Positions 1 to 64,000 of a stretch of 64,000 nucleotides of DNA are shown here, one piece after another. Every line of letters begins with the position of its first letter. The first letter of the stretch is position 1. A program made the position numbers and the translations under genes. The DNA comes from Phytoactinopolyspora limicola (GTDB lineage Bacteria > Actinomycetota > Actinomycetes > Jiangellales > Jiangellaceae): positions 1 to 64,000 of the forward strand of contig NZ_JAAOEN010000020.1 in the NCBI RefSeq assembly GCF_011320225.1. Direction: 5' to 3'. Below the pieces are notes generated by a model. The model did not search any database. It saw only the letters and a list, made by a program, of their open reading frames with translations, and was not told the origin of the DNA.

Positions 1-28
1 CCAACGCCGCGGCCATCCTGATATCCAT
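1..28 (-). CDS. Possible N-terminus of IS481-like transposase (cut by window edge)
   Basis: Only the first nine or so codons are inside the window. The minus strand reads MDIRMAAAL from an ATG at 28, preceded by a purine-rich GGGGAGAG that can serve as ribosome binding site. An in-frame ATG at 49 is an alternative start. Many actinobacterial IS481-family transposases begin with a similar short segment, and paired IS-like end repeats lie just upstream at 77-123. This is inference from a very short fragment; the sequence left of the window decides it. Confidence 0.35.
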
Positions 29-76
29 CGCTGCCACTCTCCCCGTCATGAACACACAGTCCACAACAATTCAGGT

Positions 77-123
77 GTCAGCGATGTCCCGAGACATCAA
101 CTGTCAGCGATGTCCCGAAACAG
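77..123. repeat. Paired 21-bp IS-like end repeats
   Basis: Two direct copies of TGTCAGCGATGTCCCGA followed by GACA or AACA occupy 77-97 and 103-123, five bases apart. Each copy also contains TGTC and GACA as short inverted ends. Repeats of this type are typical of IS481-family ends in actinobacteria, and here they sit just outside a possible transposase start. They probably mark the right end of an insertion sequence that extends left of the window. Confidence 0.5.
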
Positions 124-344
124 GACAACGTTCGCGGTAGCAAGGCGTACATCTGATCGTCAGGGCGTCGACCTCGCCGTGTCTGTTCACCATCGATGGA
201 CAAGCATCACCGTCAGCTGTCAGCACCCGGGGCGCCGGTTATCACGGTGGTGGGCAGCCCGGCCCCGACTTGGTGGCTGCCTTCCGGACCCGACTCGATC
301 GCGCACCCATCGCGTCCGCCGCACCCGTCGCTGACGTCGGTGTC
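124..344. other. Gene-free stretch between IS end and repeat element A
   Basis: I see no supportable gene here. Open frames on both strands lack ribosome binding sites and recognisable protein features. A lone CATCTGATCG at about 151-160 matches the GATCAG-type sites that are concentrated at 769-935, so the composite repeat may begin here. Confidence 0.5.
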
Positions 345-615
345 GGCATACATTTGTGGCAACACCCACCCCCGCCTAGGCGCAACAAGCTTCCTCACGG
401 CACAGCGCTGTGCGCAGTCAGTCACCTTACGGTCGCTCTGACGACAGTCAGCGTCCTCGTGCCCGGGGCGAATGCCACAGTAAGCCTCCTTAGGGTGGCC
501 CGGACACTCACCACGCGTCCCCCCTGCGAGGACCGTGCCGCCCAGCCCCGCACTGCGCTACCGCCCGATGGCGTTCAAGCCCGAATCCGGCTCTTAACGC
601 CATCTGGCGGTAGCG
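345..615 (+). repeat. Composite intergenic repeat, copy A (core and hairpin modules)
   Basis: This segment is related to the reverse complement of 54184-54460. The best-conserved block is 23 bases, identical in both copies, at 381-403 (begins CGCAACAAGC, ends CTCACGGCAC). Short AAGCCTCCTT-like motifs follow, and the segment ends in the 556-615 hairpin. Frames read through both copies look alike, but they have no start signals and do not resemble known proteins, so I treat this as conserved non-coding DNA. The nearest gene, the histidine kinase, ends at 926 on the other strand. Confidence 0.65.
556..615. repeat. Hairpin with CGCTACCGCC arms, copy A
   Basis: Arms at 556-575 and 596-615 are complementary over 20 bases with one mismatch; the loop is 20 bases. 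The right arm reads AACGCCATCTGGCGGTAGCG. The same hairpin, with a different single mismatch, is at 54184-54243. No T-run follows on either strand, so it is not an ordinary intrinsic terminator. Confidence 0.8.
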
Positions 616-768
616 AAGTGCGCGATGAAACACCGGAGATCTGTCCTTACTCGGCTCAACACCGCCACAGCACGGCCTTCGCCGTCGTCGGCAACATGCC
701 CGCGCAACGGACGAGCACGTGCACGGTGAACGGCCTACAAAGAGCCGGCGGACATCAACGGGCACCAA

Positions 769-935
769 CGATCAGATGCATCAACCAGCCGAGAGGTTGC
801 GTTCATGCATCTGATCGCCGCGCGTCCACATCACGGGACGCGATCAGATGCACCCCGGTCGGCCATCGCCCGCGGTTGGCACACCTGATCGCCGCCTGGA
901 AAAAGATCAGGCGCACAAACGGAGATCAGGTGACA
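769..935. repeat. GATCAG stem-loop module, copy A
   Basis: A cluster of GATCAG/CTGATC sites in both orientations. The clearest hairpin has perfect 12-base arms CGATCAGATGCA (769-780) and TGCATCTGATCG (806-817) with a nested CAACC/GGTTG stem in its loop. Further sites lie near 841-850, 885-892, 905-910 and 924-930. The last one contains the histidine kinase stop codon (tca at 926-928). Confidence 0.7.
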
Positions 936-2080
936 AAGCGGGGGAGGTGGAGGGTGAACGAGCTGCCCAGACCGCTCGCGGATGGCGACGTGAGCGTGAG
1001 GTCGCCGCCGTGGGCGCGGGCGATGTGCCGGGCGATTGGCAGCCCCAAGCCGGTGCCTCCGCCATCATGTGACCCGTGCCAGAACCGCTCGAAAATCCGT
1101 TCCTGATCGTCAGCGGCGATCCCCGGACCGGCATCGCTGACCATGACGGCGACCTGAGCAGCGGTGACGTCCACCTCGATATCGACGACGGACTCCGCCG
1201 GGGCATGTTTGATGGCGTTGTCGATCAGGTTCGCGACGGCGCGTCGAACGGTGGTCTCATCGATCGAGCACTCAGCTGGTTCAGGCGCCCTCAGCGCCAA
1301 CCGCACGTGGCCCGCGGCGGCCAACACATGCCACTCCTCGACGAGGTCTGCGACCAGCTGGGCCAGGTCGGTTGGTCGGCGATCGATCGTCTGGGCCCGA
1401 CCCCGGGCGTCGATCAAGAGTTCGTCGATCGTGTCGCGCAGCCGCATCGCAGCCGATTTGGATCGTTGCAGGCCATCCCGGTAGACGTCCAGCGTCGGAT
1501 CCGGATGGGCCAGTAGAACGTCGGCGTTGGTCGTGAGGACGGACAACGGCGTGCGCAGCTCGTGGCTGGTCTCCTCGATCAGCCGCCGTTGGGTGTCGGC
1601 GGCGAGGTCGAGCCGGTCGAGCATCGCGTCGAAGCTGGCCGCGAGCGCCATGATCTCGTCGGGCCCACGATCTAGTGCGATCCGCCGGCTCAGGTCGGAT
1701 GCCTCGATGTCCTCCGCGACCCGGCGGATGTGGTCGATCGGCCGTACCGCCCGGCCGGCCAGCCACCATGCACTGACGGCCGCTACGGGTGCGAGGCCGA
1801 TCACGGTGGCCAGCACCCAGGGTGAACTGGACGCCACCGGCTCGGCGACGATCTCGATCTCGACGGCGCCGTTGTCGCCGGACTCGGTGGTTTCGTTCTC
1901 AGTGACGATGACGACGCTGAACAGCAAGAGGACGGGAACGTAGCTAGCCAGAAAGCCGAGCACGGCGAGGCGTACTCGCAGCGATCGCCAGCCCAGGCGT
2001 AGCGACCGCCAGCTCGGACGCGGCGATCGGCGACTCAGACGCAACGGTCGCCGCCAGCTGCCGGTAGTGTGCTCCGTCAC
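926..2080 (-). CDS. Two-component sensor histidine kinase
   Basis: A 384-residue membrane sensor kinase that would phosphorylate the response regulator encoded just upstream. Order: an Arg/Ser-rich N-terminus with degenerate repeats, a membrane helix at about 38-60, a short extracytoplasmic loop rich in acidic residues, a second helix at about 87-108, HAMP, then the H-box TSHELRTPLS with His173, N-box NLIDNAIKHA, G1 DAGPGI, F-box IFERFW and G2 GTGLGLPIA. I chose the GTG at 2080 because it overlaps the regulator's TGA as GTGA, which implies translational coupling. The small sensor loop leaves the stimulus unknown. The stop codon lies inside a GATCAG repeat. Confidence 0.93.
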   Translation of the reverse strand: MTEHTTGSWRRPLRLSRRSPRPSWRSLRLGWRSLRVRLAVLGFLASYVPVLLLFSVVIVTENETTESGDNGAVEIEIVAEPVASSSPWVLATVIGLAPVAAVSAWWLAGRAVRPIDHIRRVAEDIEASDLSRRIALDRGPDEIMALAASFDAMLDRLDLAADTQRRLIEETSHELRTPLSVLTTNADVLLAHPDPTLDVYRDGLQRSKSAAMRLRDTIDELLIDARGRAQTIDRRPTDLAQLVADLVEEWHVLAAAGHVRLALRAPEPAECSIDETTVRRAVANLIDNAIKHAPAESVVDIEVDVTAAQVAVMVSDAGPGIAADDQERIFERFWHGSHDGGGTGLGLPIARHIARAHGGDLTLTSPSASGLGSSFTLHLPRFVT

Positions 2081-2748
2081 GACGGCTCCCCGAGCCGGTA
2101 GCCGGCACCGGTGATCGTCACGATCGGTGGTGGATCTCCGAGTTTCTTGCGCAGCCTGCTGAGGATGACCCGGACCGACGTGGTGAATGGGTCGGCGTTG
2201 GCATCCCAGACGTGTTCGAGCAGCTCTTCGGCCGAGAGTACTCGACCGGGATGGTGCATGAAGAAACGCAGGAGCGAGAACTCCCTGGCGGTGAGCCGGA
2301 GTTCGACGCCGCCGCGCCATGCACGGCGGGTAGCGAGATCGAGGGTGAGGTCGCCAGTGTTGAGCGTTGCCCCGGCTTCGTCGGCGCGGCGGGCCAGGGC
2401 CCGCAGTCTGGCTGTCAGTTCGGCGAACTCGAAGGGCTTGACGAGGTAGTCGTCCGCGCCGGAGTCCAGGCCGGCGACCCGATCCGCGACGGCGTCGCGG
2501 GCCGTGACCACCAACACCCGCCGGGGCCGGCGCAGGTCCGGATCGCTCCCCAGCCGGCGGACGAGGTCGAGTCCGTCGCCGTCGGGTAGGCCGAGGTCGA
2601 GGCACGCGACGTCGTAGATGGTCAGCCTCAGGGCTTCCTCGGCCGCCGCGTAGGTCGTGGCTACGTCCACCGCGTAGGACTCATTGCGCAGACCCATGGC
2701 CACGACCTCCGCGAGGTCGGCGTCGTCTTCTAGGAGCAGAACCCGCAT
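2077..2748 (-). CDS. OmpR/PhoB-family response regulator
   Basis: A 223-residue DNA-binding response regulator, partner of the kinase that overlaps its 3' end. The receiver domain starts MRVLLLEDDA, with acidic residues at 8-9, phospho-acceptor Asp51 in CLDLGLPDGDG, a Thr in VVTARD and the conserved Lys in YLVKPF. The C-terminal half is a winged helix ending in TITGAGYRLGEPS, typical of the family. Longer in-frame starts upstream would run into the serine hydrolase gene and lack family sequence, so the ATG at 2748 is preferred. The regulated genes are not evident; the adjacent hydrolase is one candidate. Confidence 0.93.
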   Translation of the reverse strand: MRVLLLEDDADLAEVVAMGLRNESYAVDVATTYAAAEEALRLTIYDVACLDLGLPDGDGLDLVRRLGSDPDLRRPRRVLVVTARDAVADRVAGLDSGADDYLVKPFEFAELTARLRALARRADEAGATLNTGDLTLDLATRRAWRGGVELRLTAREFSLLRFFMHHPGRVLSAEELLEHVWDANADPFTTSVRVILSRLRKKLGDPPPIVTITGAGYRLGEPS

Positions 2749-2777
2749 GGCGAGATTGTCGCAGCGTCCGGCGCCGG

Positions 2778-4505
2778 TCAACCGGCTTTGAGGGCATTCG
2801 TCGAGCCGGCCGGCCCGGTCAGGGTCATCCGCTCGCCGTCGAACGTCACGGTCACGTCGGGGCCTCGGCCGGTCGGATCGTCCGGCCGGAAGCTGTCGTC
2901 GCCGACGGGAACGAAGGGCGCGGCCGGTGGTTCTTTCGCCTCGTCGACCGCCTCGATGCCGCCGTGCTCGTTCAGCGCGTACCACAGTGCGATCGGCCCA
3001 GACTCCGTGGTGACGGTGACATAGGTGCGTAGTTCGCCGGCGTAGATGGTCCCGGCCAATTCGATGCGGTCGACCGGGCCGAAGTCGGCTTCGATCTCCG
3101 CCCGTTCCTCGCGGCCCTCCTGGGTGTCGCCGGCGAGGAGGGCGAGGACGGCATCCTCATGTTCCGCGACGGCTTCGGTGGGAATGCCGGGAGGCATCGG
3201 GAACACCGCGGCGACGGCGTCGACGCCGGTGGCGGATATCACCAGCTTGCCGTCGCGGGTCGCCACGGCCAGCGAACCTCCGGTCTCCAGCCGGTACGTC
3301 CCCACGGCAGCTTCTAGTTCGGCCGGGTCGGTATCGCCCGCCGGGTGGTCTGGCACCGGCACCGACTCGCCGGTGGCGATCGCCGGACCTACCGCCTGAA
3401 TGAGTTCCTCGGCTGATATGTCCGGTGTGTTCGACGCGATGGCCAGTACGGACTCGCTGTCTGGCAGCCAGGCTACGACGACGTCGTGGCCGATGTCGCC
3501 GCCACCGCCCGCCGACAGGAGGGCTGGCACACCGAGGAGCGACGCGTCGACTGCCACCCATCCTGGCGTCTCCGCCATGCCGTCGCCGTGGTCGAACCCG
3601 GGCTCATCGATCAGATGCACTGACCCCGGTGCCACGATCCCGCCCGTGAACAGCGCATATGTCCATGACGCGAGGTCGGGTACGGTCATGGCCAGGTCGC
3701 CGTTGCCGCTCAGCGCCCAGTGTGGCCCGTGGAAATCACCCATGTGTCCGGTTGAGCCTTCGTCGAGAAGGCCGACGGCGCGTGCTCCGGGTGCCGCCGG
3801 TTCGCCATCCCAGAAGCCGCCGGCTATCTGACCGCTGGGCAGACGGAGGATCTGGTTCGCCATGTAGTCGCGGTAGCCCGCGTCGGTCACTTCGTCGACG
3901 ATCAAAGCCAGCAGCGTGTATCCGGCGTTCGAGTACAGATAGTCCGAACCTGGTTCGAAGGCCTGCTCCAGTTCGCTGATAGCGGCCACGGCCTCGTCGC
4001 GCCCGAGCGGCTGGTGGTCGCCGCTACTATGTCCTCCGGTCAGACCGCTGACGTGCAGAAGCAACTGGTGGATCGTGGCCGCGGCGACCGGTCCATCAAG
4101 ATCGGGTAGTACGTCGCCGGCTCGATCCTCGAGCGACAACTCCCCGGCGTCGACGAGATCGATGATGGCCGCCGCGGTGAACGCCTTGCTGACCGAGCCG
4201 ATGCCGAACACGGTGTCGGTGGTGTTGGGGACGTCGGGCTCGCGGTCGGCCAGTCCGAACGCGGCGGCACACTCGAGCTCGCCGCCGGTGGAGAACACGA
4301 ACGACCCGCTGAATCCGGCGGCCGCCCACGCTGCGAGCTTCTGGTGAAGTTCTGGGTCGCAGCCGTGCTCCTCGGTTGTGGCCGATGCGACATCTGACGT
4401 GTCGGTGGGCGCGCCCGGACCGGCGTCTTCGGGATTATCGGTGTCGCTGGTGCACGCGGAGAGGATGGTCGCCGCAATAGCGACGGTTCCGAGCTGTCTC
4501 TTCAT
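2778..4505 (-). CDS. Lipoprotein serine hydrolase, beta-lactamase class C fold
   Basis: A 575-residue exported lipoprotein. It opens with a signal peptide and lipobox LSAC (Cys18) and has an acidic linker to about 50. A serine beta-lactamase/penicillin-binding-like domain follows, with S104-V-S-K107 (SxxK) and Y191-S-N (YxN). The C-terminal 200 residues form the beta-rich extension common in this group. Family members include D-aminopeptidases, esterases and the B. subtilis muropeptide enzyme AmiE, so the substrate cannot be fixed by sequence. It lies 52 bases downstream of a MurR-like regulator and NamZ on the same strand, which favours a role on peptidoglycan fragments. The ATG at 4505 was chosen for the signal peptide. 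Confidence 0.85.
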   Translation of the reverse strand: MKRQLGTVAIAATILSACTSDTDNPEDAGPGAPTDTSDVASATTEEHGCDPELHQKLAAWAAAGFSGSFVFSTGGELECAAAFGLADREPDVPNTTDTVFGIGSVSKAFTAAAIIDLVDAGELSLEDRAGDVLPDLDGPVAAATIHQLLLHVSGLTGGHSSGDHQPLGRDEAVAAISELEQAFEPGSDYLYSNAGYTLLALIVDEVTDAGYRDYMANQILRLPSGQIAGGFWDGEPAAPGARAVGLLDEGSTGHMGDFHGPHWALSGNGDLAMTVPDLASWTYALFTGGIVAPGSVHLIDEPGFDHGDGMAETPGWVAVDASLLGVPALLSAGGGGDIGHDVVVAWLPDSESVLAIASNTPDISAEELIQAVGPAIATGESVPVPDHPAGDTDPAELEAAVGTYRLETGGSLAVATRDGKLVISATGVDAVAAVFPMPPGIPTEAVAEHEDAVLALLAGDTQEGREERAEIEADFGPVDRIELAGTIYAGELRTYVTVTTESGPIALWYALNEHGGIEAVDEAKEPPAAPFVPVGDDSFRPDDPTGRGPDVTVTFDGERMTLTGPAGSTNALKAG

Positions 4506-4557
4506 GCCACTGAACGTATGAAGAGACGCGTGAACGTGATGTGAACCGGTGTGACGG

Positions 4558-5445
4558 TCAAACGTCGAGATGGACGACGCCATGCGTCGAGGTGAGAGCC
4601 GCGACCGACGCGTCGTACGAGCGCTGGGCCACCCCGAGATAGATGCAGTCGACAACCGCGAGCTGGGCGATCCGGCTGGCCATCGCCCCGGACCGGAACC
4701 GCGACTCTTGCGCGGCGGTGGTGAGCACGAGGTCGGCGTGGGTGGTCAGCGGCGACCGAGCGTAGTTGGTGATGGCGATCGTGGTGGCGCCTCGTTGACG
4801 GGCGTGCCGCAGGTAGGCGACGATCTCGGCGGTGTCACCGCTGTGGGACAAGGCGATGGTCGCGTCTTCCCGGGTGAGCAGAGCTGTGGACGCAAGGGTG
4901 AGGTGGGGGTCGCTGATGAACAGCGCGACCCGGTCGATGCGGAGCAGCTTCTGTTGGAGATCTTGGGCGGCGAAGGTGCTGGCGCCGAGGCCGAAGAGGT
5001 TGATGCGCCGGGCATGGACGAGTGCGTCGATCACCCGGCCGAGTACGTCGAGGTCGAGTTCGTCGATGGTGTCTTCGATGGCCCTGGTGTCGGCATACGC
5101 CACTTTGCGCACCAGCGTTTCGAGGGAGTCGTCGCGTCCTATATCGGTGCCGGGGGCGTGGTCGTCCGGGCGCCGGGCGTGGTCGCGGCCGAGTTCGGTG
5201 GCGACGGCCAGACGAAGCTCCGGATAACCTCGGAACCCCGCCGTCCGGCAGAATCGGACCACGGTGGTCTCCGAGGTCTGACATGCCTGGGCTACCTCGG
5301 TGATGGTTTTCTCGACGACGAACGACGGATCGGCGAGGATGGCTTCCGCGACCCGTCGCTCAGCTGGTGGAAGGGTCGGTGCCAGAGCGCGGACATGTTG
5401 GCGTACGCCTCCGGACCACCCTCGTGTGTTCGCTCCGGTAGCCAT
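4558..5445 (-). CDS. MurR/RpiR-family transcriptional regulator
   Basis: A 295-residue regulator with an N-terminal HTH_6 domain (ITEVAQACQTSETTVVRF, with GFRGYPELR after it) and a C-terminal SIS sugar-phosphate-binding domain (about 125-265; INLFGLGASTFAAQD and LSHSGDTAEIVAY). The ATG at 5445 has GGGAGG just upstream, a better start than the in-frame ATG at 5478. It lies 34 bases after namZ on the same strand. RpiR proteins beside NamZ/YbbC genes usually sense N-acetylmuramic acid 6-phosphate or a related sugar phosphate, so it probably controls this locus. The ligand is inferred from context. Confidence 0.88.
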   Translation of the reverse strand: MATGANTRGWSGGVRQHVRALAPTLPPAERRVAEAILADPSFVVEKTITEVAQACQTSETTVVRFCRTAGFRGYPELRLAVATELGRDHARRPDDHAPGTDIGRDDSLETLVRKVAYADTRAIEDTIDELDLDVLGRVIDALVHARRINLFGLGASTFAAQDLQQKLLRIDRVALFISDPHLTLASTALLTREDATIALSHSGDTAEIVAYLRHARQRGATTIAITNYARSPLTTHADLVLTTAAQESRFRSGAMASRIAQLAVVDCIYLGVAQRSYDASVAALTSTHGVVHLDV

Positions 5446-5479
5446 AGTCGCCTCCCGCTCTGTACCGCGCCGTCGCACG

Positions 5480-6724
5480 TCAGGGATGTGTCGGTGACGA
5501 GCCAGGGTAGAGGAGTATTTCGGTCCCGGCCCATAGGGCGGGGGCCACTGGTTCGCGGGATCCGGCCAGGAGAAGGAGCTCTTCGGGGTTCATGCCATCA
5601 CCTATGACGTGCCGCAGGGTGTCGCTTCCCCAGAGCAGGTCGACGAAATCGGGATGGGTCCCTTCGGGGTTGACGGCCCGCCAGCCGAACTGTTCAGGGT
5701 AGAGCTCGCGCAGCGTCTGAAGCATGGATACGCCGGTGCGCACAGGCGCGAAGGTGCTCCGGTCGGTGACGTGTAGCTGAACACCGCGTAGCGTCTCACC
5801 AGCGTACTTGTGGAACGTCGGGGAGAACCGGACGCTGCGGAAACGCACCCCGGGGAGGTTCCGCTCGTTGAGGGCAGCGGCCCAGCGTGCGTCCACATAG
5901 GGCGCCCCGACCAGCTCGAATGGGCGGGTGGTGCCGCGGCCTTCGGAAAGGTTGGTGCCCTCGAACAGCCCGGTTCCGGGATAGGCCAGCGCGGAGTCGA
6001 GCGTGGGAATGTTGACCGACGGCATCACCCACGGCAGCCCGGTGTTGTCGAAGTAGTGGCTGCGTGACCAGCCGTGCATCGTGATCACGGTGAGGTCGGC
6101 GGGCCGGCCCGCGGCGGCGGGGACGGTGGTGGCGTTGAGGTAGCGGGCGAGCTCACCGATGGTCAGGCCGTGCCGCAGCGGGATTGGTGCACGCCCGACG
6201 AAGCTGGCGAACGGTGGTTCCAGTAGTGGGCCTTCGGCCACCTGGCCGCTGATCGGGTTCGGTCGGTCAAGGATGGTGAAGGGGAGACCAAGCCGCGCAG
6301 CACTGGCCAACATGTCATACATCGTCCATATGTAGGTGTAGAAACGGGTGCCGATGTCCTGCAGATCGACGGCAAGGGCATCCACTTGGGAGGTTCTGAG
6401 CACCTCGTCGAGTTCTCGGCCACTACGTCGGTAGGTGTCGTACAAGGGTAGGCCGCTGTCAGGATCCTGGGTGGCTGACTCGCTCTCGCCGGCCTGGACG
6501 GTGCCGCCGACGCCGTGTTCCGGTCCGAACAGCGCGGTGATGGGGACGCCCGCGTCGCGCAGCGCGTCTACCGTGGGTGAGAGGTCCGGCATCACCGCGG
6601 TGTAGTTGGTGATTAGCCCGATGCGGTGGCCGCGGATCAGGTCTGGCTGGGCGCGGAGCCGTTCTGCGCCGGTGCTGGTGGGCTGATGTACGGCGAGATC
6701 CTCGGGGTCCGCATGGTCGACCAT
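5480..6724 (-). CDS. namZ: Exo-beta-N-acetylmuramidase NamZ (DUF1343, GH171)
   Basis: A 414-residue protein of the YbbC/DUF1343 family, whose characterised member NamZ releases terminal N-acetylmuramic acid from peptidoglycan fragments. Family marks are IGLITNYTAV near 35, FGPEHGVGG near 66, a long conserved block with VDLQDIGTRFYTYIW, LDRPNPI, and EGTNLSEGRGTTRPFE in the second half. No signal peptide is evident, so it may act in the cytoplasm on imported fragments, unlike the secreted Bacillus enzyme. The ATG at 6724 lacks a strong ribosome binding site. An 11-bp palindrome lies four bases upstream of it. Confidence 0.9.
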   Translation of the reverse strand: MVDHADPEDLAVHQPTSTGAERLRAQPDLIRGHRIGLITNYTAVMPDLSPTVDALRDAGVPITALFGPEHGVGGTVQAGESESATQDPDSGLPLYDTYRRSGRELDEVLRTSQVDALAVDLQDIGTRFYTYIWTMYDMLASAARLGLPFTILDRPNPISGQVAEGPLLEPPFASFVGRAPIPLRHGLTIGELARYLNATTVPAAAGRPADLTVITMHGWSRSHYFDNTGLPWVMPSVNIPTLDSALAYPGTGLFEGTNLSEGRGTTRPFELVGAPYVDARWAAALNERNLPGVRFRSVRFSPTFHKYAGETLRGVQLHVTDRSTFAPVRTGVSMLQTLRELYPEQFGWRAVNPEGTHPDFVDLLWGSDTLRHVIGDGMNPEELLLLAGSREPVAPALWAGTEILLYPGSSPTHP

Positions 6725-6727
6725 GTT

Positions 6728-6738
6728 GGTAAATTACC
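6728..6738. promoter_or_regulatory. Palindrome GGTAAATTACC before namZ
   Basis: A perfect GGTAA-A-TTACC palindrome ends four bases upstream of the namZ ATG. This AT-rich patch is unusual in the window and could be an operator for the MurR-like regulator. The adjoining ATTGATATTCG (6740-6750) recurs nearly unchanged upstream of the dipeptide transporter at 9697-9707. Confidence 0.4.
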
Positions 6739-6848
6739 TATTGATATTCGTTCTCGTCAATCAATGACGGGGGTGTTTGGAGTCGTGAGTACGGCTCATC
6801 TGGGCAATTGGAGGTTGTGAGCTGCTCGGCTGGCCGCCGCCCTCCCCG

Positions 6849-6938
6849 GGTGATCGTTGCCGGTTTCGCGTCGCTCACCATAGGTGATCGAACCCCGGAT
6901 TGGGTCGCTATAGCGACGCGAAACCGGCAACGATCACC
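6849..6938. repeat. P-family intergenic palindrome, copy 1
   Basis: Perfect 27-base arms at 6849-6875 and 6912-6938, with a 36-base loop that holds its own TCACC/GGTGA stem. Outer arm sequence is GGTGATCGTTGCCGG. It lies in the 324-base spacer between the cupin gene and namZ, which otherwise holds only Q-family copy 1 and the namZ promoter region. Confidence 0.85.
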
Positions 6939-6994
6939 TGTCCTTGGACACGTTGCGGCACGCGATCCGATCCCTCGGCACCCCAGCCCCCCTT

Positions 6995-7058
6995 GTCCCC
7001 ATGATCATTGGCTTTTGACTACCGAATCCGGTAGTCAAAAGCCAATGATCATGGGGAC
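6995..7058. repeat. Q-family intergenic palindrome, copy 1
   Basis: Perfect 30-base arms at 6995-7024 and 7029-7058 around the loop AATC. Outer sequence is GTCCCCATGATCATTGG; the inner stem (TTTTGACTACCG) differs from Q copies 2 and 3 but still pairs perfectly. The cupin gene runs into the right arm, and its stop codon (tca at 7049-7051) is part of the palindrome. Confidence 0.9.
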
Positions 7059-7762
7059 GTGAGCACTGGATGGGCGACGTCCGGGCTGCTCGCGGGCCGC
7101 AGTACCCCTAGTAGCCGCAGGTAGCCGGTGCCGAGGTTCTCCACGAGGTGGTGGCAGCCGGCGGGCAGGTAGAACGTCGATCCCGGCCCGATCGTGTACT
7201 GAGCGCCGTCGATCTCGACCTGCCCATGGCCGTCGACGACGTACACCATCTCCGAATAGTCGTGATAGTGGAGCGGGGTACGGATCGGGGGGATGTACCC
7301 GATGAACTGGGTCATCGCGGCGCAGCCGGTGTCCGGGTCGAACAGCACCCGGAACTTCCGGTCGGAGACGGCGTCGCGTGCCTCCTGCTCGGCGAGGTCG
7401 ATGGTGGTGTGCCGGGAGCCGGTGGAGATCTCGGCGGCATCCGGTGAGCTGACGGTGACGACGTCGAGTCCGTCCTCACCCGCCTCGATCTCGAAGGCTT
7501 CGTCGACCGCGATGTACGCCGCGATTCCCGGACGAAGAGGGTGGGTCTGGCCGCCGCGGCGTAAAGTTCCAGAGCCGGCGACGACGAACAACGTCGCTAC
7601 CCGGCCAGCTATTGAACCCGACGTCGACGTCTTCGGCGGGATCCGCCAGTGCTCCTGGCGTAGCTCGGTGGCGTCCGCGGCCTCTTGAAGAACGTGGACG
7701 GCGCGGGAGCCGGCCGCGTCCCACCGGGGGGCGACGTCGTCGACGGTGCGGACAGCGCTCAT
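7049..7762 (-). CDS. Bicupin-like protein
   Basis: A 237-residue protein with two cupin-like barrels. The C-terminal one is clearest: TPLHYHDYSEMVYVVDGHGQVEIDG supplies metal-ligand His and Glu residues, with a later His in LPAGCHHLVENLG. The N-terminal barrel (VVAGSGTLRRGGQTHPLRPG) lacks an obvious ligand set. Cupins of this kind serve as oxygenases, isomerases or sensors; the substrate is unknown. Its ATG overlaps the OsmC stop as ATGA, so the two are translationally coupled. It is the last gene of the IclR-led leftward operon, and its last codons (TSP-stop) lie in a Q palindrome. Confidence 0.75.
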   Translation of the reverse strand: MSAVRTVDDVAPRWDAAGSRAVHVLQEAADATELRQEHWRIPPKTSTSGSIAGRVATLFVVAGSGTLRRGGQTHPLRPGIAAYIAVDEAFEIEAGEDGLDVVTVSSPDAAEISTGSRHTTIDLAEQEARDAVSDRKFRVLFDPDTGCAAMTQFIGYIPPIRTPLHYHDYSEMVYVVDGHGQVEIDGAQYTIGPGSTFYLPAGCHHLVENLGTGYLRLLGVLRPASSPDVAHPVLTSP

Positions 7763-8199
7763 GACTCGTTCCCTTCCGTGAGCCGGACAGTCAGGGTGAT
7801 CTCGGCGTCCAGGAGCTGTGACACCGGGCAGGACCGCTCCGCCTCGGCGGCCAGCCGGGTGAGCTCGTCGTGGTCCACGCCGGCCACCACGACGTCGCAG
7901 GAGAGGTCGACCGTCGGTATCGAGAATCCGCCCTCACCCTGAACGAGGTGGACGGTGGACTCGGCGGTCACTTCGGTCGGTGGGGTGCCGTGGTTTTCCA
8001 GCACGTTGGTCAGCGACATCGCATAACAACCAGCGTGTGCGGCGGCGATCAGCTCTTCGGGGTTGGTGGCGGGTTGGTCTCCGACGCGGCTCTTGAGCGA
8101 GAAGGGGACGATGACGCGGTCGCGCCCGAGTCCCATCGTGCCGTCGCCGTCGCCGACGGTGCCGTGCCACGTCGCGCGCGAAGTTCGGCGCAGGTGCAT
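7759..8199 (-). CDS. OsmC/Ohr-family protein
   Basis: A 146-residue peroxidase-type protein. The family's two reactive cysteines are present: Cys58 in AAAHAGCYAMSL and Cys124 in ERSCPVSQLL, with the usual NPEELIAAAHAGC helix. OsmC proteins reduce organic hydroperoxides or bind small metabolites, using thiol cofactors. The ATG at 8199 has GGGAGGA upstream; an in-frame extension into the repeat region upstream has no family sequence. It is translationally coupled to the bicupin gene and sits in an IclR-controlled cluster, where it may protect against or act on a reactive catabolic intermediate. Confidence 0.88.
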   Translation of the reverse strand: MHLRRTSRATWHGTVGDGDGTMGLGRDRVIVPFSLKSRVGDQPATNPEELIAAAHAGCYAMSLTNVLENHGTPPTEVTAESTVHLVQGEGGFSIPTVDLSCDVVVAGVDHDELTRLAAEAERSCPVSQLLDAEITLTVRLTEGNES

Positions 8200-8281
8200 G
8201 TGTCCTCCCAAGGGCCGGTGCAGGTGGGTGCGGGTCAGTTCGAGCAAGAAGAGTGTCGGTCGGGTCTCGGCAGAAATACGG

Positions 8282-8353
8282 GTCAGTTCTCCAGCAGGGA
8301 GACCGGTCCGTTTTCCAGCAGGGACACCGGTTAGTTCTCCAGCAGGAAGAACG
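8282..8353. repeat. Three 24-bp tandem repeats at a gene's 3' end
   Basis: Three imperfect copies at 8282-8305, 8306-8329 and 8330-8353 share TTCTCCAGCAGGGA or close variants. The third copy contains the stop and last codons (LLEN) of the upstream gene, so the other two are downstream duplications of that gene's 3' end. They occupy most of the spacer before osmC. Confidence 0.75.
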
Positions 8354-8702
8354 GCCGGCCGATCCGGGCCTGGAAGCGTACGTATTCGTCGAGGCGGACG
8401 CCGTCGACGCTCTCTCGGACGGCCTGGATCATGGCGACGACGACGTCGAGGTCGTCGACCTCGAACAGCAGGTACCAAGTGAAATCGGGACCGCTCGGTG
8501 GCCCCACCATGAACAGGTCGTCGTCCAGCGTCGCCAGTGGCCGCGCGCCGAGCCGGCGCCATTCCTCGACGACCGCGGCGAATCGCGGTAGTGCGCGGTC
8601 ACGGCGTTCCTCGTCGGACGCGTCGTACCATCCGGTCGCGGCGCCGAGTAGCAGCACGCGGTGTGGTGTGGGCATGGTGGGCGGGACGAACTCGACGGAC
8701 AT
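8331..8702 (-). CDS. Conserved small protein, possible dimeric alpha/beta fold
   Basis: A 123-residue soluble protein with no signal peptide or membrane segment; I do not recognise a named family. The segment TWYLLFEVDDLDVVVAMIQAVRES looks like a beta-alpha unit of a ferredoxin-like dimeric barrel. GGAGG precedes the ATG at 8702 by a proper distance, and the gene follows iclR by 14 bases. It probably belongs to the same catabolic operon as osmC and the bicupin gene. Another small alpha/beta protein lies across the divergent promoter at 13663-14031; both could be enzymes or chaperones for the same unknown substrate. Confidence 0.6.
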   Translation of the reverse strand: MSVEFVPPTMPTPHRVLLLGAATGWYDASDEERRDRALPRFAAVVEEWRRLGARPLATLDDDLFMVGPPSGPDFTWYLLFEVDDLDVVVAMIQAVRESVDGVRLDEYVRFQARIGRPFFLLEN

Positions 8703-8716
8703 CGGGCAACCTCCGG

Positions 8717-9529
8717 TTAGTGGTCGGTGCGCGGGTTCAGGGCAGCGGCCGCTTGCTGCCCGGCTTCCTCGATGAACTCGCGGCCCAGCCGTTCCAGCTC
8801 TGGGGTCAGGCGGATGACCGGGGCGGCGAAGCCGATGCTTGCGACAAGCTCGTCGTCCAGGCCGAGTGCGGGTGTGGCCATCCCCCAGGCTCCGTCGCAC
8901 AGTTCTTCGCGGTCGAAGGCCCAGCCACGCTCGCGGATGGTTTCCAGGTCGCGGTGGAGCGTTGCTGGATCGGTGATGGTCCCGGCTGCGTGCGGGGTCA
9001 GCGGCTCAGCGGTGACCTGGGTGAACGTCTCCTCGCCTAGATGGGCCAGCAAGGCTTTCGCCGAGGCGCCGGCATGCAGCGGGCTGACGGTGCCGACGTC
9101 GAGACTGAGCCGGAGCGGATAGTTGCCTTCGATCCGCCGCACACACAGGGCGCCGAGCGGGCGCCGGTGAAAGATCGTGATGGTGGTGGTCTCGTCGGTC
9201 TTCCCCCAGAGCCATTCCAGGACCGGCACTAGACGGGCGATCGCATCGAAGGACGCCGTGGCCCGTTGTCCGAGGCTGATGGCGCCTTCGCCGAGGCGGT
9301 AGCGACGGTCTCGGGTTCGGGCCAACAAGCCGAAGGACTCCAGGGTGCGCACGATGCGGTGGGCCGTGGCGAATGGCAGGTCGAGTTCTCGGGCGATGCC
9401 GGACACGGGCCACTCGGGGTCTCGCCGGGTGAAGAGGTCGAGCACCCGCAGGGCTTTCTCGAGCACCTTAGGGCCGTCCGTCGGCGCCTTGGCCGACCGG
9501 CCCTGGGTGGGTTTGCTGGAGCCGCTCAC
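8717..9529 (-). CDS. IclR-family transcriptional regulator
   Basis: A 270-residue regulator: winged helix at about 20-85 (VLEKALRVLDLF, then GIARELDLPFATAHRIVRTL) and an IclR ligand-binding domain with LSLDVGTVSPLHAGASAKALLAH, ERGWAFDREE and a C-terminal GFAAPVIRLTPE. It heads the leftward cluster and faces the transporter genes across 282 bases, so it probably controls both directions. IclR proteins usually bind a pathway substrate or intermediate. The start at 9529 gives the usual family length. Confidence 0.92.
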   Translation of the reverse strand: MSGSSKPTQGRSAKAPTDGPKVLEKALRVLDLFTRRDPEWPVSGIARELDLPFATAHRIVRTLESFGLLARTRDRRYRLGEGAISLGQRATASFDAIARLVPVLEWLWGKTDETTTITIFHRRPLGALCVRRIEGNYPLRLSLDVGTVSPLHAGASAKALLAHLGEETFTQVTAEPLTPHAAGTITDPATLHRDLETIRERGWAFDREELCDGAWGMATPALGLDDELVASIGFAAPVIRLTPELERLGREFIEEAGQQAAAALNPRTDH

Positions 9530-9811
9530 GTGTCCAGCACTCGCCTGGCGGATTCGGAGATCACCATATTGTGGATACCTTTCGGTGGTGCAGCGGTCAC
9601 GCTGTTCGATCGTTGCTGGCAGTGAACGTTAACTCGCGCTGAGTATGCAGGTCAATAGCTCGCTCTTCAACGAAACTAAAAATCTTCACGCTAACTATTG
9701 ATATCCGCATCGTGGAGTAATAGCGTGCAGCCTTACCCCGGATCAGTCGGGCCTCACGAACGGAGGATCCATGCGAACCGGAGGAACCACAGGGATCGGA
9801 ACCGGCTCGGG
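9530..9811. promoter_or_regulatory. Divergent promoter region, IclR operon / peptide transporter
   Basis: A relatively AT-rich spacer. At 9697-9707 it has ATTGATATCCG, one base different from the site before namZ. I could not assign -35/-10 elements with confidence. The first good in-frame start for the transporter gene is the ATG at 9812; an earlier ATG at 9770 is out of frame. Confidence 0.4.
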
Positions 9812-10798
9812 ATGAGCGGTTCCGGGCTACTCGAGATCCGCGGCCTGCAGGTTCAGTTCCGTGCCGAGCCGCCAGCGACGGCCGTACGCAACGTGTCGCT
9901 CGATCTACGGCGCGGAGAATGTGTGGCCGTTGTTGGTGAGTCCGGATCGGGCAAGAGCGTCACGGCGATGGCCGTGATGGGTCTGCTCCCGGCCGCTCCC
10001 CGCACCCAGGTGTCTGGCGCGATCCGCTTCGAGGGCACCGACCTGCTCGCTCTCGACCCTGCGCGGCGGCGCACGATGTGTGGCACTCGGATCTCCATGG
10101 TTTTCCAGGATGCTCTGGCCGCGCTCAACCCGGTGCTGACCGTGGGCTTCCAGATCGCCGAGATGTTCCGGGTACACCAGGGTGCCTCCCGTCGCAGCGC
10201 CCGCCGGTCGGCACTGGACCTGCTCGCCCGGGTGGGTATCCCCGGGCCGCGGGAGCGGTACGGCCATTACCCACACCAGTTCTCGGGCGGAATGCGGCAA
10301 CGGCTCATGATCGCCATCGCGGTGGCGCTGGAACCCGACGTGCTCATCGCCGACGAACCAACCACGGCGCTCGACGTGACCGTCCAGGCGCAGATCCTTC
10401 AGTTGCTGGCCGACCTGCGCAGCGAGAGCGGGATGGCGCTGCTGTTGATCACCCACGACCTAGCGGTCGCCGCCGAGGTGGCGGATCGGGTCGCCGTGAT
10501 GTACGCGGGCCGGGTCGTCGAGACCGGGCCGGTCGGCGACGTGCTCGCCCGCCCCGCCCACCCTTACACCGATGCACTACTACGCTCCCTACCCGGTGAG
10601 GCCACGGCGGGCGGCTGGTTGGACACCATCCCCGGGATGCCGCCACCCATCGAGCAGACCCCAGAAGGGTGTGCGTTCCATCCCCGATGCGGGTGGACGC
10701 TGGAGCGTTGTCACTCCGAACGCCCGGAGCTCGAACTCGTGAGCATAGGCCGGCATAGCGCGTGCCATGTGCGGGAGCAGGTTCACCATGGTGGATAG
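9812..10798 (+). CDS. Dipeptide/oligopeptide ABC transporter ATPase (DppD-like)
   Basis: A 328-residue ATPase of a peptide-type importer. Walker A is GESGSGKS (42-49), with the LSGGM-type signature in [16 protein letters not shown] and Walker [14 protein letters not shown]. The oligopeptide C-terminal extension carries the usual cysteines ([15 protein letters not shown]). It pairs with the following ATPase, whose start overlaps its end by 11 bases. The ATG at 9812 begins at the family boundary ([11 protein letters not shown]). First gene of a six-gene transport unit; peptides, nickel or small modified peptides are possible cargo. Confidence 0.93.
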
Positions 10799-11810
10799 CA
10801 GCTCGCCTGCCCCGACGCAGCCAGCCGTGCTGGAGGCGGCCGGGGTGATTCGCCACTACAAGATGTCCGAGCGCGGTAACCGCAGCGCTGTGGTCCGGGC
10901 CGTCGACGGGGTCACGCTGTCGTTGCACGAGGGGGAGACGCTGGGTGTGGTCGGCGAGTCGGGGTGCGGCAAGTCGACGCTGGCCCGGCTGCTGGTCGCG
11001 CTCGACCGCCCAACCGCTGGCACCGTCCGTTTCGTCGGCCGGGACGTGTTCACCGCGTCCAAAGCTGAACGCCGGGTGCTACGCCGAGCTGTGCAACTCG
11101 TCTTTCAAGATCCGTACTCGTCGCTCAATCCGCGTATGACGGCGGCGGATCTCATCGCCGAAGGTTGGTACGTCCACGACGGGCTGGTGCCTGGACCGCG
11201 GCGGCGCGATGCCGCGGTGGAGCTGATGGAGCGGGTTGGCCTGGACCCTCGCCACGCCGACCGGTACCCGCATCAGTTCTCCGGCGGCCAGCGTCAGCGC
11301 ATCGGCATCGCCCGGGCCGTGGCGTTGCGGCCGCGGGTGCTGGTCTGCGACGAACCCGTGTCCGCCCTCGACGTCTCCGTTCAGGCGCAGATCTTGAACC
11401 TGCTGGCCACGTTGCGGCGGGATCTCGGTCTGTCGTGTGTGTTCATCTCCCATGACCTGGGTGTCGTCCGACACCTGTGTGATCGCGTCGCCGTCATGTA
11501 CCTGGGCCGCGTGGTCGAGTCCGGTCCGTGCGCGGAGGTCTACAGCCACCCGCGGCACCCCTACACCCGAGCCCTGATGTCCGCGGCGCCAGCGCTGGAC
11601 CGCGCCGGTACCGCTCAGCGAATCGTTCTGGCGGGCGAAGTGCCCGACCCGGCCGATCCGCCGTCGGGGTGTCATTTCCGCACCCGCTGCTGGAAGGCCG
11701 CGGAGCGTTGCGTCACCGAGCATCCGGTGCTGACCGGACCCTCGGATCACCCAGCCGCCTGCCACTTCCCCGAAGACGAGGAAGTGCCACAACAGGAGGA
11801 ACAGCGATGA
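10788..11810 (+). CDS. Dipeptide/oligopeptide ABC transporter ATPase (DppF-like)
   Basis: A 340-residue second ATPase of the importer. Walker A is GESGCGKS (56-63), the signature is HQFSGGQRQRIGIARA, Walker B is VLVCDEPVSALD, and the C-terminal oligopeptide extension has CHFRTRCWKAAERC. GGGAG precedes the ATG at 10788, which lies inside the end of the preceding gene. Its TGA overlaps the next gene's ATG as ATGA. Family membership is certain; substrate is not. Confidence 0.93.
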   Translation: MVDSSSPAPTQPAVLEAAGVIRHYKMSERGNRSAVVRAVDGVTLSLHEGETLGVVGESGCGKSTLARLLVALDRPTAGTVRFVGRDVFTASKAERRVLRRAVQLVFQDPYSSLNPRMTAADLIAEGWYVHDGLVPGPRRRDAAVELMERVGLDPRHADRYPHQFSGGQRQRIGIARAVALRPRVLVCDEPVSALDVSVQAQILNLLATLRRDLGLSCVFISHDLGVVRHLCDRVAVMYLGRVVESGPCAEVYSHPRHPYTRALMSAAPALDRAGTAQRIVLAGEVPDPADPPSGCHFRTRCWKAAERCVTEHPVLTGPSDHPAACHFPEDEEVPQQEEQR

Positions 11811-13483
11811 AGGCTCAGAGGTCCGGGATCGTCAGATCCCGTGGGAAAGTCTTCGCGGTGGTATTGGCCACCGCACTGATCGCGGCATGTTCAGGGTCCG
11901 GCGCCGACGACGGTCCCGACACCGACGGTGTGGAGCCGAGCGCGGACGCGGACAGCGACGCGAGTCCTGGTACCGACGGGGCTACCGACCGCGAGGTCGG
12001 CGACCGCATGTTGACGTTCGCGTTGTACGACGAACCCCCGACGCTGGACCCGGCGGTTGCTACCGACGGCGAAGCCGGCAAAGTCATTCAGAACGTCTAC
12101 GACCAACTGGTGTCGGTTGGGTCGGACGGCTACGAGATCAGCCCTGCGGTGGCGGAGTCCTGGGAAGTGTCGCCCGATGGGCTCACCTACACGTTTTTCC
12201 TCCGTGACGGCGTGACGTTTCACGATGGGAGCCCGTTGACCGCCGAGGCGGTGAAGTTCTCGCTGGAGCGGGTCGCGGGGGTGGGTCAGGGGGCGGCGAC
12301 GCTGATCAAGGATTGGCTCGACCCGGAGAACGACGTCGAGGTTGTCGACGATCACACGGTGCGGATGCAGTTGCGCACGCCGTATGCGGGTTTCCTGCAG
12401 ATCATGGGGTACTTCAGCGCGGGCTCGATCGTTAATCCGGCCGTCGTCGAAGAACATGGCACCGACGACGACCCCTGGGCCGAGGCATACCTGGACAGCC
12501 ACGTCGCCGGCAGCGGCCCGTTCGAGATGGTGGCCTGGGAACGCAAGCAGTACGTCCAGTTGGAGCGTTACGACGAGTATTGGCGTGGTCCGGCGCGATT
12601 GGCCACGCTAGTGTTCCAGGCCGGGACCGAGGCGTCCTCCCAGCAATTGGCCGTTCAACGTGGTGACGTGGACATCGTCGCCCAACTCCCGGCCGACATG
12701 CTGGCGACCGTGGACGACAGCCCGGACGTCGACGTGCTGGTCTTTCCCGCCGCGGACCAGACCTATTGGGTGTTCAACAACGACGCCGAACCGTTCGACG
12801 ACCCCAGAGTCCGGCAGGCGCTGTCCTACGCGGTGGACTACGACGGCATCCTGACCAGCATCGTCGGTGACAGCGGCACCCGGATGATGGGCCCCATGCC
12901 GGCCGGGTTCGTTCAGTTCAACCCGGATGTGACGATCTACGAACGTGACGTCGACCGGGCGCGTCAGCTGCTCACGGAGGCCGGGTACCCGGACGGGTTC
13001 ACCGTGACCACCGACTACGTCGACGTGGCCAACCTCAAGCAGATCGCGCAGGTCTTGCAGGCCAACCTAGCCGACGTCGGGGTGACGCTCGAGTTGCGCC
13101 AGGTCCCGTTCTCCCAGTTCCTCGAGGACGTCGCCAGCGGTGAGTCGGTGATGTATCCGTGGGTCACCAACCCGGCTACCGCCGATCCTCGGGCGGTGTT
13201 GTGGACGAAGTTCTCCGACCAGTCCGGCAACGGCCCGGACGGCAACTTCACCCGTTACCACAACGCGGAGGTCGACCAACTGCTGGCGGAGGCGCAGAGC
13301 ACCGCCGACGAGGACCTCGCCACCGCGAACTACCAGCGGGTCCAGGAACTCGTCGCGGCAGACGCGCCGTGGATCTTCCTCTACGACACCGTGCACCGGC
13401 CGGCGGTGCGCACATCGGTCAGCGGCTTCGAGCTGCCGGTGGTCGGGCAGCCGTCGTTCTGGGACGTCGACGTCTCCGAGTGA
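11807..13483 (+). CDS. Family 5 extracellular solute-binding lipoprotein
   Basis: A 558-residue lipoprotein that captures the substrate outside the membrane and delivers it to the permeases at 14101-15992. The signal peptide ends in the lipobox LIAAC (Cys28), followed by an acidic linker. The SBP_bac_5 domain shows YDEPPTLDPA, the family mark PAVAESWEVSPDGLTYTFFL and FHDGSPLTAEAVKFSLER. AGGAGG lies at the right distance before the ATG at 11807. Placing the binding protein between the ATPases and the permeases is less common than the opposite order, though not rare. Confidence 0.93.
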   Translation: MKAQRSGIVRSRGKVFAVVLATALIAACSGSGADDGPDTDGVEPSADADSDASPGTDGATDREVGDRMLTFALYDEPPTLDPAVATDGEAGKVIQNVYDQLVSVGSDGYEISPAVAESWEVSPDGLTYTFFLRDGVTFHDGSPLTAEAVKFSLERVAGVGQGAATLIKDWLDPENDVEVVDDHTVRMQLRTPYAGFLQIMGYFSAGSIVNPAVVEEHGTDDDPWAEAYLDSHVAGSGPFEMVAWERKQYVQLERYDEYWRGPARLATLVFQAGTEASSQQLAVQRGDVDIVAQLPADMLATVDDSPDVDVLVFPAADQTYWVFNNDAEPFDDPRVRQALSYAVDYDGILTSIVGDSGTRMMGPMPAGFVQFNPDVTIYERDVDRARQLLTEAGYPDGFTVTTDYVDVANLKQIAQVLQANLADVGVTLELRQVPFSQFLEDVASGESVMYPWVTNPATADPRAVLWTKFSDQSGNGPDGNFTRYHNAEVDQLLAEAQSTADEDLATANYQRVQELVAADAPWIFLYDTVHRPAVRTSVSGFELPVVGQPSFWDVDVSE

Positions 13484-13548
13484 CCACACCGGCACTCACG
13501 CTCCGCCCTCATCACCCGCACACCCAGATCACCCGCACCCCCAGACCC

Positions 13549-13604
13549 GGTGATCGTTGTCGGTTTCCCGTCGCCCTGGCGACGGGAAACCGACAACGAT
13601 CACC
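13549..13604. repeat. P-family intergenic palindrome, copy 2
   Basis: Perfect 27-base arms (13549-13575 and 13578-13604) with only a 2-base loop. Outer arm is GGTGATCGTTGTCGG. It lies between the binding-protein gene and the next gene on the same strand, 65 bases after the stop. The T that replaces C in the arm is matched by A in the other arm, so pairing is conserved. Confidence 0.88.
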
Positions 13605-13662
13605 AGCGGGCGGCACCCCGCCGCCCCCATCACCATCACGAACATCGAAGGAAAGGACATGG

Positions 13663-14031
13663 ATGAGCGCCATTGTCGAGGTCGAGACGTGGACCGTGGC
13701 CGACGGATCCGAAGCCGATCATCACGAGATGATCCGCAAGTGGTTCGACTTCCTCCGCACCCATCACGCCGAGTTGTTCCCGGAGTGGAAGTCGGTGCGG
13801 TACTACCGGGAGCTCGGTACGGATCGCCGTACCCCCACGGGCCGTTACATCATGTTGTTCGAGTTCCGATCGGTGGCCGGCCGGGACGCGTACAAGGAGC
13901 GGCGCAAAGACTGGTCCGGGCCCTACGCGGCGTATCGCGAGGTCGATCCGTATCAGTTCTTCAACCATGACGCCGTGACCCTGGAGTTCTGGGAGCCGCG
14001 GGAGCCGGATCAGTGGCTCGAGTTCGACTGA
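13663..14031 (+). CDS. Small conserved protein, probable dimeric alpha/beta barrel
   Basis: A 122-residue soluble protein. It reads as one ferredoxin-like unit: beta strand IVEVETWTVADG, a helix with HHEMIRKWFDFLRTHH, strand SVRYYRELG, strand GRYIMLFEFRSVAGRD, then a helix with AYKERRKDW. I cannot name the family with confidence; NIPSNAP-like and antibiotic-monooxygenase-like barrels are the nearest shapes. The ATG at 13663 has AAGGAAAGG upstream; another ATG four bases earlier is in a different frame. Its position inside a transporter operon suggests a role on the imported compound. Confidence 0.6.
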   Translation: MSAIVEVETWTVADGSEADHHEMIRKWFDFLRTHHAELFPEWKSVRYYRELGTDRRTPTGRYIMLFEFRSVAGRDAYKERRKDWSGPYAAYREVDPYQFFNHDAVTLEFWEPREPDQWLEFD

Positions 14032-14059
14032 CCCGGTGGCCGCCGCCGTGGCTGCCGTG

Positions 14060-14105
14060 CCGGAGCGGGTGGTTGCGATGAGCCGGAGCAGGTGGTGGCG
14101 ATGAG
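14060..14105 (+). repeat. 23-bp tandem duplication of a translation start region
   Basis: 14060-14082 and 14083-14105 match at 21 of 23 positions and each contains GGAG followed by an ATG (14078 and 14101). Because the unit is 23 bases, the first ATG is out of frame with the permease. It could act as a decoy start. Confidence 0.7.
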
Positions 14106-15123
14106 CCTGAGCCGCTACGCCGGGCGGCGACTCCTGTTGCTGGTGCCCGTCCTGCTCACCATCTCGCTGGTGACGTTCTTCCTGTCGCGAGTGCTGCCCG
14201 GCGACCCGGCCCGGCTGATCGCGGGTGTCAACGCCTCAGACGAGCAGGTCGCCCGGTTGCGGGCCGAGTTCGGGCTGGACCGCCCGCTGTTCGAGCAGTA
14301 CGTCGAGTACCTGTCCAGGGTGGTCCGCGGGGATCTCGGCACGTCTATCGTCTCCCGGCGATCGGTAAGCGCGGATCTGGCCGACTTCTTTCCGGCGACG
14401 CTGGAGCTCGCCATCGCCGCCATGGTGCTGACGGCGGTCGTCGGGATCCCGCTGGGTGTGGCCGCAGCCCTGCGCCGCGGTGGTATCGCCGACAACATCA
14501 GCGGGGTGGTGTCGCTGGCCGGGGTCGCGTTGCCGGTCTTCTGGGTGGCGACGGTAGGGCTGTTGATCTTCTATTACAAGCTGGGCTGGTTGCCTGGATC
14601 CGGCCGGCTCGACCGGGCGATGCTGATGTCGAACGCCGTGCCGTCGAGGACGGGGCTCCTGGTGTTCGACTCGCTGCTGGCCGGCAACCTGCGGGTGTTC
14701 GGCAATGCGTTGTGGCACCTCGTGTTGCCGGCGAGTTGTTTGTCGTTGGTCACCCTGCCGCGGGTCGTGCGGATCACCCGATCGAGCATGCGAGAGGTGC
14801 TTGAACAGCCATACGTGGCGGCGGCGCGGGCCAAAGGTCTCCCCGAGCGCCGGGTGATTGGTCTGCACGCACTCAAGAACGCCCTGATTCCGGTGCTGTC
14901 CATTGGTGGGCTGTCGTTCGGTTTCCTGCTCGGCGGGTCGGTTCTGGTGGAGCAGGTCTTCGGCTGGCCCGGAATCGGAAAGTACGCGTTCGACTCGATC
15001 AACTACCTCGACTACAACGCCGTCCTCGGGGTCACGTTGCTGGCCACCGTCGTGTTCATCACCGTGAACCTGCTCGTCGACGTTGTATACGCGAGGCTCG
15101 ACCCGAGGATCAGGTTGCGATGA
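14101..15123 (+). CDS. Dipeptide-type ABC transporter permease (DppB-like)
   Basis: A 340-residue inner-membrane permease. The N-terminal helix and conserved FFLSRVLPGDPARLIAG are typical of DppB, and the EAA loop that docks the ATPases is AAARAKGLPERRVIGLHAL. About six membrane helices are visible. The start region is duplicated (14060-14105); the second ATG, at 14101, gives the frame. Its TGA overlaps the next permease start (ATGA). Confidence 0.92.
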   Translation: MSLSRYAGRRLLLLVPVLLTISLVTFFLSRVLPGDPARLIAGVNASDEQVARLRAEFGLDRPLFEQYVEYLSRVVRGDLGTSIVSRRSVSADLADFFPATLELAIAAMVLTAVVGIPLGVAAALRRGGIADNISGVVSLAGVALPVFWVATVGLLIFYYKLGWLPGSGRLDRAMLMSNAVPSRTGLLVFDSLLAGNLRVFGNALWHLVLPASCLSLVTLPRVVRITRSSMREVLEQPYVAAARAKGLPERRVIGLHALKNALIPVLSIGGLSFGFLLGGSVLVEQVFGWPGIGKYAFDSINYLDYNAVLGVTLLATVVFITVNLLVDVVYARLDPRIRLR

Positions 15124-15992
15124 GACGTGCCGTTCGCAGAGTTCTCTTCCCGGCGGCGGGGGGCGGTCAACTGCTGGCCCCGGCGCGGCGCCGCCGACCG
15201 TGGGCGGTGTACGTGGGCGGTGTCCTGCTCGGCCTGGTGGTGCTGCTCGCGCTGTTCCCGCATTGGATCGCGCCACACGACCCGGCCGCGCAAGATCTGA
15301 CCGCGCAACTGTTGTCGCCCTCGTTGACCCATCCCTTCGGCACGGACGACTTCGGCCGCGACATCCTGAGCCGGGTGGTGCACGGCACCCGCATCTCGCT
15401 GGTTATCGCGGTGGTAACGGTTGCGGTAGCCGTTGTGCTCGGGGCGGCGGTGGGCACCATCGCCGGAATGCGCGGCGGGTGGACCGACGAGATCCTGATG
15501 CGGGCCACCGACGTGTTCATGGCCTTTCCCAGCATCTTGCTGCCCATGGTGGTGGTCGTAGCGCTGGGGCCGAGCCTGACCAACACCACTGTGGCGCTGA
15601 TCGTCGTATGGTGGGCGCCGTACGCCCGGATGATCCGTGGACAGGTCCTCTCGGTCAAAGAGAACGCGTATGTGGACTCGGCCAGAATGATCGACGCGGG
15701 ATGGTGGCGCATCGTGCGCCGCTACATCTGGCCGAACGCGCTACCGCCGTTCGTCGCCCTGGCCACCGTCGATGTCGGTTTTGTCATCCTGACCGCCGCT
15801 GGCCTGGGTTTTCTCGGTCTCGGCGCGCAGCCGCCCACCCCCGAGTGGGGTCTAATGATCGGCGATGGCCTGTCGAGTCTGCTCCGGGCTTGGTGGCCGA
15901 CCGTCTTCCCGGGGCTGGCGATCTCGGTGGCGGTGCTCGCCTTCAATCTGCTGGGTGATGCCCTTCAGGATCGTTTGGGTGGTCGCCGGTGA
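15120..15992 (+). CDS. Dipeptide-type ABC transporter permease (DppC-like)
   Basis: A 290-residue second permease of the importer. It has the DppC N-terminal region with a first helix followed by PHWIAPHDPAAQDL, the conserved HPFGTDDFGRDILSRVVHGTR and an EAA loop SARMIDAGWWRIVRRYIWPN. Start ATG overlaps the preceding stop, implying coupled translation and a heterodimeric channel with the DppB-like protein. Confidence 0.93.
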   Translation: MRRAVRRVLFPAAGGGQLLAPARRRRPWAVYVGGVLLGLVVLLALFPHWIAPHDPAAQDLTAQLLSPSLTHPFGTDDFGRDILSRVVHGTRISLVIAVVTVAVAVVLGAAVGTIAGMRGGWTDEILMRATDVFMAFPSILLPMVVVVALGPSLTNTTVALIVVWWAPYARMIRGQVLSVKENAYVDSARMIDAGWWRIVRRYIWPNALPPFVALATVDVGFVILTAAGLGFLGLGAQPPTPEWGLMIGDGLSSLLRAWWPTVFPGLAISVAVLAFNLLGDALQDRLGGRR

Positions 15993-16092
15993 TGTCCACG
16001 CCGCAACCCCGCAGTGGCCCGTGGTGATCGTATTGGTAGTTTCCTCGTGATTGGCGCGCCGCCGGCCAGGCAGCGATCGGGAGGTAACTCAG

Positions 16093-17697
16093 GTGCGGTT
16101 CCGACTCCAGACGAATCCGGTGGTCTTCGGGACGTCGGTGATCGTGATCGTCGCGTTCTTGATCGCGGGGATCACGGCTACGGAGGCGCTCGGCCGAGTC
16201 TTCGACGCCATCCAGGACGGCATCGCGTCGTCACTTGGGTGGTATTACATCGTCGTCGTCGCCGGGTTCCTCGTGTTCGTGGTGTGGCTGGGGGCGACGA
16301 AGTTCGGCAAGATCCGTCTCGGCCCTCAGGACAGCCGGCCGGAGTACAGCTACCTCACCTGGTTCGCGATGCTGTTCACCGCCGGCATGGGCATCGGTCT
16401 GGTTTTCTGGGCGGTCGCCGAGCCGTTGTCACACCTCGCCCAGCCCCCGATGGCCGACCCGAGCACCGCCGCGGCCGAAGCCGAGGCGATGCGGTTCACG
16501 TTCTTCCACTGGGGGCTGCACGCCTGGGCCATCTACATCGTCGTCGGACTCGCGCTGGCCTACTTCGCCTACCGGCACGGCCTGCCGCTGTCCATCCGCA
16601 GCGCTCTCTACCCGATCCTCGGCCAGCGGATCCATGGCCGTTGGGGTGACGCGGTCGACATCTTCGCCGTATTCGGCACCATGTTCGGCGTCGCAACCTC
16701 CCTCGGCTTCGGGATTCTGCAAGTCAACGCCGGCTTGGACAGTCTGGGTATCCTCGAGCAGTCCACCACCGTGCAGGTGCTGCTGATCGCCGGAATCACC
16801 CTCGCCGCGGTCGCGTCGCTGATGGCCGGCTTGGACAAGGGCATCCTGCGGTTGTCGGTCACCAACCTGTGCATCGGGTTCGCCCTGTTGCTGTTCGTCT
16901 TGTTCGCCGGCCCCACCACCGACGTTCTGTCGAGCGTCGTCCAACAGGTGGGGCACTACGTACAGACGTTGCCCGAGACCACCATGTGGACCGACGCGCA
17001 GGAGCAGAGCGGCTGGCAGGCCGACTGGACCATCTTCTACTGGGGATGGTGGATCAGTTGGGCACCGTTCGTCGGCCTGTTCATCGCCCGGGTGTCGCGT
17101 GGCCGGACCATCCGCGAGTTCATCTTCGGTGTCTTGCTCGTCCCGGTGGGGTTCACGTTCACCTGGATGGGGGTTTTCGGCAACAACGCCTTCGCCGCTG
17201 ACCGCGACACCGATGGCCTCTTGTCCGAGCAGGTGGCGGACGATCCCGCGGTGGCGCTGTTCGGGCTGCTGGAGGAGTTGCCGCTCACGTCGATCATGAC
17301 GGTGTTGGCGATCTTGCTGGTGGCGACGTACTTCGTGACGTCGTCCGACTCGGCGTCGCTGGTCATCGACATGCTGACCTCGGGCGGCAACACCAATGCG
17401 CCGAAGATCCAGCGGGTCTTCTGGGCAGTCCTCGAAGGCGCGATCGCGGCGGTTCTCCTGGTGGCGGGGACGAGTGGTCTCGACGCACTACGCACCGCGG
17501 CGGTGACGACGGCGTTGCCGTTCAGTCTGGTGATGATCGTGATGTGTTACGGGCTCGTCCGGGCGGTCTACGCCGACGACCACCGGTGGCCGCTCGACCG
17601 AGTGGTTCTCACCGACCCCGCACACGAGAGGGTGCCCGAGTGTCCAGACGAGCAACGACGCAGCCCGTTCCGTGACGGGGTTCAGGGGTCACCGTGA
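16093..17697 (+). CDS. BCCT-family transporter
   Basis: A 534-residue secondary transporter of the betaine/carnitine/choline family, with about 12 membrane helices. Marks are FTAGMGIGLVFWAVAEPLSH, FFHWGLHAWAIY and the tryptophan-rich FYWGWWISWAPFVGLFIARVSRGR. I prefer the GTG at 16093, with GGGAGGT upstream, over an earlier in-frame ATG at 16051 that lacks one. It follows the dipeptide-type permeases by 100 bases. The combination suggests that the cluster handles a quaternary amine or a betaine-like compound, but osmolyte uptake unrelated to its neighbours is possible. The N-terminus is short and no long C-terminal osmosensor is seen. Confidence 0.92.
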   Translation: MRFRLQTNPVVFGTSVIVIVAFLIAGITATEALGRVFDAIQDGIASSLGWYYIVVVAGFLVFVVWLGATKFGKIRLGPQDSRPEYSYLTWFAMLFTAGMGIGLVFWAVAEPLSHLAQPPMADPSTAAAEAEAMRFTFFHWGLHAWAIYIVVGLALAYFAYRHGLPLSIRSALYPILGQRIHGRWGDAVDIFAVFGTMFGVATSLGFGILQVNAGLDSLGILEQSTTVQVLLIAGITLAAVASLMAGLDKGILRLSVTNLCIGFALLLFVLFAGPTTDVLSSVVQQVGHYVQTLPETTMWTDAQEQSGWQADWTIFYWGWWISWAPFVGLFIARVSRGRTIREFIFGVLLVPVGFTFTWMGVFGNNAFAADRDTDGLLSEQVADDPAVALFGLLEELPLTSIMTVLAILLVATYFVTSSDSASLVIDMLTSGGNTNAPKIQRVFWAVLEGAIAAVLLVAGTSGLDALRTAAVTTALPFSLVMIVMCYGLVRAVYADDHRWPLDRVVLTDPAHERVPECPDEQRRSPFRDGVQGSP

Positions 17698-17729
17698 CGG
17701 TGCACCGCTGATCGGGCCGGGGATCCGGT

Positions 17730-18314
17730 TCATGAGATGTCGGCCCCCGGTGGTGTCATGGGCGACGTGCAGAGTTTGACCATGCCCTGGTCGTTGAGCC
17801 GGTAGTCGAACACCTCGCCCCCGGCGTCGAGCTCCACCCAATAACCGTCGACGATCGCCTGGGTATACATCTGACCTGGCTCCGGGCAGCCGAGTGAACC
17901 GTCCGGCCACTGCACCGCCTGTGCGCGGACTACCGTGACGCCACCGACATCGACACCCGACCGGCCCGCGGCGTCGGCGATCACCTCATCCAGGAACTCG
18001 GCCGGTACTTCACCGGTGACCGGCGGCGGCGCGGTGGGAGCCGGGGTCAGCCGATCCGGCGGTGTTGGATCGGGGTGACCGGTGCCCGGGTCGGGTGTGG
18101 TGTCGTTCTCCGGGGTGTCCGGCGTGGTTGGGTCAGGGGCCGGCGACCGTTCGTTCTCGTCGGGCGACACGGTGTCCTCGGTGGGTTGGGGGTGGGTGGG
18201 CTCGGTCGGGCCGCCGGTGCCGGGAACACCGGCCTCCGGACTGGAATCGTCAGCGCCGCAGCCGGTCAGCCCGATCACCAGCAGGGCAACGGTGACACAC
18301 ACGCCGCTTCTCAT
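17730..18314 (-). CDS. Putative lipoprotein with Pro/Thr-rich linker
   Basis: About 194 residues from the ATG at 18314: a short signal peptide with lipobox LTGC, a long linker rich in Pro, Thr, Asp and Glu (about 25-110) and a compact C-terminal domain with QWPDGSLGCPEPGQMYTQ and two further cysteines. The domain is widespread among actinobacterial lipoproteins, but its function is unknown to me. Alternative in-frame ATGs at 18359, 18365 and 18371 lie inside a Q palindrome, so the shorter start is preferred, though no strong ribosome binding site is visible. Confidence 0.7.
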   Translation of the reverse strand: MRSGVCVTVALLVIGLTGCGADDSSPEAGVPGTGGPTEPTHPQPTEDTVSPDENERSPAPDPTTPDTPENDTTPDPGTGHPDPTPPDRLTPAPTAPPPVTGEVPAEFLDEVIADAAGRSGVDVGGVTVVRAQAVQWPDGSLGCPEPGQMYTQAIVDGYWVELDAGGEVFDYRLNDQGMVKLCTSPMTPPGADIS

Positions 18315-18355
18315 ATCGGTGAGACGGCGGGGTAGCCCCTGCCGGTTCCCCCCTT

Positions 18356-18411
18356 CCATGATCATGAACACTTTGCCGGGCGATAGCCCGGCAAAGTGTT
18401 CATGATCATGG
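18356..18411. repeat. Q-family intergenic palindrome, copy 2
   Basis: Perfect 26-base arms (18356-18381 and 18386-18411) around the loop GATA. Outer sequence CCATGATCATGAACAC; inner stem CTTTGCCGGGC. It lies between the subtilase stop and the lipoprotein start, both leftward. Ten bases separate it from the subtilase stop, which reads TGATCACC. Confidence 0.9.
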
Positions 18412-18420
18412 GGTAGGTGA

Positions 18421-21400
18421 TCAGTCGACTAGCTCCAGCACGGATGCCTCCCCGCGGCCCGGAGCGCCGCCCCGGTACATCAACAGCAGGCCGGTCTCCG
18501 TGGTATTCGGCCCCGGTCCGTTGTCGACGTACTCCAGCGTCTCCCGGCCTCGGGCCGGTACCACACCCGAGCCCACGGAGCCGTCGCCGAAGACACCCAG
18601 GAACCTCTCACCCATCGGGGCGATCGTGATGCCGTCGATCTCGTCACCGGGCCCCCCGAAGTAGGTGTCGACCGCCAGCGCCCGCAGGTCGATGGGGGTG
18701 CCGGCGTCGGCGGCGTTCATCCCGATCTGTTCACCGCAGATCGTCAGCACCGTGTTGGCGCTGTTGGTGTCGTGGTCGGTGAGGAACCAGGCGGCCGCCT
18801 GGTTAGTGGACAGGTCGACCACGAAGGTGGCGTTGCGGCCGTCGTTGAACGCGGAGAACGACAGATCCCGGTTCACGACGACGTAGTCGGGGTCGCCATT
18901 CTGGTCGATGTCGAGCCACAGCTCGAACGATGCCGGCGCGCTGGCGTGAGTCTGACGTTCCCAGGTGTTGACCGCGAACGCGAGCAGGAAAGACTCGTCC
19001 TCCGAACAGAACCCGGCTGGCACCGGGTAGGTGGCCACCCCGAGGTGACGGAGGTCCGGCGTGGGCATGCCCTGGCCCGGGCCACCGGTCTCCTGCTGCG
19101 GGCTGCTGCCGATCAGGGAGTACGTCTCCACCGGTGCGTCCCCGAAGCCGAGGTTGTGTAGCCGGAGGGTGTCCCGGATCGACGTCTCGCGGACGTTGCC
19201 AGCCTGCCTCGGCAGCACGTGCCACGGAACGCGGAGGGTGTTGTGGTCGGCGCCGGACTCGGTGAACGTCAGGTAGCCGTCGGACTCCATGGACGTGAGC
19301 GCGGCGCCGTCGGCGCCCAGGGCGCCCGATCCGAGGTTCCACTCCGGCAGCTTGGTGGTGTCGATGTCCAACCGCACCCGGACGTCGCGGGAACGCCCGG
19401 CCGGCACGGTCACCTGACCCGGCGCACGGACCGTCACCGCTCCCGACGCCTCGTCGTCGGCGAACCGGAAACTGGGTGTGATGTCGAACCGCATCCTGCG
19501 GTCGGAGAGGTTGGTGACCTGGACCGTTTCGGTCAACGTGACCCGCCGCTCGTGGACTTCGCGGAAGCCGAACGAGAGCACCGCGCCGTGCTGCTCGGGA
19601 ACCCAGGCGACCGCTTCGGCCCCCAGGGCTCGGTCGACCCGGACCTCACCGCCACCGATCCGGCTGATCGGCGCCAGCCCGCCCCCGAGCAGTTCGTGGG
19701 CGTTCTGGATCTCGGTCTCGCCGGTGTTGATGAGGTTGGCCTTGACCTGCATAGCGTCTCGCTCCGGATAGGCCTGCATGAGCAGCGCCGCCGAGCCGGA
19801 CACCATCGGGGCCGCCCCGGACGTCCCGCCGAAGGGCCGGGTGCCGGTTCCGGTGCCGACGAGGGCCGACACCGATGCGCCGGGTGCGGCGATCTCCGGT
19901 TTGACGATGTTCGATCCCATGGTTGGTCCACGAGACGACGAGCCGACGACGTGGCCCACTAGCGGCGCGCCATCGTTGGGGTCGAACCTGACCTGCACCC
20001 CGTCGGCGAGGTGGCTCTTGATAGCGGCGTTCTCCTCCATGCCGATCATGAATCCAGGGATGTCGATCGGGCGGTCTCCGCCGTCGCCGCCGGTGAACGG
20101 GGCTTCTGGTGTCACCAAGCCGATGATGCCGGCCAGGCCGCCGGCCTGACTGATGTAGCTGATCTTGAGGCTGAAGTTGCAGTCGCCACGGTCGACGAGC
20201 ACCACGTAGCCCTCCAGGCTGCCGGGCTCGAAGGGTTCGCAGCCCAAGAGGTTACCCCCGGCGCCGTCGCCGTACTGCACGGGTCCTTCGATGACGTCGT
20301 CGAGCGGCGCTGACCACGGCTGGAAGATGGCGCCGTACTCACCGGCGATCGCCTCGGGCGAGAGGACGTCGAGCACGGGCAGCCGGTCCGCTGGCACGTG
20401 TGTTTGTGCTACCGACAACGCCGACGGCGCGGCCGCGGGGGTACCGGTGATAAACGGCCGGTCCGAGCTGTTCCCGGACGATGCCACCACGAGAACACCG
20501 AGGCCGGCGACGTTCTCCACCGCTTGCGAGAGCTGGTTGTCGAAGTGCTGGCCGTACGAGGCGCCGAGGGACATGTTGACGATGTCGACGGGGTCGCTCG
20601 GGTCGCCGGTACCGTACGGGTCGAGCACCCAGTCCATGGACTGCATCAGGGCGATGCCGGAGCAAGCGCTGTCGAGGGTGGCGCAGACCTTGCCGGCGTA
20701 GAGGTCGACGGCGGGAGCAACACCATCGAGCCCACCCACGATGTCGGCGACGTTGGTGCCGTGGCCTTCCCCGTCGATCGGGTCGGGGTTCGGGTTGAGC
20801 TGCTCCGGCGGGTCGCCGCCAACCCAGAACTCGCCGACGAAATCGTAGCCTTCGACCACCTTGTCGGTGGGGAAGAGCCCGTTGCGTTCGGTGTTGGTGG
20901 GGTCGTCCGGGTCGGTGCCGTAGGCGGCCTCGTATGCCTCGACGGTGCCTTCGCCGCCGAGGTTGGCATGGGTGTAGTCGACGCCGGAGTCCAGCACCGC
21001 TACCCGGATCCCCTCGCCGTCGAAGCCGGCATCGTGTACGGCGTGTCCACCGATGTAGGGGACGGTGTCGGTCAGCGTCTTCTCGTAGTCGATGACCCGG
21101 GCGATCGACAGCACTCGGTCGTCTTCGGCCAACTCCGCGAGGATGTCGGCGTCGACTTCGACCATCACCGCGTTCAGCGCATCCGAAACGGACGCGACCT
21201 CGGTGGCGGCGCCGTCTCGGCTGGTGACCGTGCGCAGGATGGCGTCCTGCTGGCGTTCTACGGCAGCCTTCTGGGCCTGCCGCTCGGCGCGGGTGGCATC
21301 CGCGGCCGTGACCACCGCGACGGGCTCCTCGCTGAGCTGGATGCTGACTAGTTCGGTGCCGGTGGCGTCGAGCAGGGCGGGATCGAGTTTGCTCTCTACT

Positions 21401-21561
21401 TCGGACCGGGTCGCGGTGACCGGCTCGTCGAGCTTGAGGTCGCCGAAATGGTCGGAGAACGGGCGTTCAGGCTGCTCCAGATGTTCCTGGGCCACCACTG
21501 CCGAGGTGCCAGCGGCGATCAAGCCGAGGGAAATGACGGCGATCGCGAGTTTTCTTACCAT
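18421..21561 (-). CDS. Secreted subtilisin-like serine protease (S8) with PA domain
   Basis: A 1046-residue secreted protease. Signal peptide about 1-24, an inhibitor I9-like propeptide (about 68-160, LVSIQLSEEPVAVV), then the subtilase domain with Asp191 in AVLDSGVDYTHAN, His267 in DGEGHGTNVADIVGG and Ser581 in GGTSGAAPMVSGSAAL. A PA insert lies between His and Ser (about 410-540; VVLVDRGDCNFSLK). Beta-rich C-terminal domains fill the last 400 residues. GGGAGGAT precedes the ATG at 21561; an earlier in-frame ATG at 21609 is unlikely. Function: extracellular protein degradation. No sorting motif is seen. Confidence 0.94.
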   Translation of the reverse strand: MVRKLAIAVISLGLIAAGTSAVVAQEHLEQPERPFSDHFGDLKLDEPVTATRSEVESKLDPALLDATGTELVSIQLSEEPVAVVTAADATRAERQAQKAAVERQQDAILRTVTSRDGAATEVASVSDALNAVMVEVDADILAELAEDDRVLSIARVIDYEKTLTDTVPYIGGHAVHDAGFDGEGIRVAVLDSGVDYTHANLGGEGTVEAYEAAYGTDPDDPTNTERNGLFPTDKVVEGYDFVGEFWVGGDPPEQLNPNPDPIDGEGHGTNVADIVGGLDGVAPAVDLYAGKVCATLDSACSGIALMQSMDWVLDPYGTGDPSDPVDIVNMSLGASYGQHFDNQLSQAVENVAGLGVLVVASSGNSSDRPFITGTPAAAPSALSVAQTHVPADRLPVLDVLSPEAIAGEYGAIFQPWSAPLDDVIEGPVQYGDGAGGNLLGCEPFEPGSLEGYVVLVDRGDCNFSLKISYISQAGGLAGIIGLVTPEAPFTGGDGGDRPIDIPGFMIGMEENAAIKSHLADGVQVRFDPNDGAPLVGHVVGSSSRGPTMGSNIVKPEIAAPGASVSALVGTGTGTRPFGGTSGAAPMVSGSAALLMQAYPERDAMQVKANLINTGETEIQNAHELLGGGLAPISRIGGGEVRVDRALGAEAVAWVPEQHGAVLSFGFREVHERRVTLTETVQVTNLSDRRMRFDITPSFRFADDEASGAVTVRAPGQVTVPAGRSRDVRVRLDIDTTKLPEWNLGSGALGADGAALTSMESDGYLTFTESGADHNTLRVPWHVLPRQAGNVRETSIRDTLRLHNLGFGDAPVETYSLIGSSPQQETGGPGQGMPTPDLRHLGVATYPVPAGFCSEDESFLLAFAVNTWERQTHASAPASFELWLDIDQNGDPDYVVVNRDLSFSAFNDGRNATFVVDLSTNQAAAWFLTDHDTNSANTVLTICGEQIGMNAADAGTPIDLRALAVDTYFGGPGDEIDGITIAPMGERFLGVFGDGSVGSGVVPARGRETLEYVDNGPGPNTTETGLLLMYRGGAPGRGEASVLELVD

Positions 21562-21749
21562 CTCGGGGATCCTCCCGGGCCGGTTTATTCGGTTTTCCCC
21601 CGTGTGCACAGAACGTCTTACGTCCGGCGCGTGTCGATGTGACGTGACGTTAGCACCGTGTCACACCCCTGCATAGAGTGCGAACGGGTCATAACATCGA
21701 CTATCAGGTCCGGTTCGGTACTCGGGTGAACGGACGGCTTTCTGGGCCG

Positions 21750-23387
21750 TCAGCCGTATTCCACCGCGTGTGCGTCCCGGGCGAGCAGCGCCACGTGCAG
21801 CGAGGTCAGCGACTCCGGGGCGGTGACGTCCATACCCAGGATCTGCTCGATTCGGGCCAGCCTTTCGTAGAACGCCGGCCGGGACAGGTGAACGGCGGCC
21901 GCGGCGTGCGACTTGTGACCGCCATGCTCCACGTGTGCGCGCAGGATGTCCATGAACGACGTGCCGTGTTCCTCGTCGTGGGCCACCAGCGGCGCCAGTT
22001 CTCGTTCGGCGAAGGCCGCGAGACGATCGTCGTCGCGAAGGAGTTGAATGAGCCCACGCAGCCGGACGTTCTCCAGGCGGTGGCAGCTGACTTGGCCGGC
22101 ACCCGGGGTCCGGAGGGCCGCGGAAGCGACATGGCGAGCCTCGCTGAGGGTGCGCCGCACGGACGGGACGTGGCCGACGGCAGCGCCAGCGGCGACCAGA
22201 ATGGGCAGGGGGCGCGGGGCGGCCTGCGCGGCGCGGTGGATCAGTCCGGCCAGGTGATCGACGGTGGAGATCGGATCGACGCTGGTTGGCAGGGAGAGTA
22301 GGGCCAAGACGGCGTCGTCGTCGATGACGGCGACGAGCGCGGCGGTCCCGGCGGCCCGGAGCGTGCTGGCCGTGATCTCGGTCAGGTCACGCAGCCGCTC
22401 CTCGGTGGCCAGGACGTGATGGGTCGAGGTGGCGACACCGGCGGGTACCGCCACGAGGCCGACGAGGAGCCGGCCGGTCAGCGGGAGTCCGGCCGCTGGG
22501 CACCTGGTCAGCAGTTCGCGGGTGGGGGTGCCCCCAGCGGCCAGCGCGGTGAGCAGGGTCCGGTGGGTCTGTCGCTCGAGGCTCTCGCGGTCGCGGGCGG
22601 CCAGCCGTTGCAACGCCAGCGTCGATGCGCCACGTTCGGCCAGGACTACAAGGTGATGTGGCGGGGGTTCGGGGCAGGGCAGGATCAGTCGGCCCCAGTC
22701 GTCCCCCCGGGCTCCAACAACCGTCACCAGCCAGCCGGCTGCCTCGTCATACGCGGTGCGTTCGGCCGGAGTCACCGCCCGGGAACGCTGCTCCCACCCG
22801 GCGAGCAATTCACCAGCGTCGTCGTCGCCGGCATCGAAGGCCAGGATGTGATGGCGAGTCGACTCCAGGACCACGGGTAAACCACAGATGCGGCGGACTT
22901 CGGCGAGGATTTCGGCCGGCTCCGCGCCGGCCACGCTGAGCGCGGTGAAAGTGCGATGGATCCGCTCGGCTGCCCGCAGCTCGCTGAGCTGGGCGTCGAC
23001 GACGAGTTCCCCGACGGCTTCGGTGACCCGGGCGAACCGCACCTCACGTGCCCACGCGATCAGCGGTAGTCCGGCCTTCTCGCAGGCGTCCACCATGGCC
23101 GTGGGTAGTTGATCGCTCCAACGCCGGCCGAGTTCGACGATGAGGCCGGACGCTCCGGCGGCGACGAGGTCGGCCACGTACGCGGCCAGCCGGGTGTCGT
23201 CGGACGGCAGGGCGATGCCCGTGGTGAGGACGAGATCGCCACCTCGTAGCAGCCGGGCGATATCGGACACCTCGGCGGAGTGCACCCAACGCACTCGTCG
23301 GCTGAGACCGCCGGCGCCCGCCACCACCCGGGGCCCACCCCGGCGAACAGCTGGCATGGCGACCACGTCGGCCACCGTCGGCAACAT
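21750..23387 (-). CDS. PucR-family transcriptional regulator (AdeR-like)
   Basis: A 545-residue regulator: N-terminal PucR domain (LPTVADVVAMPAV; RRVRWVHSAEVSDIARLLRGGDLVLTTG), a central GGDEF-like region and a C-terminal HTH_30 (AAAAVHLSRPAFYERLARIE). GGGAG precedes the ATG at 23387; an in-frame ATG at 23426 is an alternative. It diverges from the alanine dehydrogenase gene with about 145 bases between starts. In Bacillus the PucR protein AdeR activates ald, so this pair probably works the same way, with alanine as candidate signal. Confidence 0.9.
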   Translation of the reverse strand: MLPTVADVVAMPAVRRGGPRVVAGAGGLSRRVRWVHSAEVSDIARLLRGGDLVLTTGIALPSDDTRLAAYVADLVAAGASGLIVELGRRWSDQLPTAMVDACEKAGLPLIAWAREVRFARVTEAVGELVVDAQLSELRAAERIHRTFTALSVAGAEPAEILAEVRRICGLPVVLESTRHHILAFDAGDDDAGELLAGWEQRSRAVTPAERTAYDEAAGWLVTVVGARGDDWGRLILPCPEPPPHHLVVLAERGASTLALQRLAARDRESLERQTHRTLLTALAAGGTPTRELLTRCPAAGLPLTGRLLVGLVAVPAGVATSTHHVLATEERLRDLTEITASTLRAAGTAALVAVIDDDAVLALLSLPTSVDPISTVDHLAGLIHRAAQAAPRPLPILVAAGAAVGHVPSVRRTLSEARHVASAALRTPGAGQVSCHRLENVRLRGLIQLLRDDDRLAAFAERELAPLVAHDEEHGTSFMDILRAHVEHGGHKSHAAAAVHLSRPAFYERLARIEQILGMDVTAPESLTSLHVALLARDAHAVEYG

Positions 23388-23532
23388 CGCACTCCCGACA
23401 TAGTGTCGTGAACTCAGGGCTTCCATTAACAGAATGTCGGTTCCGCTGGGGTGTGCGCAAGGCCTTTGATGGTCACCAGGGCGTTCGAGTCCTGATCCGC
23501 TGACCCTGCCGAGCCGACCGCAAGGACCCGCC

Positions 23533-24657
23533 GTGAAGATCGGTATCCCGCGTGAGCTGAAGAACCACGAGTATCGAGTCGCCGCCACCCCCGCCGGAGT
23601 GCGTGAACTGACCACCCACAACCACGACGTCTACGTCGAGCGAGGCGCTGGCGTCGGATCGTCGGTCAGTGATGACGACTACCTGGCGGCCGGTGCCAAG
23701 GTGGTCGACTCGGCTGACGAGGTATGGGCCGAAGGTGAGCTGATCCTCAAGGTCAAAGAGCCGGTGCCGGCCGAGTACCACCGCATGCGCGCCGGCCAGG
23801 TGCTGTTCACATACCTGCACCTGGCCGCGTCCCGGTCGTGCACCGACGCGTTGCTGGAACGTGAGGTGACGGGAATCGCCTACGAAACCGTGCAGCGGTC
23901 GGACGGTTCATTGCCGTTGCTGGCACCGATGAGCGAGGTCGCCGGCCGGCTGGCACCGCAGGTGGGGGCGTATCACCTGATGCAATCGGCGGGCGGTCGT
24001 GGTGTGCTGCCCGGCGGGGTTCCGGGCACTCGGGCCGCTGAGGTGGTGGTCATCGGCGCCGGCGTGGCCGGTATGAACGCAACCTCCGTGGCGGTAGGGA
24101 TGGGAGCCGAGGTCACCCTCCTCGACCTCGACATCGACCGACTCCGCCGCGCCGACGCCCTCTACAACGGTCGGGTTCGCACCGTCGTGTCCAACACGTT
24201 CGAGATCGAGCGGGCGGTGCTGGATGCCGACCTGGTGATCGGTGCCGTGCTGATCCCCGGTGCACAGGCCCCGCGGCTGGTCACCAAGGACATGGTGGCT
24301 CGGATGAAGCCTGGGACGGTACTCGTGGACATCGCCGTCGACCAGGGCGGCTGCTTCGAGGGCACCCGGCCGACCACCCACGACGACCCGACGTTCGCCG
24401 TTCACGACGCTGTCTATTACTGCGTCGCGAACATGCCCGGCGCGGTGCCGGTGACATCGACGTCGGCCCTGACGAACGCGACGTTGCCCTACGCTGTCCG
24501 GCTGGCCGACCTCGGCTGGCACGAGGCGTTGCGGCGGGATCAGGCGCTGGCCGGCGGTCTCAACACACACGCCGGCACGTTGACCAATCAGCAGGTGGCG
24601 GCCGCGTTCGACCATCCATACACCGACGTCGCGGACGTGCTCACTCCGGCCCGGTGA
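23533..24657 (+). CDS. ald: Alanine dehydrogenase
   Basis: A 374-residue cytoplasmic enzyme interconverting L-alanine and pyruvate plus ammonia with NAD. It opens with the family N-terminus [20 protein letters not shown] and has [11 protein letters not shown], the glycine-rich NAD site [12 protein letters not shown] and the conserved [21 protein letters not shown]. Length fits the family exactly. Translation starts at a GTG (23533). The last 17 bases overlap the 3' end of a leftward ABC permease gene. Confidence 0.96.
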
Positions 24658-25357
24658 GGGTGAACCGGGCCAGCCGCCAGCCCGCATACCACGTCGCAGC
24701 GGCGAACGCACCAACCAGAAGCACCACCGCGACTCCGAGTGCGACGTCCGCCGACAGCAGGCCCGGGGCGGCGATCGACTCGGCCACCGACAACGCCCAT
24801 TGTTGAACGCTGAGCACCCGGGCGCCCGGCACGACGCTGCCCACCAGGCTCTCCCAGACCAGCGCGTACACGAGGCCGAGCATCACGGCTTGCCGGAGGA
24901 TGGTGGCCAGCAGGAGGAACACCGCACTGTAGACGGCGCCGGCGGCGAACGCTCCGGCCCCGAGGGCGACGGCGAGGCTCCCGGAGCCCCCAACCATGAT
25001 CAGAGCGGCGAGGACGGTCGGCACCACGGCGAAGGTGAACATCGCCGCTACCGCCACCACGAGTTTGCTGTGGATGATCGTCGCCCTGGACATTGGTTTG
25101 GCCAGCAAGTAGACGATCGAGCCGTCGTCGATCTCCGGTCCGATCGCACCAGTGCCGACGATCAGCCCGAACAGCGGAAGGAGGGTGCCGAGGGACACCG
25201 CCCGGAGAAGGGCGGCGGCCTCGCCTTGGTCGATGTCGGCGAACACCCGCAACAGGACGGCCAGGACGACGATAAGCAGGGCCAGCGCCGCCAGCAGAAG
25301 CACCCGCCGCCCGCCCAGCATCGACCGCGCGGTGAGCCGGACAACGGTTGTGTTCAC
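24641..25357 (-). CDS. ABC transporter permease (ABC-2 type)
   Basis: A 238-residue membrane protein with about six hydrophobic helices and the charged segment GPEIDDGSIVYLLAKPMSRATII, typical of ABC-2 exporter permeases. It is the last gene of a leftward run and follows its probable ATPase (25399-26316) by 41 bases. It overlaps ald tail to tail by 17 bases. Substrate unknown; such pairs in actinobacteria often handle peptides, lipids or antibiotics. Confidence 0.85.
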   Translation of the reverse strand: MNTTVVRLTARSMLGGRRVLLLAALALLIVVLAVLLRVFADIDQGEAAALLRAVSLGTLLPLFGLIVGTGAIGPEIDDGSIVYLLAKPMSRATIIHSKLVVAVAAMFTFAVVPTVLAALIMVGGSGSLAVALGAGAFAAGAVYSAVFLLLATILRQAVMLGLVYALVWESLVGSVVPGARVLSVQQWALSVAESIAAPGLLSADVALGVAVVLLVGAFAAATWYAGWRLARFTLTGPE

Positions 25358-25398
25358 TGCGGTGACCTCCTGGTTCGGCGTGAGATGTGCATGGTCGC

Positions 25399-26316
25399 CT
25401 ACCGTCGAATCAAGTAGGAGAAGACACTTTCGAGCGACTCGTCCGCGGGACTGACCTCGTAGAGGCTGATCTCGGCATCGCGGGCCACCCGTGGTAGCAG
25501 GCCGGCGAACCGGAGGAACTCGGTCGTCTCGATATTGAGCCCGCCGTCGGTGCCGTCGAGCGCCACACCGGCGACACTGCCATCGGCGATGAGGGCCGCT
25601 GCCAGTCCGCGGTCGTCGCTGGAGCGGATCCGGTACTGATGCGGCCGGTCGGTCATCAGCCGGCGGATCTCGCGGTAGTCACCCGACGCCGCGTGCCGAC
25701 CGGCGACGATCACCTCGATGTGCTGGGCCAGCTGCTCGACCTCTTCGAGGATGTGCGAGCTGAACAGCACGGTGCGGCCGTCGTCGCCCATGGTGCGCAG
25801 CAACCGCATCAGCTGCATGCGCTGGCGAGGGTCCATGCCGTTGAACGGTTCGTCCAGTAGGAGGACCGACGGGTCGTGGACCAGGGCTGAAGCCATCTTC
25901 ACCCGCTGCCGCATGCCCTTCGAGTACTCACCGACCCGTCGCTGTGCCGGTGCCTCCATGTCGACCGCGGCCAGCGCACGTCGGGTGGCCCCACCGGGGT
26001 CGGCCAAGCCGTGCAACTGCGCGTTGGCGAGGACGAACTCCCACCCGGTGAGGTACTCGAACGTGGCCTCGCGTTCCGGCACCAGGCCGATGGAGCGGTA
26101 GATGTCGGAGTTTCCCCAGATGGGGGTCTCGTCGAGGGTGACGGCGCCGGTGGATGGCGGGAGGAACCCGCTCAGCATGGCGATCAGCGTGGACTTCCCG
26201 GCGCCGTTGGGGCCGAGTAAGCCGGTGATACCCGGCCGGATGGTCATCGTGACGTCGTTGACCGCTACGACGTTGCCGAACCATCGCGACACCCTGTCTA
26301 TCGTCAACGTGGCCAT
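25399..26316 (-). CDS. ABC transporter ATP-binding protein
   Basis: A 305-residue ATPase. Walker A GPNGAGKS near 37, signature YSKGMRQRVKMA (a GMRQR variant common in exporters), Walker B VLLLDEPFNGMDP and switch His in FSSHILEEVE. A C-terminal extension of about 85 residues is typical of ABC-2 exporters. The ATG at 26316 overlaps the preceding permease stop by one base. It may energise the permease on either side of it. Confidence 0.92.
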   Translation of the reverse strand: MATLTIDRVSRWFGNVVAVNDVTMTIRPGITGLLGPNGAGKSTLIAMLSGFLPPSTGAVTLDETPIWGNSDIYRSIGLVPEREATFEYLTGWEFVLANAQLHGLADPGGATRRALAAVDMEAPAQRRVGEYSKGMRQRVKMASALVHDPSVLLLDEPFNGMDPRQRMQLMRLLRTMGDDGRTVLFSSHILEEVEQLAQHIEVIVAGRHAASGDYREIRRLMTDRPHQYRIRSSDDRGLAAALIADGSVAGVALDGTDGGLNIETTEFLRFAGLLPRVARDAEISLYEVSPADESLESVFSYLIRR

Positions 26317-27224
26317 CAGAGCCGAACCCTCCGGTATCGCGCCAGCAGCAGCCGGTAACTCCCGGCGATCACGGCCAGTGTGACGAGGCAGAACACGATG
26401 CCACCCGTGGTGCCCGGGGGGCCGGTGATGGTCGACGACTGCGCGTCGAAGGCCCAGACCTGAACGCCGTCCACCAGCGTCATCGGGGAGAGCAGACCGA
26501 GCCAGCCGGCCGCTGTCATGTTGTCTTGGCCATGGCCGAACAACCCCTGCATGGCGGAGGTGAGGGTATAGCTGAGGGCCAGGACGGTGATGATAGCCGC
26601 GACGCCGAAGCCACGCCGGGCGGTGACCGACGCGATCAGTAGGCCGAGGCCGGCGAGGACCAACGCGTATACCACCGCGCCGGCCAGCGCGGCGAGCGCG
26701 TCGCTGCTGTATTCGGCCACGGGCAGCTCGGCCAGGAGGGTCCCCGTGTACATGATGACGATCGGGACGGACAGGAGGATGAACAAGGCCGTACTCAGCG
26801 CCGCGTACTTGGCGGCGACGTAATCGGTCCGCTCGAGTGGCCGGGAGAAATACAGGGGAAGGGTGGCGTAGCGGACGTCCAGTGAGACCGCCTGGGGTGC
26901 TTGCGCGGCTAAGAAGATCGCGATGACCGCCTGGGTCACCATCGCGTAGCTGGTGTACGCCAGTGGTGGCCGAGTGATCACACCTTGATTCGACCCCACC
27001 ACCGTAACCACGGCCAGCACGAGCGCCGGCAGGCACATGATGGCGAACATACCCATCGGCAACACCTTCGACCGGCCTGACCGGCCCAGCCCGAAGATCC
27101 CCCGCAGACTGTGGGTGAACAGCGCGCGGGTGACCGCCTGGCGACCCAGCCGTGGCCCGCTGTATCCGCGGTAACCGATGTTGTGGATGACACCTACCGG
27201 CGCCTGCTCAGGTGGCTGGGTCAT
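26316..27224 (-). CDS. ABC transporter permease (ABC-2 type)
   Basis: A 302-residue membrane protein with about six helices; the segment SLDVRYATLPLYFSRPLERTDYV resembles the equivalent loop of the permease at 24641-25357, so the two are probably paralogs. GGGGGAGG precedes the ATG at 27224. The upstream ATPase gene overlaps its first 17 bases, so translation is probably coupled. Confidence 0.87.
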   Translation of the reverse strand: MTQPPEQAPVGVIHNIGYRGYSGPRLGRQAVTRALFTHSLRGIFGLGRSGRSKVLPMGMFAIMCLPALVLAVVTVVGSNQGVITRPPLAYTSYAMVTQAVIAIFLAAQAPQAVSLDVRYATLPLYFSRPLERTDYVAAKYAALSTALFILLSVPIVIMYTGTLLAELPVAEYSSDALAALAGAVVYALVLAGLGLLIASVTARRGFGVAAIITVLALSYTLTSAMQGLFGHGQDNMTAAGWLGLLSPMTLVDGVQVWAFDAQSSTITGPPGTTGGIVFCLVTLAVIAGSYRLLLARYRRVRL

Positions 27225-28134
27225 GGTCGGCCTCCCCCTCGAAGACATCCGCGATCCGGTGCCGCCTGGGCTGCAGCCGTACCAATCCGGTCCCGGCACG
27301 GGCGACGGCGTCGCGGACGAGGTCGTACGTCTCGTCCCCGGCCAACTCGACGACCAGGACGGAGCCGTCGTGCCTCACCTGGAGGCTCGCGTCGGCCAGC
27401 GCCCGCGCGACCTCGTCGGTGCCGCTGGTGACTTCGAGTGTCAGCTGCTGGCTGGCCTGAGTGAACTCCGTCGTCGCCGACGAGCGCAGGAGCACGCCCG
27501 CGTCGATGATGACGACGTGGTCGCAGATCCGTTCGAGCTCTCCGAGCAGGTGTGACGTGACGAGGACGGAGATGCCGAAATCGGTGTGGATTCTGCGGAT
27601 CAGCTCCAGCATCTCGTCCCGGCCGCTCGGGTCGAGGCCGTTGGTGGGTTCGTCGAGCAGCACCAGCCGGGGGTCGTGCACGAGTGCCTGGGCGAGCTTC
27701 ACCCGCTGCTTCATGCCGGTCGAGTAGCCCCCGATCGACCGGTAGCGTTCCTCGTAGAGACCAACGTGGCGCAGGGTGTCGGCGGTGCGTTCCCGAGCGG
27801 CGTCGGCTGGCAGCCCGGACATTCTGGCCATGTGGACGACGAACTCCGTCGCGGACACGTCGGCCGGCAGGCAATCGTGTTCGGGCATGTAGCCGACCTG
27901 TTCCCGCACCCGCCACCCGTCGGTGGCGGTGTCGATCCCGAGTACGGCGCACCGGCCCGACGTCGCCTCGGTGAGGCCCAGCAGAATCTTGATCAGGGTG
28001 GACTTGCCGGCACCATTGGCGCCGACCAACCCGACCACCCCCGGCTGGACCTCGACGGTGAGGCGATCCAGGGCGGTGACGCCGGGATACCGTTTGGTGA
28101 GCTCGTTGGTCGCGATCACGGACACGGCGCCCAA
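27208..28134 (-). CDS. ABC transporter ATP-binding protein
   Basis: A 308-residue ATPase: Walker A GANGAGKS, signature YSTGMKQRVKLAQ, Walker B LVLLDEPTNGLDP, switch His in VTSHLLGELE, plus a C-terminal extension of about 90 residues. The best start seems to be the TTG at 28134 with GAGG upstream; a GTG at 28125 is possible. It overlaps the permease gene downstream. Confidence 0.9.
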   Translation of the reverse strand: MGAVSVIATNELTKRYPGVTALDRLTVEVQPGVVGLVGANGAGKSTLIKILLGLTEATSGRCAVLGIDTATDGWRVREQVGYMPEHDCLPADVSATEFVVHMARMSGLPADAARERTADTLRHVGLYEERYRSIGGYSTGMKQRVKLAQALVHDPRLVLLDEPTNGLDPSGRDEMLELIRRIHTDFGISVLVTSHLLGELERICDHVVIIDAGVLLRSSATTEFTQASQQLTLEVTSGTDEVARALADASLQVRHDGSVLVVELAGDETYDLVRDAVARAGTGLVRLQPRRHRIADVFEGEADHDPAT

Positions 28135-28155
28135 GCCTATCCTCAGCGTCCCGGA

Positions 28156-28992
28156 TCAGGCGTCGCGCCGCGCGAACAACCACCAGGCCAGCGCCAGCAA
28201 CAGCCCGGTCTCGGCGGTGAACACCGCGAAGCCGACCCAAGGATCCAGGAGATTGGGGTCGAACGATTCCACCATCGCGATGCTGCCACCGGCGTTGCCC
28301 GGCATGAGCTTGTTCAGCCACTCCCCGAACGCTCCCGGCAGTAGATCCACCAGGGGGCTGGCGACGAAGATGATGGCGATGCCGACCGTCACCGCGCCCG
28401 CGGTGTGCCGGATCAGCAACCCCAGAGCTAAGCCGAAGATGGCCAGCACGGACAGATACAACCCAGCGCCGGTGATAGCGCGCAGCACCCCCGGATCGTC
28501 GAGGGCGAGCCCGACACCCTGGCGGTCGAGGATGCTGTTGCCGACGAGGTAGCTGATGGCCGCGGTGACGGTGCCGAGCACCAGGAGCATCGCTCCGAGG
28601 ACCAGCGCTTTCGCCGCGACCACGGACCGGCGCCGCGGCACCGCGGCGAGGGTGGTGCGGATCATGCCGCTCGAGTATTCGGCGCTCGCGGCCAGGATGC
28701 CGAGCACCAGTGCGGCCAGTTGGCCGACGATGAGGCCCCAGAGGACGAACGCACCGACCGGCTCATCAAGGGTACTGTCGGCTAGCTCGGCGGCGGCGGC
28801 CAAGCACACCAGCGCGGTCAGCCCGACGCTCAGGACCACGAGTGCGGCCAGCGTCCAGGCCGTCGAACGAACCGTGCGGATCTTCGTCCATTCGGCATCG
28901 AGGACGTGGCGGAACCGCATCCGCGGCTGCTCCGGTGGCCGGGTTTGGGGTTGCTCAGCGATATCGGGTCGCTGTGCGAGTGCTGTGGTCAT
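28156..28992 (-). CDS. ABC transporter permease (ABC-2 type)
   Basis: A 278-residue permease with six hydrophobic helices. DAEWTKIRTVRSTAWTL and SAEYSSGMIRTTLAAVPRR are typical of actinobacterial ABC-2 permeases paired with BcrA/NatA-like ATPases. GGAGTG precedes the ATG at 28992, five bases after the ATPase stop. This pair (28156-29963) differs in type from the two pairs downstream. Confidence 0.9.
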   Translation of the reverse strand: MTTALAQRPDIAEQPQTRPPEQPRMRFRHVLDAEWTKIRTVRSTAWTLAALVVLSVGLTALVCLAAAAELADSTLDEPVGAFVLWGLIVGQLAALVLGILAASAEYSSGMIRTTLAAVPRRRSVVAAKALVLGAMLLVLGTVTAAISYLVGNSILDRQGVGLALDDPGVLRAITGAGLYLSVLAIFGLALGLLIRHTAGAVTVGIAIIFVASPLVDLLPGAFGEWLNKLMPGNAGGSIAMVESFDPNLLDPWVGFAVFTAETGLLLALAWWLFARRDA

Positions 28993-28997
28993 GATGG

Positions 28998-29963
28998 TCA
29001 CACTCCGGCGGGGGTCAGATGGGTGGTGGCCTCGGCAGCGGCGGGCTCCGGCACGGTCGGGACGCCGGCGTGGAACTCGACGCTCTCGGCGGTCAGACGC
29101 ATGAAGGCTTCCTCTAGGGAGGCCTGGATCTTGCGCAACTCGTACAGGTGCAGGCCGTGTGAACCGGCCATCGCACCCACCTGTTCGAGGTCGGCACCGT
29201 AGACCGCGAGTCCACCGTCGTCGGTGGCTTCCACACGCCATCCGGCGGCACGGAGCTCCTCGGTCAGCCGGGCGCCGTGCGGAGACCGCACGTACACGTG
29301 CTCGGTGGAGTTCTCGGCGATGAAGCCGGCCATGCTCGTGTCGGCCAGGATCCGCCCGCGTCCGACCACGAGCAAGTGGTCGGCGGTCAGGGCCATCTCC
29401 GACATCAGGTGGCTGGACACGAAGACGGTGCGTCCGTCCGCGGCCAGGTTGCGGATCAAGGTACGGATCCACCGGATACCCTCCGGGTCGAGCCCGTTGA
29501 CCGGTTCGTCGAACAACAGAACGTCAGGGTCACCGAGCAGCGCCGCGGCGATCCCGAGCCGCTGGCCCATGCCCAGGGAAAACGTCCCGGCACGTTGACC
29601 GGCGACCTCGTCGAGACCGACCAGGCCGATGACCTCGTCGACGCGTCGACGAGGGATCCCGTTGCTCTTCGCCAGCCAGAGCAGGTGGTGGTACGCGCTG
29701 CGCCCGCCGTGAATGGCCTTCGCCTCTAGGAGGGCTCCCACCTCGCGCAGTGGTGCCGGGTGGTCCCGGTAGCTGCGGCCGTTCACCGTCACCGATCCCG
29801 CGCTGGGCCGATCCAGCCCGAGCACCATCCGCATGGTGGTCGATTTCCCCGCACCGTTGGGGCCCAGGAAGCCGGTGACGGTGCCGGGAGCCACCGTGAA
29901 GTCGATCGTGTCAACCGCGGTGGTGTCCCCGTAGCGTTTCGTGAGACCGCGTGCAGTGATCAT
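28998..29963 (-). CDS. ABC transporter ATP-binding protein (BcrA/NatA-like)
   Basis: A 321-residue ATPase and the first gene of the leftward ABC run. Walker A GPNGAGKS, signature FSLGMGQRLGIAA (a variant common in this group), Walker B VLLFDEPVNGLDP and switch His in VSSHLMSEM; C-terminal extension of about 100 residues. AAGGA precedes the ATG at 29963. Relatives export antibiotics, lantibiotics or sodium; nothing here fixes the cargo. Confidence 0.92.
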   Translation of the reverse strand: MITARGLTKRYGDTTAVDTIDFTVAPGTVTGFLGPNGAGKSTTMRMVLGLDRPSAGSVTVNGRSYRDHPAPLREVGALLEAKAIHGGRSAYHHLLWLAKSNGIPRRRVDEVIGLVGLDEVAGQRAGTFSLGMGQRLGIAAALLGDPDVLLFDEPVNGLDPEGIRWIRTLIRNLAADGRTVFVSSHLMSEMALTADHLLVVGRGRILADTSMAGFIAENSTEHVYVRSPHGARLTEELRAAGWRVEATDDGGLAVYGADLEQVGAMAGSHGLHLYELRKIQASLEEAFMRLTAESVEFHAGVPTVPEPAAAEATTHLTPAGV

Positions 29964-30250
29964 GGTTGTGTCCTTGGAGTTCGGTGTGTGAAGTGACACT
30001 CGTGTGCTCCGAGATGTCGTTCTGGCCGTTCCTCACAGTAGGGCGCCGCAACTGCGGCGATAACCCCTTCAAGGGGCAGTCCAGGGCTGGGATCAGGGAC
30101 ATCTCCGGGTCTGCCCGGATGCCGGCGACGGTGATGGCCGGGGGGAGTGCTCTGGGCGCGGGTACTGTTGAGTAGGCAACGCCATATGGCGTTACTTGGG
30201 GCCACGTCCACCAGCCGTGCGGACGAGCCAGCACGACGGGACGGAAGCCC
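29964..30250. promoter_or_regulatory. Divergent spacer with AACGCCATATGGCGTT palindrome
   Basis: The spacer separates the ABC run from a GAF-ANTAR gene. A perfect 16-base palindrome lies at 30178-30193, about 58 bases before the ANTAR start. Its right half GGCGTT and left half AACGCCAT echo the inner arms of the CGCTACCGCC hairpins. It may be an operator; no obvious -35/-10 pair could be fixed. Confidence 0.4.
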
Positions 30251-30943
30251 ATGGACGAACCTGATGCTGACCTGTTCGCGGATATCGCGCTAGAACTCCA
30301 CCAGCAGGCGAACGTTGAACGCACTCTTGAACGAATCGTGGAATACGCGCAGGACGCCACTGGGTGTGACGAAGCCGGGGTGATGTTGCTGCGTGCTCGG
30401 GGCCGCATCGAGACGGCCTTCGCCACGCACTCTCGGGTGGCGGAGGCGGATCGGCTGCAGATGGACATCGGCGAGGGCCCATGCTTGCAGGCCATGTGGG
30501 ATCACGACATCTTTCGGGTCGACGACACCAGCAGCGATCCCCGATGGCCCACCTGGGGGCCCAAGGCGGCCGATCTCGGGCTCTGCAGCCTCCTGGCGGT
30601 CAGGTTGTTCACACCTCAGCAGACCATCGGCGCGCTGAACCTCTATGGCGAACAACTGAAGACGTTCACCGACGACGACGTCGACGTCGCCGATATCTTC
30701 GGTCGGCACGCATCGGTGGCCTTGGCGGCGTCGCGAGAAGAAGCCGGGCTGCGTGAGGCGATCGGCGCGCGGCATCTGATCGGTCTGGCCCAAGGGATCT
30801 TGATGGAGCGGCACGGCTTGGACGCCGACCGCGCGTTTCAGGTGCTGCGTCGTTACTCACAACAGCACAACGTCAAGCTCCGCGAGGTGGCTGAGCTGGT
30901 GGTGGAGACGCGGCAGCTGCCGCCGCCGCGCGAGCCTCGGTGA
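30251..30943 (+). CDS. GAF-ANTAR antiterminator-type regulator
   Basis: A 230-residue protein: GAF domain about 15-160 (MDIGEGPCLQAMWDHDIFRVDD; LLAVRLFTPQQTIGALNLY) and a C-terminal ANTAR RNA-binding domain (LIGLAQGILMERHGLDADRAFQVLRRYSQ). ANTAR proteins bind paired RNA hairpins and prevent transcription termination; the GAF part senses a small signal. It is unlinked to any two-component gene. The last 71 bases overlap the 3' end of the leftward coiled-coil gene. Confidence 0.92.
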   Translation: MDEPDADLFADIALELHQQANVERTLERIVEYAQDATGCDEAGVMLLRARGRIETAFATHSRVAEADRLQMDIGEGPCLQAMWDHDIFRVDDTSSDPRWPTWGPKAADLGLCSLLAVRLFTPQQTIGALNLYGEQLKTFTDDDVDVADIFGRHASVALAASREEAGLREAIGARHLIGLAQGILMERHGLDADRAFQVLRRYSQQHNVKLREVAELVVETRQLPPPREPR

Positions 30944-31811
30944 GCGCGGCGCTGGCCTCGTCGAGTTCATCCTCAGCCACGGCCACGTCGCGTTCGGCCC
31001 GTTCGGCAGCCGCCTGCGCGGCGTTCCTCATGTCCTGGGCTTTGGTGGCCCGGCCTTGTGCCGCGGCCAACTCCCGCTGAAGACGTTGAACCTGGCTCTC
31101 GGCGTCGTCTAGCTCACGTATCGCCTGGTCCAGGGCGTCTCGCTGGGAGGAGAGCGCGGCCCGGGCGGCCGCAACCTCGCGTACGGCGGCATCGTGGTCG
31201 CCGACGCGCTGCTCGATCAGTGCCTGCGCAGCCTCGCGGGCGGCCGCGAGGTCGGGCCCGTCAACCGTGGTGTCGCCTGGCGGACGTGCCGCCGACCTGT
31301 GCGCCAACTGGCGGGCCGGGGCCGGGTCGGTCCGGCCGAGCGCGTCGGCCGAGCCGAAGCCCGCATGTCCCAGAGGTTTGGTCAGCCGTCCGGCCAACAC
31401 CACCTGAGCCGCCTCCGGATGAGCCATGGCCGTGTGCAGTGTGGTCTCGAGGGACTCGATGGCGCTCGTACTGGCCGCTTGCCCGGCCTCGTCGGCCAGC
31501 CGCCGGGCATGCCGGGTCAGCTCGCCTACCAGGGTGCGGCCTTCTGCGCTCAGTTCACGCAATCGGCGACCGTCACGGCTGGCCGTGGCCGCCCGCATCT
31601 CCGCACCTAGCTCGGGTAATGTGCCCAGCTGGTCCGGGTAGCGGCGGGCAAGCTGGTTGACCAGCCAGGCCGCGACGGTCGGTTTACGCAAGCCGCGGAT
31701 CCGTGCGGCAGTGTCCCGGTCGGTGGCCTGGTGGGCGAGAGTGTCACGGGAGATGACGAACTCGTCGAGTGGTGCGCCATACACCTGTGCCGCCGCCGCG
31801 TCGACATCCAT
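30873..31811 (-). CDS. Conserved actinobacterial coiled-coil protein
   Basis: A 312-residue soluble protein of unknown function. The N-terminal region (PLDEFVISRDTLAHQA, then RIRGLRKPTVAAWLVNQLARRYP) is a recognisable actinobacterial family of uncharacterised proteins. After an Ala-rich middle part the region from about 205 to 300 is a long coiled coil (REVAAARAALSSQRDALDQA and similar heptads), and the tail is Ala/Pro-rich. It overlaps the GAF-ANTAR gene tail to tail by 71 bases, an unusually long convergent overlap. The codon pattern suits both genes, so I keep both. Confidence 0.75.
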   Translation of the reverse strand: MDVDAAAAQVYGAPLDEFVISRDTLAHQATDRDTAARIRGLRKPTVAAWLVNQLARRYPDQLGTLPELGAEMRAATASRDGRRLRELSAEGRTLVGELTRHARRLADEAGQAASTSAIESLETTLHTAMAHPEAAQVVLAGRLTKPLGHAGFGSADALGRTDPAPARQLAHRSAARPPGDTTVDGPDLAAAREAAQALIEQRVGDHDAAVREVAAARAALSSQRDALDQAIRELDDAESQVQRLQRELAAAQGRATKAQDMRNAAQAAAERAERDVAVAEDELDEASAALTEARAAAAAAASPPPAQPPRGA

Positions 31812-31904
31812 GGGCGCGCCTCGCTCTCCTCGTGCCGGTCCCTTGACGAGTCCAGCATGTCTTGTCCGCCGGATGTCTTGTCCGCCGGCGGGTATCGATC
31901 AGGG

Positions 31905-32264
31905 ATGACCGTACCGACAACGAAGCCCACCCGGCAGTGGCAGAGCACCGACGAGCCGCCCCGGTCACCCTGGCTGGTCCGTGCCACCAGGCGGGTCGAG
32001 ACAGCCCGGACGCTCGACTGGCTGGCGGGGCCAGTGCAGTCGTGTGCACGCCGCCTGGTGGCCGAACCGCGCCGCCGGAACGTGCTGACCGGACGCTGGT
32101 TCGGGTATGCCGTCCATGCGCCCGACCCCGCTCGCTATCCTGCGCCCCGATTCGCGCGGGTTCTTAGCGGTAGCCGCCGGGGGCGACCCGGCCCGACACC
32201 ACGGCCTCAGCGGCGTCGCTCACCTCGATACGGTGCGTCCGGGCGTAGGCGAGAAGCATGGTGA
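31905..32264 (+). pseudogene. Truncated DUF2231-type membrane protein gene
   Basis: Residues 23-74 (WLVRATRRVETARTLDWL, then LVAEPRRRNVLTGRWFGYAVHA) match the N-terminal region of actinobacterial DUF2231 proteins, which normally continue with a four-helix membrane domain right after GRWLGHxLHP. Here the similarity stops near 32127, and the frame runs on with Arg/Pro-rich sequence antisense to the next gene until 32264. No membrane helix remains. This looks like a 5' fragment left by a deletion or rearrangement. GGG precedes the ATG, so a short peptide may still be made. Confidence 0.6.
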
Positions 32265-32847
32265 ACGCACGTTCGGCGTCGATACCGTGCCGGGCTTGGA
32301 GGACCCCTTGAGCCTGTCCGATCACCGTTCGATCGTCGACCGCACGTCGCAGGACCGAGATGCGTTGGGTGGACGCAACAGCGACGGACGCGAGCCGGGC
32401 GCAGAGGTTGGCCGAGGCCACGTGGTCCGGCCCGAACCAGCCCGACTCCGAGGAGTACAAGGTCAGGGCACCGAGGGTGGTGCGTTCGGTGCCGAGCCGG
32501 ACCGAGAGCACGCCGCGCAGCCCCATGCGTGCCGCCTCGCTGGTCCAACGGCTCCACCGCGGGTCGGCCGGGATATCGCGGACGACGACGGGTTCGTGGC
32601 GGGACATCACCGCGACGGCGGGCCCTTCGCCGAGCTGTAGCTGGTACCGGTCGGCGCGCTCGGCTCGGGCATCCGTCGCCGAGGCCACCTGGCGGGGGCG
32701 CTCGTCGCCCAGCATGATGCTGGCCTGTGAGCAGCCCGTGATGGTGGGCGTATGCTGCAAGATCGTCTCGACGGTTTCCGTGACGTCCAGGTCAGAGTGC
32801 AGCTCGCGCGCCAGAGTGGCAAGCTCGACCGACAACGAGTGGTGCAC
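32164..32847 (-). CDS. GAF-ANTAR antiterminator-type regulator
   Basis: A 227-residue protein: GAF domain (LQLGEGPAVAVMSRHEPVVV; LRGVLSVRLGTERTTLGAL) and ANTAR domain (VIGQAQGVLQARHGIDAERAFTMLLAYAR). It is the second such regulator within 2.6 kb. I prefer the GTG at 32847 because the longer in-frame start (ATG at 32901) would place a near-perfect operator palindrome inside the coding region. It diverges from a TetR gene and is probably controlled by it. Confidence 0.88.
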   Translation of the reverse strand: MHHSLSVELATLARELHSDLDVTETVETILQHTPTITGCSQASIMLGDERPRQVASATDARAERADRYQLQLGEGPAVAVMSRHEPVVVRDIPADPRWSRWTSEAARMGLRGVLSVRLGTERTTLGALTLYSSESGWFGPDHVASANLCARLASVAVASTQRISVLRRAVDDRTVIGQAQGVLQARHGIDAERAFTMLLAYARTHRIEVSDAAEAVVSGRVAPGGYR

Positions 32848-32868
32848 CAGGCACACCTCGGATCGTGT

Positions 32869-32909
32869 AGACAGACAGTTCTGTCTGTCTAACGTAGACA
32901 TGATCGTCT
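32869..32909. promoter_or_regulatory. TetR-type operator between ANTAR and tetR
   Basis: A perfect palindrome AGACAGACAG-TT-CTGTCTGTCT spans 32869-32890. A second, weaker site AGAC-N6-GTCT lies at 32896-32909. Both are between the two divergent starts (32847 and 32935), the position expected for autorepression and control of the ANTAR gene by the TetR protein. Confidence 0.75.
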
Positions 32910-32934
32910 GTCAACCTCGTAGACTTGGTGGCCC

Positions 32935-33516
32935 ATGGGTGAGAGGGCAGCCGAGGGCGCGGCGACCGACGCGAGAGAGCGAGTCTTGTCGGCCGCCTAT
33001 CAGCTGTTCTCGCAGCGTGGTTTGAGAGACGTCGGGGTGGACGAGGTTATCTCCACGGCGAACGTCGCCAAGGCCACCTTCTATCGGCACTTTCCCAGCA
33101 AGGAACGGCTCGTGTTGGCATTTCTCGCGCGCAGAGAGCGGAAATGGACCGTCGAGCTGGTGAAGGAAGGCTCCGAACGACGCGGGTCTACCCCGGTGGA
33201 GCGGCTGCTGGCCATCTTCGACGTGTTCCAGGAGTGGTTCGAGCGCCCCGACTTCGAGGGTTGTGCGTTCATCAACATCCTCGTCGAGGTTGGCCCCGAT
33301 CACCCGGCGGGTCGCTCATGTATCGACTATCTCGAGAACATCCGCGCCATCGTGCGAGAGCGGGCCGAGCAGGCCGGCCTGGCGCGGCCGGAGGAGTTCG
33401 CGCGGTCCTGGCACATTCTCATGAAGGGATCGATCATGTCCGCCATGGAAGGCGACACGGCAGCCGCTGGTCGAGCCCGGTCCATGGCGGAGGCGCTGAT
33501 CGAACGGCACCGCTGA
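32935..33516 (+). CDS. TetR-family transcriptional regulator
   Basis: A 193-residue regulator. The N-terminal HTH (RVLSAAYQLFSQRGLRDVGVDE; STANVAKATFYRHFPSKERL) is typical. The C-terminal ligand domain includes EGCAFINILVEVGPDHP, as in a subgroup of TetR proteins that respond to organic ligands. The operator before it is a textbook 10-2-10 palindrome. Target and ligand are not known; the divergent GAF-ANTAR gene is the nearest candidate. Confidence 0.92.
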   Translation: MGERAAEGAATDARERVLSAAYQLFSQRGLRDVGVDEVISTANVAKATFYRHFPSKERLVLAFLARRERKWTVELVKEGSERRGSTPVERLLAIFDVFQEWFERPDFEGCAFINILVEVGPDHPAGRSCIDYLENIRAIVRERAEQAGLARPEEFARSWHILMKGSIMSAMEGDTAAAGRARSMAEALIERHR

Positions 33517-33547
33517 CGAGGGGGGCCTGAGAGGTTCTCGGGCCGGT

Positions 33548-34810
33548 TCAGCTGAGCTCACCGAGCAGGTCGTCGAGGATGTCGTCGAGACGGTCGAGAT
33601 GTGCGCGGATCCATGGCAGTTCGGTTGGCTCCGGTGCGGCGAGTGCGGCCAGCCGTTCGTCGTCGGTGTGGCCGTACAGCATGCTGGTGGCCAGGCGCAG
33701 CCGCAGTGCCTTGTCACCGCCCTCGAACTCGCTGGCCGCGACGGTGCCCATCCCGTAGTGCTGTAGGAGGTGGGCGCTCAGTTCTGGGCCGGTGGTCACG
33801 TCACGGTTGGCGAGGCGAGGAGCGAGCGGTTCGAAATCCGGGTAGACGTAGAAGGCGGCGCGCGGTGTCGGCACAGTTGCCCCGGCCGCCGTGAGCCGGC
33901 CGGCGACCGCCCTTGCGACACTGCCGTGGAGCCGGCGGCTGTGCTGGATCCGTTCGGTCAGCTCCGGTGGCTCGGTGAGGGCATACGTGGCGGCGTGTTG
34001 GATCGGTGCGGCCGGACTGGACCAGATCTCGCTCGCTACGCCCACCACGGCTGCTAATAGGGCACGCCCGGCCGGGCCGTCAGGGAAGCGGGCCAGGCCC
34101 ATTCGCCAGCCGCCGAGGGCCAGGTTCTTGCTGAGGCCGGTGGTGACCACCGTGCGCTCTGGTGCGAACTCGGCCGGGCTGTGGACGACGGTATCGGGGT
34201 CGTGGACCAGATCGCGGTAGATCTCGTCGGAGATGATGACGAGATCTAGCTGGCGTGCGACCTCGGCGAGTCGCTGGACGGTGGCCAAGGACGGCACCGT
34301 GCCCGTGGGGTTGTCGGGGGTGGTGACAACGACTGCTCGCACAGTGCGGCCGAGCCGCCGGGCCTGCACCACCGTCGTCTCCAGGAGATCCGGCTGGGGA
34401 ACGCCACCCTCGCCGGGTGCCACGGGCACGTGGAGGGGTGTATGGCCGGTGAGCTGGGCCTGGGTGGCGTAGCTCACCCAACTGGGCGCCGCGACGACGA
34501 CGTCGCCCCCGACGCTGTGTAGGAGGCTGTAGAGCAGTGGTTTGCTGCCCGGCCCGGCAACGACGGCGTCCGGATCGGTGGGCAGCCCCCGCCGCGCCCA
34601 GTAGCCGGCGGCGGCATCGCGGAGCCCGGCCAGCCCGGCTACCGGGCCATAGCCGTTGCGGTGTCCCTCGGTGGCGAGCGCGTCGCGTAGACCTGGGTGT
34701 ACTGGAAGGCCGGCTTCGCCGAAGCCGAGAGGGAGGACGGGAAGGCCGGCTCGCTGCCGCTCGGTCAGTGCTTCGTTGATGGCCAGTGTCGCCGAGACCG
34801 GGACGGACAT
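33548..34810 (-). CDS. Aminotransferase class I/II (PLP-dependent)
   Basis: A 420-residue cytoplasmic enzyme of fold type I. Marks are TPDNPTGTVPS, IISDEIYRDL (Asp and Tyr contacting PLP), TTGLSKNLALGGWRMG with the Schiff-base Lys, and LRLRLATS near the C-terminus with a substrate-binding Arg. GGAGC precedes the ATG at 34810. It faces a LysR gene whose operator-like palindrome lies just before that gene. The amino donor cannot be predicted; aspartate/aromatic types share these marks. Confidence 0.9.
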   Translation of the reverse strand: MSVPVSATLAINEALTERQRAGLPVLPLGFGEAGLPVHPGLRDALATEGHRNGYGPVAGLAGLRDAAAGYWARRGLPTDPDAVVAGPGSKPLLYSLLHSVGGDVVVAAPSWVSYATQAQLTGHTPLHVPVAPGEGGVPQPDLLETTVVQARRLGRTVRAVVVTTPDNPTGTVPSLATVQRLAEVARQLDLVIISDEIYRDLVHDPDTVVHSPAEFAPERTVVTTGLSKNLALGGWRMGLARFPDGPAGRALLAAVVGVASEIWSSPAAPIQHAATYALTEPPELTERIQHSRRLHGSVARAVAGRLTAAGATVPTPRAAFYVYPDFEPLAPRLANRDVTTGPELSAHLLQHYGMGTVAASEFEGGDKALRLRLATSMLYGHTDDERLAALAAPEPTELPWIRAHLDRLDDILDDLLGELS

Positions 34811-34925
34811 GAAATGTGCTCCATTTGATGGCATGTGTTCTTGTTGTCTGGGCTGTTCAAGCCCTCTGCCATCCAGCATGAATGTATCTGAGCATCGAAA
34901 CAAGCGAATGTTTTTTGGGTATAGA

Positions 34926-34940
34926 ATAAGCTCAACTTAT
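34926..34940. promoter_or_regulatory. LysR-type palindrome overlapping lysR start
   Basis: ATAAG-CTCAA-CTTAT, 5-5-5 spacing, matches the T-N11-A pattern bound by LysR proteins. Its right half overlaps the ATG (34939-34941) of the LysR gene, which suggests tight autorepression. The gene probably has a very short leader. Confidence 0.6.
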
Positions 34941-35889
34941 GCTCGATATGCACCGTCTCCTGGTCTTGCGCGAGTTCGCCCGGCACGGCACTATCGCGGC
35001 CACTGCCCACACGCTCGGCTATACCGCCTCCGCGGTGTCGCAGCAGCTGTCCACTCTCGAACGGGAAGTGGGCACCCCCTTGCTCGACCGAAGCGCCCGC
35101 AGCGCGGAGCTCACCGACGCCGGCCGGCTGCTGGTCGAGCATGCCGAGAAGATCCTGTCCGTCGTCGAGGCGGCAGAGGCCGCCTTGGCCGCAAGTGCGG
35201 GTGATGTGTCCGGGCAGGTGACCGTCACTGCCTTCCCGACCGCTGCGGTCGCCTTCGCACCGAAGCTGGCTGCCGGCGTGCGGCCGTATCGTCGGCTGCA
35301 ACTGGTCCTGCGCCAGGCGGCCGGTGCGGAGGGGTTGCGTCGGGTCAGCGCCGGCGATGCCGATGTCGCCATCGTCGAACGCTGGTCAGGAGGGGTTCCG
35401 GACACCCAGGGTGGTCGCCTGCAGCATTACCACCTGCTGCGCGACCCGATGGTGTTGGCAGTGCCCAAACGGCATCCCATGGCCGATCCGGCGCAACCGG
35501 TTGAACTGGCTGACCTGCTGGCCGACGTGTGGATCGTCGCCCCGAACGGCGAGCCATCCCGCGAGGGTGTCGAACGTCTGCTCGCCCCGGCTGGTGGTGC
35601 ACCGGCGGCGGCGTGGGAGTTCGAGGGCCAGGGCACCATCCTCAGCCTCGTGGCGCGGGGTATGGGCATCGCGGCGGTGCCGTCGTTGGTCCTCACACTT
35701 GGTACCGCCGGAGTGCGATTCCGGCGGGTTCCCGACGACGCGCCGGTCCGCGAGATCTACGCCGTGGCCCGCACCGCCAGCCTGCGCCGCCCGTCGGTCG
35801 CGTTCACGCTTCACGTGCTCACCGGTGCCGCCCAGAAGGTCCAGCAGGAACTCGGGTCGCTGCTGGGGGCGGTACGAGACGCGAGCTGA
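34939..35889 (+). CDS. LysR-family transcriptional regulator
   Basis: A 316-residue regulator. HTH about 5-65 (LLVLREFARHGTIAATAHTLGYTASAVSQQLSTLE) and a periplasmic-binding-like effector domain. It diverges from the aminotransferase gene and probably regulates it along with itself. The ATG at 34939 lies within the palindrome; the ATG at 34948 (MHRLL) is an alternative start that would free the operator. Confidence 0.92.
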   Translation: MLDMHRLLVLREFARHGTIAATAHTLGYTASAVSQQLSTLEREVGTPLLDRSARSAELTDAGRLLVEHAEKILSVVEAAEAALAASAGDVSGQVTVTAFPTAAVAFAPKLAAGVRPYRRLQLVLRQAAGAEGLRRVSAGDADVAIVERWSGGVPDTQGGRLQHYHLLRDPMVLAVPKRHPMADPAQPVELADLLADVWIVAPNGEPSREGVERLLAPAGGAPAAAWEFEGQGTILSLVARGMGIAAVPSLVLTLGTAGVRFRRVPDDAPVREIYAVARTASLRRPSVAFTLHVLTGAAQKVQQELGSLLGAVRDAS

Positions 35890-35970
35890 CGTGGCCGGGG
35901 CACCGTCGGCTCGGACGAGTACATGCGAGCTCCTGGCGACGGGTAGTACAAAGGAAGGAGGGGTGAAGCG

Positions 35971-36954
35971 ATGGCCATGGTGAATGGGCACGGTAACGGC
36001 GGCGCGGCACGGCGCAGCGAGCCTCGCGACCGCGACGAAGATTACGATCTCGTCGGTCAGTACCTCAAGCAGATCGCCGGTACGTCTCTACTCTCGGCCG
36101 AGCAGGAGGTCGAGCTGGCGAAGCGGATCGAGGCCGGCGTGTACGCCCTTCACCTGTTGGACGACACAGCCGGCGACACACCACCATCGCATCCGCGCGA
36201 CCACCTATTAGCGATCGTGCGCGATGGTGAGGACGCCAAGGACCACATGATCCGAGCCAACCTCAGGTTGGTGGTGTCCGCCGCACGCAAGTTCTACCGG
36301 AACTCCGGGCTGTCCTTCCTCGACGTGGTTCAGGACGGCAACCTTGGCCTGATCCGCGCCGTCGAGAAGTTCGACTACGCCAAGGGATACAAGTTCTCCA
36401 CCTACGCCATGTGGTGGATCCGGCAGGCCATCGAGCGCGGCCGCACCGAGAAGGCCCGCAGCATCCGACTGCCTGCGTATCAGGTCGAAGCCATTTCCAA
36501 GCTCGGCCGTGCCGAGCGCAAACTCACCCTCAGCCTCGGCCGGTCCCCGACCGTCGACGAGATCGCCGTGGAGGCCGACATGTCCCCCGAGCGGGTGGAT
36601 CAGCTGCGTGAGCTGTCCAAAGACGTGATCAGTCTGGACATGCCCGTGGGCGACGACGGCCACGCCAACGTGGGTGACCTCATCGAAGACACCGAGGTGT
36701 TACAGGCCCCGGACGTCGCCGAGTTCCGGGCCCTCGGTGAGGAGTTGAGGGCGCTCGTCGACACCTTGGCCCCACGCGAAGCCATGATCATCACCCTGCG
36801 ATACGGGCTGCACGACGGCCGGCAGCATTCCCTCCAAGAAGTGGGTGAACGGGTCGGCCTCACCAAGGAGCGGGTCCGGCAGCTGGAGAAGCAGGCTCTC
36901 GCGGTGCTGCGTGATCCGGCCCGGAACCAGCCACTACTGGAGTGGGCCGGTTGA
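35971..36954 (+). CDS. Group-2 sigma-70 factor (SigB/HrdD-like)
   Basis: A 327-residue RNA polymerase sigma factor. Region 1.2 DLVGQYLKQIAGTSLLSAEQ, region 2 (NLRLVVSAARKFY; DGNLGLIRAVEKFDYAKG; YKFSTYAMWWIRQAI), region 3 and region 4 (LQEVGERVGLTKERVRQLEK). The long acidic region 1.1 of primary sigma factors is absent, so this is a non-essential stationary-phase or stress factor. AAGGAAGGAGG is a strong ribosome binding site before the ATG at 35971. No anti-sigma gene is adjacent. Confidence 0.94.
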   Translation: MAMVNGHGNGGAARRSEPRDRDEDYDLVGQYLKQIAGTSLLSAEQEVELAKRIEAGVYALHLLDDTAGDTPPSHPRDHLLAIVRDGEDAKDHMIRANLRLVVSAARKFYRNSGLSFLDVVQDGNLGLIRAVEKFDYAKGYKFSTYAMWWIRQAIERGRTEKARSIRLPAYQVEAISKLGRAERKLTLSLGRSPTVDEIAVEADMSPERVDQLRELSKDVISLDMPVGDDGHANVGDLIEDTEVLQAPDVAEFRALGEELRALVDTLAPREAMIITLRYGLHDGRQHSLQEVGERVGLTKERVRQLEKQALAVLRDPARNQPLLEWAG

Positions 36955-36985
36955 GAATTCGCGTATGCCGGGAGACCGCCGACCC

Positions 36986-37017
36986 GGTGATAACGACGTG
37001 AATCCGGCAACGATCAC
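36986..37017. repeat. Degenerate P-family palindrome, copy 4
   Basis: The right arm CCGGCAACGATCAC (37004-37017) is intact, but the left side GGTGATAACGAC has drifted. The ancestral stop codon of the broken yjbQ (tca at 37014-37016) is within the right arm. Confidence 0.55.
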
Positions 37018-37415
37018 GCCGCCAGGAAGGAGAGCCGGAGCTGCCGGTCCTGGTTGTCGACGTTGGAGTCGACGAACACCACACTCTGCCAGGTGCCGAG
37101 CGTAGGCTCACCTCAGAGCACCGGAACCGACAACGACGGGGCGATGAACGCCGGCAACACGTGGTCGCGGCCGTGACCCGGGCTACCGTGCTGGTGTTGG
37201 TAGATGTCCTCGCGCGGTAGTAGCCGGTCGATGGTGTCGGCGAGGTCTGGCTCGCTGCCCGCACCGGTCTCCATGATGGCGAGGCCGGCCGTCGCATGTG
37301 GCACGAACGCGTGACACAACCCGTCCCCGCGGCCGGCGCAGAACCGGCGCAGCATGCCAGTGACGTCGGTGACGAGTTCGGTCCCGGTGCGCAGTTCGAT
37401 GAGTGTGCTGTCCAT
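37014..37415 (-). pseudogene. yjbQ: YjbQ-family (UPF0047) gene with in-frame stop
   Basis: The frame encodes a 133-residue UPF0047 protein, the usual length, but a TGA at 37113-37115 interrupts it after residue 100. Before the stop: CHAFVPHATAGLAIMETG and HVLPAFIAPSLSVPVL. After it, still in frame: GEPTLGTWQSVVFVDSNVDN and a normal C-terminus ending at 37014. A single C-to-T change in a CGA codon would explain it. YjbQ proteins are small enzymes with thiamin-phosphate-synthase-like activity in vitro, role uncertain. Sequencing error is the alternative. Confidence 0.75.
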
Positions 37416-37546
37416 ACGTCCATTTTGCGTCCGCCAGGGGCAGGTCCGGGACGAGATCAGGGCTATCCCCGAGGCGCATTGGCCCGTCGGGAACCGACGA
37501 TGGAAACCAGAGGGCGAGTGGTCCTCCAGCGATGAGAGGGAGAACG

Positions 37547-37726
37547 ATGTCTACAGGTACCAAGCTCCTCATCGGAGCCGGTGGTGTGCTGCTGGCCTGG
37601 TGGTTGCTGCCCACGTGGTTCATTCTCTTGGTGTTGGTCGGCGTGCCCGTTGCCGGGTACCTGATGCTCGACAGCTCCCAGCGTCGCCGGCTGACAGGCA
37701 GGTCGAACCGTCGACTCAGCAGCTGA
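37547..37726 (+). CDS. Small membrane protein
   Basis: A 59-residue protein with a strongly hydrophobic core (LIGAGGVLLAWWLLPTWF and ILLVLVGVPVAGYLML), enough for two short membrane helices, and a basic C-terminus SQRRRLTGRSNRRLSS. GAGGGAG lies at a good distance before the ATG at 37547. No family is recognised. It precedes the PopT-like gene by 69 bases on the same strand. Confidence 0.6.
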   Translation: MSTGTKLLIGAGGVLLAWWLLPTWFILLVLVGVPVAGYLMLDSSQRRRLTGRSNRRLSS

Positions 37727-37795
37727 TGCCGGATGGTCTCGTTGTGCCGAATCCCGGTTCGGAGGGTGCGGCGAACCGCGGGGTAAGGTTCGTCG

Positions 37796-38779
37796 GTGCC
37801 CAATGACGTGAGAGCGCACGGTGCCGGACCGCGGCATCGGCGCGAACCCCGGCCCAACACCTGGCTGTCACGCGGCGTCGACGTAGCCCGCGGTGCGTTG
37901 ATCGGCACGGTGGAGACCGTCCCCGGCGTGAGCGGGGGCACGGTGGCGCTCGTGGTGGGTGTCTACGAAACGATCATTACCTCCGCCGGTCACGTCCTCT
38001 CCGGGCTGCGGCTGGCTCTTGCCGACCTGCCCCGCGGACGGGGCGGTGGTAGAGCCCGCGAAGAGTTCGCCCGGGTCGAGTGGCACGTCATCGTTCCGCT
38101 TCTGATCGGGATGTTCGCGGCACTGGTGGTCATGGCCCGGCTGATCGAAGGATGGGTTGAGGACAACCCCGTACAGAGCCGCGGGCTGTTCTTCGGCCTG
38201 GTGCTGGCGTCGCTGGCGGTGCCGTTCTCATTGGCCAGCCGGGCGCCGCGGTCGCCAGACGGGACATCCGGGCCGTGGAGCTGGCGCGAGATCGCGGTGG
38301 CGGCCGGCGCCGGAATCGTGGCGTTCGTCGTGGTGAGTCTGCCACCGGGACAGGTCGAGCCAGATCCACCGTTCGTGCTGCTGGCAGCGGCGTTGGCGGT
38401 GTCCGCCCTGGTGTTGCCCGGCCTCTCCGGTTCGTTCATCCTGCTGACGTTCGGACTGTATGAGGACACCTTGTCCGCGGTGAACGAACGCGACTTCGGT
38501 TATTTGGGGGTCTTCATGCTCGGCGCCGCGCTCGGGCTGGCGTCGTTCGTCAAACTCCTACAGTGGCTGTTGGAGAATCACCGGCGGCTCACCCTCGTGG
38601 TGCTCACCGGGGTGATGGCCGGGTGTTTGCGGGCGTTGTGGCCATGGCAGGACGAGGACCGAACCCTCCTCGCCCCGGGAGACCACCTCGGCGCAGCCGT
38701 TGGCCTCGCCGCGCTGGGATTCGCGGTTGTCGCCGCGTTCGTCGTCGTCGAGCGCCGTTGGGCGCGTCGCGCCGGCTGA
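37796..38779 (+). CDS. DUF368 membrane protein (PopT-type polyprenyl-phosphate transporter)
   Basis: A 327-residue membrane protein with eight or more helices. Family marks are GALIGTVETVPGVSGGTVALVVGVYE, NPVQSRGLFFGLVLASL and VLPGLSGSFILLTFGLYE, the last two forming an internal repeat with the first. DUF368 proteins include PopT, which flips undecaprenyl phosphate back across the membrane so that the carrier lipid is reused in cell-wall synthesis. The start is a GTG at 37796. Confidence 0.9.
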   Translation: MPNDVRAHGAGPRHRREPRPNTWLSRGVDVARGALIGTVETVPGVSGGTVALVVGVYETIITSAGHVLSGLRLALADLPRGRGGGRAREEFARVEWHVIVPLLIGMFAALVVMARLIEGWVEDNPVQSRGLFFGLVLASLAVPFSLASRAPRSPDGTSGPWSWREIAVAAGAGIVAFVVVSLPPGQVEPDPPFVLLAAALAVSALVLPGLSGSFILLTFGLYEDTLSAVNERDFGYLGVFMLGAALGLASFVKLLQWLLENHRRLTLVVLTGVMAGCLRALWPWQDEDRTLLAPGDHLGAAVGLAALGFAVVAAFVVVERRWARRAG

Positions 38780-38814
38780 AGCTGGACTGCGGCCGGCGCG
38801 CTCAGGTCGCGGGG

Positions 38815-39075
38815 TCAGCGGGGGCCGCGTCCACCCTCGGTATAGGGCAGCAGCGCCATCTCACGAGCGTTCTTGATCGCCCGCGCCACCTCACGTTGTT
38901 GCTGCGGGGTGAGACCTGTGACTCGCCGGGAGCGGATCTTGCCGCGGTCGGAGATGAAGGTGCGCAGGAGGTTGACGTCCTTGTAGTCGACATACGTGAT
39001 GCCGGCCGCGTCGAGCGGATTCTTCCGCTTACGAGCGGACCGCTTGTCGGGTTTGATCTGCTTGCGGTTGGCCAT
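38815..39075 (-). CDS. rpsR2: Ribosomal protein S18 paralog, cysteine-free
   Basis: An 86-residue S18 with the usual core ([51 protein letters not shown]). It contains no cysteine, whereas zinc-binding S18 proteins carry CxxC. It stands alone instead of with rpsF, ssb and rplI, where the housekeeping copy lies. Both facts fit the zinc-independent paralog made under zinc starvation. A 7-1-7 Zur-like palindrome is 69 bases upstream of the start. The start ATG at 39075 lacks a strong ribosome binding site. Confidence 0.9.
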
Positions 39076-39143
39076 GTTGTGAGTTCCTCGTGGAGGTCGG
39101 GTACGGGTGCTTCGGCACAGACAGAGTCGAATTCTAGGCTGAA

Positions 39144-39158
39144 TGAGAACAGCTCTCA
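39144..39158. promoter_or_regulatory. Zur-like box upstream of rpsR2
   Basis: TGAGAAC-A-GCTCTCA is a 7-1-7 inverted repeat with one mismatched pair. Actinobacterial Zur boxes have the same layout (related to TGAAAAT-C-ATTTTCA). The box lies 69 bases before the S18 start, in the promoter. Match is by layout and outer bases, not by full consensus. Confidence 0.55.
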
Positions 39159-39290
39159 ACTGGCGGGTGTGGAGCTGCTCAATGGTGACGTATGCGGGTG
39201 CCTGCGGCTCGCCTCACGAGTATCCCACCGATGCCGGCCGGTTGCCAGGTGTAGCTGGAGTGCGGTGATGCAAGGTGAAGTGACCCCTCC

Positions 39291-39356
39291 CGTCCCCATG
39301 ATCATGAACACTTTTCCGGGTTATCACCCGGAAAAGTGTTCATGATCATGGGGACG
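39291..39356. repeat. Q-family intergenic palindrome, copy 3
   Basis: Perfect 31-base arms (39291-39321 and 39326-39356), extendable by two more pairs, around the loop TATC. Outer sequence CGTCCCCATGATCATG; inner stem AACACTTTTCCGGGT, one base different from copy 2 with the complementary change in the other arm. Confidence 0.92.
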
Positions 39357-39455
39357 GGGGCATGGGGGTCGATGAAGGTGGACCTGGATCGTGTCGCTTC
39401 CATCTGGGCCTTCAGGTCGTCCGGTGCGCCGGCGGCGGCGACGGTACCCTCGGAG

Positions 39456-39543
39456 GGTGATCGTTGCTGGCTGCGCGCGCTCTAGCCAGCCGATATGGGG
39501 TGGATTACCGGTTTGTGGCGACGCAAAAGCGGCAACGATCACC
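39456..39543. repeat. P-family intergenic palindrome, copy 3 (imperfect)
   Basis: Outer arms GGTGATCGTTGCTGG (39456-39470) and GCGGCAACGATCACC (39529-39543) pair with interruptions; the interior has drifted further. It lies 100 bases right of Q copy 3, repeating the P/Q pairing seen at 6849-7058. Confidence 0.65.
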
Positions 39544-39564
39544 GGGCACACGTCAGGTCGAGAG

Positions 39565-40284
39565 CTACGTCCGGCCGTTGGTCGTCAGCGACGCCAGGAG
39601 AGACACGTTCTTGCTCGTGATACCTGTGACGCCGAGCCGGAGAGCGTCGTCCAGATCTCCTTGGGTGTCGACTGGCCACGTGATGACGTGACGGACGCGG
39701 CGGCGCAGCTCGGCGACGATGGCCGGCGAAAGCAGAGTGCGGTGAACCGAGCATCCGAAGATGGACTGTTGGTTCGGCCAGGCGTCCGGCCCCTTGCGGA
39801 TGAGTCCCCGTAACCGCTCCACCATTGGCCAGCTACCGGCGGACAGAATCGGTCGGATATCCGGGAGGTCGGCGAACGATTTGAACATCCACCAGTGCGG
39901 AGTGGAGATGGCCACCGGAACCCCTGCGGCGTGTTCCTGCAGCACGCGGGCTACCGCTGGGCCGAGGCCCAGGCGTACGCCCTTGAGATCCAGCATGAGG
40001 CGGTGCCGGTCGGGGCCCAGCTGGTCGAGGACCTCGGCCAGGGTGGGCACCGGGGTGTCATGCCGGTTCATCACCTCACCGGGCTCCCAGAGGAGCTGCC
40101 GCCCCAACGTCTTGGCGTGCCGCACCTCCGGTACCCCTTTGAAGTAGCGGACGTCGGCTTCGACGAGGTCCACGCCGGCTTCGAGCGCCGTACGCAGGGC
40201 GTCCGTAACGTTGCCGGCACGGTGGGCTACGGTGAGCAACGGACGATCACCGCGGCCACCGTGCGAATCACCGTTTGTGGTCAT
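39565..40284 (-). CDS. Glycerophosphodiester phosphodiesterase-like protein
   Basis: A 239-residue TIM-barrel protein. VAHRAGNVTDALRTALEAG followed by VDLVEADVRYFKGVPEVRHAKTLG matches the GDPD start, but the usual PENT motif is replaced by NVTDA and the catalytic HD pair reads RHAKT. The later LMLDLKG is conserved. The protein is short and may have altered activity. No signal peptide, so cytoplasmic. GAGG precedes the ATG at 40284. Confidence 0.75.
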   Translation of the reverse strand: MTTNGDSHGGRGDRPLLTVAHRAGNVTDALRTALEAGVDLVEADVRYFKGVPEVRHAKTLGRQLLWEPGEVMNRHDTPVPTLAEVLDQLGPDRHRLMLDLKGVRLGLGPAVARVLQEHAAGVPVAISTPHWWMFKSFADLPDIRPILSAGSWPMVERLRGLIRKGPDAWPNQQSIFGCSVHRTLLSPAIVAELRRRVRHVITWPVDTQGDLDDALRLGVTGITSKNVSLLASLTTNGRT

Positions 40285-40370
40285 GGGGGCCTCAGGGTCG
40301 GTTCGATTGCTGTTCTCCACCCATTATGAACCTCGTCACCCGTTGCTCAACTTCTCTGTGCGAGGAATCG

Positions 40371-41078
40371 TCAAGAATCCGTGTCGAGGGTGGCCGTGGA
40401 CCAGACCGTGCCATCGTCGGCTACCAACTCGACGGAGACGGCAGGGGCGGCAGGGGCCGGCATGACCCACATCGCGCCATCGTCGGGCACCGGCCATTCG
40501 CCCAGCGTCACCGCACTTCCGTCGGCAAGCCGCAGCCGGCACTCGTAAGACGTCCCTTCGATCCCGCCCCCCGCCGCCACCACCACGACACGTTGGTCGC
40601 CGACGTAGCTCACGGCGGCCATCCCGACAACCTCGTCGTCCGCGGTTGTCAGTGCCGCCCCGGGCATCGACGCCGTGGGCTGATCCGGACCATGGCCGTT
40701 CCAGGGTTGATTCCAGGCCGCGACGCTGCCGGCACCGATCAGGACGCCGAGGATTACCGCCGCAACCAGGATCCCGGTCCGTCGGACCCGCCCGTCCGCG
40801 CCGTCGTGAGCACCGCGGCGCCGCGCGGGCGCTGCCGACGCCTCGGGGTCCGGAGTGATTCCCAGCGCGGTGAGGACGGTCTGATCGAATCCTGGTCGCG
40901 GCTGAAGCACCGGCGCGGCGGGCAGGCTCTGATCTATGGTCCTGGCCGCGACGTCGTAGGTGTCCCGGCAGGAGGCGCAGCCGGTCAGGTGCTCGACGAG
41001 CGCATCATGATCCGGTTCCGCGGAGTCTCCGAGGGCGAGATCGATGAGCATGTCCTCGGTGGGATGCTGCTCAGTCAT
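40371..41078 (-). CDS. Anti-sigma factor with zinc-finger domain
   Basis: A 235-residue membrane protein. N-terminal anti-sigma zinc-finger motif H30-x3-C34-x2-C37 (VEHLTGCASCRDTYD), one membrane helix at about 100-120 (ILVAAVILGVLIGAGSVAAW) and an extracytoplasmic beta-rich domain. Its start overlaps the end of the ECF sigma gene by 8 bases, so the two are co-translated. It would hold that sigma factor inactive until an envelope or redox signal arrives. Confidence 0.9.
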   Translation of the reverse strand: MTEQHPTEDMLIDLALGDSAEPDHDALVEHLTGCASCRDTYDVAARTIDQSLPAAPVLQPRPGFDQTVLTALGITPDPEASAAPARRRGAHDGADGRVRRTGILVAAVILGVLIGAGSVAAWNQPWNGHGPDQPTASMPGAALTTADDEVVGMAAVSYVGDQRVVVVAAGGGIEGTSYECRLRLADGSAVTLGEWPVPDDGAMWVMPAPAAPAVSVELVADDGTVWSTATLDTDS

Positions 41079-41646
41079 GGTGTTCCTCCGAGCTCATCAG
41101 GCCCCTCAGACGCTGTAAGCCGGCCCGAATGCGGGTTTTCGCGGTGCCCAGTGGGATGTTCTCGTACTCGCTGACCTGGGCAGCTGTGCAGCCCCCGAGG
41201 ACCGCCAGAACGACGGCCCGGGCCTGGTCGGGGGAGAGTGCCCGGAGCCGCTCGATGGCCCGCTCGGCCTCGACGCGGTGCAAGGTGGACATCGCTGGGT
41301 CTGGGGCGCGTAGGGAGTCGTGGATGAGCCGCTCCAGGGCTTCGTCGTCGGTGGGTGTGTTCCGCCGCACGCGGACGGCGTCGATCGCGGCGTTCCGGGT
41401 GATAGTGAGCAGCCAGGTGAGGGCGGATGCCCGCCGGGGATCGTAGGTCCGCGCGGCCCGCCAGGCCCGGAGGAAGACCTCTTGGCTGACATCTTCGGCC
41501 AGGTTCGGATCTCTGGTGATGGAGACGGCCAAGCCGAACACCGCACCCTGGAATCGGCGTACGAACGCCGCCGCCGCGGGATGGTCGCCGAGAGCGAGGC
41601 CTTCCACCAGCGCGGCATCGGAGGCGCGATCGGCGTGGGTGAACAT
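41071..41646 (-). CDS. ECF-type RNA polymerase sigma factor
   Basis: A 191-residue sigma factor with region 2 (AAAAFVRRFQGAVFGLAVSI; DVSQEVFLRAWRAARTYDPRRASALTWLLTITRN) and region 4 (LSPDQARAVVLAVLGGCTAAQVSEYENIPLGTAKTRIRAGLQRLR). The ATG at 41646 begins at the family boundary; a longer in-frame start at 41856 adds unrelated sequence. Partner of the overlapping anti-sigma gene. The promoter it recognises is not visible. Confidence 0.92.
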   Translation of the reverse strand: MFTHADRASDAALVEGLALGDHPAAAAFVRRFQGAVFGLAVSITRDPNLAEDVSQEVFLRAWRAARTYDPRRASALTWLLTITRNAAIDAVRVRRNTPTDDEALERLIHDSLRAPDPAMSTLHRVEAERAIERLRALSPDQARAVVLAVLGGCTAAQVSEYENIPLGTAKTRIRAGLQRLRGLMSSEEHHD

Positions 41647-42058
41647 TCGCACATTCGAGGATACGTCCGGCGAGCGCCGAGAGATTGCCCACACCAGCGA
41701 TGATCGAACCGCAATTCCCATCCATCGACGGTGTGTGCTGAGCCCGATCCTGATGCCGTTCGAGAGGCGCACTGGGGCCGCGAGTGGAATACCCGTGGAA
41801 GTGCGACCAGCGCCGTGGCTATTGATCATGTTCTTGTTGTTTACCGGCTTCTGCATTGGGCTGGTGTGGAAGCTTCATTTCGGGAGGGCGTTCTCCGGAA
41901 GCTTTTTACGCGCGCAGAAGGCAAGTGGGAAGACTTTGCCGATTTGCCCGATTGAACTCGTTCACATAACGGATCAATATCGTTTGTGAAACGAATGCTG
42001 GATGGGCGGAATGTGCCAAGGAATCGGGCCCAAATGATACCGCGACACGAGGTGAGCA
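41647..42058. other. Gene-free spacer with lower G+C
   Basis: No gene is supported between the sigma factor start and the hairpin at 42059. The part at about 41815-41990 is distinctly richer in A+T than its surroundings and has an imperfect inverted repeat (CGTTCACA at 41960-41967, TTGTGAAACG at 41984-41993). It may contain the sigma operon promoter or a remnant of transferred DNA. Confidence 0.4.
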
Positions 42059-42095
42059 GAACGCCCCCTGTCGCGAGATGCGAGAGGGGGCGTTC
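42059..42095. terminator. GC-rich hairpin downstream of cold-shock gene
   Basis: Perfect 11-base arms GAACGCCCCCT (42059-42069) and AGGGGGCGTTC (42085-42095), 15-base loop, 86 bases past the cold-shock stop. No T-run follows on either strand, so termination would not be of the classic kind. Confidence 0.5.
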
Positions 42096-42180
42096 CTCGT
42101 GTGGACTTACAGTGGCGAACGGCGGGTTGGCAGTCTACCGACGGCGACGTGCACCCAGCGCGGCCACCGAGAACGTCGGA

Positions 42181-42384
42181 TCAGATCGGGCGTACCTGAT
42201 CTGCCTGCGGGCCCTTCGGGCCTTGCGTGATCTCGAATTCCACGCGCTGGTTCTCATCCAGAGTGCGGTAGCCCTCTGTCTGGATGGCCGAGTAATGCAC
42301 GAAGACATCGGCTTCGCCGTTGTCCTGTGCGATGAAGCCGAAGCCCTTCTCGGCGTTGAACCACTTGACGGTTCCCTGTGCCAT
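42181..42384 (-). CDS. Cold-shock protein (CspA family)
   Basis: A 67-residue nucleic-acid chaperone: [20 protein letters not shown] with RNP1 KGFGFI and RNP2 VFVHY, exactly the size of actinobacterial Csp proteins. AGGAGG lies at a good distance before the ATG at 42384. A terminator-like hairpin lies about 100 bases upstream, so the gene has its own transcript or a structured leader. Confidence 0.95.
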
Positions 42385-42486
42385 GTGCTGTGTCCTCCTA
42401 GGGGACGGTGTTCTTCTGGGTGCCGCGTGTTGCGACCCCCGGTTGCTGCTGCCGTCTCCCGCTACCGTGCTAGGCACAGAGAAGCG

Positions 42487-42516
42487 AAAAACGCCCGCTA
42501 TAACAATCCACGGGCG
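42487..42516 (-). terminator. Intrinsic terminator after ung
   Basis: On the minus strand, arms CGCCCG and CGGGCG (42511-42516 and 42492-42497) are followed by TTTTT (42487-42491). It lies about 135 bases past the ung stop and 100 bases before the csp start. The loop is A/T-rich. It could also be part of the csp leader. Confidence 0.55.
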
Positions 42517-42649
42517 GTCAAGGACGTGCGAGGAACTGTTACTGCAACCGCGGAAACAGTACCACCTTGAGCCCGCGACCCGCAGCATACGATGTTCGCT
42601 CTTTTTGTCAAAGGGCCCTTCCGCACAGTGAGCAATCCAGCGATATCTG

Positions 42650-43363
42650 TTAAGAAAGTTTCCAGTCTATCTCTTCCAATCCGAGGCCACTCAAGAGGTC
42701 GTTGGCGCGGCTAAAGGGACGCGATCCAAAGAATCCGTTATGAGCAGACATCGGGCTCGGATGAGCCGACTCGATGCACGGTGTATCTCCCAGCAAGGGC
42801 CGCAGGTTGCGGGCGTCGCGACCCCACAAGATCGCCACGAACGGGGTGTCTCGAGCCACCAGCGCTCGAATGGCCTGTTCAGTCACTGTCTCCCACCCTT
42901 TGCCCCGGTGTGCGGCGGGCTTACGGGGGATAACGGTCAACGCCCGGTTGAGGAGAAGGACCCCACGCTCGGCCCATGGCGAAAGATCACCGTTGCTGGG
43001 TGGGGGATATCCGAGATCGGCACAATACTCCCGAAATATATTGATCAAACTCGGTGGGAGTGGCCGAACGTGGGGCGCGACAGAGAAGCTGAGGCCCACC
43101 GCGTGTCCAGGTGTCGGATAGGGATCCTGGCCGACGATCAGCACTCGGACGTCGGCAAACGGCTGGGTGAAGGCGCGCAGGACGTTGGGCCCTTCGGGCA
43201 GGTAGGACCGTCCGGCCGCGATCTCCGCGCGGAGGAACTCACCCATGGCCGCGACCTGACTGGCGACGGGTTCGAGCGCCTGGGCCCAACCGGGCTCGAC
43301 GAGTTCGGCTAGGGGGCGTGGCTCTGCCATGGGTGGCAACTCTAGTGGGACTCCAGCGCTCAC
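42650..43363 (-). CDS. ung: Uracil-DNA glycosylase (family 1)
   Basis: A 237-residue repair enzyme that excises uracil from DNA. Motif [18 protein letters not shown] carries the catalytic Asp, and the DNA-intercalation motif is [17 protein letters not shown]. Two starts are possible: GTG at 43363 or ATG at 43330 ([10 protein letters not shown]), neither with a strong ribosome binding site. I list the longer one. Confidence 0.95.
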
Positions 43364-43793
43364 GTGAGCCCGCAGTGCCGCGTGCTGGCATGCCGCCGTT
43401 TCACCGGTTACGCCACCGAGGGGTCAGCGCGTCCCTACCGTGTTGCGACATCGTTATCGAAACGATGGTTCGCGGTGTCCGGATTACCCAGTCCGCACAG
43501 GCCGCCATAACCTCAGTTCGACCGGTGATGTCCATCACGCCAGCCGGTGGACGCTCGGCCGGCCCGAAGCGCAGTACGCCGAGGCCACCACGTGTTTCGA
43601 CGCGGGTAGGGCAGCGTTCACACCGGGTACCTTGCGCTAGTGTTCATCTCGAAGCCTTAGAGTCCGAACTCGGAGGTTCGTTGGCGGCAGAGACGGCGAC
43701 AGCGGATCTTTGGTAGACGACAATGGCATTCCAACCCGTCCGGCCATGCGAGGCACCGCCTCCAAGAGACCATCGCTCGTGAGGAAGATACTC
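43364..43793. other. Spacer between ung and DUF47 gene
   Basis: No gene is supported. It holds a stem-loop CATCGTT/AACGATG (43449-43467) and two GTTCA-type sites (43616-43620 and 43642-43646, as GTTCACACCGG and GTTCATCTCGA) that resemble PhoP box half-sites but are 26 bases apart, not adjacent. The downstream gene belongs to phosphate metabolism, which makes the sites worth noting. Evidence is weak. Confidence 0.35.
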
Positions 43794-44417
43794 GTGCGCC
43801 TACGGATGCGACACTCCCCAGGTGACCCCATCTTCTATGACCTGTTCACGGCCTCGGCCCAGAACCTCCGGGCTGGGGTGCGGGTGCTGTCGGAGGCGCT
43901 TGCCCCGGACGCGGATCGGGCCGCCTTGGTCGCCACCCTCAAAGACATCGAACACACCGGCGACGAACACACCCACGACATAGTCAAACGGGTCAACTCG
44001 GGGACCAAACCACCGTTCCACCGCGACGACATCTACCGCCTCGCCGGTAGCCTCGACGACGTTCTGGACGACGTCGAGGCGGCCTTGGATTTTATGGTGT
44101 TGTACCGCGTCAAGGACCTCCCCACCGGGGTGGCGGCGATGGTGGACGTCCTCGACCGGGCCGCCGAGCTGACCGCTGAGGCGATGCCGCGGCTACGGAC
44201 CGCGAGCCAGCTCACCAAGTACTGGATCGAGATCAACCGGCTGGAGAACGAAGCCGATCAAACCTATCGGCGGCTCCTCGCCCGGATATTCTCAGGTGAA
44301 TACGATGCGTTGACCGTCCACAAGCTGAAGGACGTAATCGAGATTCTGGAGTCCGCGGTCGACGGTTTCGAGCGCGTCGCCAACATCGTCGAGCAGATCG
44401 CGCTCAAGGAATCCTGA
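43794..44417 (+). CDS. DUF47/PhoU-like phosphate accessory protein
   Basis: A 207-residue all-helical protein (FYDLFTASAQNLRAGVRVLSE; DIEHTGDEHTHDIVKRVN; YRLAGSLDDVLDDVEAALDF; EINRLENEADQTYRR) of the Pit accessory family. Relatives modulate low-affinity phosphate uptake through Pit. No pit gene is adjacent here, but polyphosphate genes follow. I chose the GTG at 43794 with GAGGAAG upstream, giving the usual length; the earlier ATG at 43710 adds unrelated sequence. Confidence 0.88.
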   Translation: MRLRMRHSPGDPIFYDLFTASAQNLRAGVRVLSEALAPDADRAALVATLKDIEHTGDEHTHDIVKRVNSGTKPPFHRDDIYRLAGSLDDVLDDVEAALDFMVLYRVKDLPTGVAAMVDVLDRAAELTAEAMPRLRTASQLTKYWIEINRLENEADQTYRRLLARIFSGEYDALTVHKLKDVIEILESAVDGFERVANIVEQIALKES

Positions 44418-44462
44418 CCACACCCTGGACCCCACGGCCTGGGCGCGGCGCCGTTTCGCGCG

Positions 44463-46013
44463 TCAGCTGGCGAACCAGCGGCGCCAACGGGCCCGCCGGG
44501 CCACCGCCCATGCCTGTGCGAACTGTTCCCGGGCTGCCCGGGTGTAGCCGTCCTCCGTGGCAGCGAGTGTGCGCAACCCAGCGGCGACATCGCTGTCGGC
44601 GCACTGGTCGGCCAACCGCCGCACCAACTTCCCTGCCTGGACAGCGTCTTGATGTTCACCCAACAGGTCGGTGAGCCGTTCCATTTGCGCAGCGAACTCG
44701 GCGGCGGGCGCGCCCAAAGCGGGTGCGACCGCCTCCGCGGCGTACCGGGCGCGTTTGGCCCGCAGCCGGACGTCATGCCACTCGTCGTCGGGGGAATGCG
44801 GGGTCAGGGCGTCGGCGGCACCGGACAGCCGCACCCAGGCCCTCCGCACCAGGATGGGGAGCACCTCTCGTCCCGCGGTGTCGGCGCGGGCGGTGAGCGG
44901 AGGTTGGCTGCCCGTCCGGGCGAGTTCCTCATGGAGGGCGAGGTAGCGGTGGGAGTCGAGGAGATCGAGGGCGTCCGCCCGGGCCTGCCCGGCGATGGTG
45001 TCGAGTTCCCGGGTGATCTCCGCACGGACCGGCTCGACGAGTGTCGGGTCGGTCAGTCGACGGGCATGGGCTCGCAGCCGTGCCCGCAATACCTCGGCCT
45101 CGCGGAGGTCGTTCAGGCCGCGGGCGAACCAGGTCAGCTCGGAGCGCAGATGCCGGGTCCAGTCGGGATCGAGCAGCGGCCGGAAGGTGCGCAGGGCCGC
45201 TCGCAGCCGCCGGGCGCAGACCCGCATCCGGTGCACCGCCTCGTCGGTCGCCTCCGGGTGGCTACGGAACGCGATGTCCGCGCGCCGTAGGTTTCGGACG
45301 TGCAGCGCCGCATAAGCCGCCGCGGTGGCCCCCGCCGGTCCGTCCGGATCCGGCGCCGGGAGTGTTGGCACCTCCGGCTCCGCGGCTGCCGCTGGGCCGA
45401 GCGCCCGCACGACCTTGGCGACGAACTCACCCTGCACCGCCCCGGCCGTCGTCAACGCGTCGACGAGGCTGTGCACCAAGGGGCCGCCGGCGCGCTCCTC
45501 CAGCTCAAGTTCCCGGAACCGGGCGGTGACGGTGCCATCGGGTGCGACGACGCGCACGGTGTCGTCGACGAGCTCCGCGATCGGTGCGCCGGCCCCACCG
45601 TAGACACGCCGCATCGACCGGTCGGTGCGGAGGGTCGAGACGGGCCGCACCGGTGCGCCACGCACGATGACGCGGACCACTCGCAGCAACTCGTCGGGCG
45701 GGGAATCGGCAGACACCACTAGCGGCAGCCGGACTTCGTCGCGGACTCCGGGGATCGTCGGATCGGCGGGAATCTTCAACTGCCAGCCTTCGTCGTCGCC
45801 GGTGCGTCGGCGTAGGGTGACACCCTCGCGGGCCAGCCGAAGGTCGGTGGTGTCGAAGTACGTGGATTCGAGCCGCACCATGCCGGCATCCTCGACGGAG
45901 GCGACACCGGTGACGGCGTGCAGATCAGGAACCTGGAACAGGCCGTGGACACGGAACTTGTGCTCGACCTCGCGTTCTGTGCGAGGACGCAGCACCCGTT
46001 CCGGCTCCGTCAC
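44463..46013 (-). CDS. CYTH and CHAD domain protein
   Basis: A 516-residue protein. The CYTH domain (about 10-200) has the ExExK motif in REVEHKF and FDTTDLRLAREGVTLRRR. The C-terminal CHAD domain (about 230-510) has HRMRVCARRLRAALRTFRPLL and further paired Arg/Lys helices such as RAKRARYAAEA, which bind polyphosphate. CYTH enzymes hydrolyse tri- or polyphosphates. The gene follows ppk by 40 bases on the same strand, so the pair probably makes and binds or degrades polyphosphate. GGGAGGAC precedes the GTG at 46013. Confidence 0.93.
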   Translation of the reverse strand: MTEPERVLRPRTEREVEHKFRVHGLFQVPDLHAVTGVASVEDAGMVRLESTYFDTTDLRLAREGVTLRRRTGDDEGWQLKIPADPTIPGVRDEVRLPLVVSADSPPDELLRVVRVIVRGAPVRPVSTLRTDRSMRRVYGGAGAPIAELVDDTVRVVAPDGTVTARFRELELEERAGGPLVHSLVDALTTAGAVQGEFVAKVVRALGPAAAAEPEVPTLPAPDPDGPAGATAAAYAALHVRNLRRADIAFRSHPEATDEAVHRMRVCARRLRAALRTFRPLLDPDWTRHLRSELTWFARGLNDLREAEVLRARLRAHARRLTDPTLVEPVRAEITRELDTIAGQARADALDLLDSHRYLALHEELARTGSQPPLTARADTAGREVLPILVRRAWVRLSGAADALTPHSPDDEWHDVRLRAKRARYAAEAVAPALGAPAAEFAAQMERLTDLLGEHQDAVQAGKLVRRLADQCADSDVAAGLRTLAATEDGYTRAAREQFAQAWAVARRARWRRWFAS

Positions 46014-46053
46014 GTTGTGTCCTCCCACTGGGGGGCGTCGATTCCGCGCCGCA

Positions 46054-48144
<2,091 letters not shown>

Positions 48145-48225
48145 GGTGTCACGTCTGCGTTAACCGCAGGTAGCGCTCGTCGGTCCGATCCGCGACGACC
48201 GGCCCGGAAGGTGACCGACAGGTGT

Positions 48226-49146
48226 TCAACCCGTACGCCGGTACGCCACGTCGATAGCGTGGCGGCTGAAACCGAGGCGCTCGTACACGTGTAATGCGGC
48301 TGTGTTGTCTCCCTCGACGTACAGCATGATCTCCTCGACGCCGGGTTGCCGGGCCAGGTGGGTCAGTCCCACAGCGGTCAGATGCGAACCCAGGCCCGAG
48401 CCCTGCGCCGCTGGGGTCACGCCCAGGACGTACACCTCACCCAGCGGGGCGCTGTCCCCTTCCGCGAGATGCACCTTGGTCCAGTGGAACCCGAGCACCT
48501 GACCTTCGGCGTCGACAGCGAGGAAAAACCCCGCCGGGTCGAAGCTGGGATCGGACTGTGCGGCGCGGATGTCGGCGATGGTGCGGTGCCCCTGCTCCGG
48601 ATGCCAGGAGAAGGCGGCGGCGTTGGCCGCCACCCACGCGGCTTCGTCCTGGCCCGGCACGAACGAGCGGATGGTCACGCCGTCCGGCGGTGTGGTTTCA
48701 GGCACTGCCAGGAGGGCCGGACGGCGCAGTTGAAGCAGCTCCCGGGCGCGTTCCAGGCCGGCGCGGCGCGCCAGGTCGCGGGCGGCGGGATGATCTCCGT
48801 GTGACCAAATCCACAGCTCTCCACTCGCTGTACTTAGGAGCTGCGACAGCAACGCCCGGCCGTGCCCTTGTCCTCGATGGTGCGGGGCGACCAGCAACTC
48901 GGCGGCTAGGCGGGTGCCTTGTCTGCCGGCGAAGGCGGCCCCGGCGAGCGGAGCGTTCCCGCCCCGCGGTGTGGCCTGGTCGACCGGGCGCAGGGCCAGT
49001 GCGATCTCAGTGGTGCCCGCCGCGGCGTGGTCCCAGAGATCGTCGGAGAACGGTGCCCGCCCGTCGGCGCGGCTGGCCTCGTCGGCGAGCGCCTGAACCT
49101 GGACGAGGGTGTCGTGATCGAAAACTGTGGCGTGGTCGATGTGCAC
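48226..49146 (-). CDS. mshD: Mycothiol synthase (MshD)
   Basis: A 306-residue double GNAT protein that acetylates Cys-GlcN-Ins, the last step of mycothiol synthesis. The N-terminal GNAT half has LLVAPHHRGQGHGRALL; the C-terminal catalytic half has EVYVLGVTPAAQGSGLGSHLT and LYVEGDNTAALHVYERLGF, the signature of MshD. Start is a GTG at 49146. It lies between glnR and ppk, as in mycobacteria, where glnR and mshD are adjacent. Its presence shows a mycothiol-producing actinobacterium. Confidence 0.95.
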   Translation of the reverse strand: MHIDHATVFDHDTLVQVQALADEASRADGRAPFSDDLWDHAAAGTTEIALALRPVDQATPRGGNAPLAGAAFAGRQGTRLAAELLVAPHHRGQGHGRALLSQLLSTASGELWIWSHGDHPAARDLARRAGLERARELLQLRRPALLAVPETTPPDGVTIRSFVPGQDEAAWVAANAAAFSWHPEQGHRTIADIRAAQSDPSFDPAGFFLAVDAEGQVLGFHWTKVHLAEGDSAPLGEVYVLGVTPAAQGSGLGSHLTAVGLTHLARQPGVEEIMLYVEGDNTAALHVYERLGFSRHAIDVAYRRTG

Positions 49147-49192
49147 GCGTGCATCATCTCCGATGTGGACCGCACTCCGGCACCGGCACGGT

Positions 49193-49987
49193 TCAGGTGT
49201 CGACGCGGACCGAGTCCAGGGCGACCGGGTTGGTGCGCCGTCGCTCAGCGGTTGAGTGGTGGTCGTCCGGCACGTCTACCACCGTCGACGCGGCCGCTTG
49301 CTGGCGTGATCCGCGTTGCTGGGGTGGCACGAACCGGTAGCCGACGTTGCGCACCGTGCCGATGAGCGACTCGTGTTCGGCACCCAGTTTGGCGCGCAGG
49401 CGCCGGACGTGGACATCGACCGTGCGGGTGCCCCCGAAGTAGTCATAACCCCAGACCTCCTGGAGCAGTTGTGCCCGGGTGAACACGCGACCTTGGTGTT
49501 GGGCGAGGAACTTCAACAGCTCGAACTCTTTGTAGGTCAGTTCCAGGACGCGGCGACCCACGCGGGCGGTATAGGTGGCCTCGTCGATGACGAGATCGCC
49601 GGATCGGATCTCATCGGGCTGGCTACCGCTGGCAGCGGCGAACCTGCCCTGCGCCAGGCGCAACCGCGCCTCGACCTCGGCCGGTCCCGCGGTGTCGAGG
49701 ATGACGTCGTCGACACCCCATTCCGCCGTGATCGCGGCGAGGCCACCTTCGGTCACGATGGCCAGCAGTGGTGCCTCGATGCCTGTGGTGCGTAGCAGGC
49801 GGGTCAGGCTGCGCGCTTGGTTCAGGTCACGCCGGGCGTCAACGGCGACGATGTCGCCGGCGGGAGCGTCGAGCAGGGCAGACGCCTCGGCGGGCATGAC
49901 CCGGGTGTCGTGAAGGAGCAGTCCGAGGGCGGGCAGGACCTCCTCGGGAGGTTCTGATGCGTGGGTGAGCAGGACGATGGTGGCCAT
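49193..49987 (-). CDS. glnR: Orphan response regulator GlnR
   Basis: A 264-residue OmpR-type regulator of nitrogen metabolism. The receiver-like domain has a degenerate phosphorylation pocket ([15 protein letters not shown]) and no kinase gene is nearby, as is known for GlnR. The winged helix reads [49 protein letters not shown]. Adjacent to mshD, the usual GlnR neighbourhood. GGGAGA precedes the ATG at 49987. A terminator-like hairpin lies in the leader. Confidence 0.92.
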
Positions 49988-50009
49988 ATCTCGGTCTCCC
50001 TACGAACGC

Positions 50010-50043
50010 AAAAGGACCCGGGGAGCGCCCTCGCCCAGGTCCT
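50010..50043 (-). terminator. Terminator-like hairpin in glnR leader
   Basis: On the minus strand, AGGACCTGGG and CCCGGGTCCT (50034-50043 and 50013-50022) pair with one mismatch, an 11-base loop follows, and the stem ends in TTTT (50010-50013). It stands 22 bases before the glnR start. The gene upstream is divergent, so it cannot end that gene's message. It may be an attenuator. Confidence 0.55.
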
Positions 50044-50147
50044 AACTTGCCGAAAAGCATAACGAACCGTGGGGGAATCCGCCGAATCGGGACTCATGAT
50101 GGGCCGTCGGAGCTGGTTGTGAAGCTTCGATGTGATGTGATGGCCCC

Positions 50148-50408
50148 ATGGCGAAGGTCACGCTGCGTTACTGGGCCGCTCTGCGGGCAGCCGCCGGGGT
50201 GAGCGAAGACACCGTGGCTGCGGACACACTGGCCGAGGCGCTCATCGCCGCCCGCGCCATCCGGGAGCAACAGCCCCGGTTCGGCATCGTGCTGGACATC
50301 TGCGCGGTGGTCGTCGACGAGGTTCCGGTCGGGCGGAGGGACCCCGCAACGGTGTCGTTGAGTGATGGGTCGGTCGTCGATTTGCTGCCGCCGTTCGCGG
50401 GTGGCTGA
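50148..50408 (+). CDS. MoaD/ThiS-family sulfur-carrier protein
   Basis: An 86-residue ubiquitin-like protein ending in ...PPFAGG, the Gly-Gly tail that is adenylated and thiocarboxylated. The N-terminus VTLRYWAALRAAAG and VDLLPPFAGG are typical of MoaD. It would carry sulfur for molybdopterin, thiamine or another compound. It lies divergent to glnR and upstream of several sulfur-relay genes, which makes a sulfur-transfer role plausible. The activating enzyme gene is not in the window. Confidence 0.88.
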   Translation: MAKVTLRYWAALRAAAGVSEDTVAADTLAEALIAARAIREQQPRFGIVLDICAVVVDEVPVGRRDPATVSLSDGSVVDLLPPFAGG

Positions 50409-50667
50409 CAGGTGCAGGGGGTCCGTCCGGACATCCCGCAGGACATGAGGAGTATCTAGTGGCGGCGACGTCCGGTCCGCGACCGGCAACGGTTGTGGCG
50501 CACGTCACGCGGGGTGCGGGCAGGGATCGAGCGGCTGTTTCGCATGGTGGACAGGGCGGGAAAACGGGCCCGGGCTGACCAGGCAAATGCCGGTGATTGA
50601 TCGGACTGTTGTCGAGTTGTTGCCTAACCGGCGGAAGCGGACAGAATCGGTCTGTAAGGATTGACGG

Positions 50668-51561
50668 GTGCCTTCTGCCCGGTATTCCGTGATCGCTGCT
50701 GCGTTGGCAGGAGTGCTGGCTCTGGCGTCGGCGTCCAGCGTGCAGTTGATGGCCGGAGGGCTCGCCGTCGTCCAGGTTGTGTTTGCGATGGGCGTCATCC
50801 GCTCCTCGGGTATGCACTCGGCGCGGCCCGCGGCCTGGCTTGGGCTGGCTGGCGGCTGGACGGTCCTGATCTGGATCGAGCGAAGCGGTACTCCGGAGTT
50901 GGCTCCGATGGTGATCGTGCTGGGGCCTGCGGTCCTCGTGGCGTTCGTGGTCCAACTGCTGCGCAAGGACGGCCGTCCCGGCTTGAACAGCGCGCTGGCA
51001 CTGGTGGTCACCTCCTGTGTGCTCACCGCCCTACCCGCGGCCTGGCTGGCGGTGCGGGCTACCAGTGAGGGAGCGCAGATCGTCGGGTTGGCGCTGCTGG
51101 GAGTGGGGCTGGCCGCGTTGGCCGAGGTCCTGCCGATCTCGCGGGCGGTGCGCCGCGTGCTGGGAGTGCTGCTCGCCGCCGTCGGCGCCGCCGTTATGGG
51201 TGTGCTGGTCGACTCCGTGGGTGATGCCGTGCTGCCCGTCAGCGGTGTGGTGATAGCCGCGTTCGCTGGGGTGATGGCGGCGGTGACGTTCGCGATCGCC
51301 GACCGGCTGGCCGGGGAGGCCGGCCCGGTCGACGAACCCGTCCTGGTCGCGGTGCCCGAAGACGTCACTGTCCCAGACCTCCCAGCGGTCGGCCACGGCG
51401 GCGAGACCACGGCCGAGCCCGAGGCGCAGGTTGGTGCGTATTCACCCGCCGCGGCTCCGGCGAGGGTCGTGGCCGCCTCCATCGTTCCGCTGCGTATCGC
51501 CGCCCCTTTCGTCGCGGCCGCCCCGACCGCGTACGTACTAGGCCGGCTCCTGGTCGGTTGA
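50668..51561 (+). CDS. Multi-pass membrane protein, function unknown
   Basis: A 297-residue protein with six or more hydrophobic segments over the first 215 residues (for example VIAAALAGVLALASASSVQLM and LNSALALVVTSCVLTALPA), then a cytoplasmic or extracytoplasmic tail rich in Pro, Glu and Ala. I do not recognise the family, though similar genes lie beside glnR/thioredoxin-like genes in other actinobacteria. Starts with a GTG at 50668 and has only a very short leader. Confidence 0.7.
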   Translation: MPSARYSVIAAALAGVLALASASSVQLMAGGLAVVQVVFAMGVIRSSGMHSARPAAWLGLAGGWTVLIWIERSGTPELAPMVIVLGPAVLVAFVVQLLRKDGRPGLNSALALVVTSCVLTALPAAWLAVRATSEGAQIVGLALLGVGLAALAEVLPISRAVRRVLGVLLAAVGAAVMGVLVDSVGDAVLPVSGVVIAAFAGVMAAVTFAIADRLAGEAGPVDEPVLVAVPEDVTVPDLPAVGHGGETTAEPEAQVGAYSPAAAPARVVAASIVPLRIAAPFVAAAPTAYVLGRLLVG

Positions 51562-51657
51562 TCTGGCGCCATGGCGGTTAGCCGCGCTTGGGGGCTGCCG
51601 CCGCGAGCTGGCTTCGCTAGTCGGAACAACCACCGGCGGCTCGGGGTTGTACGCGTC

Positions 51658-52077
51658 ATGATCGAGGGTGTCGTTGTCGTGGCCGCCGTGTTGGTGGTTG
51701 CGACGATCTTCGGGCTGTGGCACCGCCGGCGTGATGGCGCGGTGCGCACCATGGGAGATGGTGGTGATGAGCGGCCCGCCTTGGTTGGTGCCGATCTGGG
51801 TGTCGAACTCGGCGCCAGGGCCACGCTCGTCCAGTTTTCGTCCGCGTTTTGCCAGCCGTGCCGGGCCGTCCGTGGCCGGCTGGCCCACGTGGCGGATCAG
51901 GTCGACGGCGTCCGTCATGTCGAGATCGACGCCGAACGCAACCTTGATCTGGTGCGGCGCTTGGGCATCGTCAAAACCCCCACCACGCTTGTGCTGGATG
52001 GCGCTGGGCGAATCGTCGCGCGGGCGTCTGGTGTCCCTAGCCTGGACGACGTCCACGCCGCGTTGCCGGCGACGTGA
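51658..52077 (+). CDS. Membrane-anchored thioredoxin-like protein
   Basis: A 139-residue protein with one N-terminal membrane helix (IEGVVVVAAVLVVATIFGLW) and a thioredoxin fold with active site C65-Q-P-C68 in QFSSAFCQPCRAVRG and a cis-Pro in VKTPTTLVLDG. It would exchange thiols or disulfides outside or inside the membrane. It precedes the leader peptide and the DUF4395/sulfurtransferase operon on the same strand, an association often seen in actinobacteria. The ATG at 51658 is chosen for the membrane anchor; an earlier in-frame start at 51571 is less likely. Confidence 0.85.
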   Translation: MIEGVVVVAAVLVVATIFGLWHRRRDGAVRTMGDGGDERPALVGADLGVELGARATLVQFSSAFCQPCRAVRGRLAHVADQVDGVRHVEIDAERNLDLVRRLGIVKTPTTLVLDGAGRIVARASGVPSLDDVHAALPAT

Positions 52078-52191
52078 GGCGGGGCCCGCGTTGGGGAGTC
52101 GATCAGAGCCGTGTGCTGAACTCGTTCCCGCGACGTGAGACTTGTTGTCTTGAAATATGAGACCGGGTGTGACGAATGCACGTTTGGGGCT

Positions 52192-52197
52192 TAGTCT
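52192..52197 (+). promoter_or_regulatory. -10 element of a leaderless uORF
   Basis: TAGTCT (52192-52197) ends seven bases before the GTG of the leader peptide, the usual distance from a -10 element to a leaderless start. TGTGAC at about 52168-52173 is a possible -35 with an 18-base spacer. Confidence 0.5.
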
Positions 52198-52204
52198 CGG
52201 TGAC

Positions 52205-52279
52205 GTGTTTCACGCAGAGCTGACTCGACGTCGCGCCATTGATTACCGGCGCGTGTCCACCATGCTCTGTATGTCCTGA
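52205..52279 (+). CDS. Leader peptide (Cys-type uORF) of the sulfurtransferase operon
   Basis: A 24-residue reading frame from GTG (52205) to TGA (52277-52279): N-terminal MFHAE, then LTRRRAIDYRRVST, then MLCMS. The LTRRRAIDxxRVS core is characteristic of short actinobacterial leader peptides (the Ms4527A-type group), which sit upstream of sulfur genes and contain Cys codons near their end. Here there is one Cys, in TMLCMS. A hairpin (52281-52325) and then the DUF4395 gene follow. Translation through the Cys codon probably adjusts expression of the operon to cysteine supply. The similarity is from memory of the family, so the call is mixed evidence. Confidence 0.75.
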   Translation: MFHAELTRRRAIDYRRVSTMLCMS

Positions 52280-52280
52280 C

Positions 52281-52325
52281 GGGAGCGGCCGGCCGGCGCG
52301 CAGCGTGGTCATTCTGCCCGCTCCC
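52281..52325 (+). promoter_or_regulatory. Attenuator-like hairpin after the leader peptide
   Basis: Perfect 8-base arms GGGAGCGG (52281-52288) and CCGCTCCC (52318-52325) start two bases after the leader stop codon; GGCCGGCC follows inside the loop. It can pair alternatively depending on ribosome position. It lies about 50 bases before the DUF4395 start. Confidence 0.55.
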
Positions 52326-52374
52326 TTACGTGTGCGCCTATTCCCCGGCCCGTCCACGTCAGGAGATCTCTACC

Positions 52375-52818
52375 ATGATCGATCCACGAGGCCCCCGTTT
52401 CGCCGCGGCGATCACGACCGTCGTGCTCGCTGTCGTGTTGATCACCGGTAACCCTTGGGTACTCGCTGTGCAGGCCGTGGTCTTCGCCATTGGCGCGGGC
52501 TGGGGTCCTGCGGCATCGCCCTACGGTTTGCTGTATGCCCGATTGGTCCGACCGCGCCTCGGTCCACCGGGAGAGCTCGAAGACGCCGCGCCGCCGCGAT
52601 TTGCCCAGGCCGTCGGACTCTTGTTCGCCATCGTCGGTTTGGTCGGGTTCGTCGCGGGGGCGACGGTGCTGGCCTACATCGCCGTCGGGGCGGCGCTGGC
52701 GGCGGCATTCCTCAACGCAGCCTTCGGCCTCTGCCTGGGGTGCGAGGTCTATTTGGCGTATCGCCGCATCGTTTCCGCCCGAAGTTCCAACAACACACCA
52801 CCGGAGGTCTCTCCATGA
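52375..52818 (+). CDS. DUF4395 membrane protein
   Basis: A 147-residue protein with four predicted helices (FAAAITTVVLAVVLITGNPWV; AVGLLFAIVGLVGFVAGATVL) and a conserved GLCLGCEVYLAYR cysteine pair near the C-terminus. DUF4395 genes commonly stand beside thioredoxin-like and sulfurtransferase genes and are thought to help in thiol or sulfane-sulfur transfer across the membrane. AGGAG precedes the ATG at 52375. The last bases overlap the sulfurtransferase ATG (ATGA). Confidence 0.88.
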   Translation: MIDPRGPRFAAAITTVVLAVVLITGNPWVLAVQAVVFAIGAGWGPAASPYGLLYARLVRPRLGPPGELEDAAPPRFAQAVGLLFAIVGLVGFVAGATVLAYIAVGAALAAAFLNAAFGLCLGCEVYLAYRRIVSARSSNNTPPEVSP

Positions 52819-53663
52819 GCCGCGAGTCCGTCCTTGTCTCGGCCGACTGGGTCGAGCAAAAGCTGGACGACCCCAAGGTCGTCCTCGTCGAGGTAGACGA
52901 GGACACCACCGCCTACGACAAGAACCACATCCGGGGCGCCCTCAGGGTCAACTGGAACACCGACCTGAAAGACCAGGTGCGGCGGGACCTAGTCAACAAG
53001 GAGCAGTTCGAGGCGTTGCTGTCTCGGTTGGGCATCAGCCCGGACGACACCGTGATCCTCTACGGCGGCAACAACAACTGGTTCGCCGCGTACGCCTACT
53101 GGCAGTTCAAGCTGTTCGGCCACGCCGATGTGCGGCTCCTCGACGGCGGCCGGAAGAAGTGGGAACTAGACAACCGCGAGCTCGTCGAAGACGTTCCCGA
53201 GCGCGCCGCCACGCAGTACGTCGCACAAGAAGCGGACAACACGATCCGTGCCTTCCGCGACGAGGTTGTCGCATCGATCGGCGCCCAGAACCTCGTCGAC
53301 GTCCGTTCGCCAGACGAGTACGCCGGCCGCCTACTGGCGCCGGCGCACCTTCCGCAAGAGGTCTCCCAGGTTCCGGGGCACATTCCCACCGCCGCCAACA
53401 TCCCGTGGAGCAAGGCGGCCAACGACGACGGCACGTTCCGCTCCGACGACGAACTGCGGGAGCTCTACGCGGCTGAGGGTGTCGACCTGAACAAGGACAC
53501 CATCGCCTACTGCCGGATCGGCGAGCGTTCGTCGCACACGTGGTTCGTGCTCCGCGAGCTGCTCGGCGTGCAGAACGTCAAGAACTACGACGGTTCGTGG
53601 ACCGAGTACGGCTCGCTGGTCGGAGTACCGGTTGCGGTCGGCGACGAGCCCGGGGAGGTCTGA
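52815..53663 (+). CDS. Thiosulfate sulfurtransferase (rhodanese, CysA2/SseA type)
   Basis: A 282-residue protein with two rhodanese domains. The inactive N-terminal domain contains ILYGGNNNWFAAYAYW; the catalytic one has VDVRSPDEYAG and the active-site loop CRIGERS with Cys233. It transfers sulfur from thiosulfate to thiol acceptors. In M. tuberculosis the equivalent gene cysA2 lies directly before sseC. GGAGG precedes the ATG at 52815, and the gene is translationally coupled to DUF4395. Expression is probably set by the upstream leader peptide. Confidence 0.93.
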   Translation: MSRESVLVSADWVEQKLDDPKVVLVEVDEDTTAYDKNHIRGALRVNWNTDLKDQVRRDLVNKEQFEALLSRLGISPDDTVILYGGNNNWFAAYAYWQFKLFGHADVRLLDGGRKKWELDNRELVEDVPERAATQYVAQEADNTIRAFRDEVVASIGAQNLVDVRSPDEYAGRLLAPAHLPQEVSQVPGHIPTAANIPWSKAANDDGTFRSDDELRELYAAEGVDLNKDTIAYCRIGERSSHTWFVLRELLGVQNVKNYDGSWTEYGSLVGVPVAVGDEPGEV

Positions 53664-53667
53664 GCCC

Positions 53668-53967
53668 ATGTGTGGTGCCACGACGGGCGGTGTGTCGCTC
53701 GATGGTGTGGATCTGAGCAAGGAGACGGTCATCCAGGGCGTCGTGTTCCGTGACGACGCGCCACTCGCCGGCGCCTACGTCCGGCTGCTGGACTCCACCG
53801 GTGAGTTCACCGCCGAGGTGCCGACGAGTACCACTGGCCAGTTCCGGTTCTTCGCCGGGCCCGGCCAGTGGACGGTGCGGACTCTGGCTCCCGGCGCTGA
53901 GCCGGTGGACCGGTCGATCCATGCATCCAGAGGCGCGATCAACTCCGTGGACGTCATCGTCGCCTGA
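53668..53967 (+). CDS. sseC: SseC-type DUF1416 protein
   Basis: A 99-residue protein of the DUF1416/SseC family that follows rhodanese genes in actinobacteria. It opens MCGATTGGVSLDGVDLSKE, with a Cys next to the N-terminus, and forms a beta-sandwich (AGAYVRLLDSTGEF; TTGQFRFFAGPGQWTVRTL). GGGGAGG precedes the ATG at 53668, four bases after the rhodanese stop. Its stop TGA is the start of a repeat (TGATCTCC). Confidence 0.92.
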   Translation: MCGATTGGVSLDGVDLSKETVIQGVVFRDDAPLAGAYVRLLDSTGEFTAEVPTSTTGQFRFFAGPGQWTVRTLAPGAEPVDRSIHASRGAINSVDVIVA

Positions 53968-54033
53968 TCTCCGTTTGTTCACCTGATCTCCGTTTGTTCA
54001 CCTGATCGCGTGCGTGCGAGCGATCAGGTGAAC
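53963..54033. repeat. 19-bp direct repeats and GATCAG hairpin
   Basis: CCTGATCTCCGTTTGTTCA occurs twice in tandem (53963-53981, 53982-54000). A hairpin follows with perfect 14-base arms GTTCACCTGATCGC (53996-54009) and GCGATCAGGTGAAC (54020-54033). The first copy overlaps the sseC stop. Confidence 0.8.
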
Positions 54034-54172
54034 AACTCGGTCCATCGGGGGCCGGGACGGCATCTGATCGCGTCTCATCTTCCGGACGCCAATGGATCAG
54101 ATGCACATTTGCCGGGACACGGGCCGTTGGTGCATCTGATCGCCTCCAACGGGTTCAGTAGACGAGTGCTTG
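54018..54172. repeat. Direct duplication, copy 1 (with DsrE 3' tail)
   Basis: About 155 bases nearly identical to 54549-54701. It holds several GATCAG stem-loop sites and ends with a copy of the last 18 or so bases of the DsrE gene (ttcagtagacgag then tgcttg). So this copy carries a fragment of a gene 3' end outside the gene itself. Confidence 0.85.
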
Positions 54173-54183
54173 GCGGCGCACTG

Positions 54184-54460
54184 CGCTACCGCCAGATGGT
54201 GTTATGAGCCGGATTAGGGCGTTAACGCCATCTGGCGGTAGCGGAGTCCGGGGTAAATAACAGGGTCCCCACCGCCTGGGAAGCATGCCGCCCTCCGGGG
54301 CGACAGTAAGGAGCCTTGCTGCGGCATCCGCCCTGGGCACAAGGAGGCTTGTTGTCGCCGGGGCAACAACAAGGAGGCTTACTGCGCACGGCGGCGTGCC
54401 GTGAGGAAGCTTGTTGCGGTCGGCCGGGGGCGGGTGTCGCCAGAATGTACGCGGAGACCG
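54184..54460 (-). repeat. Composite intergenic repeat, copy B (core and hairpin modules)
   Basis: Reverse-complement relative of 345-615. The identical 23-base block is at 54396-54418, four AAGCCTCCTT-like motifs (some as AAGGAGGCTT on the plus strand) lie at 54305-54385, and the CGCTACCGCC hairpin occupies 54184-54243 (arms 54184-54203 and 54224-54243, one mismatch). On the minus strand the order core, hairpin, GATCAG field is the same as in copy A on the plus strand. Confidence 0.7.
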
Positions 54461-54548
54461 ACAGGCACCACGAGCACGACGGACGCGATGAACGCGGTCA
54501 AGTCGGGTCACGTGTTTCTGATTGATATTCGACGGACCGCGTCGGTGT

Positions 54549-54701
54549 GAGCGATCAGGTGAACAACTCGGTCCATCGGGGGCCGGGGCGGCATCTGATC
54601 GCGTCTCACCTTCCGGACGCCAATGGATCAGATGCACATTTGCCGGGCTGCGGGCCGTTGGTGCATCTGATCGCCCTCAGGGTTCAGTAGACGAGGGCTT
54701 G
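54549..54701. repeat. Direct duplication, copy 2
   Basis: Nearly identical to 54018-54172 and offset by about 531 bases. Its right end is the genuine 3' end of the DsrE gene (stop tca at 54684-54686). GATCAG sites lie in both orientations. Confidence 0.85.
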
Positions 54702-55046
54702 AACGTCGTCGGAGAGTATCTCTTCGACGAATGTCGCGGCTCCGGCGATACGGATACCCGGCAGGACGTCGTCGGGGCCGATGTCCCGACGGGCGGCACA
54801 CTGCGTACACAGTGTTACCCGGCCGCCGACCAGCAGGCTGGCCAGGAGGTCGGGCAGCGGGGCAGCGTGTGGAAGCTCGAACTCACCGGCCCGGTCCGGT
54901 AAGGCGAACCAGGCGGATTCACCGGTCAGCCAAAGTGAAACGTCGGCGCCATTGGCAAGGGCTGTGGCCGCCACCGTGAACGCCTGCGAGCAGCGTTCCG
55001 GTGCGTCGGCCCCCGCGGTCACCTTAACGACGAGGGTGTGAGGCAT
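54684..55046 (-). CDS. DsrE-family protein
   Basis: A 120-residue protein of the DsrE/DsrF-like fold (LVVKVTAGADAPERCSQAFTVAATALANGADVSLWLTGES), with a Cys80-x2-Cys83 pair in VTLCTQCAARR. DsrE proteins carry sulfane sulfur on a cysteine. The neighbouring MoaD/ThiS-like and rhodanese genes support a sulfur-relay role. The ATG at 55046 begins at the family boundary. A second copy of its 3' end lies at 54155-54172. Confidence 0.85.
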   Translation of the reverse strand: MPHTLVVKVTAGADAPERCSQAFTVAATALANGADVSLWLTGESAWFALPDRAGEFELPHAAPLPDLLASLLVGGRVTLCTQCAARRDIGPDDVLPGIRIAGAATFVEEILSDDVQALVY

Positions 55047-55173
55047 AACCCCACGATAGGCCGCTGCACCGAAAGCCTCGGTGCCCGGCCGGGCGCGGCG
55101 CCCGAGGCGCACCTCGACGGAACCAAAACTGGAGTTTCGTCAGACCGATGGCGGAGCCTACGGGCGGTACCGA

Positions 55174-55179
55174 TAGAAT
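55174..55179 (+). promoter_or_regulatory. -10 element of a leaderless small gene
   Basis: TAGAAT ends seven bases before the GTG at 55187, the spacing expected for a transcript that starts at the initiation codon. No clear -35 was seen. Confidence 0.55.
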
Positions 55180-55186
55180 CGGGCCC

Positions 55187-55288
55187 GTGCTGGAATTAGT
55201 CTTCACTGGCCTGATGGTGCTGGTGGCCATCGGCTCCGGGTTAATGGCGTTGCTGGTCGTGCTCAGACTGTTCAAGGGCCAGGCCTGA
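55187..55288 (+). CDS. 33-residue membrane peptide
   Basis: GTG to TGA, 33 residues: a short N-terminus MLELVFTG, one hydrophobic helix (LMVLVAIGSGLMALLVVLRL) and the charged tail FKGQA. The start is probably leaderless (TAGAAT at 55174-55179). Similar tiny single-helix proteins occur in other actinobacteria next to nitrobindin- and ygfZ-type genes, function unknown to me. The frame has actinobacterial codon usage throughout. Confidence 0.65.
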   Translation: MLELVFTGLMVLVAIGSGLMALLVVLRLFKGQA

Positions 55289-55340
55289 TCCCGTCGATGC
55301 CCGCCATGACCCCCGGATGCCGCGAACGAGGTCGTCGCCC

Positions 55341-55859
55341 ATGATCGAAGTCCCGGACGATCTCCATCCGGACTGTGTGCCGATCGCCTGGTTGCTCGGA
55401 CGGTGGGAGGGGGCTGGGATTGGGGATTACCCCACGATCGAGGCATTCAGATTCGGCCAAGAGGTCGAGTTCACCTACGTGCCCGGCCGGCCGTTCCTTT
55501 CCTATACGAGCCGCAGCTGGATTCTCGACGACGACGGTAACCTCGTTCGGCCGGCCGCCCGCGAGACAGGTTATTGGCGCCCGCAGGCCGATCAGGAACT
55601 CGAGGTCCTGCTGACCCATCCCACCGGGTTCGTCGAGGTGTATCTCGGTCGGATCGAGCCGGCCCGGGTCGAGCTGGCCACCCGCGGGGTGTTGAAGACC
55701 GAGACGGCCAAGGATTACCGCAGCGGCCACCGGCTGTACGGGCTGGTCGACGGAAGCCTCATGTACGTCTACGAGATGTCCGCCATGGGGCAGGACCTTC
55801 AGCCACACCTGTCCGCGGAGCTCAAACGGGTCACCGGAGGGTCGCAGGCCGCGGACTGA
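55341..55859 (+). CDS. Nitrobindin-like heme protein
   Basis: A 172-residue beta-barrel protein. The GxWxGxG motif is at 20-26 (LLGRWEGAGIGDYP), followed by EFTYVPGRPFLSYTSRSW and TGYWRP; a His near 158 (QPHLSAEL) is the expected heme ligand. Nitrobindins bind heme b and convert peroxynitrite to nitrate. Starts at 55317 or 55341 are possible; the second fits the family length better. Confidence 0.88.
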   Translation: MIEVPDDLHPDCVPIAWLLGRWEGAGIGDYPTIEAFRFGQEVEFTYVPGRPFLSYTSRSWILDDDGNLVRPAARETGYWRPQADQELEVLLTHPTGFVEVYLGRIEPARVELATRGVLKTETAKDYRSGHRLYGLVDGSLMYVYEMSAMGQDLQPHLSAELKRVTGGSQAAD

Positions 55860-55918
55860 ACACTCGGAGCGGTATTTCCACGGTTCCGGGATGGTCGAAG
55901 CCTGGTCCGGTGTTGCAT

Positions 55919-56911
55919 ATGGTCGTGAGTGTGAATCCGATCTATCGCAGCCCGTTCCTGGACGTTCCCGGCGCGGTCGAAGGCGCTGCCCCCGATCAAG
56001 GCGTCGCCGCCCACTACGGTGACCCGTTGCGCGAGCAGCGTCGCCTGGCCGCTGGCACCGGGGCGGTGGACTTATCGCACCGTGCCGTGGTCCGCGTGTC
56101 CGGCCCGGACCGTTTGACGTGGCTGCATCAGCTCACGACTCAGCATCTGGAACTGTTGGAGCCGGGGCAGGCGACAACGGCGCTCGTGCTGGATGCTCAT
56201 GGCCGGGTGGAGCACGCCATGTACGGAGTCGACGACGGCGCGGCGATCTGGTTCCACGTCGAACCCGGCACGGCCGAACCGTTGGTGCGGTACCTCGACT
56301 CGATGCGGTTCTGGTCACAGGTCGAGGTAGAAGACGTCACGGCCGACTTCGCCATCGTGTGGGAGCCGGTCAGCGAGCCGGCGGAGCACCTGAGCCGGAT
56401 CACCAGCCGGGGCCGCGACGTGTTCGTGCCGCGAACCGAGGTAGCCGGCTACGTGAACCACGACACGTTGGCAGGTACGTGGGCCCACGAGGCGCTTCGG
56501 ATCGAAGCTCACGAGGCGCGGTTGGGGTTCGATACCGATGAGCGCACCATCCCGCACGAGGTTGGCTGGATCGGGTCGGCCGTTCACCTCGACAAGGGCT
56601 GCTATCGCGGTCAGGAGACCGTGGCCCGGGTGCACACCCTGGGCCGCCCTCCACGCCGGTTGGTGTTGCTGCATCTCGATGGGTCGGTCGATCACCTGCC
56701 GGAGCATGGCGACGACGTACGAGCCGGTGAGCGGACCGTTGGCTACGTGGGTTCGGCGGCCCGCCATCACGAGCTGGGTCCGATCGCGCTGGCGGTAGTG
56801 AAGCGGAACGTGCCGGTCGACGCCGCGCTGGAAGCGGGTGGTGTCGCCGCAGCGCAGGAGACGGTTGTGGATCCTGAGATCGGGCTGCACGTGCGCCCAC
56901 AGCTGCGCTGA
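55919..56911 (+). CDS. ygfZ: YgfZ/GcvT-family folate-binding protein
   Basis: A 330-residue protein that helps iron-sulfur cluster enzymes and binds tetrahydrofolate. The signature KGCYRGQE, with its Cys, is near residue 223 (HLDKGCYRGQETVARVH), and GAVDLSHRAVVRVSGPDRLTW and EARLGFDTDERTIPHEVGW are typical. Start is uncertain: ATG at 55919 or the GTGs at 55922 and 55928. It follows the nitrobindin gene by 59 bases, a pairing common in actinobacteria. Confidence 0.92.
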   Translation: MVVSVNPIYRSPFLDVPGAVEGAAPDQGVAAHYGDPLREQRRLAAGTGAVDLSHRAVVRVSGPDRLTWLHQLTTQHLELLEPGQATTALVLDAHGRVEHAMYGVDDGAAIWFHVEPGTAEPLVRYLDSMRFWSQVEVEDVTADFAIVWEPVSEPAEHLSRITSRGRDVFVPRTEVAGYVNHDTLAGTWAHEALRIEAHEARLGFDTDERTIPHEVGWIGSAVHLDKGCYRGQETVARVHTLGRPPRRLVLLHLDGSVDHLPEHGDDVRAGERTVGYVGSAARHHELGPIALAVVKRNVPVDAALEAGGVAAAQETVVDPEIGLHVRPQLR

Positions 56912-56990
56912 CCACACACTGTTGCCACGTCAGTTGTCAGGCCGGACAGGTTGGTGACCTGGGGGCGGAACCCGGTTGGCCAGCGGCGGG

Positions 56991-57458
56991 TCACATGTCG
57001 ATGATCAGCGTGACCGGGCCGTCGTTGACCAGGCTCACCTTCATGTCGGCACCGAACACACCCGTCTCGACGCGGGCTCCGACGTCCCGCAACGCCGCCG
57101 CGAACGCCTCGAGCAAGGGCTCCGAGACCGGTCCAGGTGCGGCCGCGCCCCACGACGGGCGGCGGCCTTTGCGGGTATCGGCGTAGAGGGTGAACTGGCT
57201 GACCACCAGGATCGGCGCACCGATGTCGGACGCGGACTTCTCGTCGGCGAGAATCCGCAGCCCCCAGATCTTGCTGGCCAGTTTGCGCGCCGTACTGTCG
57301 TCGTCGTCGTGAGCGACACCGACCAGAACAAGAAGACCTTGCCGGCGTGCTGGATCGTCGACGTCGGCCGGGAGGCTGCTGGCCGGATCGATGGAACCGA
57401 CCACCTGTCCGTTGACCTGAACCGATGCTGACGTCACACGTTGGATTACCGCTCGCAC
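56991..57458 (-). CDS. dtd: D-aminoacyl-tRNA deacylase
   Basis: A 155-residue enzyme that removes D-amino acids, and glycine mischarged on tRNA-Ala, from tRNA. The substrate motif [17 protein letters not shown] and the cross-subunit Gly-cisPro motif [10 protein letters not shown] are present. N-terminus [15 protein letters not shown]. Starts with GTG at 57458. Convergent with ygfZ. The insertion [18 protein letters not shown] is longer than in E. coli. Confidence 0.95.
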
Positions 57459-57591
57459 GCGGTCGATCCTGCCATCCCGTGGACCGCTCGCGTCACGGTG
57501 GGCTCGGTGCGTTTCACGGTGCGACGAGCCATGGGGACGCGACGTCCGTAATCCGCCGGATCGACCGCCCCGGTGTTGTCAGGATCGAGGT

Positions 57592-58347
57592 ATGGAAACT
57601 GTTATCGCTGGAAAGCTCACGGATCTCACAGCCTTCGTCACTGGTGGAGGCCGGGGCATCGGCGCGGCCATCGCACGACGTCTCGCCACCGAGGGGGCCA
57701 ACGTCGCGTTCACCTATCACCAGGACGACGCTAGCGCTGCCCGAACGGTGCAGGAAATCGAAGCCCACGGCACCAAGGCCCTGGCTATTCGGGTTGACAG
57801 CGCTGACGCCGCGGCCCTTGTAGCGGCGATCAAGCGAACGGCCGCCGCCTTCGGCCGGTTGGATGTCCTCGTCAACAACGCGGCTGTGTACCCGGTCATG
57901 CCGGCCGCCGACGCTGAGCTGGCCGATGTTGACCGTACCCTTGCGGTCAACGTGCGTGCTCCGTATATGGCGGCGGCCGCCGCGGCCGAACTCATGGGCG
58001 ACGGCGGGCGGATCGTGAACATCGGCAGCCTTGTCGCCGAGTTCACGCCGTTCCCCGGCCATGGACTCTACTCGATGAGCAAGACCGCACTGGTCGGGTT
58101 GACCAAGGGGTTGGCCCGGGAGTTGGGTCCGCGCGGGATCACCGTCAACATCGTGCATCCCGGTCCGACCGACACCGAACTCAATCCCGCCGACGGGCCG
58201 CACGCCGAGACGATCCGGGGTTTCAGTGCACTTGGCCGGTACGGCGAGCCTGCGGAGGTGGCGTCGATGGTGGCGCATCTCGCAAGCGACGAGGCGGCTT
58301 ATGTGACCGGGGCGTCGATCGTCGTCGACGGCGGGTTCACCGCGTAG
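57592..58347 (+). CDS. Short-chain dehydrogenase/reductase
   Basis: A 251-residue classical SDR oxidoreductase. Cofactor motif TGGGRGIG (17-24), NNAAVYP, catalytic Ser in NIGSLVAEF and YSMSK. The residues after the second strand (TYHQDD) favour NADPH or do not decide. GGFTA is at the end, typical for 3-oxoacyl-ACP-reductase-like members. Substrate unknown. GAGGT precedes the ATG at 57592. It is followed by the asparaginase gene on the same strand. Confidence 0.9.
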   Translation: METVIAGKLTDLTAFVTGGGRGIGAAIARRLATEGANVAFTYHQDDASAARTVQEIEAHGTKALAIRVDSADAAALVAAIKRTAAAFGRLDVLVNNAAVYPVMPAADAELADVDRTLAVNVRAPYMAAAAAAELMGDGGRIVNIGSLVAEFTPFPGHGLYSMSKTALVGLTKGLARELGPRGITVNIVHPGPTDTELNPADGPHAETIRGFSALGRYGEPAEVASMVAHLASDEAAYVTGASIVVDGGFTA

Positions 58348-58426
58348 CTGAAACCGGGTGGGCGCTGCCCGGATGGGGGCGCCCGCCGGCTCACGTCACG
58401 CCGGGCAGTGTGCGACCATCGTCGGC

Positions 58427-59389
58427 GTGACAGCGGACCCAGTGGTGTTGGCCGAGGTAGTCAGGTCGGGCATGGTCGAGTCGCGGCATCGTGGCTCGGT
58501 GGTGGCTCTCGACGTCGATGGATCGATCGCCTACGAACTAGGCGACCCAGCAGCCCCCATGTTTCCCCGTTCGGCCAGCAAACCGGTTCAGGCCGCCGCC
58601 ATGGTCGGGTGCGGACTGGTGGTGGACGAGGATTTGCTGGCCTTGGCCGCGGCGAGCCACTCGGGGGAGGAGTTCCACCTGACTGGCGTCCGCCGGATCC
58701 TGGGCGAGGCCGGACTCGACGAGTCCGCGTTGCGGAACACACCCGACTGGCCCTTGGGTGTCGCCGCCCGGGAGGCCGCCATTCTCCGTGGTGAACGGCC
58801 ATCGTCTCTCGCGCAGAACTGCTCCGGAAAGCACGGCGCCATGGTGGCTACCTGTGTGGCCCGAGGATGGCCTATCGAGAGCTACCTCGACCCCGAACAC
58901 CCACTGCAGCGGGCCATCGCGGATACGCTGGCCGGCTTCGCTGGCGAGTCCCCGGCCGGCATGGCGGTCGACGGCTGTGGAGCACCGCTGATCGCCTTCA
59001 CCCTGACGGGCGTCGCCCGGATGTTCAGGGCGCTGGTGCTCGCGGCTCCCGGCACACCGGGACGGCAGGTGGTCGACGCCATGCAGGCTCACCCGGAGAC
59101 GGTCAGCGGTACCGACCGCGACGAAGCACGGCTCCTGCGTGGGATACCTGGCCTGGTCGCGAAGTCCGGGGCGGAGGCAGTATTTGCGACGGCACTCGAC
59201 GACGGCCGCGCGATCGCGGTGAAGATCGATGACGGCGGATCGCGGGCCAGCGTAGTGGTGGCGGCGACGGCGCTGCGCCGACTGGGGCTGCGGGCGCCGG
59301 TTCTGGACGAGCTGGCCACCATTCCCGTGCTCGGCGGTGGCCGCCCGGTTGGTGAGATCCGCGCGTCGGCAGGGTGGAGCACGTCGTGA
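58427..59389 (+). CDS. Asparaginase (PF06089 type)
   Basis: A 320-residue asparaginase II-like protein. Typical parts are VVLAEVVRSGMVESRHRGSVVALD, FPRSASKPVQAAAM, ASHSGEEFH, NCSGKHGAMVATC and DGCGAPLIAFTL; the conserved SKP, HSGE and SGKH are the marks of this family. The GTG at 58427 is the family start; an earlier GTG would add unrelated residues. Its stop overlaps TGATCA, and the opposite-strand permease ends four bases further on. Confidence 0.9.
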   Translation: MTADPVVLAEVVRSGMVESRHRGSVVALDVDGSIAYELGDPAAPMFPRSASKPVQAAAMVGCGLVVDEDLLALAAASHSGEEFHLTGVRRILGEAGLDESALRNTPDWPLGVAAREAAILRGERPSSLAQNCSGKHGAMVATCVARGWPIESYLDPEHPLQRAIADTLAGFAGESPAGMAVDGCGAPLIAFTLTGVARMFRALVLAAPGTPGRQVVDAMQAHPETVSGTDRDEARLLRGIPGLVAKSGAEAVFATALDDGRAIAVKIDDGGSRASVVVAATALRRLGLRAPVLDELATIPVLGGGRPVGEIRASAGWSTS

Positions 59390-59392
59390 TCA

Positions 59393-60643
59393 TCAGCGTC
59401 GCACGTTGAGCACCACCGAACGCAGCAGCAGCATCATTCCCAGGGCGAGTGCCCCGAGCGCCACCAGCCGTGGTGGTAGCGACAACGCCAGGCCCACACA
59501 CATGACCAGGCCGAGTCCGGACAGCCAGCGCGGCCAACGCCGTTCGTTCGGTGCCAGCCGCCACGCGGCGAGGTTGGCGACGGCGTAGTACACAAGGATC
59601 GCGAACGCGCTGATGGACAGCGTTTGGACGAGATCGCCCGACAGTACGGCGATCGCCGTCACGATCCCGGCGCCCAACTCTGCCACGTATGGGACCTTGC
59701 GGACCGGATGCACCGCCGCCAGCGGCCGCGGCAGGTCGCCTTCGGCCGCCATGGCGAACGACGTGCGGCCGACCCCGGCGAGTAACGACAACAACGCGCC
59801 CAGGGCGGCTACGCCGGCCGCCGCGGTGACCACCGGCACCAGCCAGCCGGCGTCGACGGTGTCAGCGACGGCCCGCAGCGGCTGCTCCGTAGCGGCCGTT
59901 CCCTCGGCCCCGAGGACGGCGAGGACGACGGCTCCGATGGCGAAGTACAGGACGAGGACGAGGGCCAGGCCGATCGTTACGGCCCGGGGGATGGATCGGG
60001 CGGGGTCCCGGACTTCTTCGCCGAGGACGGTGATGCGCGCATATCCGGCGAAGGCGTAGAAGAGCACGGCTGCCGAGCCGAGGACGCCGAGCGGGGTGAC
60101 GGCGTCGAGTGGGGTGGTGGTGACCAACGGCTCGTTCTCCGCGCCGGCTAAGCCCGTAACAGCCACGACCACCAGGACCGCGACGACGCCGATCAGGATG
60201 ACCCGGGCGGTGCGGACGGTCTTTTGTACCCCGGCGAGGTTGATGGCGGTGAGCAGAGTTACCGCCGCCAGGGCGACGACGACGGCGTGCCGCGGCCACA
60301 AGTAGGTCCCGACCGCCAGAGCCGCCGTGGCGCACGAGGCGATCTTGCCGACGACGAAGGCGTAGCCCGCCAACGCACCCCAACGCGGGCCGAGGCGTTC
60401 GCGGCCATAGTGGTAGGCGCCGCCGGCCCTGGGGTGAACGGCGGCCAACTGGGCCGTCGACGTGGCATTGCAGAAGGCGGCGACGGCAGCGATGCCGAGC
60501 CCGAGCAGCAGCCAGGAACCCGCCTTCTCGGCCGCGGGCTGCCAGACGACGAACACGCCGGTACCGATCATGGCGCCGAGGCCGATGACGACCGCGTCGG
60601 CCGTGCCGAGTTGTCGCGAGAGCCTGGACTCCGGTGGGGTCAC
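59393..60643 (-). CDS. APC-family amino-acid permease
   Basis: A 416-residue transporter with about 12 helices. LGTADAVVIGLGAMIGTGVFVVWQPA is the first helix with the GxG loop, and FYAFAGYARITVLGEEVRDPARSIPRA is the conserved TM6-7 region. I prefer the GTG at 60643, where similarity begins; an in-frame ATG at 60703 would add 20 residues. Converges on the asparaginase gene, so import of asparagine or another amino acid is a reasonable guess. Confidence 0.88.
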   Translation of the reverse strand: MTPPESRLSRQLGTADAVVIGLGAMIGTGVFVVWQPAAEKAGSWLLLGLGIAAVAAFCNATSTAQLAAVHPRAGGAYHYGRERLGPRWGALAGYAFVVGKIASCATAALAVGTYLWPRHAVVVALAAVTLLTAINLAGVQKTVRTARVILIGVVAVLVVVAVTGLAGAENEPLVTTTPLDAVTPLGVLGSAAVLFYAFAGYARITVLGEEVRDPARSIPRAVTIGLALVLVLYFAIGAVVLAVLGAEGTAATEQPLRAVADTVDAGWLVPVVTAAAGVAALGALLSLLAGVGRTSFAMAAEGDLPRPLAAVHPVRKVPYVAELGAGIVTAIAVLSGDLVQTLSISAFAILVYYAVANLAAWRLAPNERRWPRWLSGLGLVMCVGLALSLPPRLVALGALALGMMLLLRSVVLNVRR

Positions 60644-60733
60644 GTACCCATTCTTTCCCACGTCCTGATCGCCTCCGAGGTGGCACGGTGTATTCGTCGT
60701 CATGTCGCCGGACAGTCACCGGGGTGTTTCTTC

Positions 60734-60739
60734 TACCCT
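60734..60739 (+). promoter_or_regulatory. -10 element of a leaderless gene
   Basis: TACCCT ends six bases before the ATG at 60746, compatible with leaderless transcription. No ribosome binding site is present. Confidence 0.45.
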
Positions 60740-60745
60740 GGTCGG

Positions 60746-62062
60746 ATGGTGTTGCCGAGCCGCTTCCGTGTGGGAGTCCTAGTGCTCACTTTCGCCGCCG
60801 CATTCGTGTCGCTCGCGGCCGCACCATTTCATGGAACGGTGCTGCCGCTGCGGGCCGACGGACTGGCCCTGAATTCGGCGGGCGAGGTCGTCGTGGTCGA
60901 AGCCGGCACCGAAGCGACCTACCATCCGGGTACAAGTGTGTTGTCCTCCGTGGGGGACGACTCGCCGGCGTGGGCTGCCGCGGCGGCCAAACGCGTCTGG
61001 TTCGGGTCCGGAGACCCACCTCTGGGTGCTTATCCGGAGATGGCCGAGCGGGCGCTCCGGGATATTCGCCTGCTGACCAATAGTGCTACCGGAGCGTCGA
61101 TGGCTGCGCCGGTCACCGCGTGGCGGTATGTGTGGCCGCGTGACGCCGCTTTCGTCGCCGCCGCGTTGGCCACGAGTGGCTACCATGCCGAGGCTGCCTT
61201 GGTCCTGGAATTCCTGGCCGGAGTGGCGCCGGAGGACGGACTGTGGGAAGCCCGGTATCGCGTGGACGGTTCGGGTCCGGTGGCGGATGGCCGGGCGCCG
61301 CAGATGGATGGGGCCGGTTGGGTGGCGTGGGCTACCTGGCTCGCGGTGGAAACCGCGCCCGGTCCGGCCCACGCGGAGTTGGTGGTCGAGATGATGGGCC
61401 CCGCCGTGGTGGCCTCGGCGGACGCGATGGTGGCATCCGTGGGGGACGACGGGCTACCTGCGCCGTCGTCCGATTACTGGGAGCGACCCGAGAGCGAGGT
61501 GACCATTGGCACGGTCGGGCCGATGTCATTGGGGTTGAGATCAGCGATTGCGCTGGCACCGAGTCTTGACGTGGATCCGGAGCCGTGGCGTGATGCGGCT
61601 ACGCGCCTTGATGCGGCCATCGACCGGGAGTTTCGCCCGCATGGATATCCGCGGACGGTGCCCCGTGGTGGGCTCGACGCCGCGGTGAGCTTCCTCGCAC
61701 CACCGTTCGCACCGCCGTCGCCGTCCGTGCGAGCGGCGGTGCTGGAGACCGAGCGAGCCCTGCTAGTCCCCAACGGTGGGCATCGGCCGGGAGAAAAATG
61801 GCGGAACGATGCGAACGTCGCTTGGACACCCGAGACGGCGATGTTGGCGTTGGCGCTGGCTGGCCAGGGCGATGTAGCCGAGGCCCAGCGGCTATTGGAC
61901 TTCCTGGACGCACATCGCACGCCCCTGGGATCGTTGCCGGAGAAGGTGGACGCGAGCGGGCGGCCGGCGTCGGTCGCTCCGTTGGGCCTGACCGGGGCCA
62001 TCGTCGTGCTGGCGGTCGCTGAGCTGGAGCGTGGACTCCCAGTGGTGCCGGCGGTCACGTGA
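60746..62062 (+). CDS. Exported GH15-like glycoside hydrolase-type protein
   Basis: A 438-residue protein with an N-terminal signal or anchor helix (VGVLVLTFAAAFVSLAAAPF) and an alpha/alpha toroid domain. VTAWRYVWPRDAAFVAAALA and APSSDYWERPESE resemble glucoamylase/glucodextranase motifs, with acidic residues at expected places. The true catalytic pair cannot be named with certainty, so it may be inactive or act on another polysaccharide. The gene has no ribosome binding site; see the -10 element upstream. Confidence 0.75.
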   Translation: MVLPSRFRVGVLVLTFAAAFVSLAAAPFHGTVLPLRADGLALNSAGEVVVVEAGTEATYHPGTSVLSSVGDDSPAWAAAAAKRVWFGSGDPPLGAYPEMAERALRDIRLLTNSATGASMAAPVTAWRYVWPRDAAFVAAALATSGYHAEAALVLEFLAGVAPEDGLWEARYRVDGSGPVADGRAPQMDGAGWVAWATWLAVETAPGPAHAELVVEMMGPAVVASADAMVASVGDDGLPAPSSDYWERPESEVTIGTVGPMSLGLRSAIALAPSLDVDPEPWRDAATRLDAAIDREFRPHGYPRTVPRGGLDAAVSFLAPPFAPPSPSVRAAVLETERALLVPNGGHRPGEKWRNDANVAWTPETAMLALALAGQGDVAEAQRLLDFLDAHRTPLGSLPEKVDASGRPASVAPLGLTGAIVVLAVAELERGLPVVPAVT

Positions 62063-62149
62063 CGTGCTCCTGGGGTGGGCCGGCGCGGTGACGGCGCCAC
62101 CGACACCTAAGTTTGCATTTCGCTTGCAATTGTTAGCTAGAGTGGAGGT

Positions 62150-62548
62150 ATGGCCCCACCCAACATCGGCGACTTCCTTCGCGAGCAGCGGCGAACAGCC
62201 CAGCTCTCGTTGAGGCAGCTCGCCGATCTCACGGGGGTGAGTAACCCGTATCTGAGCCAGATCGAGCGCGGGCTGCGCAAGCCTTCGGCCGAGGTGTTGC
62301 AGCAGATCGCCAAAGCGCTGCGGATCTCCTCGGAGGCGCTGTATGTTCGGGCGGGTCTCCTCGATGAGCCAGGTCACGATCGCTCGGTGGAAGCGGCGAT
62401 CCTCGCCGACCCGGCCATCAGCCAGGCACAGAAACGGGCCATGCTCGAGGTCTACATGTCGTTCCGGTCGGCCAATGGTGCTGGCGGCGACGCCGGTTCC
62501 GAGCCGGACGGCTCGGCTCCTGAAGAAGACGATGATCACGAGAGGTGA
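62150..62548 (+). CDS. XRE-family transcriptional regulator (Rv0474-like)
   Basis: A 132-residue regulator: HTH at about 10-65 (SLRQLADLTGVSNPYLSQIERGLRKPSAEVLQQIAKAL), then a helical middle part VRAGLLDE and an acidic tail. In M. tuberculosis the gene next to hbhA, Rv0474, encodes this type. GGAGG ends one base before the ATG at 62150. Upstream TTTGCATTTCGCTTGCAATTG, in a locally AT-rich promoter, may be its binding site. The next gene begins about at the stop. Confidence 0.9.
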   Translation: MAPPNIGDFLREQRRTAQLSLRQLADLTGVSNPYLSQIERGLRKPSAEVLQQIAKALRISSEALYVRAGLLDEPGHDRSVEAAILADPAISQAQKRAMLEVYMSFRSANGAGGDAGSEPDGSAPEEDDDHER

Positions 62549-62553
62549 TGATG

Positions 62554-63342
62554 ATGACCAACGATCCCAAGGCCGTCCGGGCGTTGGCCGGTGCCGCTGA
62601 CCTGGCCGCGACGTCGCTGCGCGAGTTGTCCGAGCGGGTCGCCGACGCCGTTGCCGACGAACGATTCCGCACCGAGGTGCGCCAGCGGTTCAGCCAGCTT
62701 TCCGGCCGAGTTAATGCCGTGGTGACCGATGACCAAACACGCGAGGACGTGCGCCGGCGAATGTCCGAACTCCGGGCCGACGCCAAGGCGTTCGGAGACG
62801 AGCTGCCGGGTCGAGTCAAAGAACTGCCGGCGAAGGTTGCCGGTTGGCAGGCCCGGGCCCGGGACGCGTTCACGTGGGAGCGCCGGCACGAGCTGATGAC
62901 CGAGATCCCGGCCAAGATGCGCGACGCCGCGAGCCAAGCCGCGGAACAGGCCGCCCATACCTACGACGAACTCGCCGAGCGTGGCGAGAGCGCGGTGGCC
63001 CGTTGGCGGGGTGACTACGACCGCACCCTGGGGCAACACGTCGTCTCCATCCGCGAGCGGGTGGCCGACGCCGCCGATGACGTCGCGGACGCCGCCGACA
63101 AGATCGCCGACGACCTCGAGCAGCGAGCCGACGACCTCGAGCAGCGAGCCGATGGCCTTGAGCAGCAAGCGGAGGGGCTTGAGCAGCAAGCGGAGGGGCT
63201 TGAGCAGCAAGCGGAGGGGCTTGAGCAGCAAGCGGAGGGGCTTGAGCAGCGAGCCGAGGCGTTCGAGCAGCCGGCCGACGTTGATGGTGGCGGGCCGGAG
63301 TCTGCGTCGGACGACGTTCCGGGGCCACGTGATCCTGCCTGA
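62554..63342 (+). CDS. HbhA-like helical protein with heptad repeats
   Basis: A 262-residue, almost wholly helical protein. Residues to about 150 resemble heparin-binding hemagglutinin (VRALAGAADLAATSLRELSE). Where HbhA has a Lys/Ala/Pro-rich tail, here are seven heptads of the LEQQAEG type (about 189-237), encoded by 21-bp repeats. The rest is rich in acidic residues. The initiation region GTGATGATGATG contains four in-frame starts (62545, 62548, 62551, 62554); the last is best spaced from GAGAGG. Directly follows its probable regulator. Role may be surface adhesion or lipid-inclusion coating. Confidence 0.75.
   Translation: MTNDPKAVRALAGAADLAATSLRELSERVADAVADERFRTEVRQRFSQLSGRVNAVVTDDQTREDVRRRMSELRADAKAFGDELPGRVKELPAKVAGWQARARDAFTWERRHELMTEIPAKMRDAASQAAEQAAHTYDELAERGESAVARWRGDYDRTLGQHVVSIRERVADAADDVADAADKIADDLEQRADDLEQRADGLEQQAEGLEQQAEGLEQQAEGLEQQAEGLEQRAEAFEQPADVDGGGPESASDDVPGPRDPA
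63118..63264 (+). repeat. 21-bp tandem repeats in the HbhA-like gene
   Basis: Seven units of 21 bases. Four in a row are identical (63160-63243, unit starting GAGCAGCAAGCGGAGGGG), flanked by two divergent units on the left and one on the right. Unit length is a multiple of three, so copy changes keep the frame and add or remove one heptad. Confidence 0.9.
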
Positions 63343-63386
63343 GTCCGTCGTTCGACCCCGAGCATGGCGATCACCGGGGGATGAAG

Positions 63387-64000
63387 TCAGGTAGCTAATT
63401 GGGCCGCTAACTCTGCCGCGGTGGCGAGATCGTTGGCGATCATGTCCCGGTGGACGTCCGGCACGTCCATCGCGCGCACCTCGGCGAGAAGAGCGGCTGC
63501 GCTGTCTTGATGGCCGATCCGCATCCGTAGTTCGGCCAGGTAGACGAGGGCGGGGATCCGTTGATGCGGCGGAGCGTCGGCGTGCCGGGCCAGGGCGTTC
63601 TCGAGCATCTGTATTCCGGTCGCCTCGTCGCCGTGGGAGTCGGCCTGGCGAGCGGCTGCGGCCACGGAACGGGCCAGGCGGCCCTCCGCGGGTGTGGGTT
63701 GGTCCTGTGGTCCGCCGTCGGGGTCGGCATCACCCTCGGTGACCTGGCGACTGATGCGTAGCCAATTCCCGCCCGGATCGACGACCATGAATCCGCCGCG
63801 GGTCCCTTGCATGCGGCGTGGGCGGGTCATCCGGGGGATCCCCGCGATAGGAACCTTTCCAAAGCTCTCGCGTAGGCCGGCGCTGAAGGCGGCGTGTAGT
63901 GCCCCGGTGTCGGGGACGAGCACCATCACGTTCCCCATCGATTCGTTCGGGTCGAACTCGGGGATGGCGAAGAAGTGCAGCTCGATCCCACCCCGGCGGA
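63387..64000 (-). CDS. VOC-family protein with helical C-terminal extension (partial)
   Basis: The 5' end lies beyond the right edge, and the frame is open to base 64000. The visible VOC part includes GGIELHFFAIPEFDPNES and GGFMVVDPGGNWLRISRQ. From about 85 residues before the edge of this domain the protein continues into a helical region (LARSVAAAARQADSHGDEATGIQ; LAELRMRIGHQDSAAALLAEV) that looks like TPR-type helical repeats. Such VOC proteins include bleomycin-binding and glyoxalase-like enzymes. Function unknown. Confidence 0.75.
   Translation of the reverse strand, partial: RRGGIELHFFAIPEFDPNESMGNVMVLVPDTGALHAAFSAGLRESFGKVPIAGIPRMTRPRRMQGTRGGFMVVDPGGNWLRISRQVTEGDADPDGGPQDQPTPAEGRLARSVAAAARQADSHGDEATGIQMLENALARHADAPPHQRIPALVYLAELRMRIGHQDSAAALLAEVRAMDVPDVHRDMIANDLATAAELAAQLAT

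Follow-up and report, generated by a model that had tools for sequence, protein, structure and literature searches.

What are the three long hairpins in a 64-kb stretch of Phytoactinopolyspora limicola DNA (64,000 nucleotides, hereafter the window), and what placed them there? A preliminary description of the window took their perfection as a sign of strong selection or copying for self-pairing, for example as a cruciform or as a REP-like hairpin recognized by a transposase. They belong to a family that we call A, and the window also contains hairpins of related types:

6850-6937, compound hairpin of the B family, with GTGATCGTTGCCGG outer arms and a second half element within
6995-7058, hairpin of subfamily A2 (TGATCATTGGCTTTTGACTACC), 30 perfect pairs, loop AATC
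13549-13604, hairpin of the B family (GTGATCGTTG arms), 26-bp stem, loop CCTG
18356-18411, hairpin of subfamily A1 (TGATCATGAACACTTTGCC), 26-bp stem, loop GATA
39289-39358, hairpin of subfamily A1 (TGATCATGAACACTTTTCC), 33-bp stem, loop TATC
53994-54035, hairpin of a third TGATC family (CACCTGATCG arms), 16-bp stem

The three A hairpins lie where they were first reported, except that the third is two bases longer at each end. They fold far better than their own shuffled sequences (z about -14.8 to -14.9, with 0/200 shuffles as good). The second and third copies had been said to differ by a paired change; the actual difference is two paired changes plus the loop. No Rfam match above the gathering score was found in the window. 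As to their neighbors, the called minus-strand gene 7049-7762 stops at the TGA contained in the right arm of the 6995-7058 hairpin when that arm is read on the minus strand. The 18356-18411 hairpin is found 9 bp past the stop of the called minus-strand gene 18421-21561, and the 39289-39358 hairpin lies in the gap between two called minus-strand genes, 38815-39075 and 39565-40320, over 200 bp away from each.

The family extends well beyond the window, against the possibility, raised at the outset, that no more copies exist. The P. limicola genome (G000; 6.59 Mb in 40 contigs) was searched for the constant outer part CCATGATCAT on both arms, with lengths of 40 to 70 bp allowed. The pattern CCATGATCATN{20,50}ATGATCATGG occurs with exact arms at 111 places, compared with none for the reversed control, and the exact-arm copies listed, about half of the 111, are 56 bp long. 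A base-shuffled 800-kb control yielded no long hairpin. Thus, the family exceeds chance expectation. In a sampled 1.40 Mb of the genome we counted 105 TGATC-type hairpins, of which 72 are of type A (TGATCA arms, 50-bp core) and 25 of type B (TGATCG arms), the remaining 8 being left out of both counts. Single arms are scarce in the same 1.40 Mb, with 80/82 and 64/64 arm motifs occurring in pairs. The B family (GTGATCGTTG arms, GTCGCTATAGCGAC center) has 21 exact-arm copies in the whole genome, some of them bearing an additional outer stem (CGGATTTCCGCCC) together with nested half elements; no partner gene of this family was found.

Every one of the 72 sampled A copies can be assigned to A1 (40 copies) or A2 (32 copies), and the outer 11 pairs are invariant inside each subfamily. 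Inner pairs vary with both sides changed, as at pair 17 of A1 (G-C in 29 copies, C-G in 3, T-A in 3). The statement that every change is matched in the other arm holds for the three copies of the window, but 52 of the 1656 pairs at positions 1 to 23 of the 72 copies (3.1%) are mismatched. Pair 24, next to the center, is unpaired in 60% of A1 copies, and the loop is therefore free. Pair 21 of A1 has mixed arms (T-A in 23 copies, G-C in 8, T.C in 8, G.A in 1), as expected if arms recombine or correct each other.

Flanking sequence beyond the core is rich in pyrimidines on the left and in purines, with an excess of G, on the right. The flanks of the 72 A copies pair with their own partner over a mean of 7.6 bp, compared with 3.3 bp for cross pairs, and pairing of at least 10 bp is found in 24/72 copies compared with 1.0% of cross pairs. 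Around the gene-containing units described below, mostly from Jiangella, this pairing is slight (3.4 versus 2.8). Insertion of the element into the loops of preexisting pyrimidine/purine terminators was considered as a source of the paired flanks and dropped, the ordinary gene-end hairpins listed not being of that type by eye. At two places, C1:251614-251711 and C1:700191-700286, the stem reaches about 48 pairs, of which at least the outer 20 are found only at that site, still paired and with pyrimidines predominating on the left. These two stems are explained by neither copying nor ordinary insertion.

Relative to the genes called in this analysis, the 72 A copies are found in 37 tandem, 23 convergent, and 10 divergent gaps, with 2 copies at sequence ends. 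The preliminary description had called for their position relative to gene ends: they are mostly at 3′ ends, 76 of the 83 that adjoin the 60 tandem and convergent copies being within -50 to +60 bp. The TGA of an arm serves as the stop codon at 32 of these 83 ends. In an unbiased 864 kb containing 22 A copies, 11 are tandem, 8 convergent, and 3 divergent, whereas 10.4, 4.7, and 6.9, respectively, are expected from intergenic length; the shortage of divergent and the excess of convergent copies are both nonsignificant (P about 0.1), and thus no bias between gap types can be claimed. Mismatches read in the mRNA sense in the 37 tandem copies comprise 11 G.U and 2 A.C (two-sided binomial, about 0.02, with nonindependent copies), a hint of selection on RNA.

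No T-run follows the stem of these hairpins, whose right flanks are G-rich, and it had been concluded that ordinary termination does not explain them. This does not follow, since the ordinary gene-end hairpins of P. limicola likewise lack T-runs by eye and the A hairpins are themselves at 3′ ends. A comparison of 59 gene ends between P. limicola and G004 revealed a hairpin in both species at 11 ends, usually of different sequence; at the other ends compared, the element is present in one species alone. At the position of the P. limicola hairpin C1:247042, G004 carries a decayed copy.

Copies are present in 19 of 22 Jiangellales genomes, at 6 to 111 per genome. Only lengths of 53 to 58 bp were allowed in this search, and the near-constant length across the order is thus partly set by the pattern. 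The named genomes among the matches listed are mostly Jiangella, Phytoactinopolyspora, and Haloactinopolyspora; other matches listed come from elsewhere, e.g., Dactylosporangium, a Bifidobacterium, and several MAGs. In relatives the inner stem is often imperfect, and the listed copies of G001 keep the outer arms and a length of 56 to 57 bp with many inner mismatches. Near-perfect stems are therefore a trait of the P. limicola genome and not a rule of the family. Random stem mismatches in copies elsewhere, which the preliminary description took as evidence against its reading, are accordingly rare in P. limicola and common in its relatives.

A gene of about 320 codons is located between two hairpins in G009, G010, J. 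anatolica, and P. limicola. Homologues of its product at an E value of 1e-20 are present in 20/22 Jiangellales genomes, and 58 homologues above 490 bits occur in 17/22. We examined 46 of these 58 (27 + 19; L286, L287, and L309 are near contig ends) and found TGATC-class hairpins on both sides of 29, on one side of 12, and around none of 5. In contrast, only 3/1059 control genes of at least 600 bp, taken from the same genus and four Jiangella stretches, have hairpins on both sides; one of the three is the 320-codon gene itself and another an ORF antisense to it, leaving one. The distance from the protein match to the start of the 3′ hairpin is -1 to 16 bp, and that from the end of the 5′ hairpin to the match is 53 to 191 bp, wherever these hairpins were found.

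The two hairpins of a locus match each other. The identity of inner sequences is 0.935 within loci and 0.608 between loci (maximum of 20,000 permutations, 0.723), the own partner hairpin is best or tied in 24 of the 29 two-sided loci, and gene similarity correlates with hairpin similarity (rho 0.645; 0/2000 permutations as high). By a stricter matched-pair score, 15/27 strong loci are positive, compared with 5/504 control genes (score of at least 14 within 350 bp). Many of the gene loci occupy one site shared by different species, so that the 46 loci are not independent and the gene is partly a stable resident. Orthology was also suspected for the two-hairpin loci L268, L281, and L152; it was not borne out by alignment, as their flanks differ and what they have in common is the gene between hairpins. 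The association of gene and hairpins is strong.

Two homologues are strong in P. limicola (619 and 615 bits, followed by one of 116), each with its own type of hairpin:

C12:12627-13574, partner gene 1, flanked by A2 hairpins
C10:92356-93324, partner gene 2, flanked by A1 hairpins

All 72 sampled A copies, including the four that flank these genes, are A1 or A2. By analogy, two genes for two subfamilies is the relation of RAYT to its REPs. Presence of the gene and presence of the hairpins do not coincide throughout the order. G005 and G021 have 20 hairpins each and only distant homologues of the partner gene; in G008, homologues are present (best, 2e-87) and these hairpins are absent. G006 and G007 (75% complete) lack the hairpins as well as homologues at 1e-20, and a wider profile finds two distant homologues in G006.

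The AbiEi_4 domain of the partner protein scores 6.7e-13 in the P. limicola copy, and PADLOC reports AbiEi at 7e-28. An AlphaFold model (mean pLDDT, 84.6) gave Foldseek matches to AbiEi (6y8q, 8.5e-7) and Rv2827c (1.8e-3). The N-terminal part is thus predicted to be an AbiEi-like winged-helix DNA-binding domain. According to PMC7319586, AbiEi and Rv2827c bind inverted repeats, and AbiEi proteins regulate themselves by binding inverted repeats in their own promoters. The C-terminal part matches DUF559 below the cutoff (0.04 to 0.07); folded alone (pLDDT, 76.6), it best matches a mitoribosomal protein at 0.056. This is followed by PvuRts1I, 3hrl, and AbaSI at E values of 0.3 to 1.3, with 3hrl also matched weakly at 1.2. 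We take these three to be Vsr-like, and the matches do no more than suggest a possible Vsr-like (PD-(D/E)XK) nuclease domain. The Pfam models available for the family are limited to an antitoxin-like domain and one domain of unknown function, and NCBIfam has none. A search for plasmid carriage gave no match, and a phage search gave one weak match, in an unannotated record. The RAYT-type transposase for which the preliminary description had proposed a search was not what emerged: Y1_Tnp (PF01797) has no match in the P. limicola genome, while 5/14 control genomes match, and the partner found is an AbiEi-like, possibly Vsr-like gene. The broader notion of a dispersed, REP-like, self-pairing element with a partner protein is supported.

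The leader between the 5′ hairpin and the gene has a further hallmark. The motif.T[AG]TCCACA, which we take to resemble a DnaA box, is present on either strand in the 200 bp upstream of 43/46 genes compared with 16/1373 controls, and the stricter TT[AG]TCCACA upstream of 29/46 compared with 12/1373, orthologous loci being counted separately. Within 250 bp, the former motif is present at 19 of 23 distant Jiangellales loci (L361 included) and at only 7/22 loci outside Jiangellales. Only 3 of the 72 A copies of P. limicola have it within 150 bp, and two of those three are the 5′ hairpins of the two partner genes.

Homologues at 1e-15 were found in 62 of 118 genomes sampled across the class. Outside Jiangellales, our sample was the 22 loci returned from the 54 such genomes with a match. 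A matched hairpin pair is present at 8 of them (L337, L348, L349, L350, L351, L353, L359, and L360) and absent at 14, with a score of at least 24 and flanks of 450 bp, whereas the control (5/504, the five uninspected) was run at a score of at least 14 with flanks of 350 bp. The hairpins of L337 and L350 have TGATC arms in common, and the other six differ. Of three GATCTTGGAG hairpins in G111, two flank the gene of L360; of three CCATGATCTGGTG hairpins in G126, two adjoin the gene of L340 on the same side. Four of the 23 distant Jiangellales loci scored as matched pairs, one of which (L331) is a coordinate artifact.

A GATCTTGGAG pair also brackets an AbiEi_1/MTES_1575/DUF559-type gene in G011, J. 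anatolica (L361 1501-2673), for which only AbiEi_1 of these three models is above the cutoff. Hairpins of this type, about 66 bp long, number 81 in G018, 29 in G020, and 15 in G016. Other hairpin families were seen along the way. Hairpins similar to those of the third TGATC family (CACCTGATCG arms) are found beside distant AbiEi-type homologues in Jiangella (L323, L324, and L331). Two families are of long hairpins, ACTGCGCTACCGCCAGATGG (P. limicola C1:418213-418280 and C1:680441-680508) and CGGTGGAGGGTTTT (C1:271959-272046 and L314 1308-1403, the latter upstream of a distant AbiEi-type homologue). A separate hairpin-like repeat of about 180 bp, at about 6385-6580 of L151, has many copies in Jiangella genomes.

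One locus bears on movement. Upstream of a gene that we read as metG, G019 and J. anatolica have an empty site (short spacer, same start); the unit, whole or in part and in either of two orientations, occupies it in G009, G016, J. rhizosphaerae, J. muralis, and J. endophytica. In G009 the 20-bp spacer is for the most part unrecognizable, and G010 has something else there. The site is compatible both with a new insertion at a favored site and with an old insertion followed by loss and inversion. There is no target-site duplication of 5 or more around the 72 A copies (own mean, 0.44; cross, 0.40), nor a signal around the units (0.90 versus 1.01). By analogy with REP/RAYT, the hairpins and the unit have probably moved.

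We consider it probable that the hairpins are scattered, nonautonomous members of a two-part selfish, or domesticated, element, mobility being the best reading of the data. The full unit, of about 1.1 kb, consists of a hairpin, a leader of about 50 to 190 bp with the DnaA-box-like motif, the gene of about 320 codons, and a second hairpin of the same sequence as the first, whose TGA arm can provide the stop codon of the gene. The DNA-binding domain would recognize the hairpin arms, and the C-terminal domain would nick or cut the hairpin as a cruciform or single strand, after which repair or replication would copy it elsewhere; the DnaA box may couple expression or copying to replication. Copies would survive mainly past stop codons, where the arm brings its own stop and the stem is harmless or helpful as a structure at the mRNA 3′ end. 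Gene and hairpins together suggest a spreading genetic unit of an unrecognized kind; the likeliest form is a REP/RAYT-like system whose enzyme is unrelated. A wider proposal may also hold, if with somewhat more doubt than confidence: the AbiEi-Vsr-like fusions common across Actinomycetes would be the enzymes of an unrecognized mobile class, each recognizing its own hairpin and, as replication proceeds (which would explain the DnaA box), copying it to gene ends, so that genomes are seeded with bidirectional 3′-end hairpins.

The same observations can be read without present mobility. The protein might be an AbiEi-like regulator whose 5′ hairpin is an operator and 3′ hairpin a terminator, the scattered copies being further sites for the protein or an RNA-processing enzyme that arose by old duplications. 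Autoregulation of AbiEi through promoter inverted repeats (PMC7319586) fits this regulon, as do the frequent orthology of gene loci between species, the single inner sequence type kept by the metG-side hairpins, one hairpin site common to P. limicola and G004, and the lack of target-site duplication. However, most sampled copies are past stop codons rather than at promoters, inner sequences and copy numbers are species specific, and one locus exists in empty, occupied, and inverted versions, so that we regard a regulon as unlikely.

More doubtful is the idea that the hairpins are plain terminators or stabilizers of mRNA 3′ ends, with selection keeping them perfect, gene conversion or template-switch repair keeping them alike, and the nuclease gene merely using the same hairpins. 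It would account for the clustering at 76/83 adjoining gene ends, the G.U excess in tandem copies (11 to 2), the pairing of outer flanks with their own partner (24/72 at 10 bp or more, cross pairs 1.0%), and the 11/59 ends with a hairpin in both P. limicola and G004, usually of different sequence, but gives no account of the hairpin upstream of the nuclease gene, the match of the pair, or the strong preference for that gene. Classical REPs moved by a RAYT (a Y1 HUH transposase), or MITEs of a DDE insertion sequence, would likewise be dispersed palindromes mostly outside genes. Both are highly improbable. Y1_Tnp has no match in P. limicola in a search in which controls match; the near-absence of single arms in the 1.40 Mb and the lack of target-site duplication also argue against them, and specifically against a MITE of a larger insertion sequence.

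If the mobile reading is true, it gives a role to a gene family matched in more than half of the sampled genomes of the class, implies an origin of REP-like populations with an enzyme that has no relation to HUH transposases, and means that a hairpin-spreading element writes gene ends and stop codons genome-wide. The cognate pairs, the match of two genes to two subfamilies, and the DnaA-box leader make this reading directly testable.

Among known systems, the efar, ERIC, Ypal, and Correia elements are short palindromic repeats near gene ends, as are the hairpins described here; to our knowledge, no partner gene of AbiEi/Vsr-like type is known for them. Among the open-access papers listed in literature searches, none reports an association of hairpins with AbiEi, DUF559, or Vsr genes. 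None of six actinobacterial terms occurs in PMC3733652, and in the passages of PMC12306157 covered "actinomycet" occurs once, in a table row of three species. Type IV toxin-antitoxin AbiEi proteins (Streptococcus agalactiae AbiEi, Mycobacterium tuberculosis Rv2827c) resemble the partner protein in N-terminal sequence and fold, and they bind inverted repeats (PMC7319586). Unlike them, the present protein has an extra C-terminal domain, and its gene is alone between hairpins in the units read. That C-terminal domain weakly resembles Vsr-like endonucleases, DUF559, and MTES_1575, with matches near or below the cutoffs. The closest parallel is REP/REPIN with RAYT (TnpA-REP). The present system differs in its AbiEi-like, possibly Vsr-like partner, no Y1 HUH transposase having been found in P. 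limicola, in a stem that is near-perfect, about 26 bp long, and almost constant in length, and in the DnaA-box-like leader. A REP has a conserved tetranucleotide tag (GTAG or CGTC) next to an imperfect stem; the constant outer part seen here, also used as the search pattern, is CCATGATCAT on both arms. A RAYT gene is bracketed by the same palindromes that are dispersed in its genome, is paired as a cognate with a palindrome subfamily, and is largely kept by descent, and the gene and hairpins described here share each of these features.
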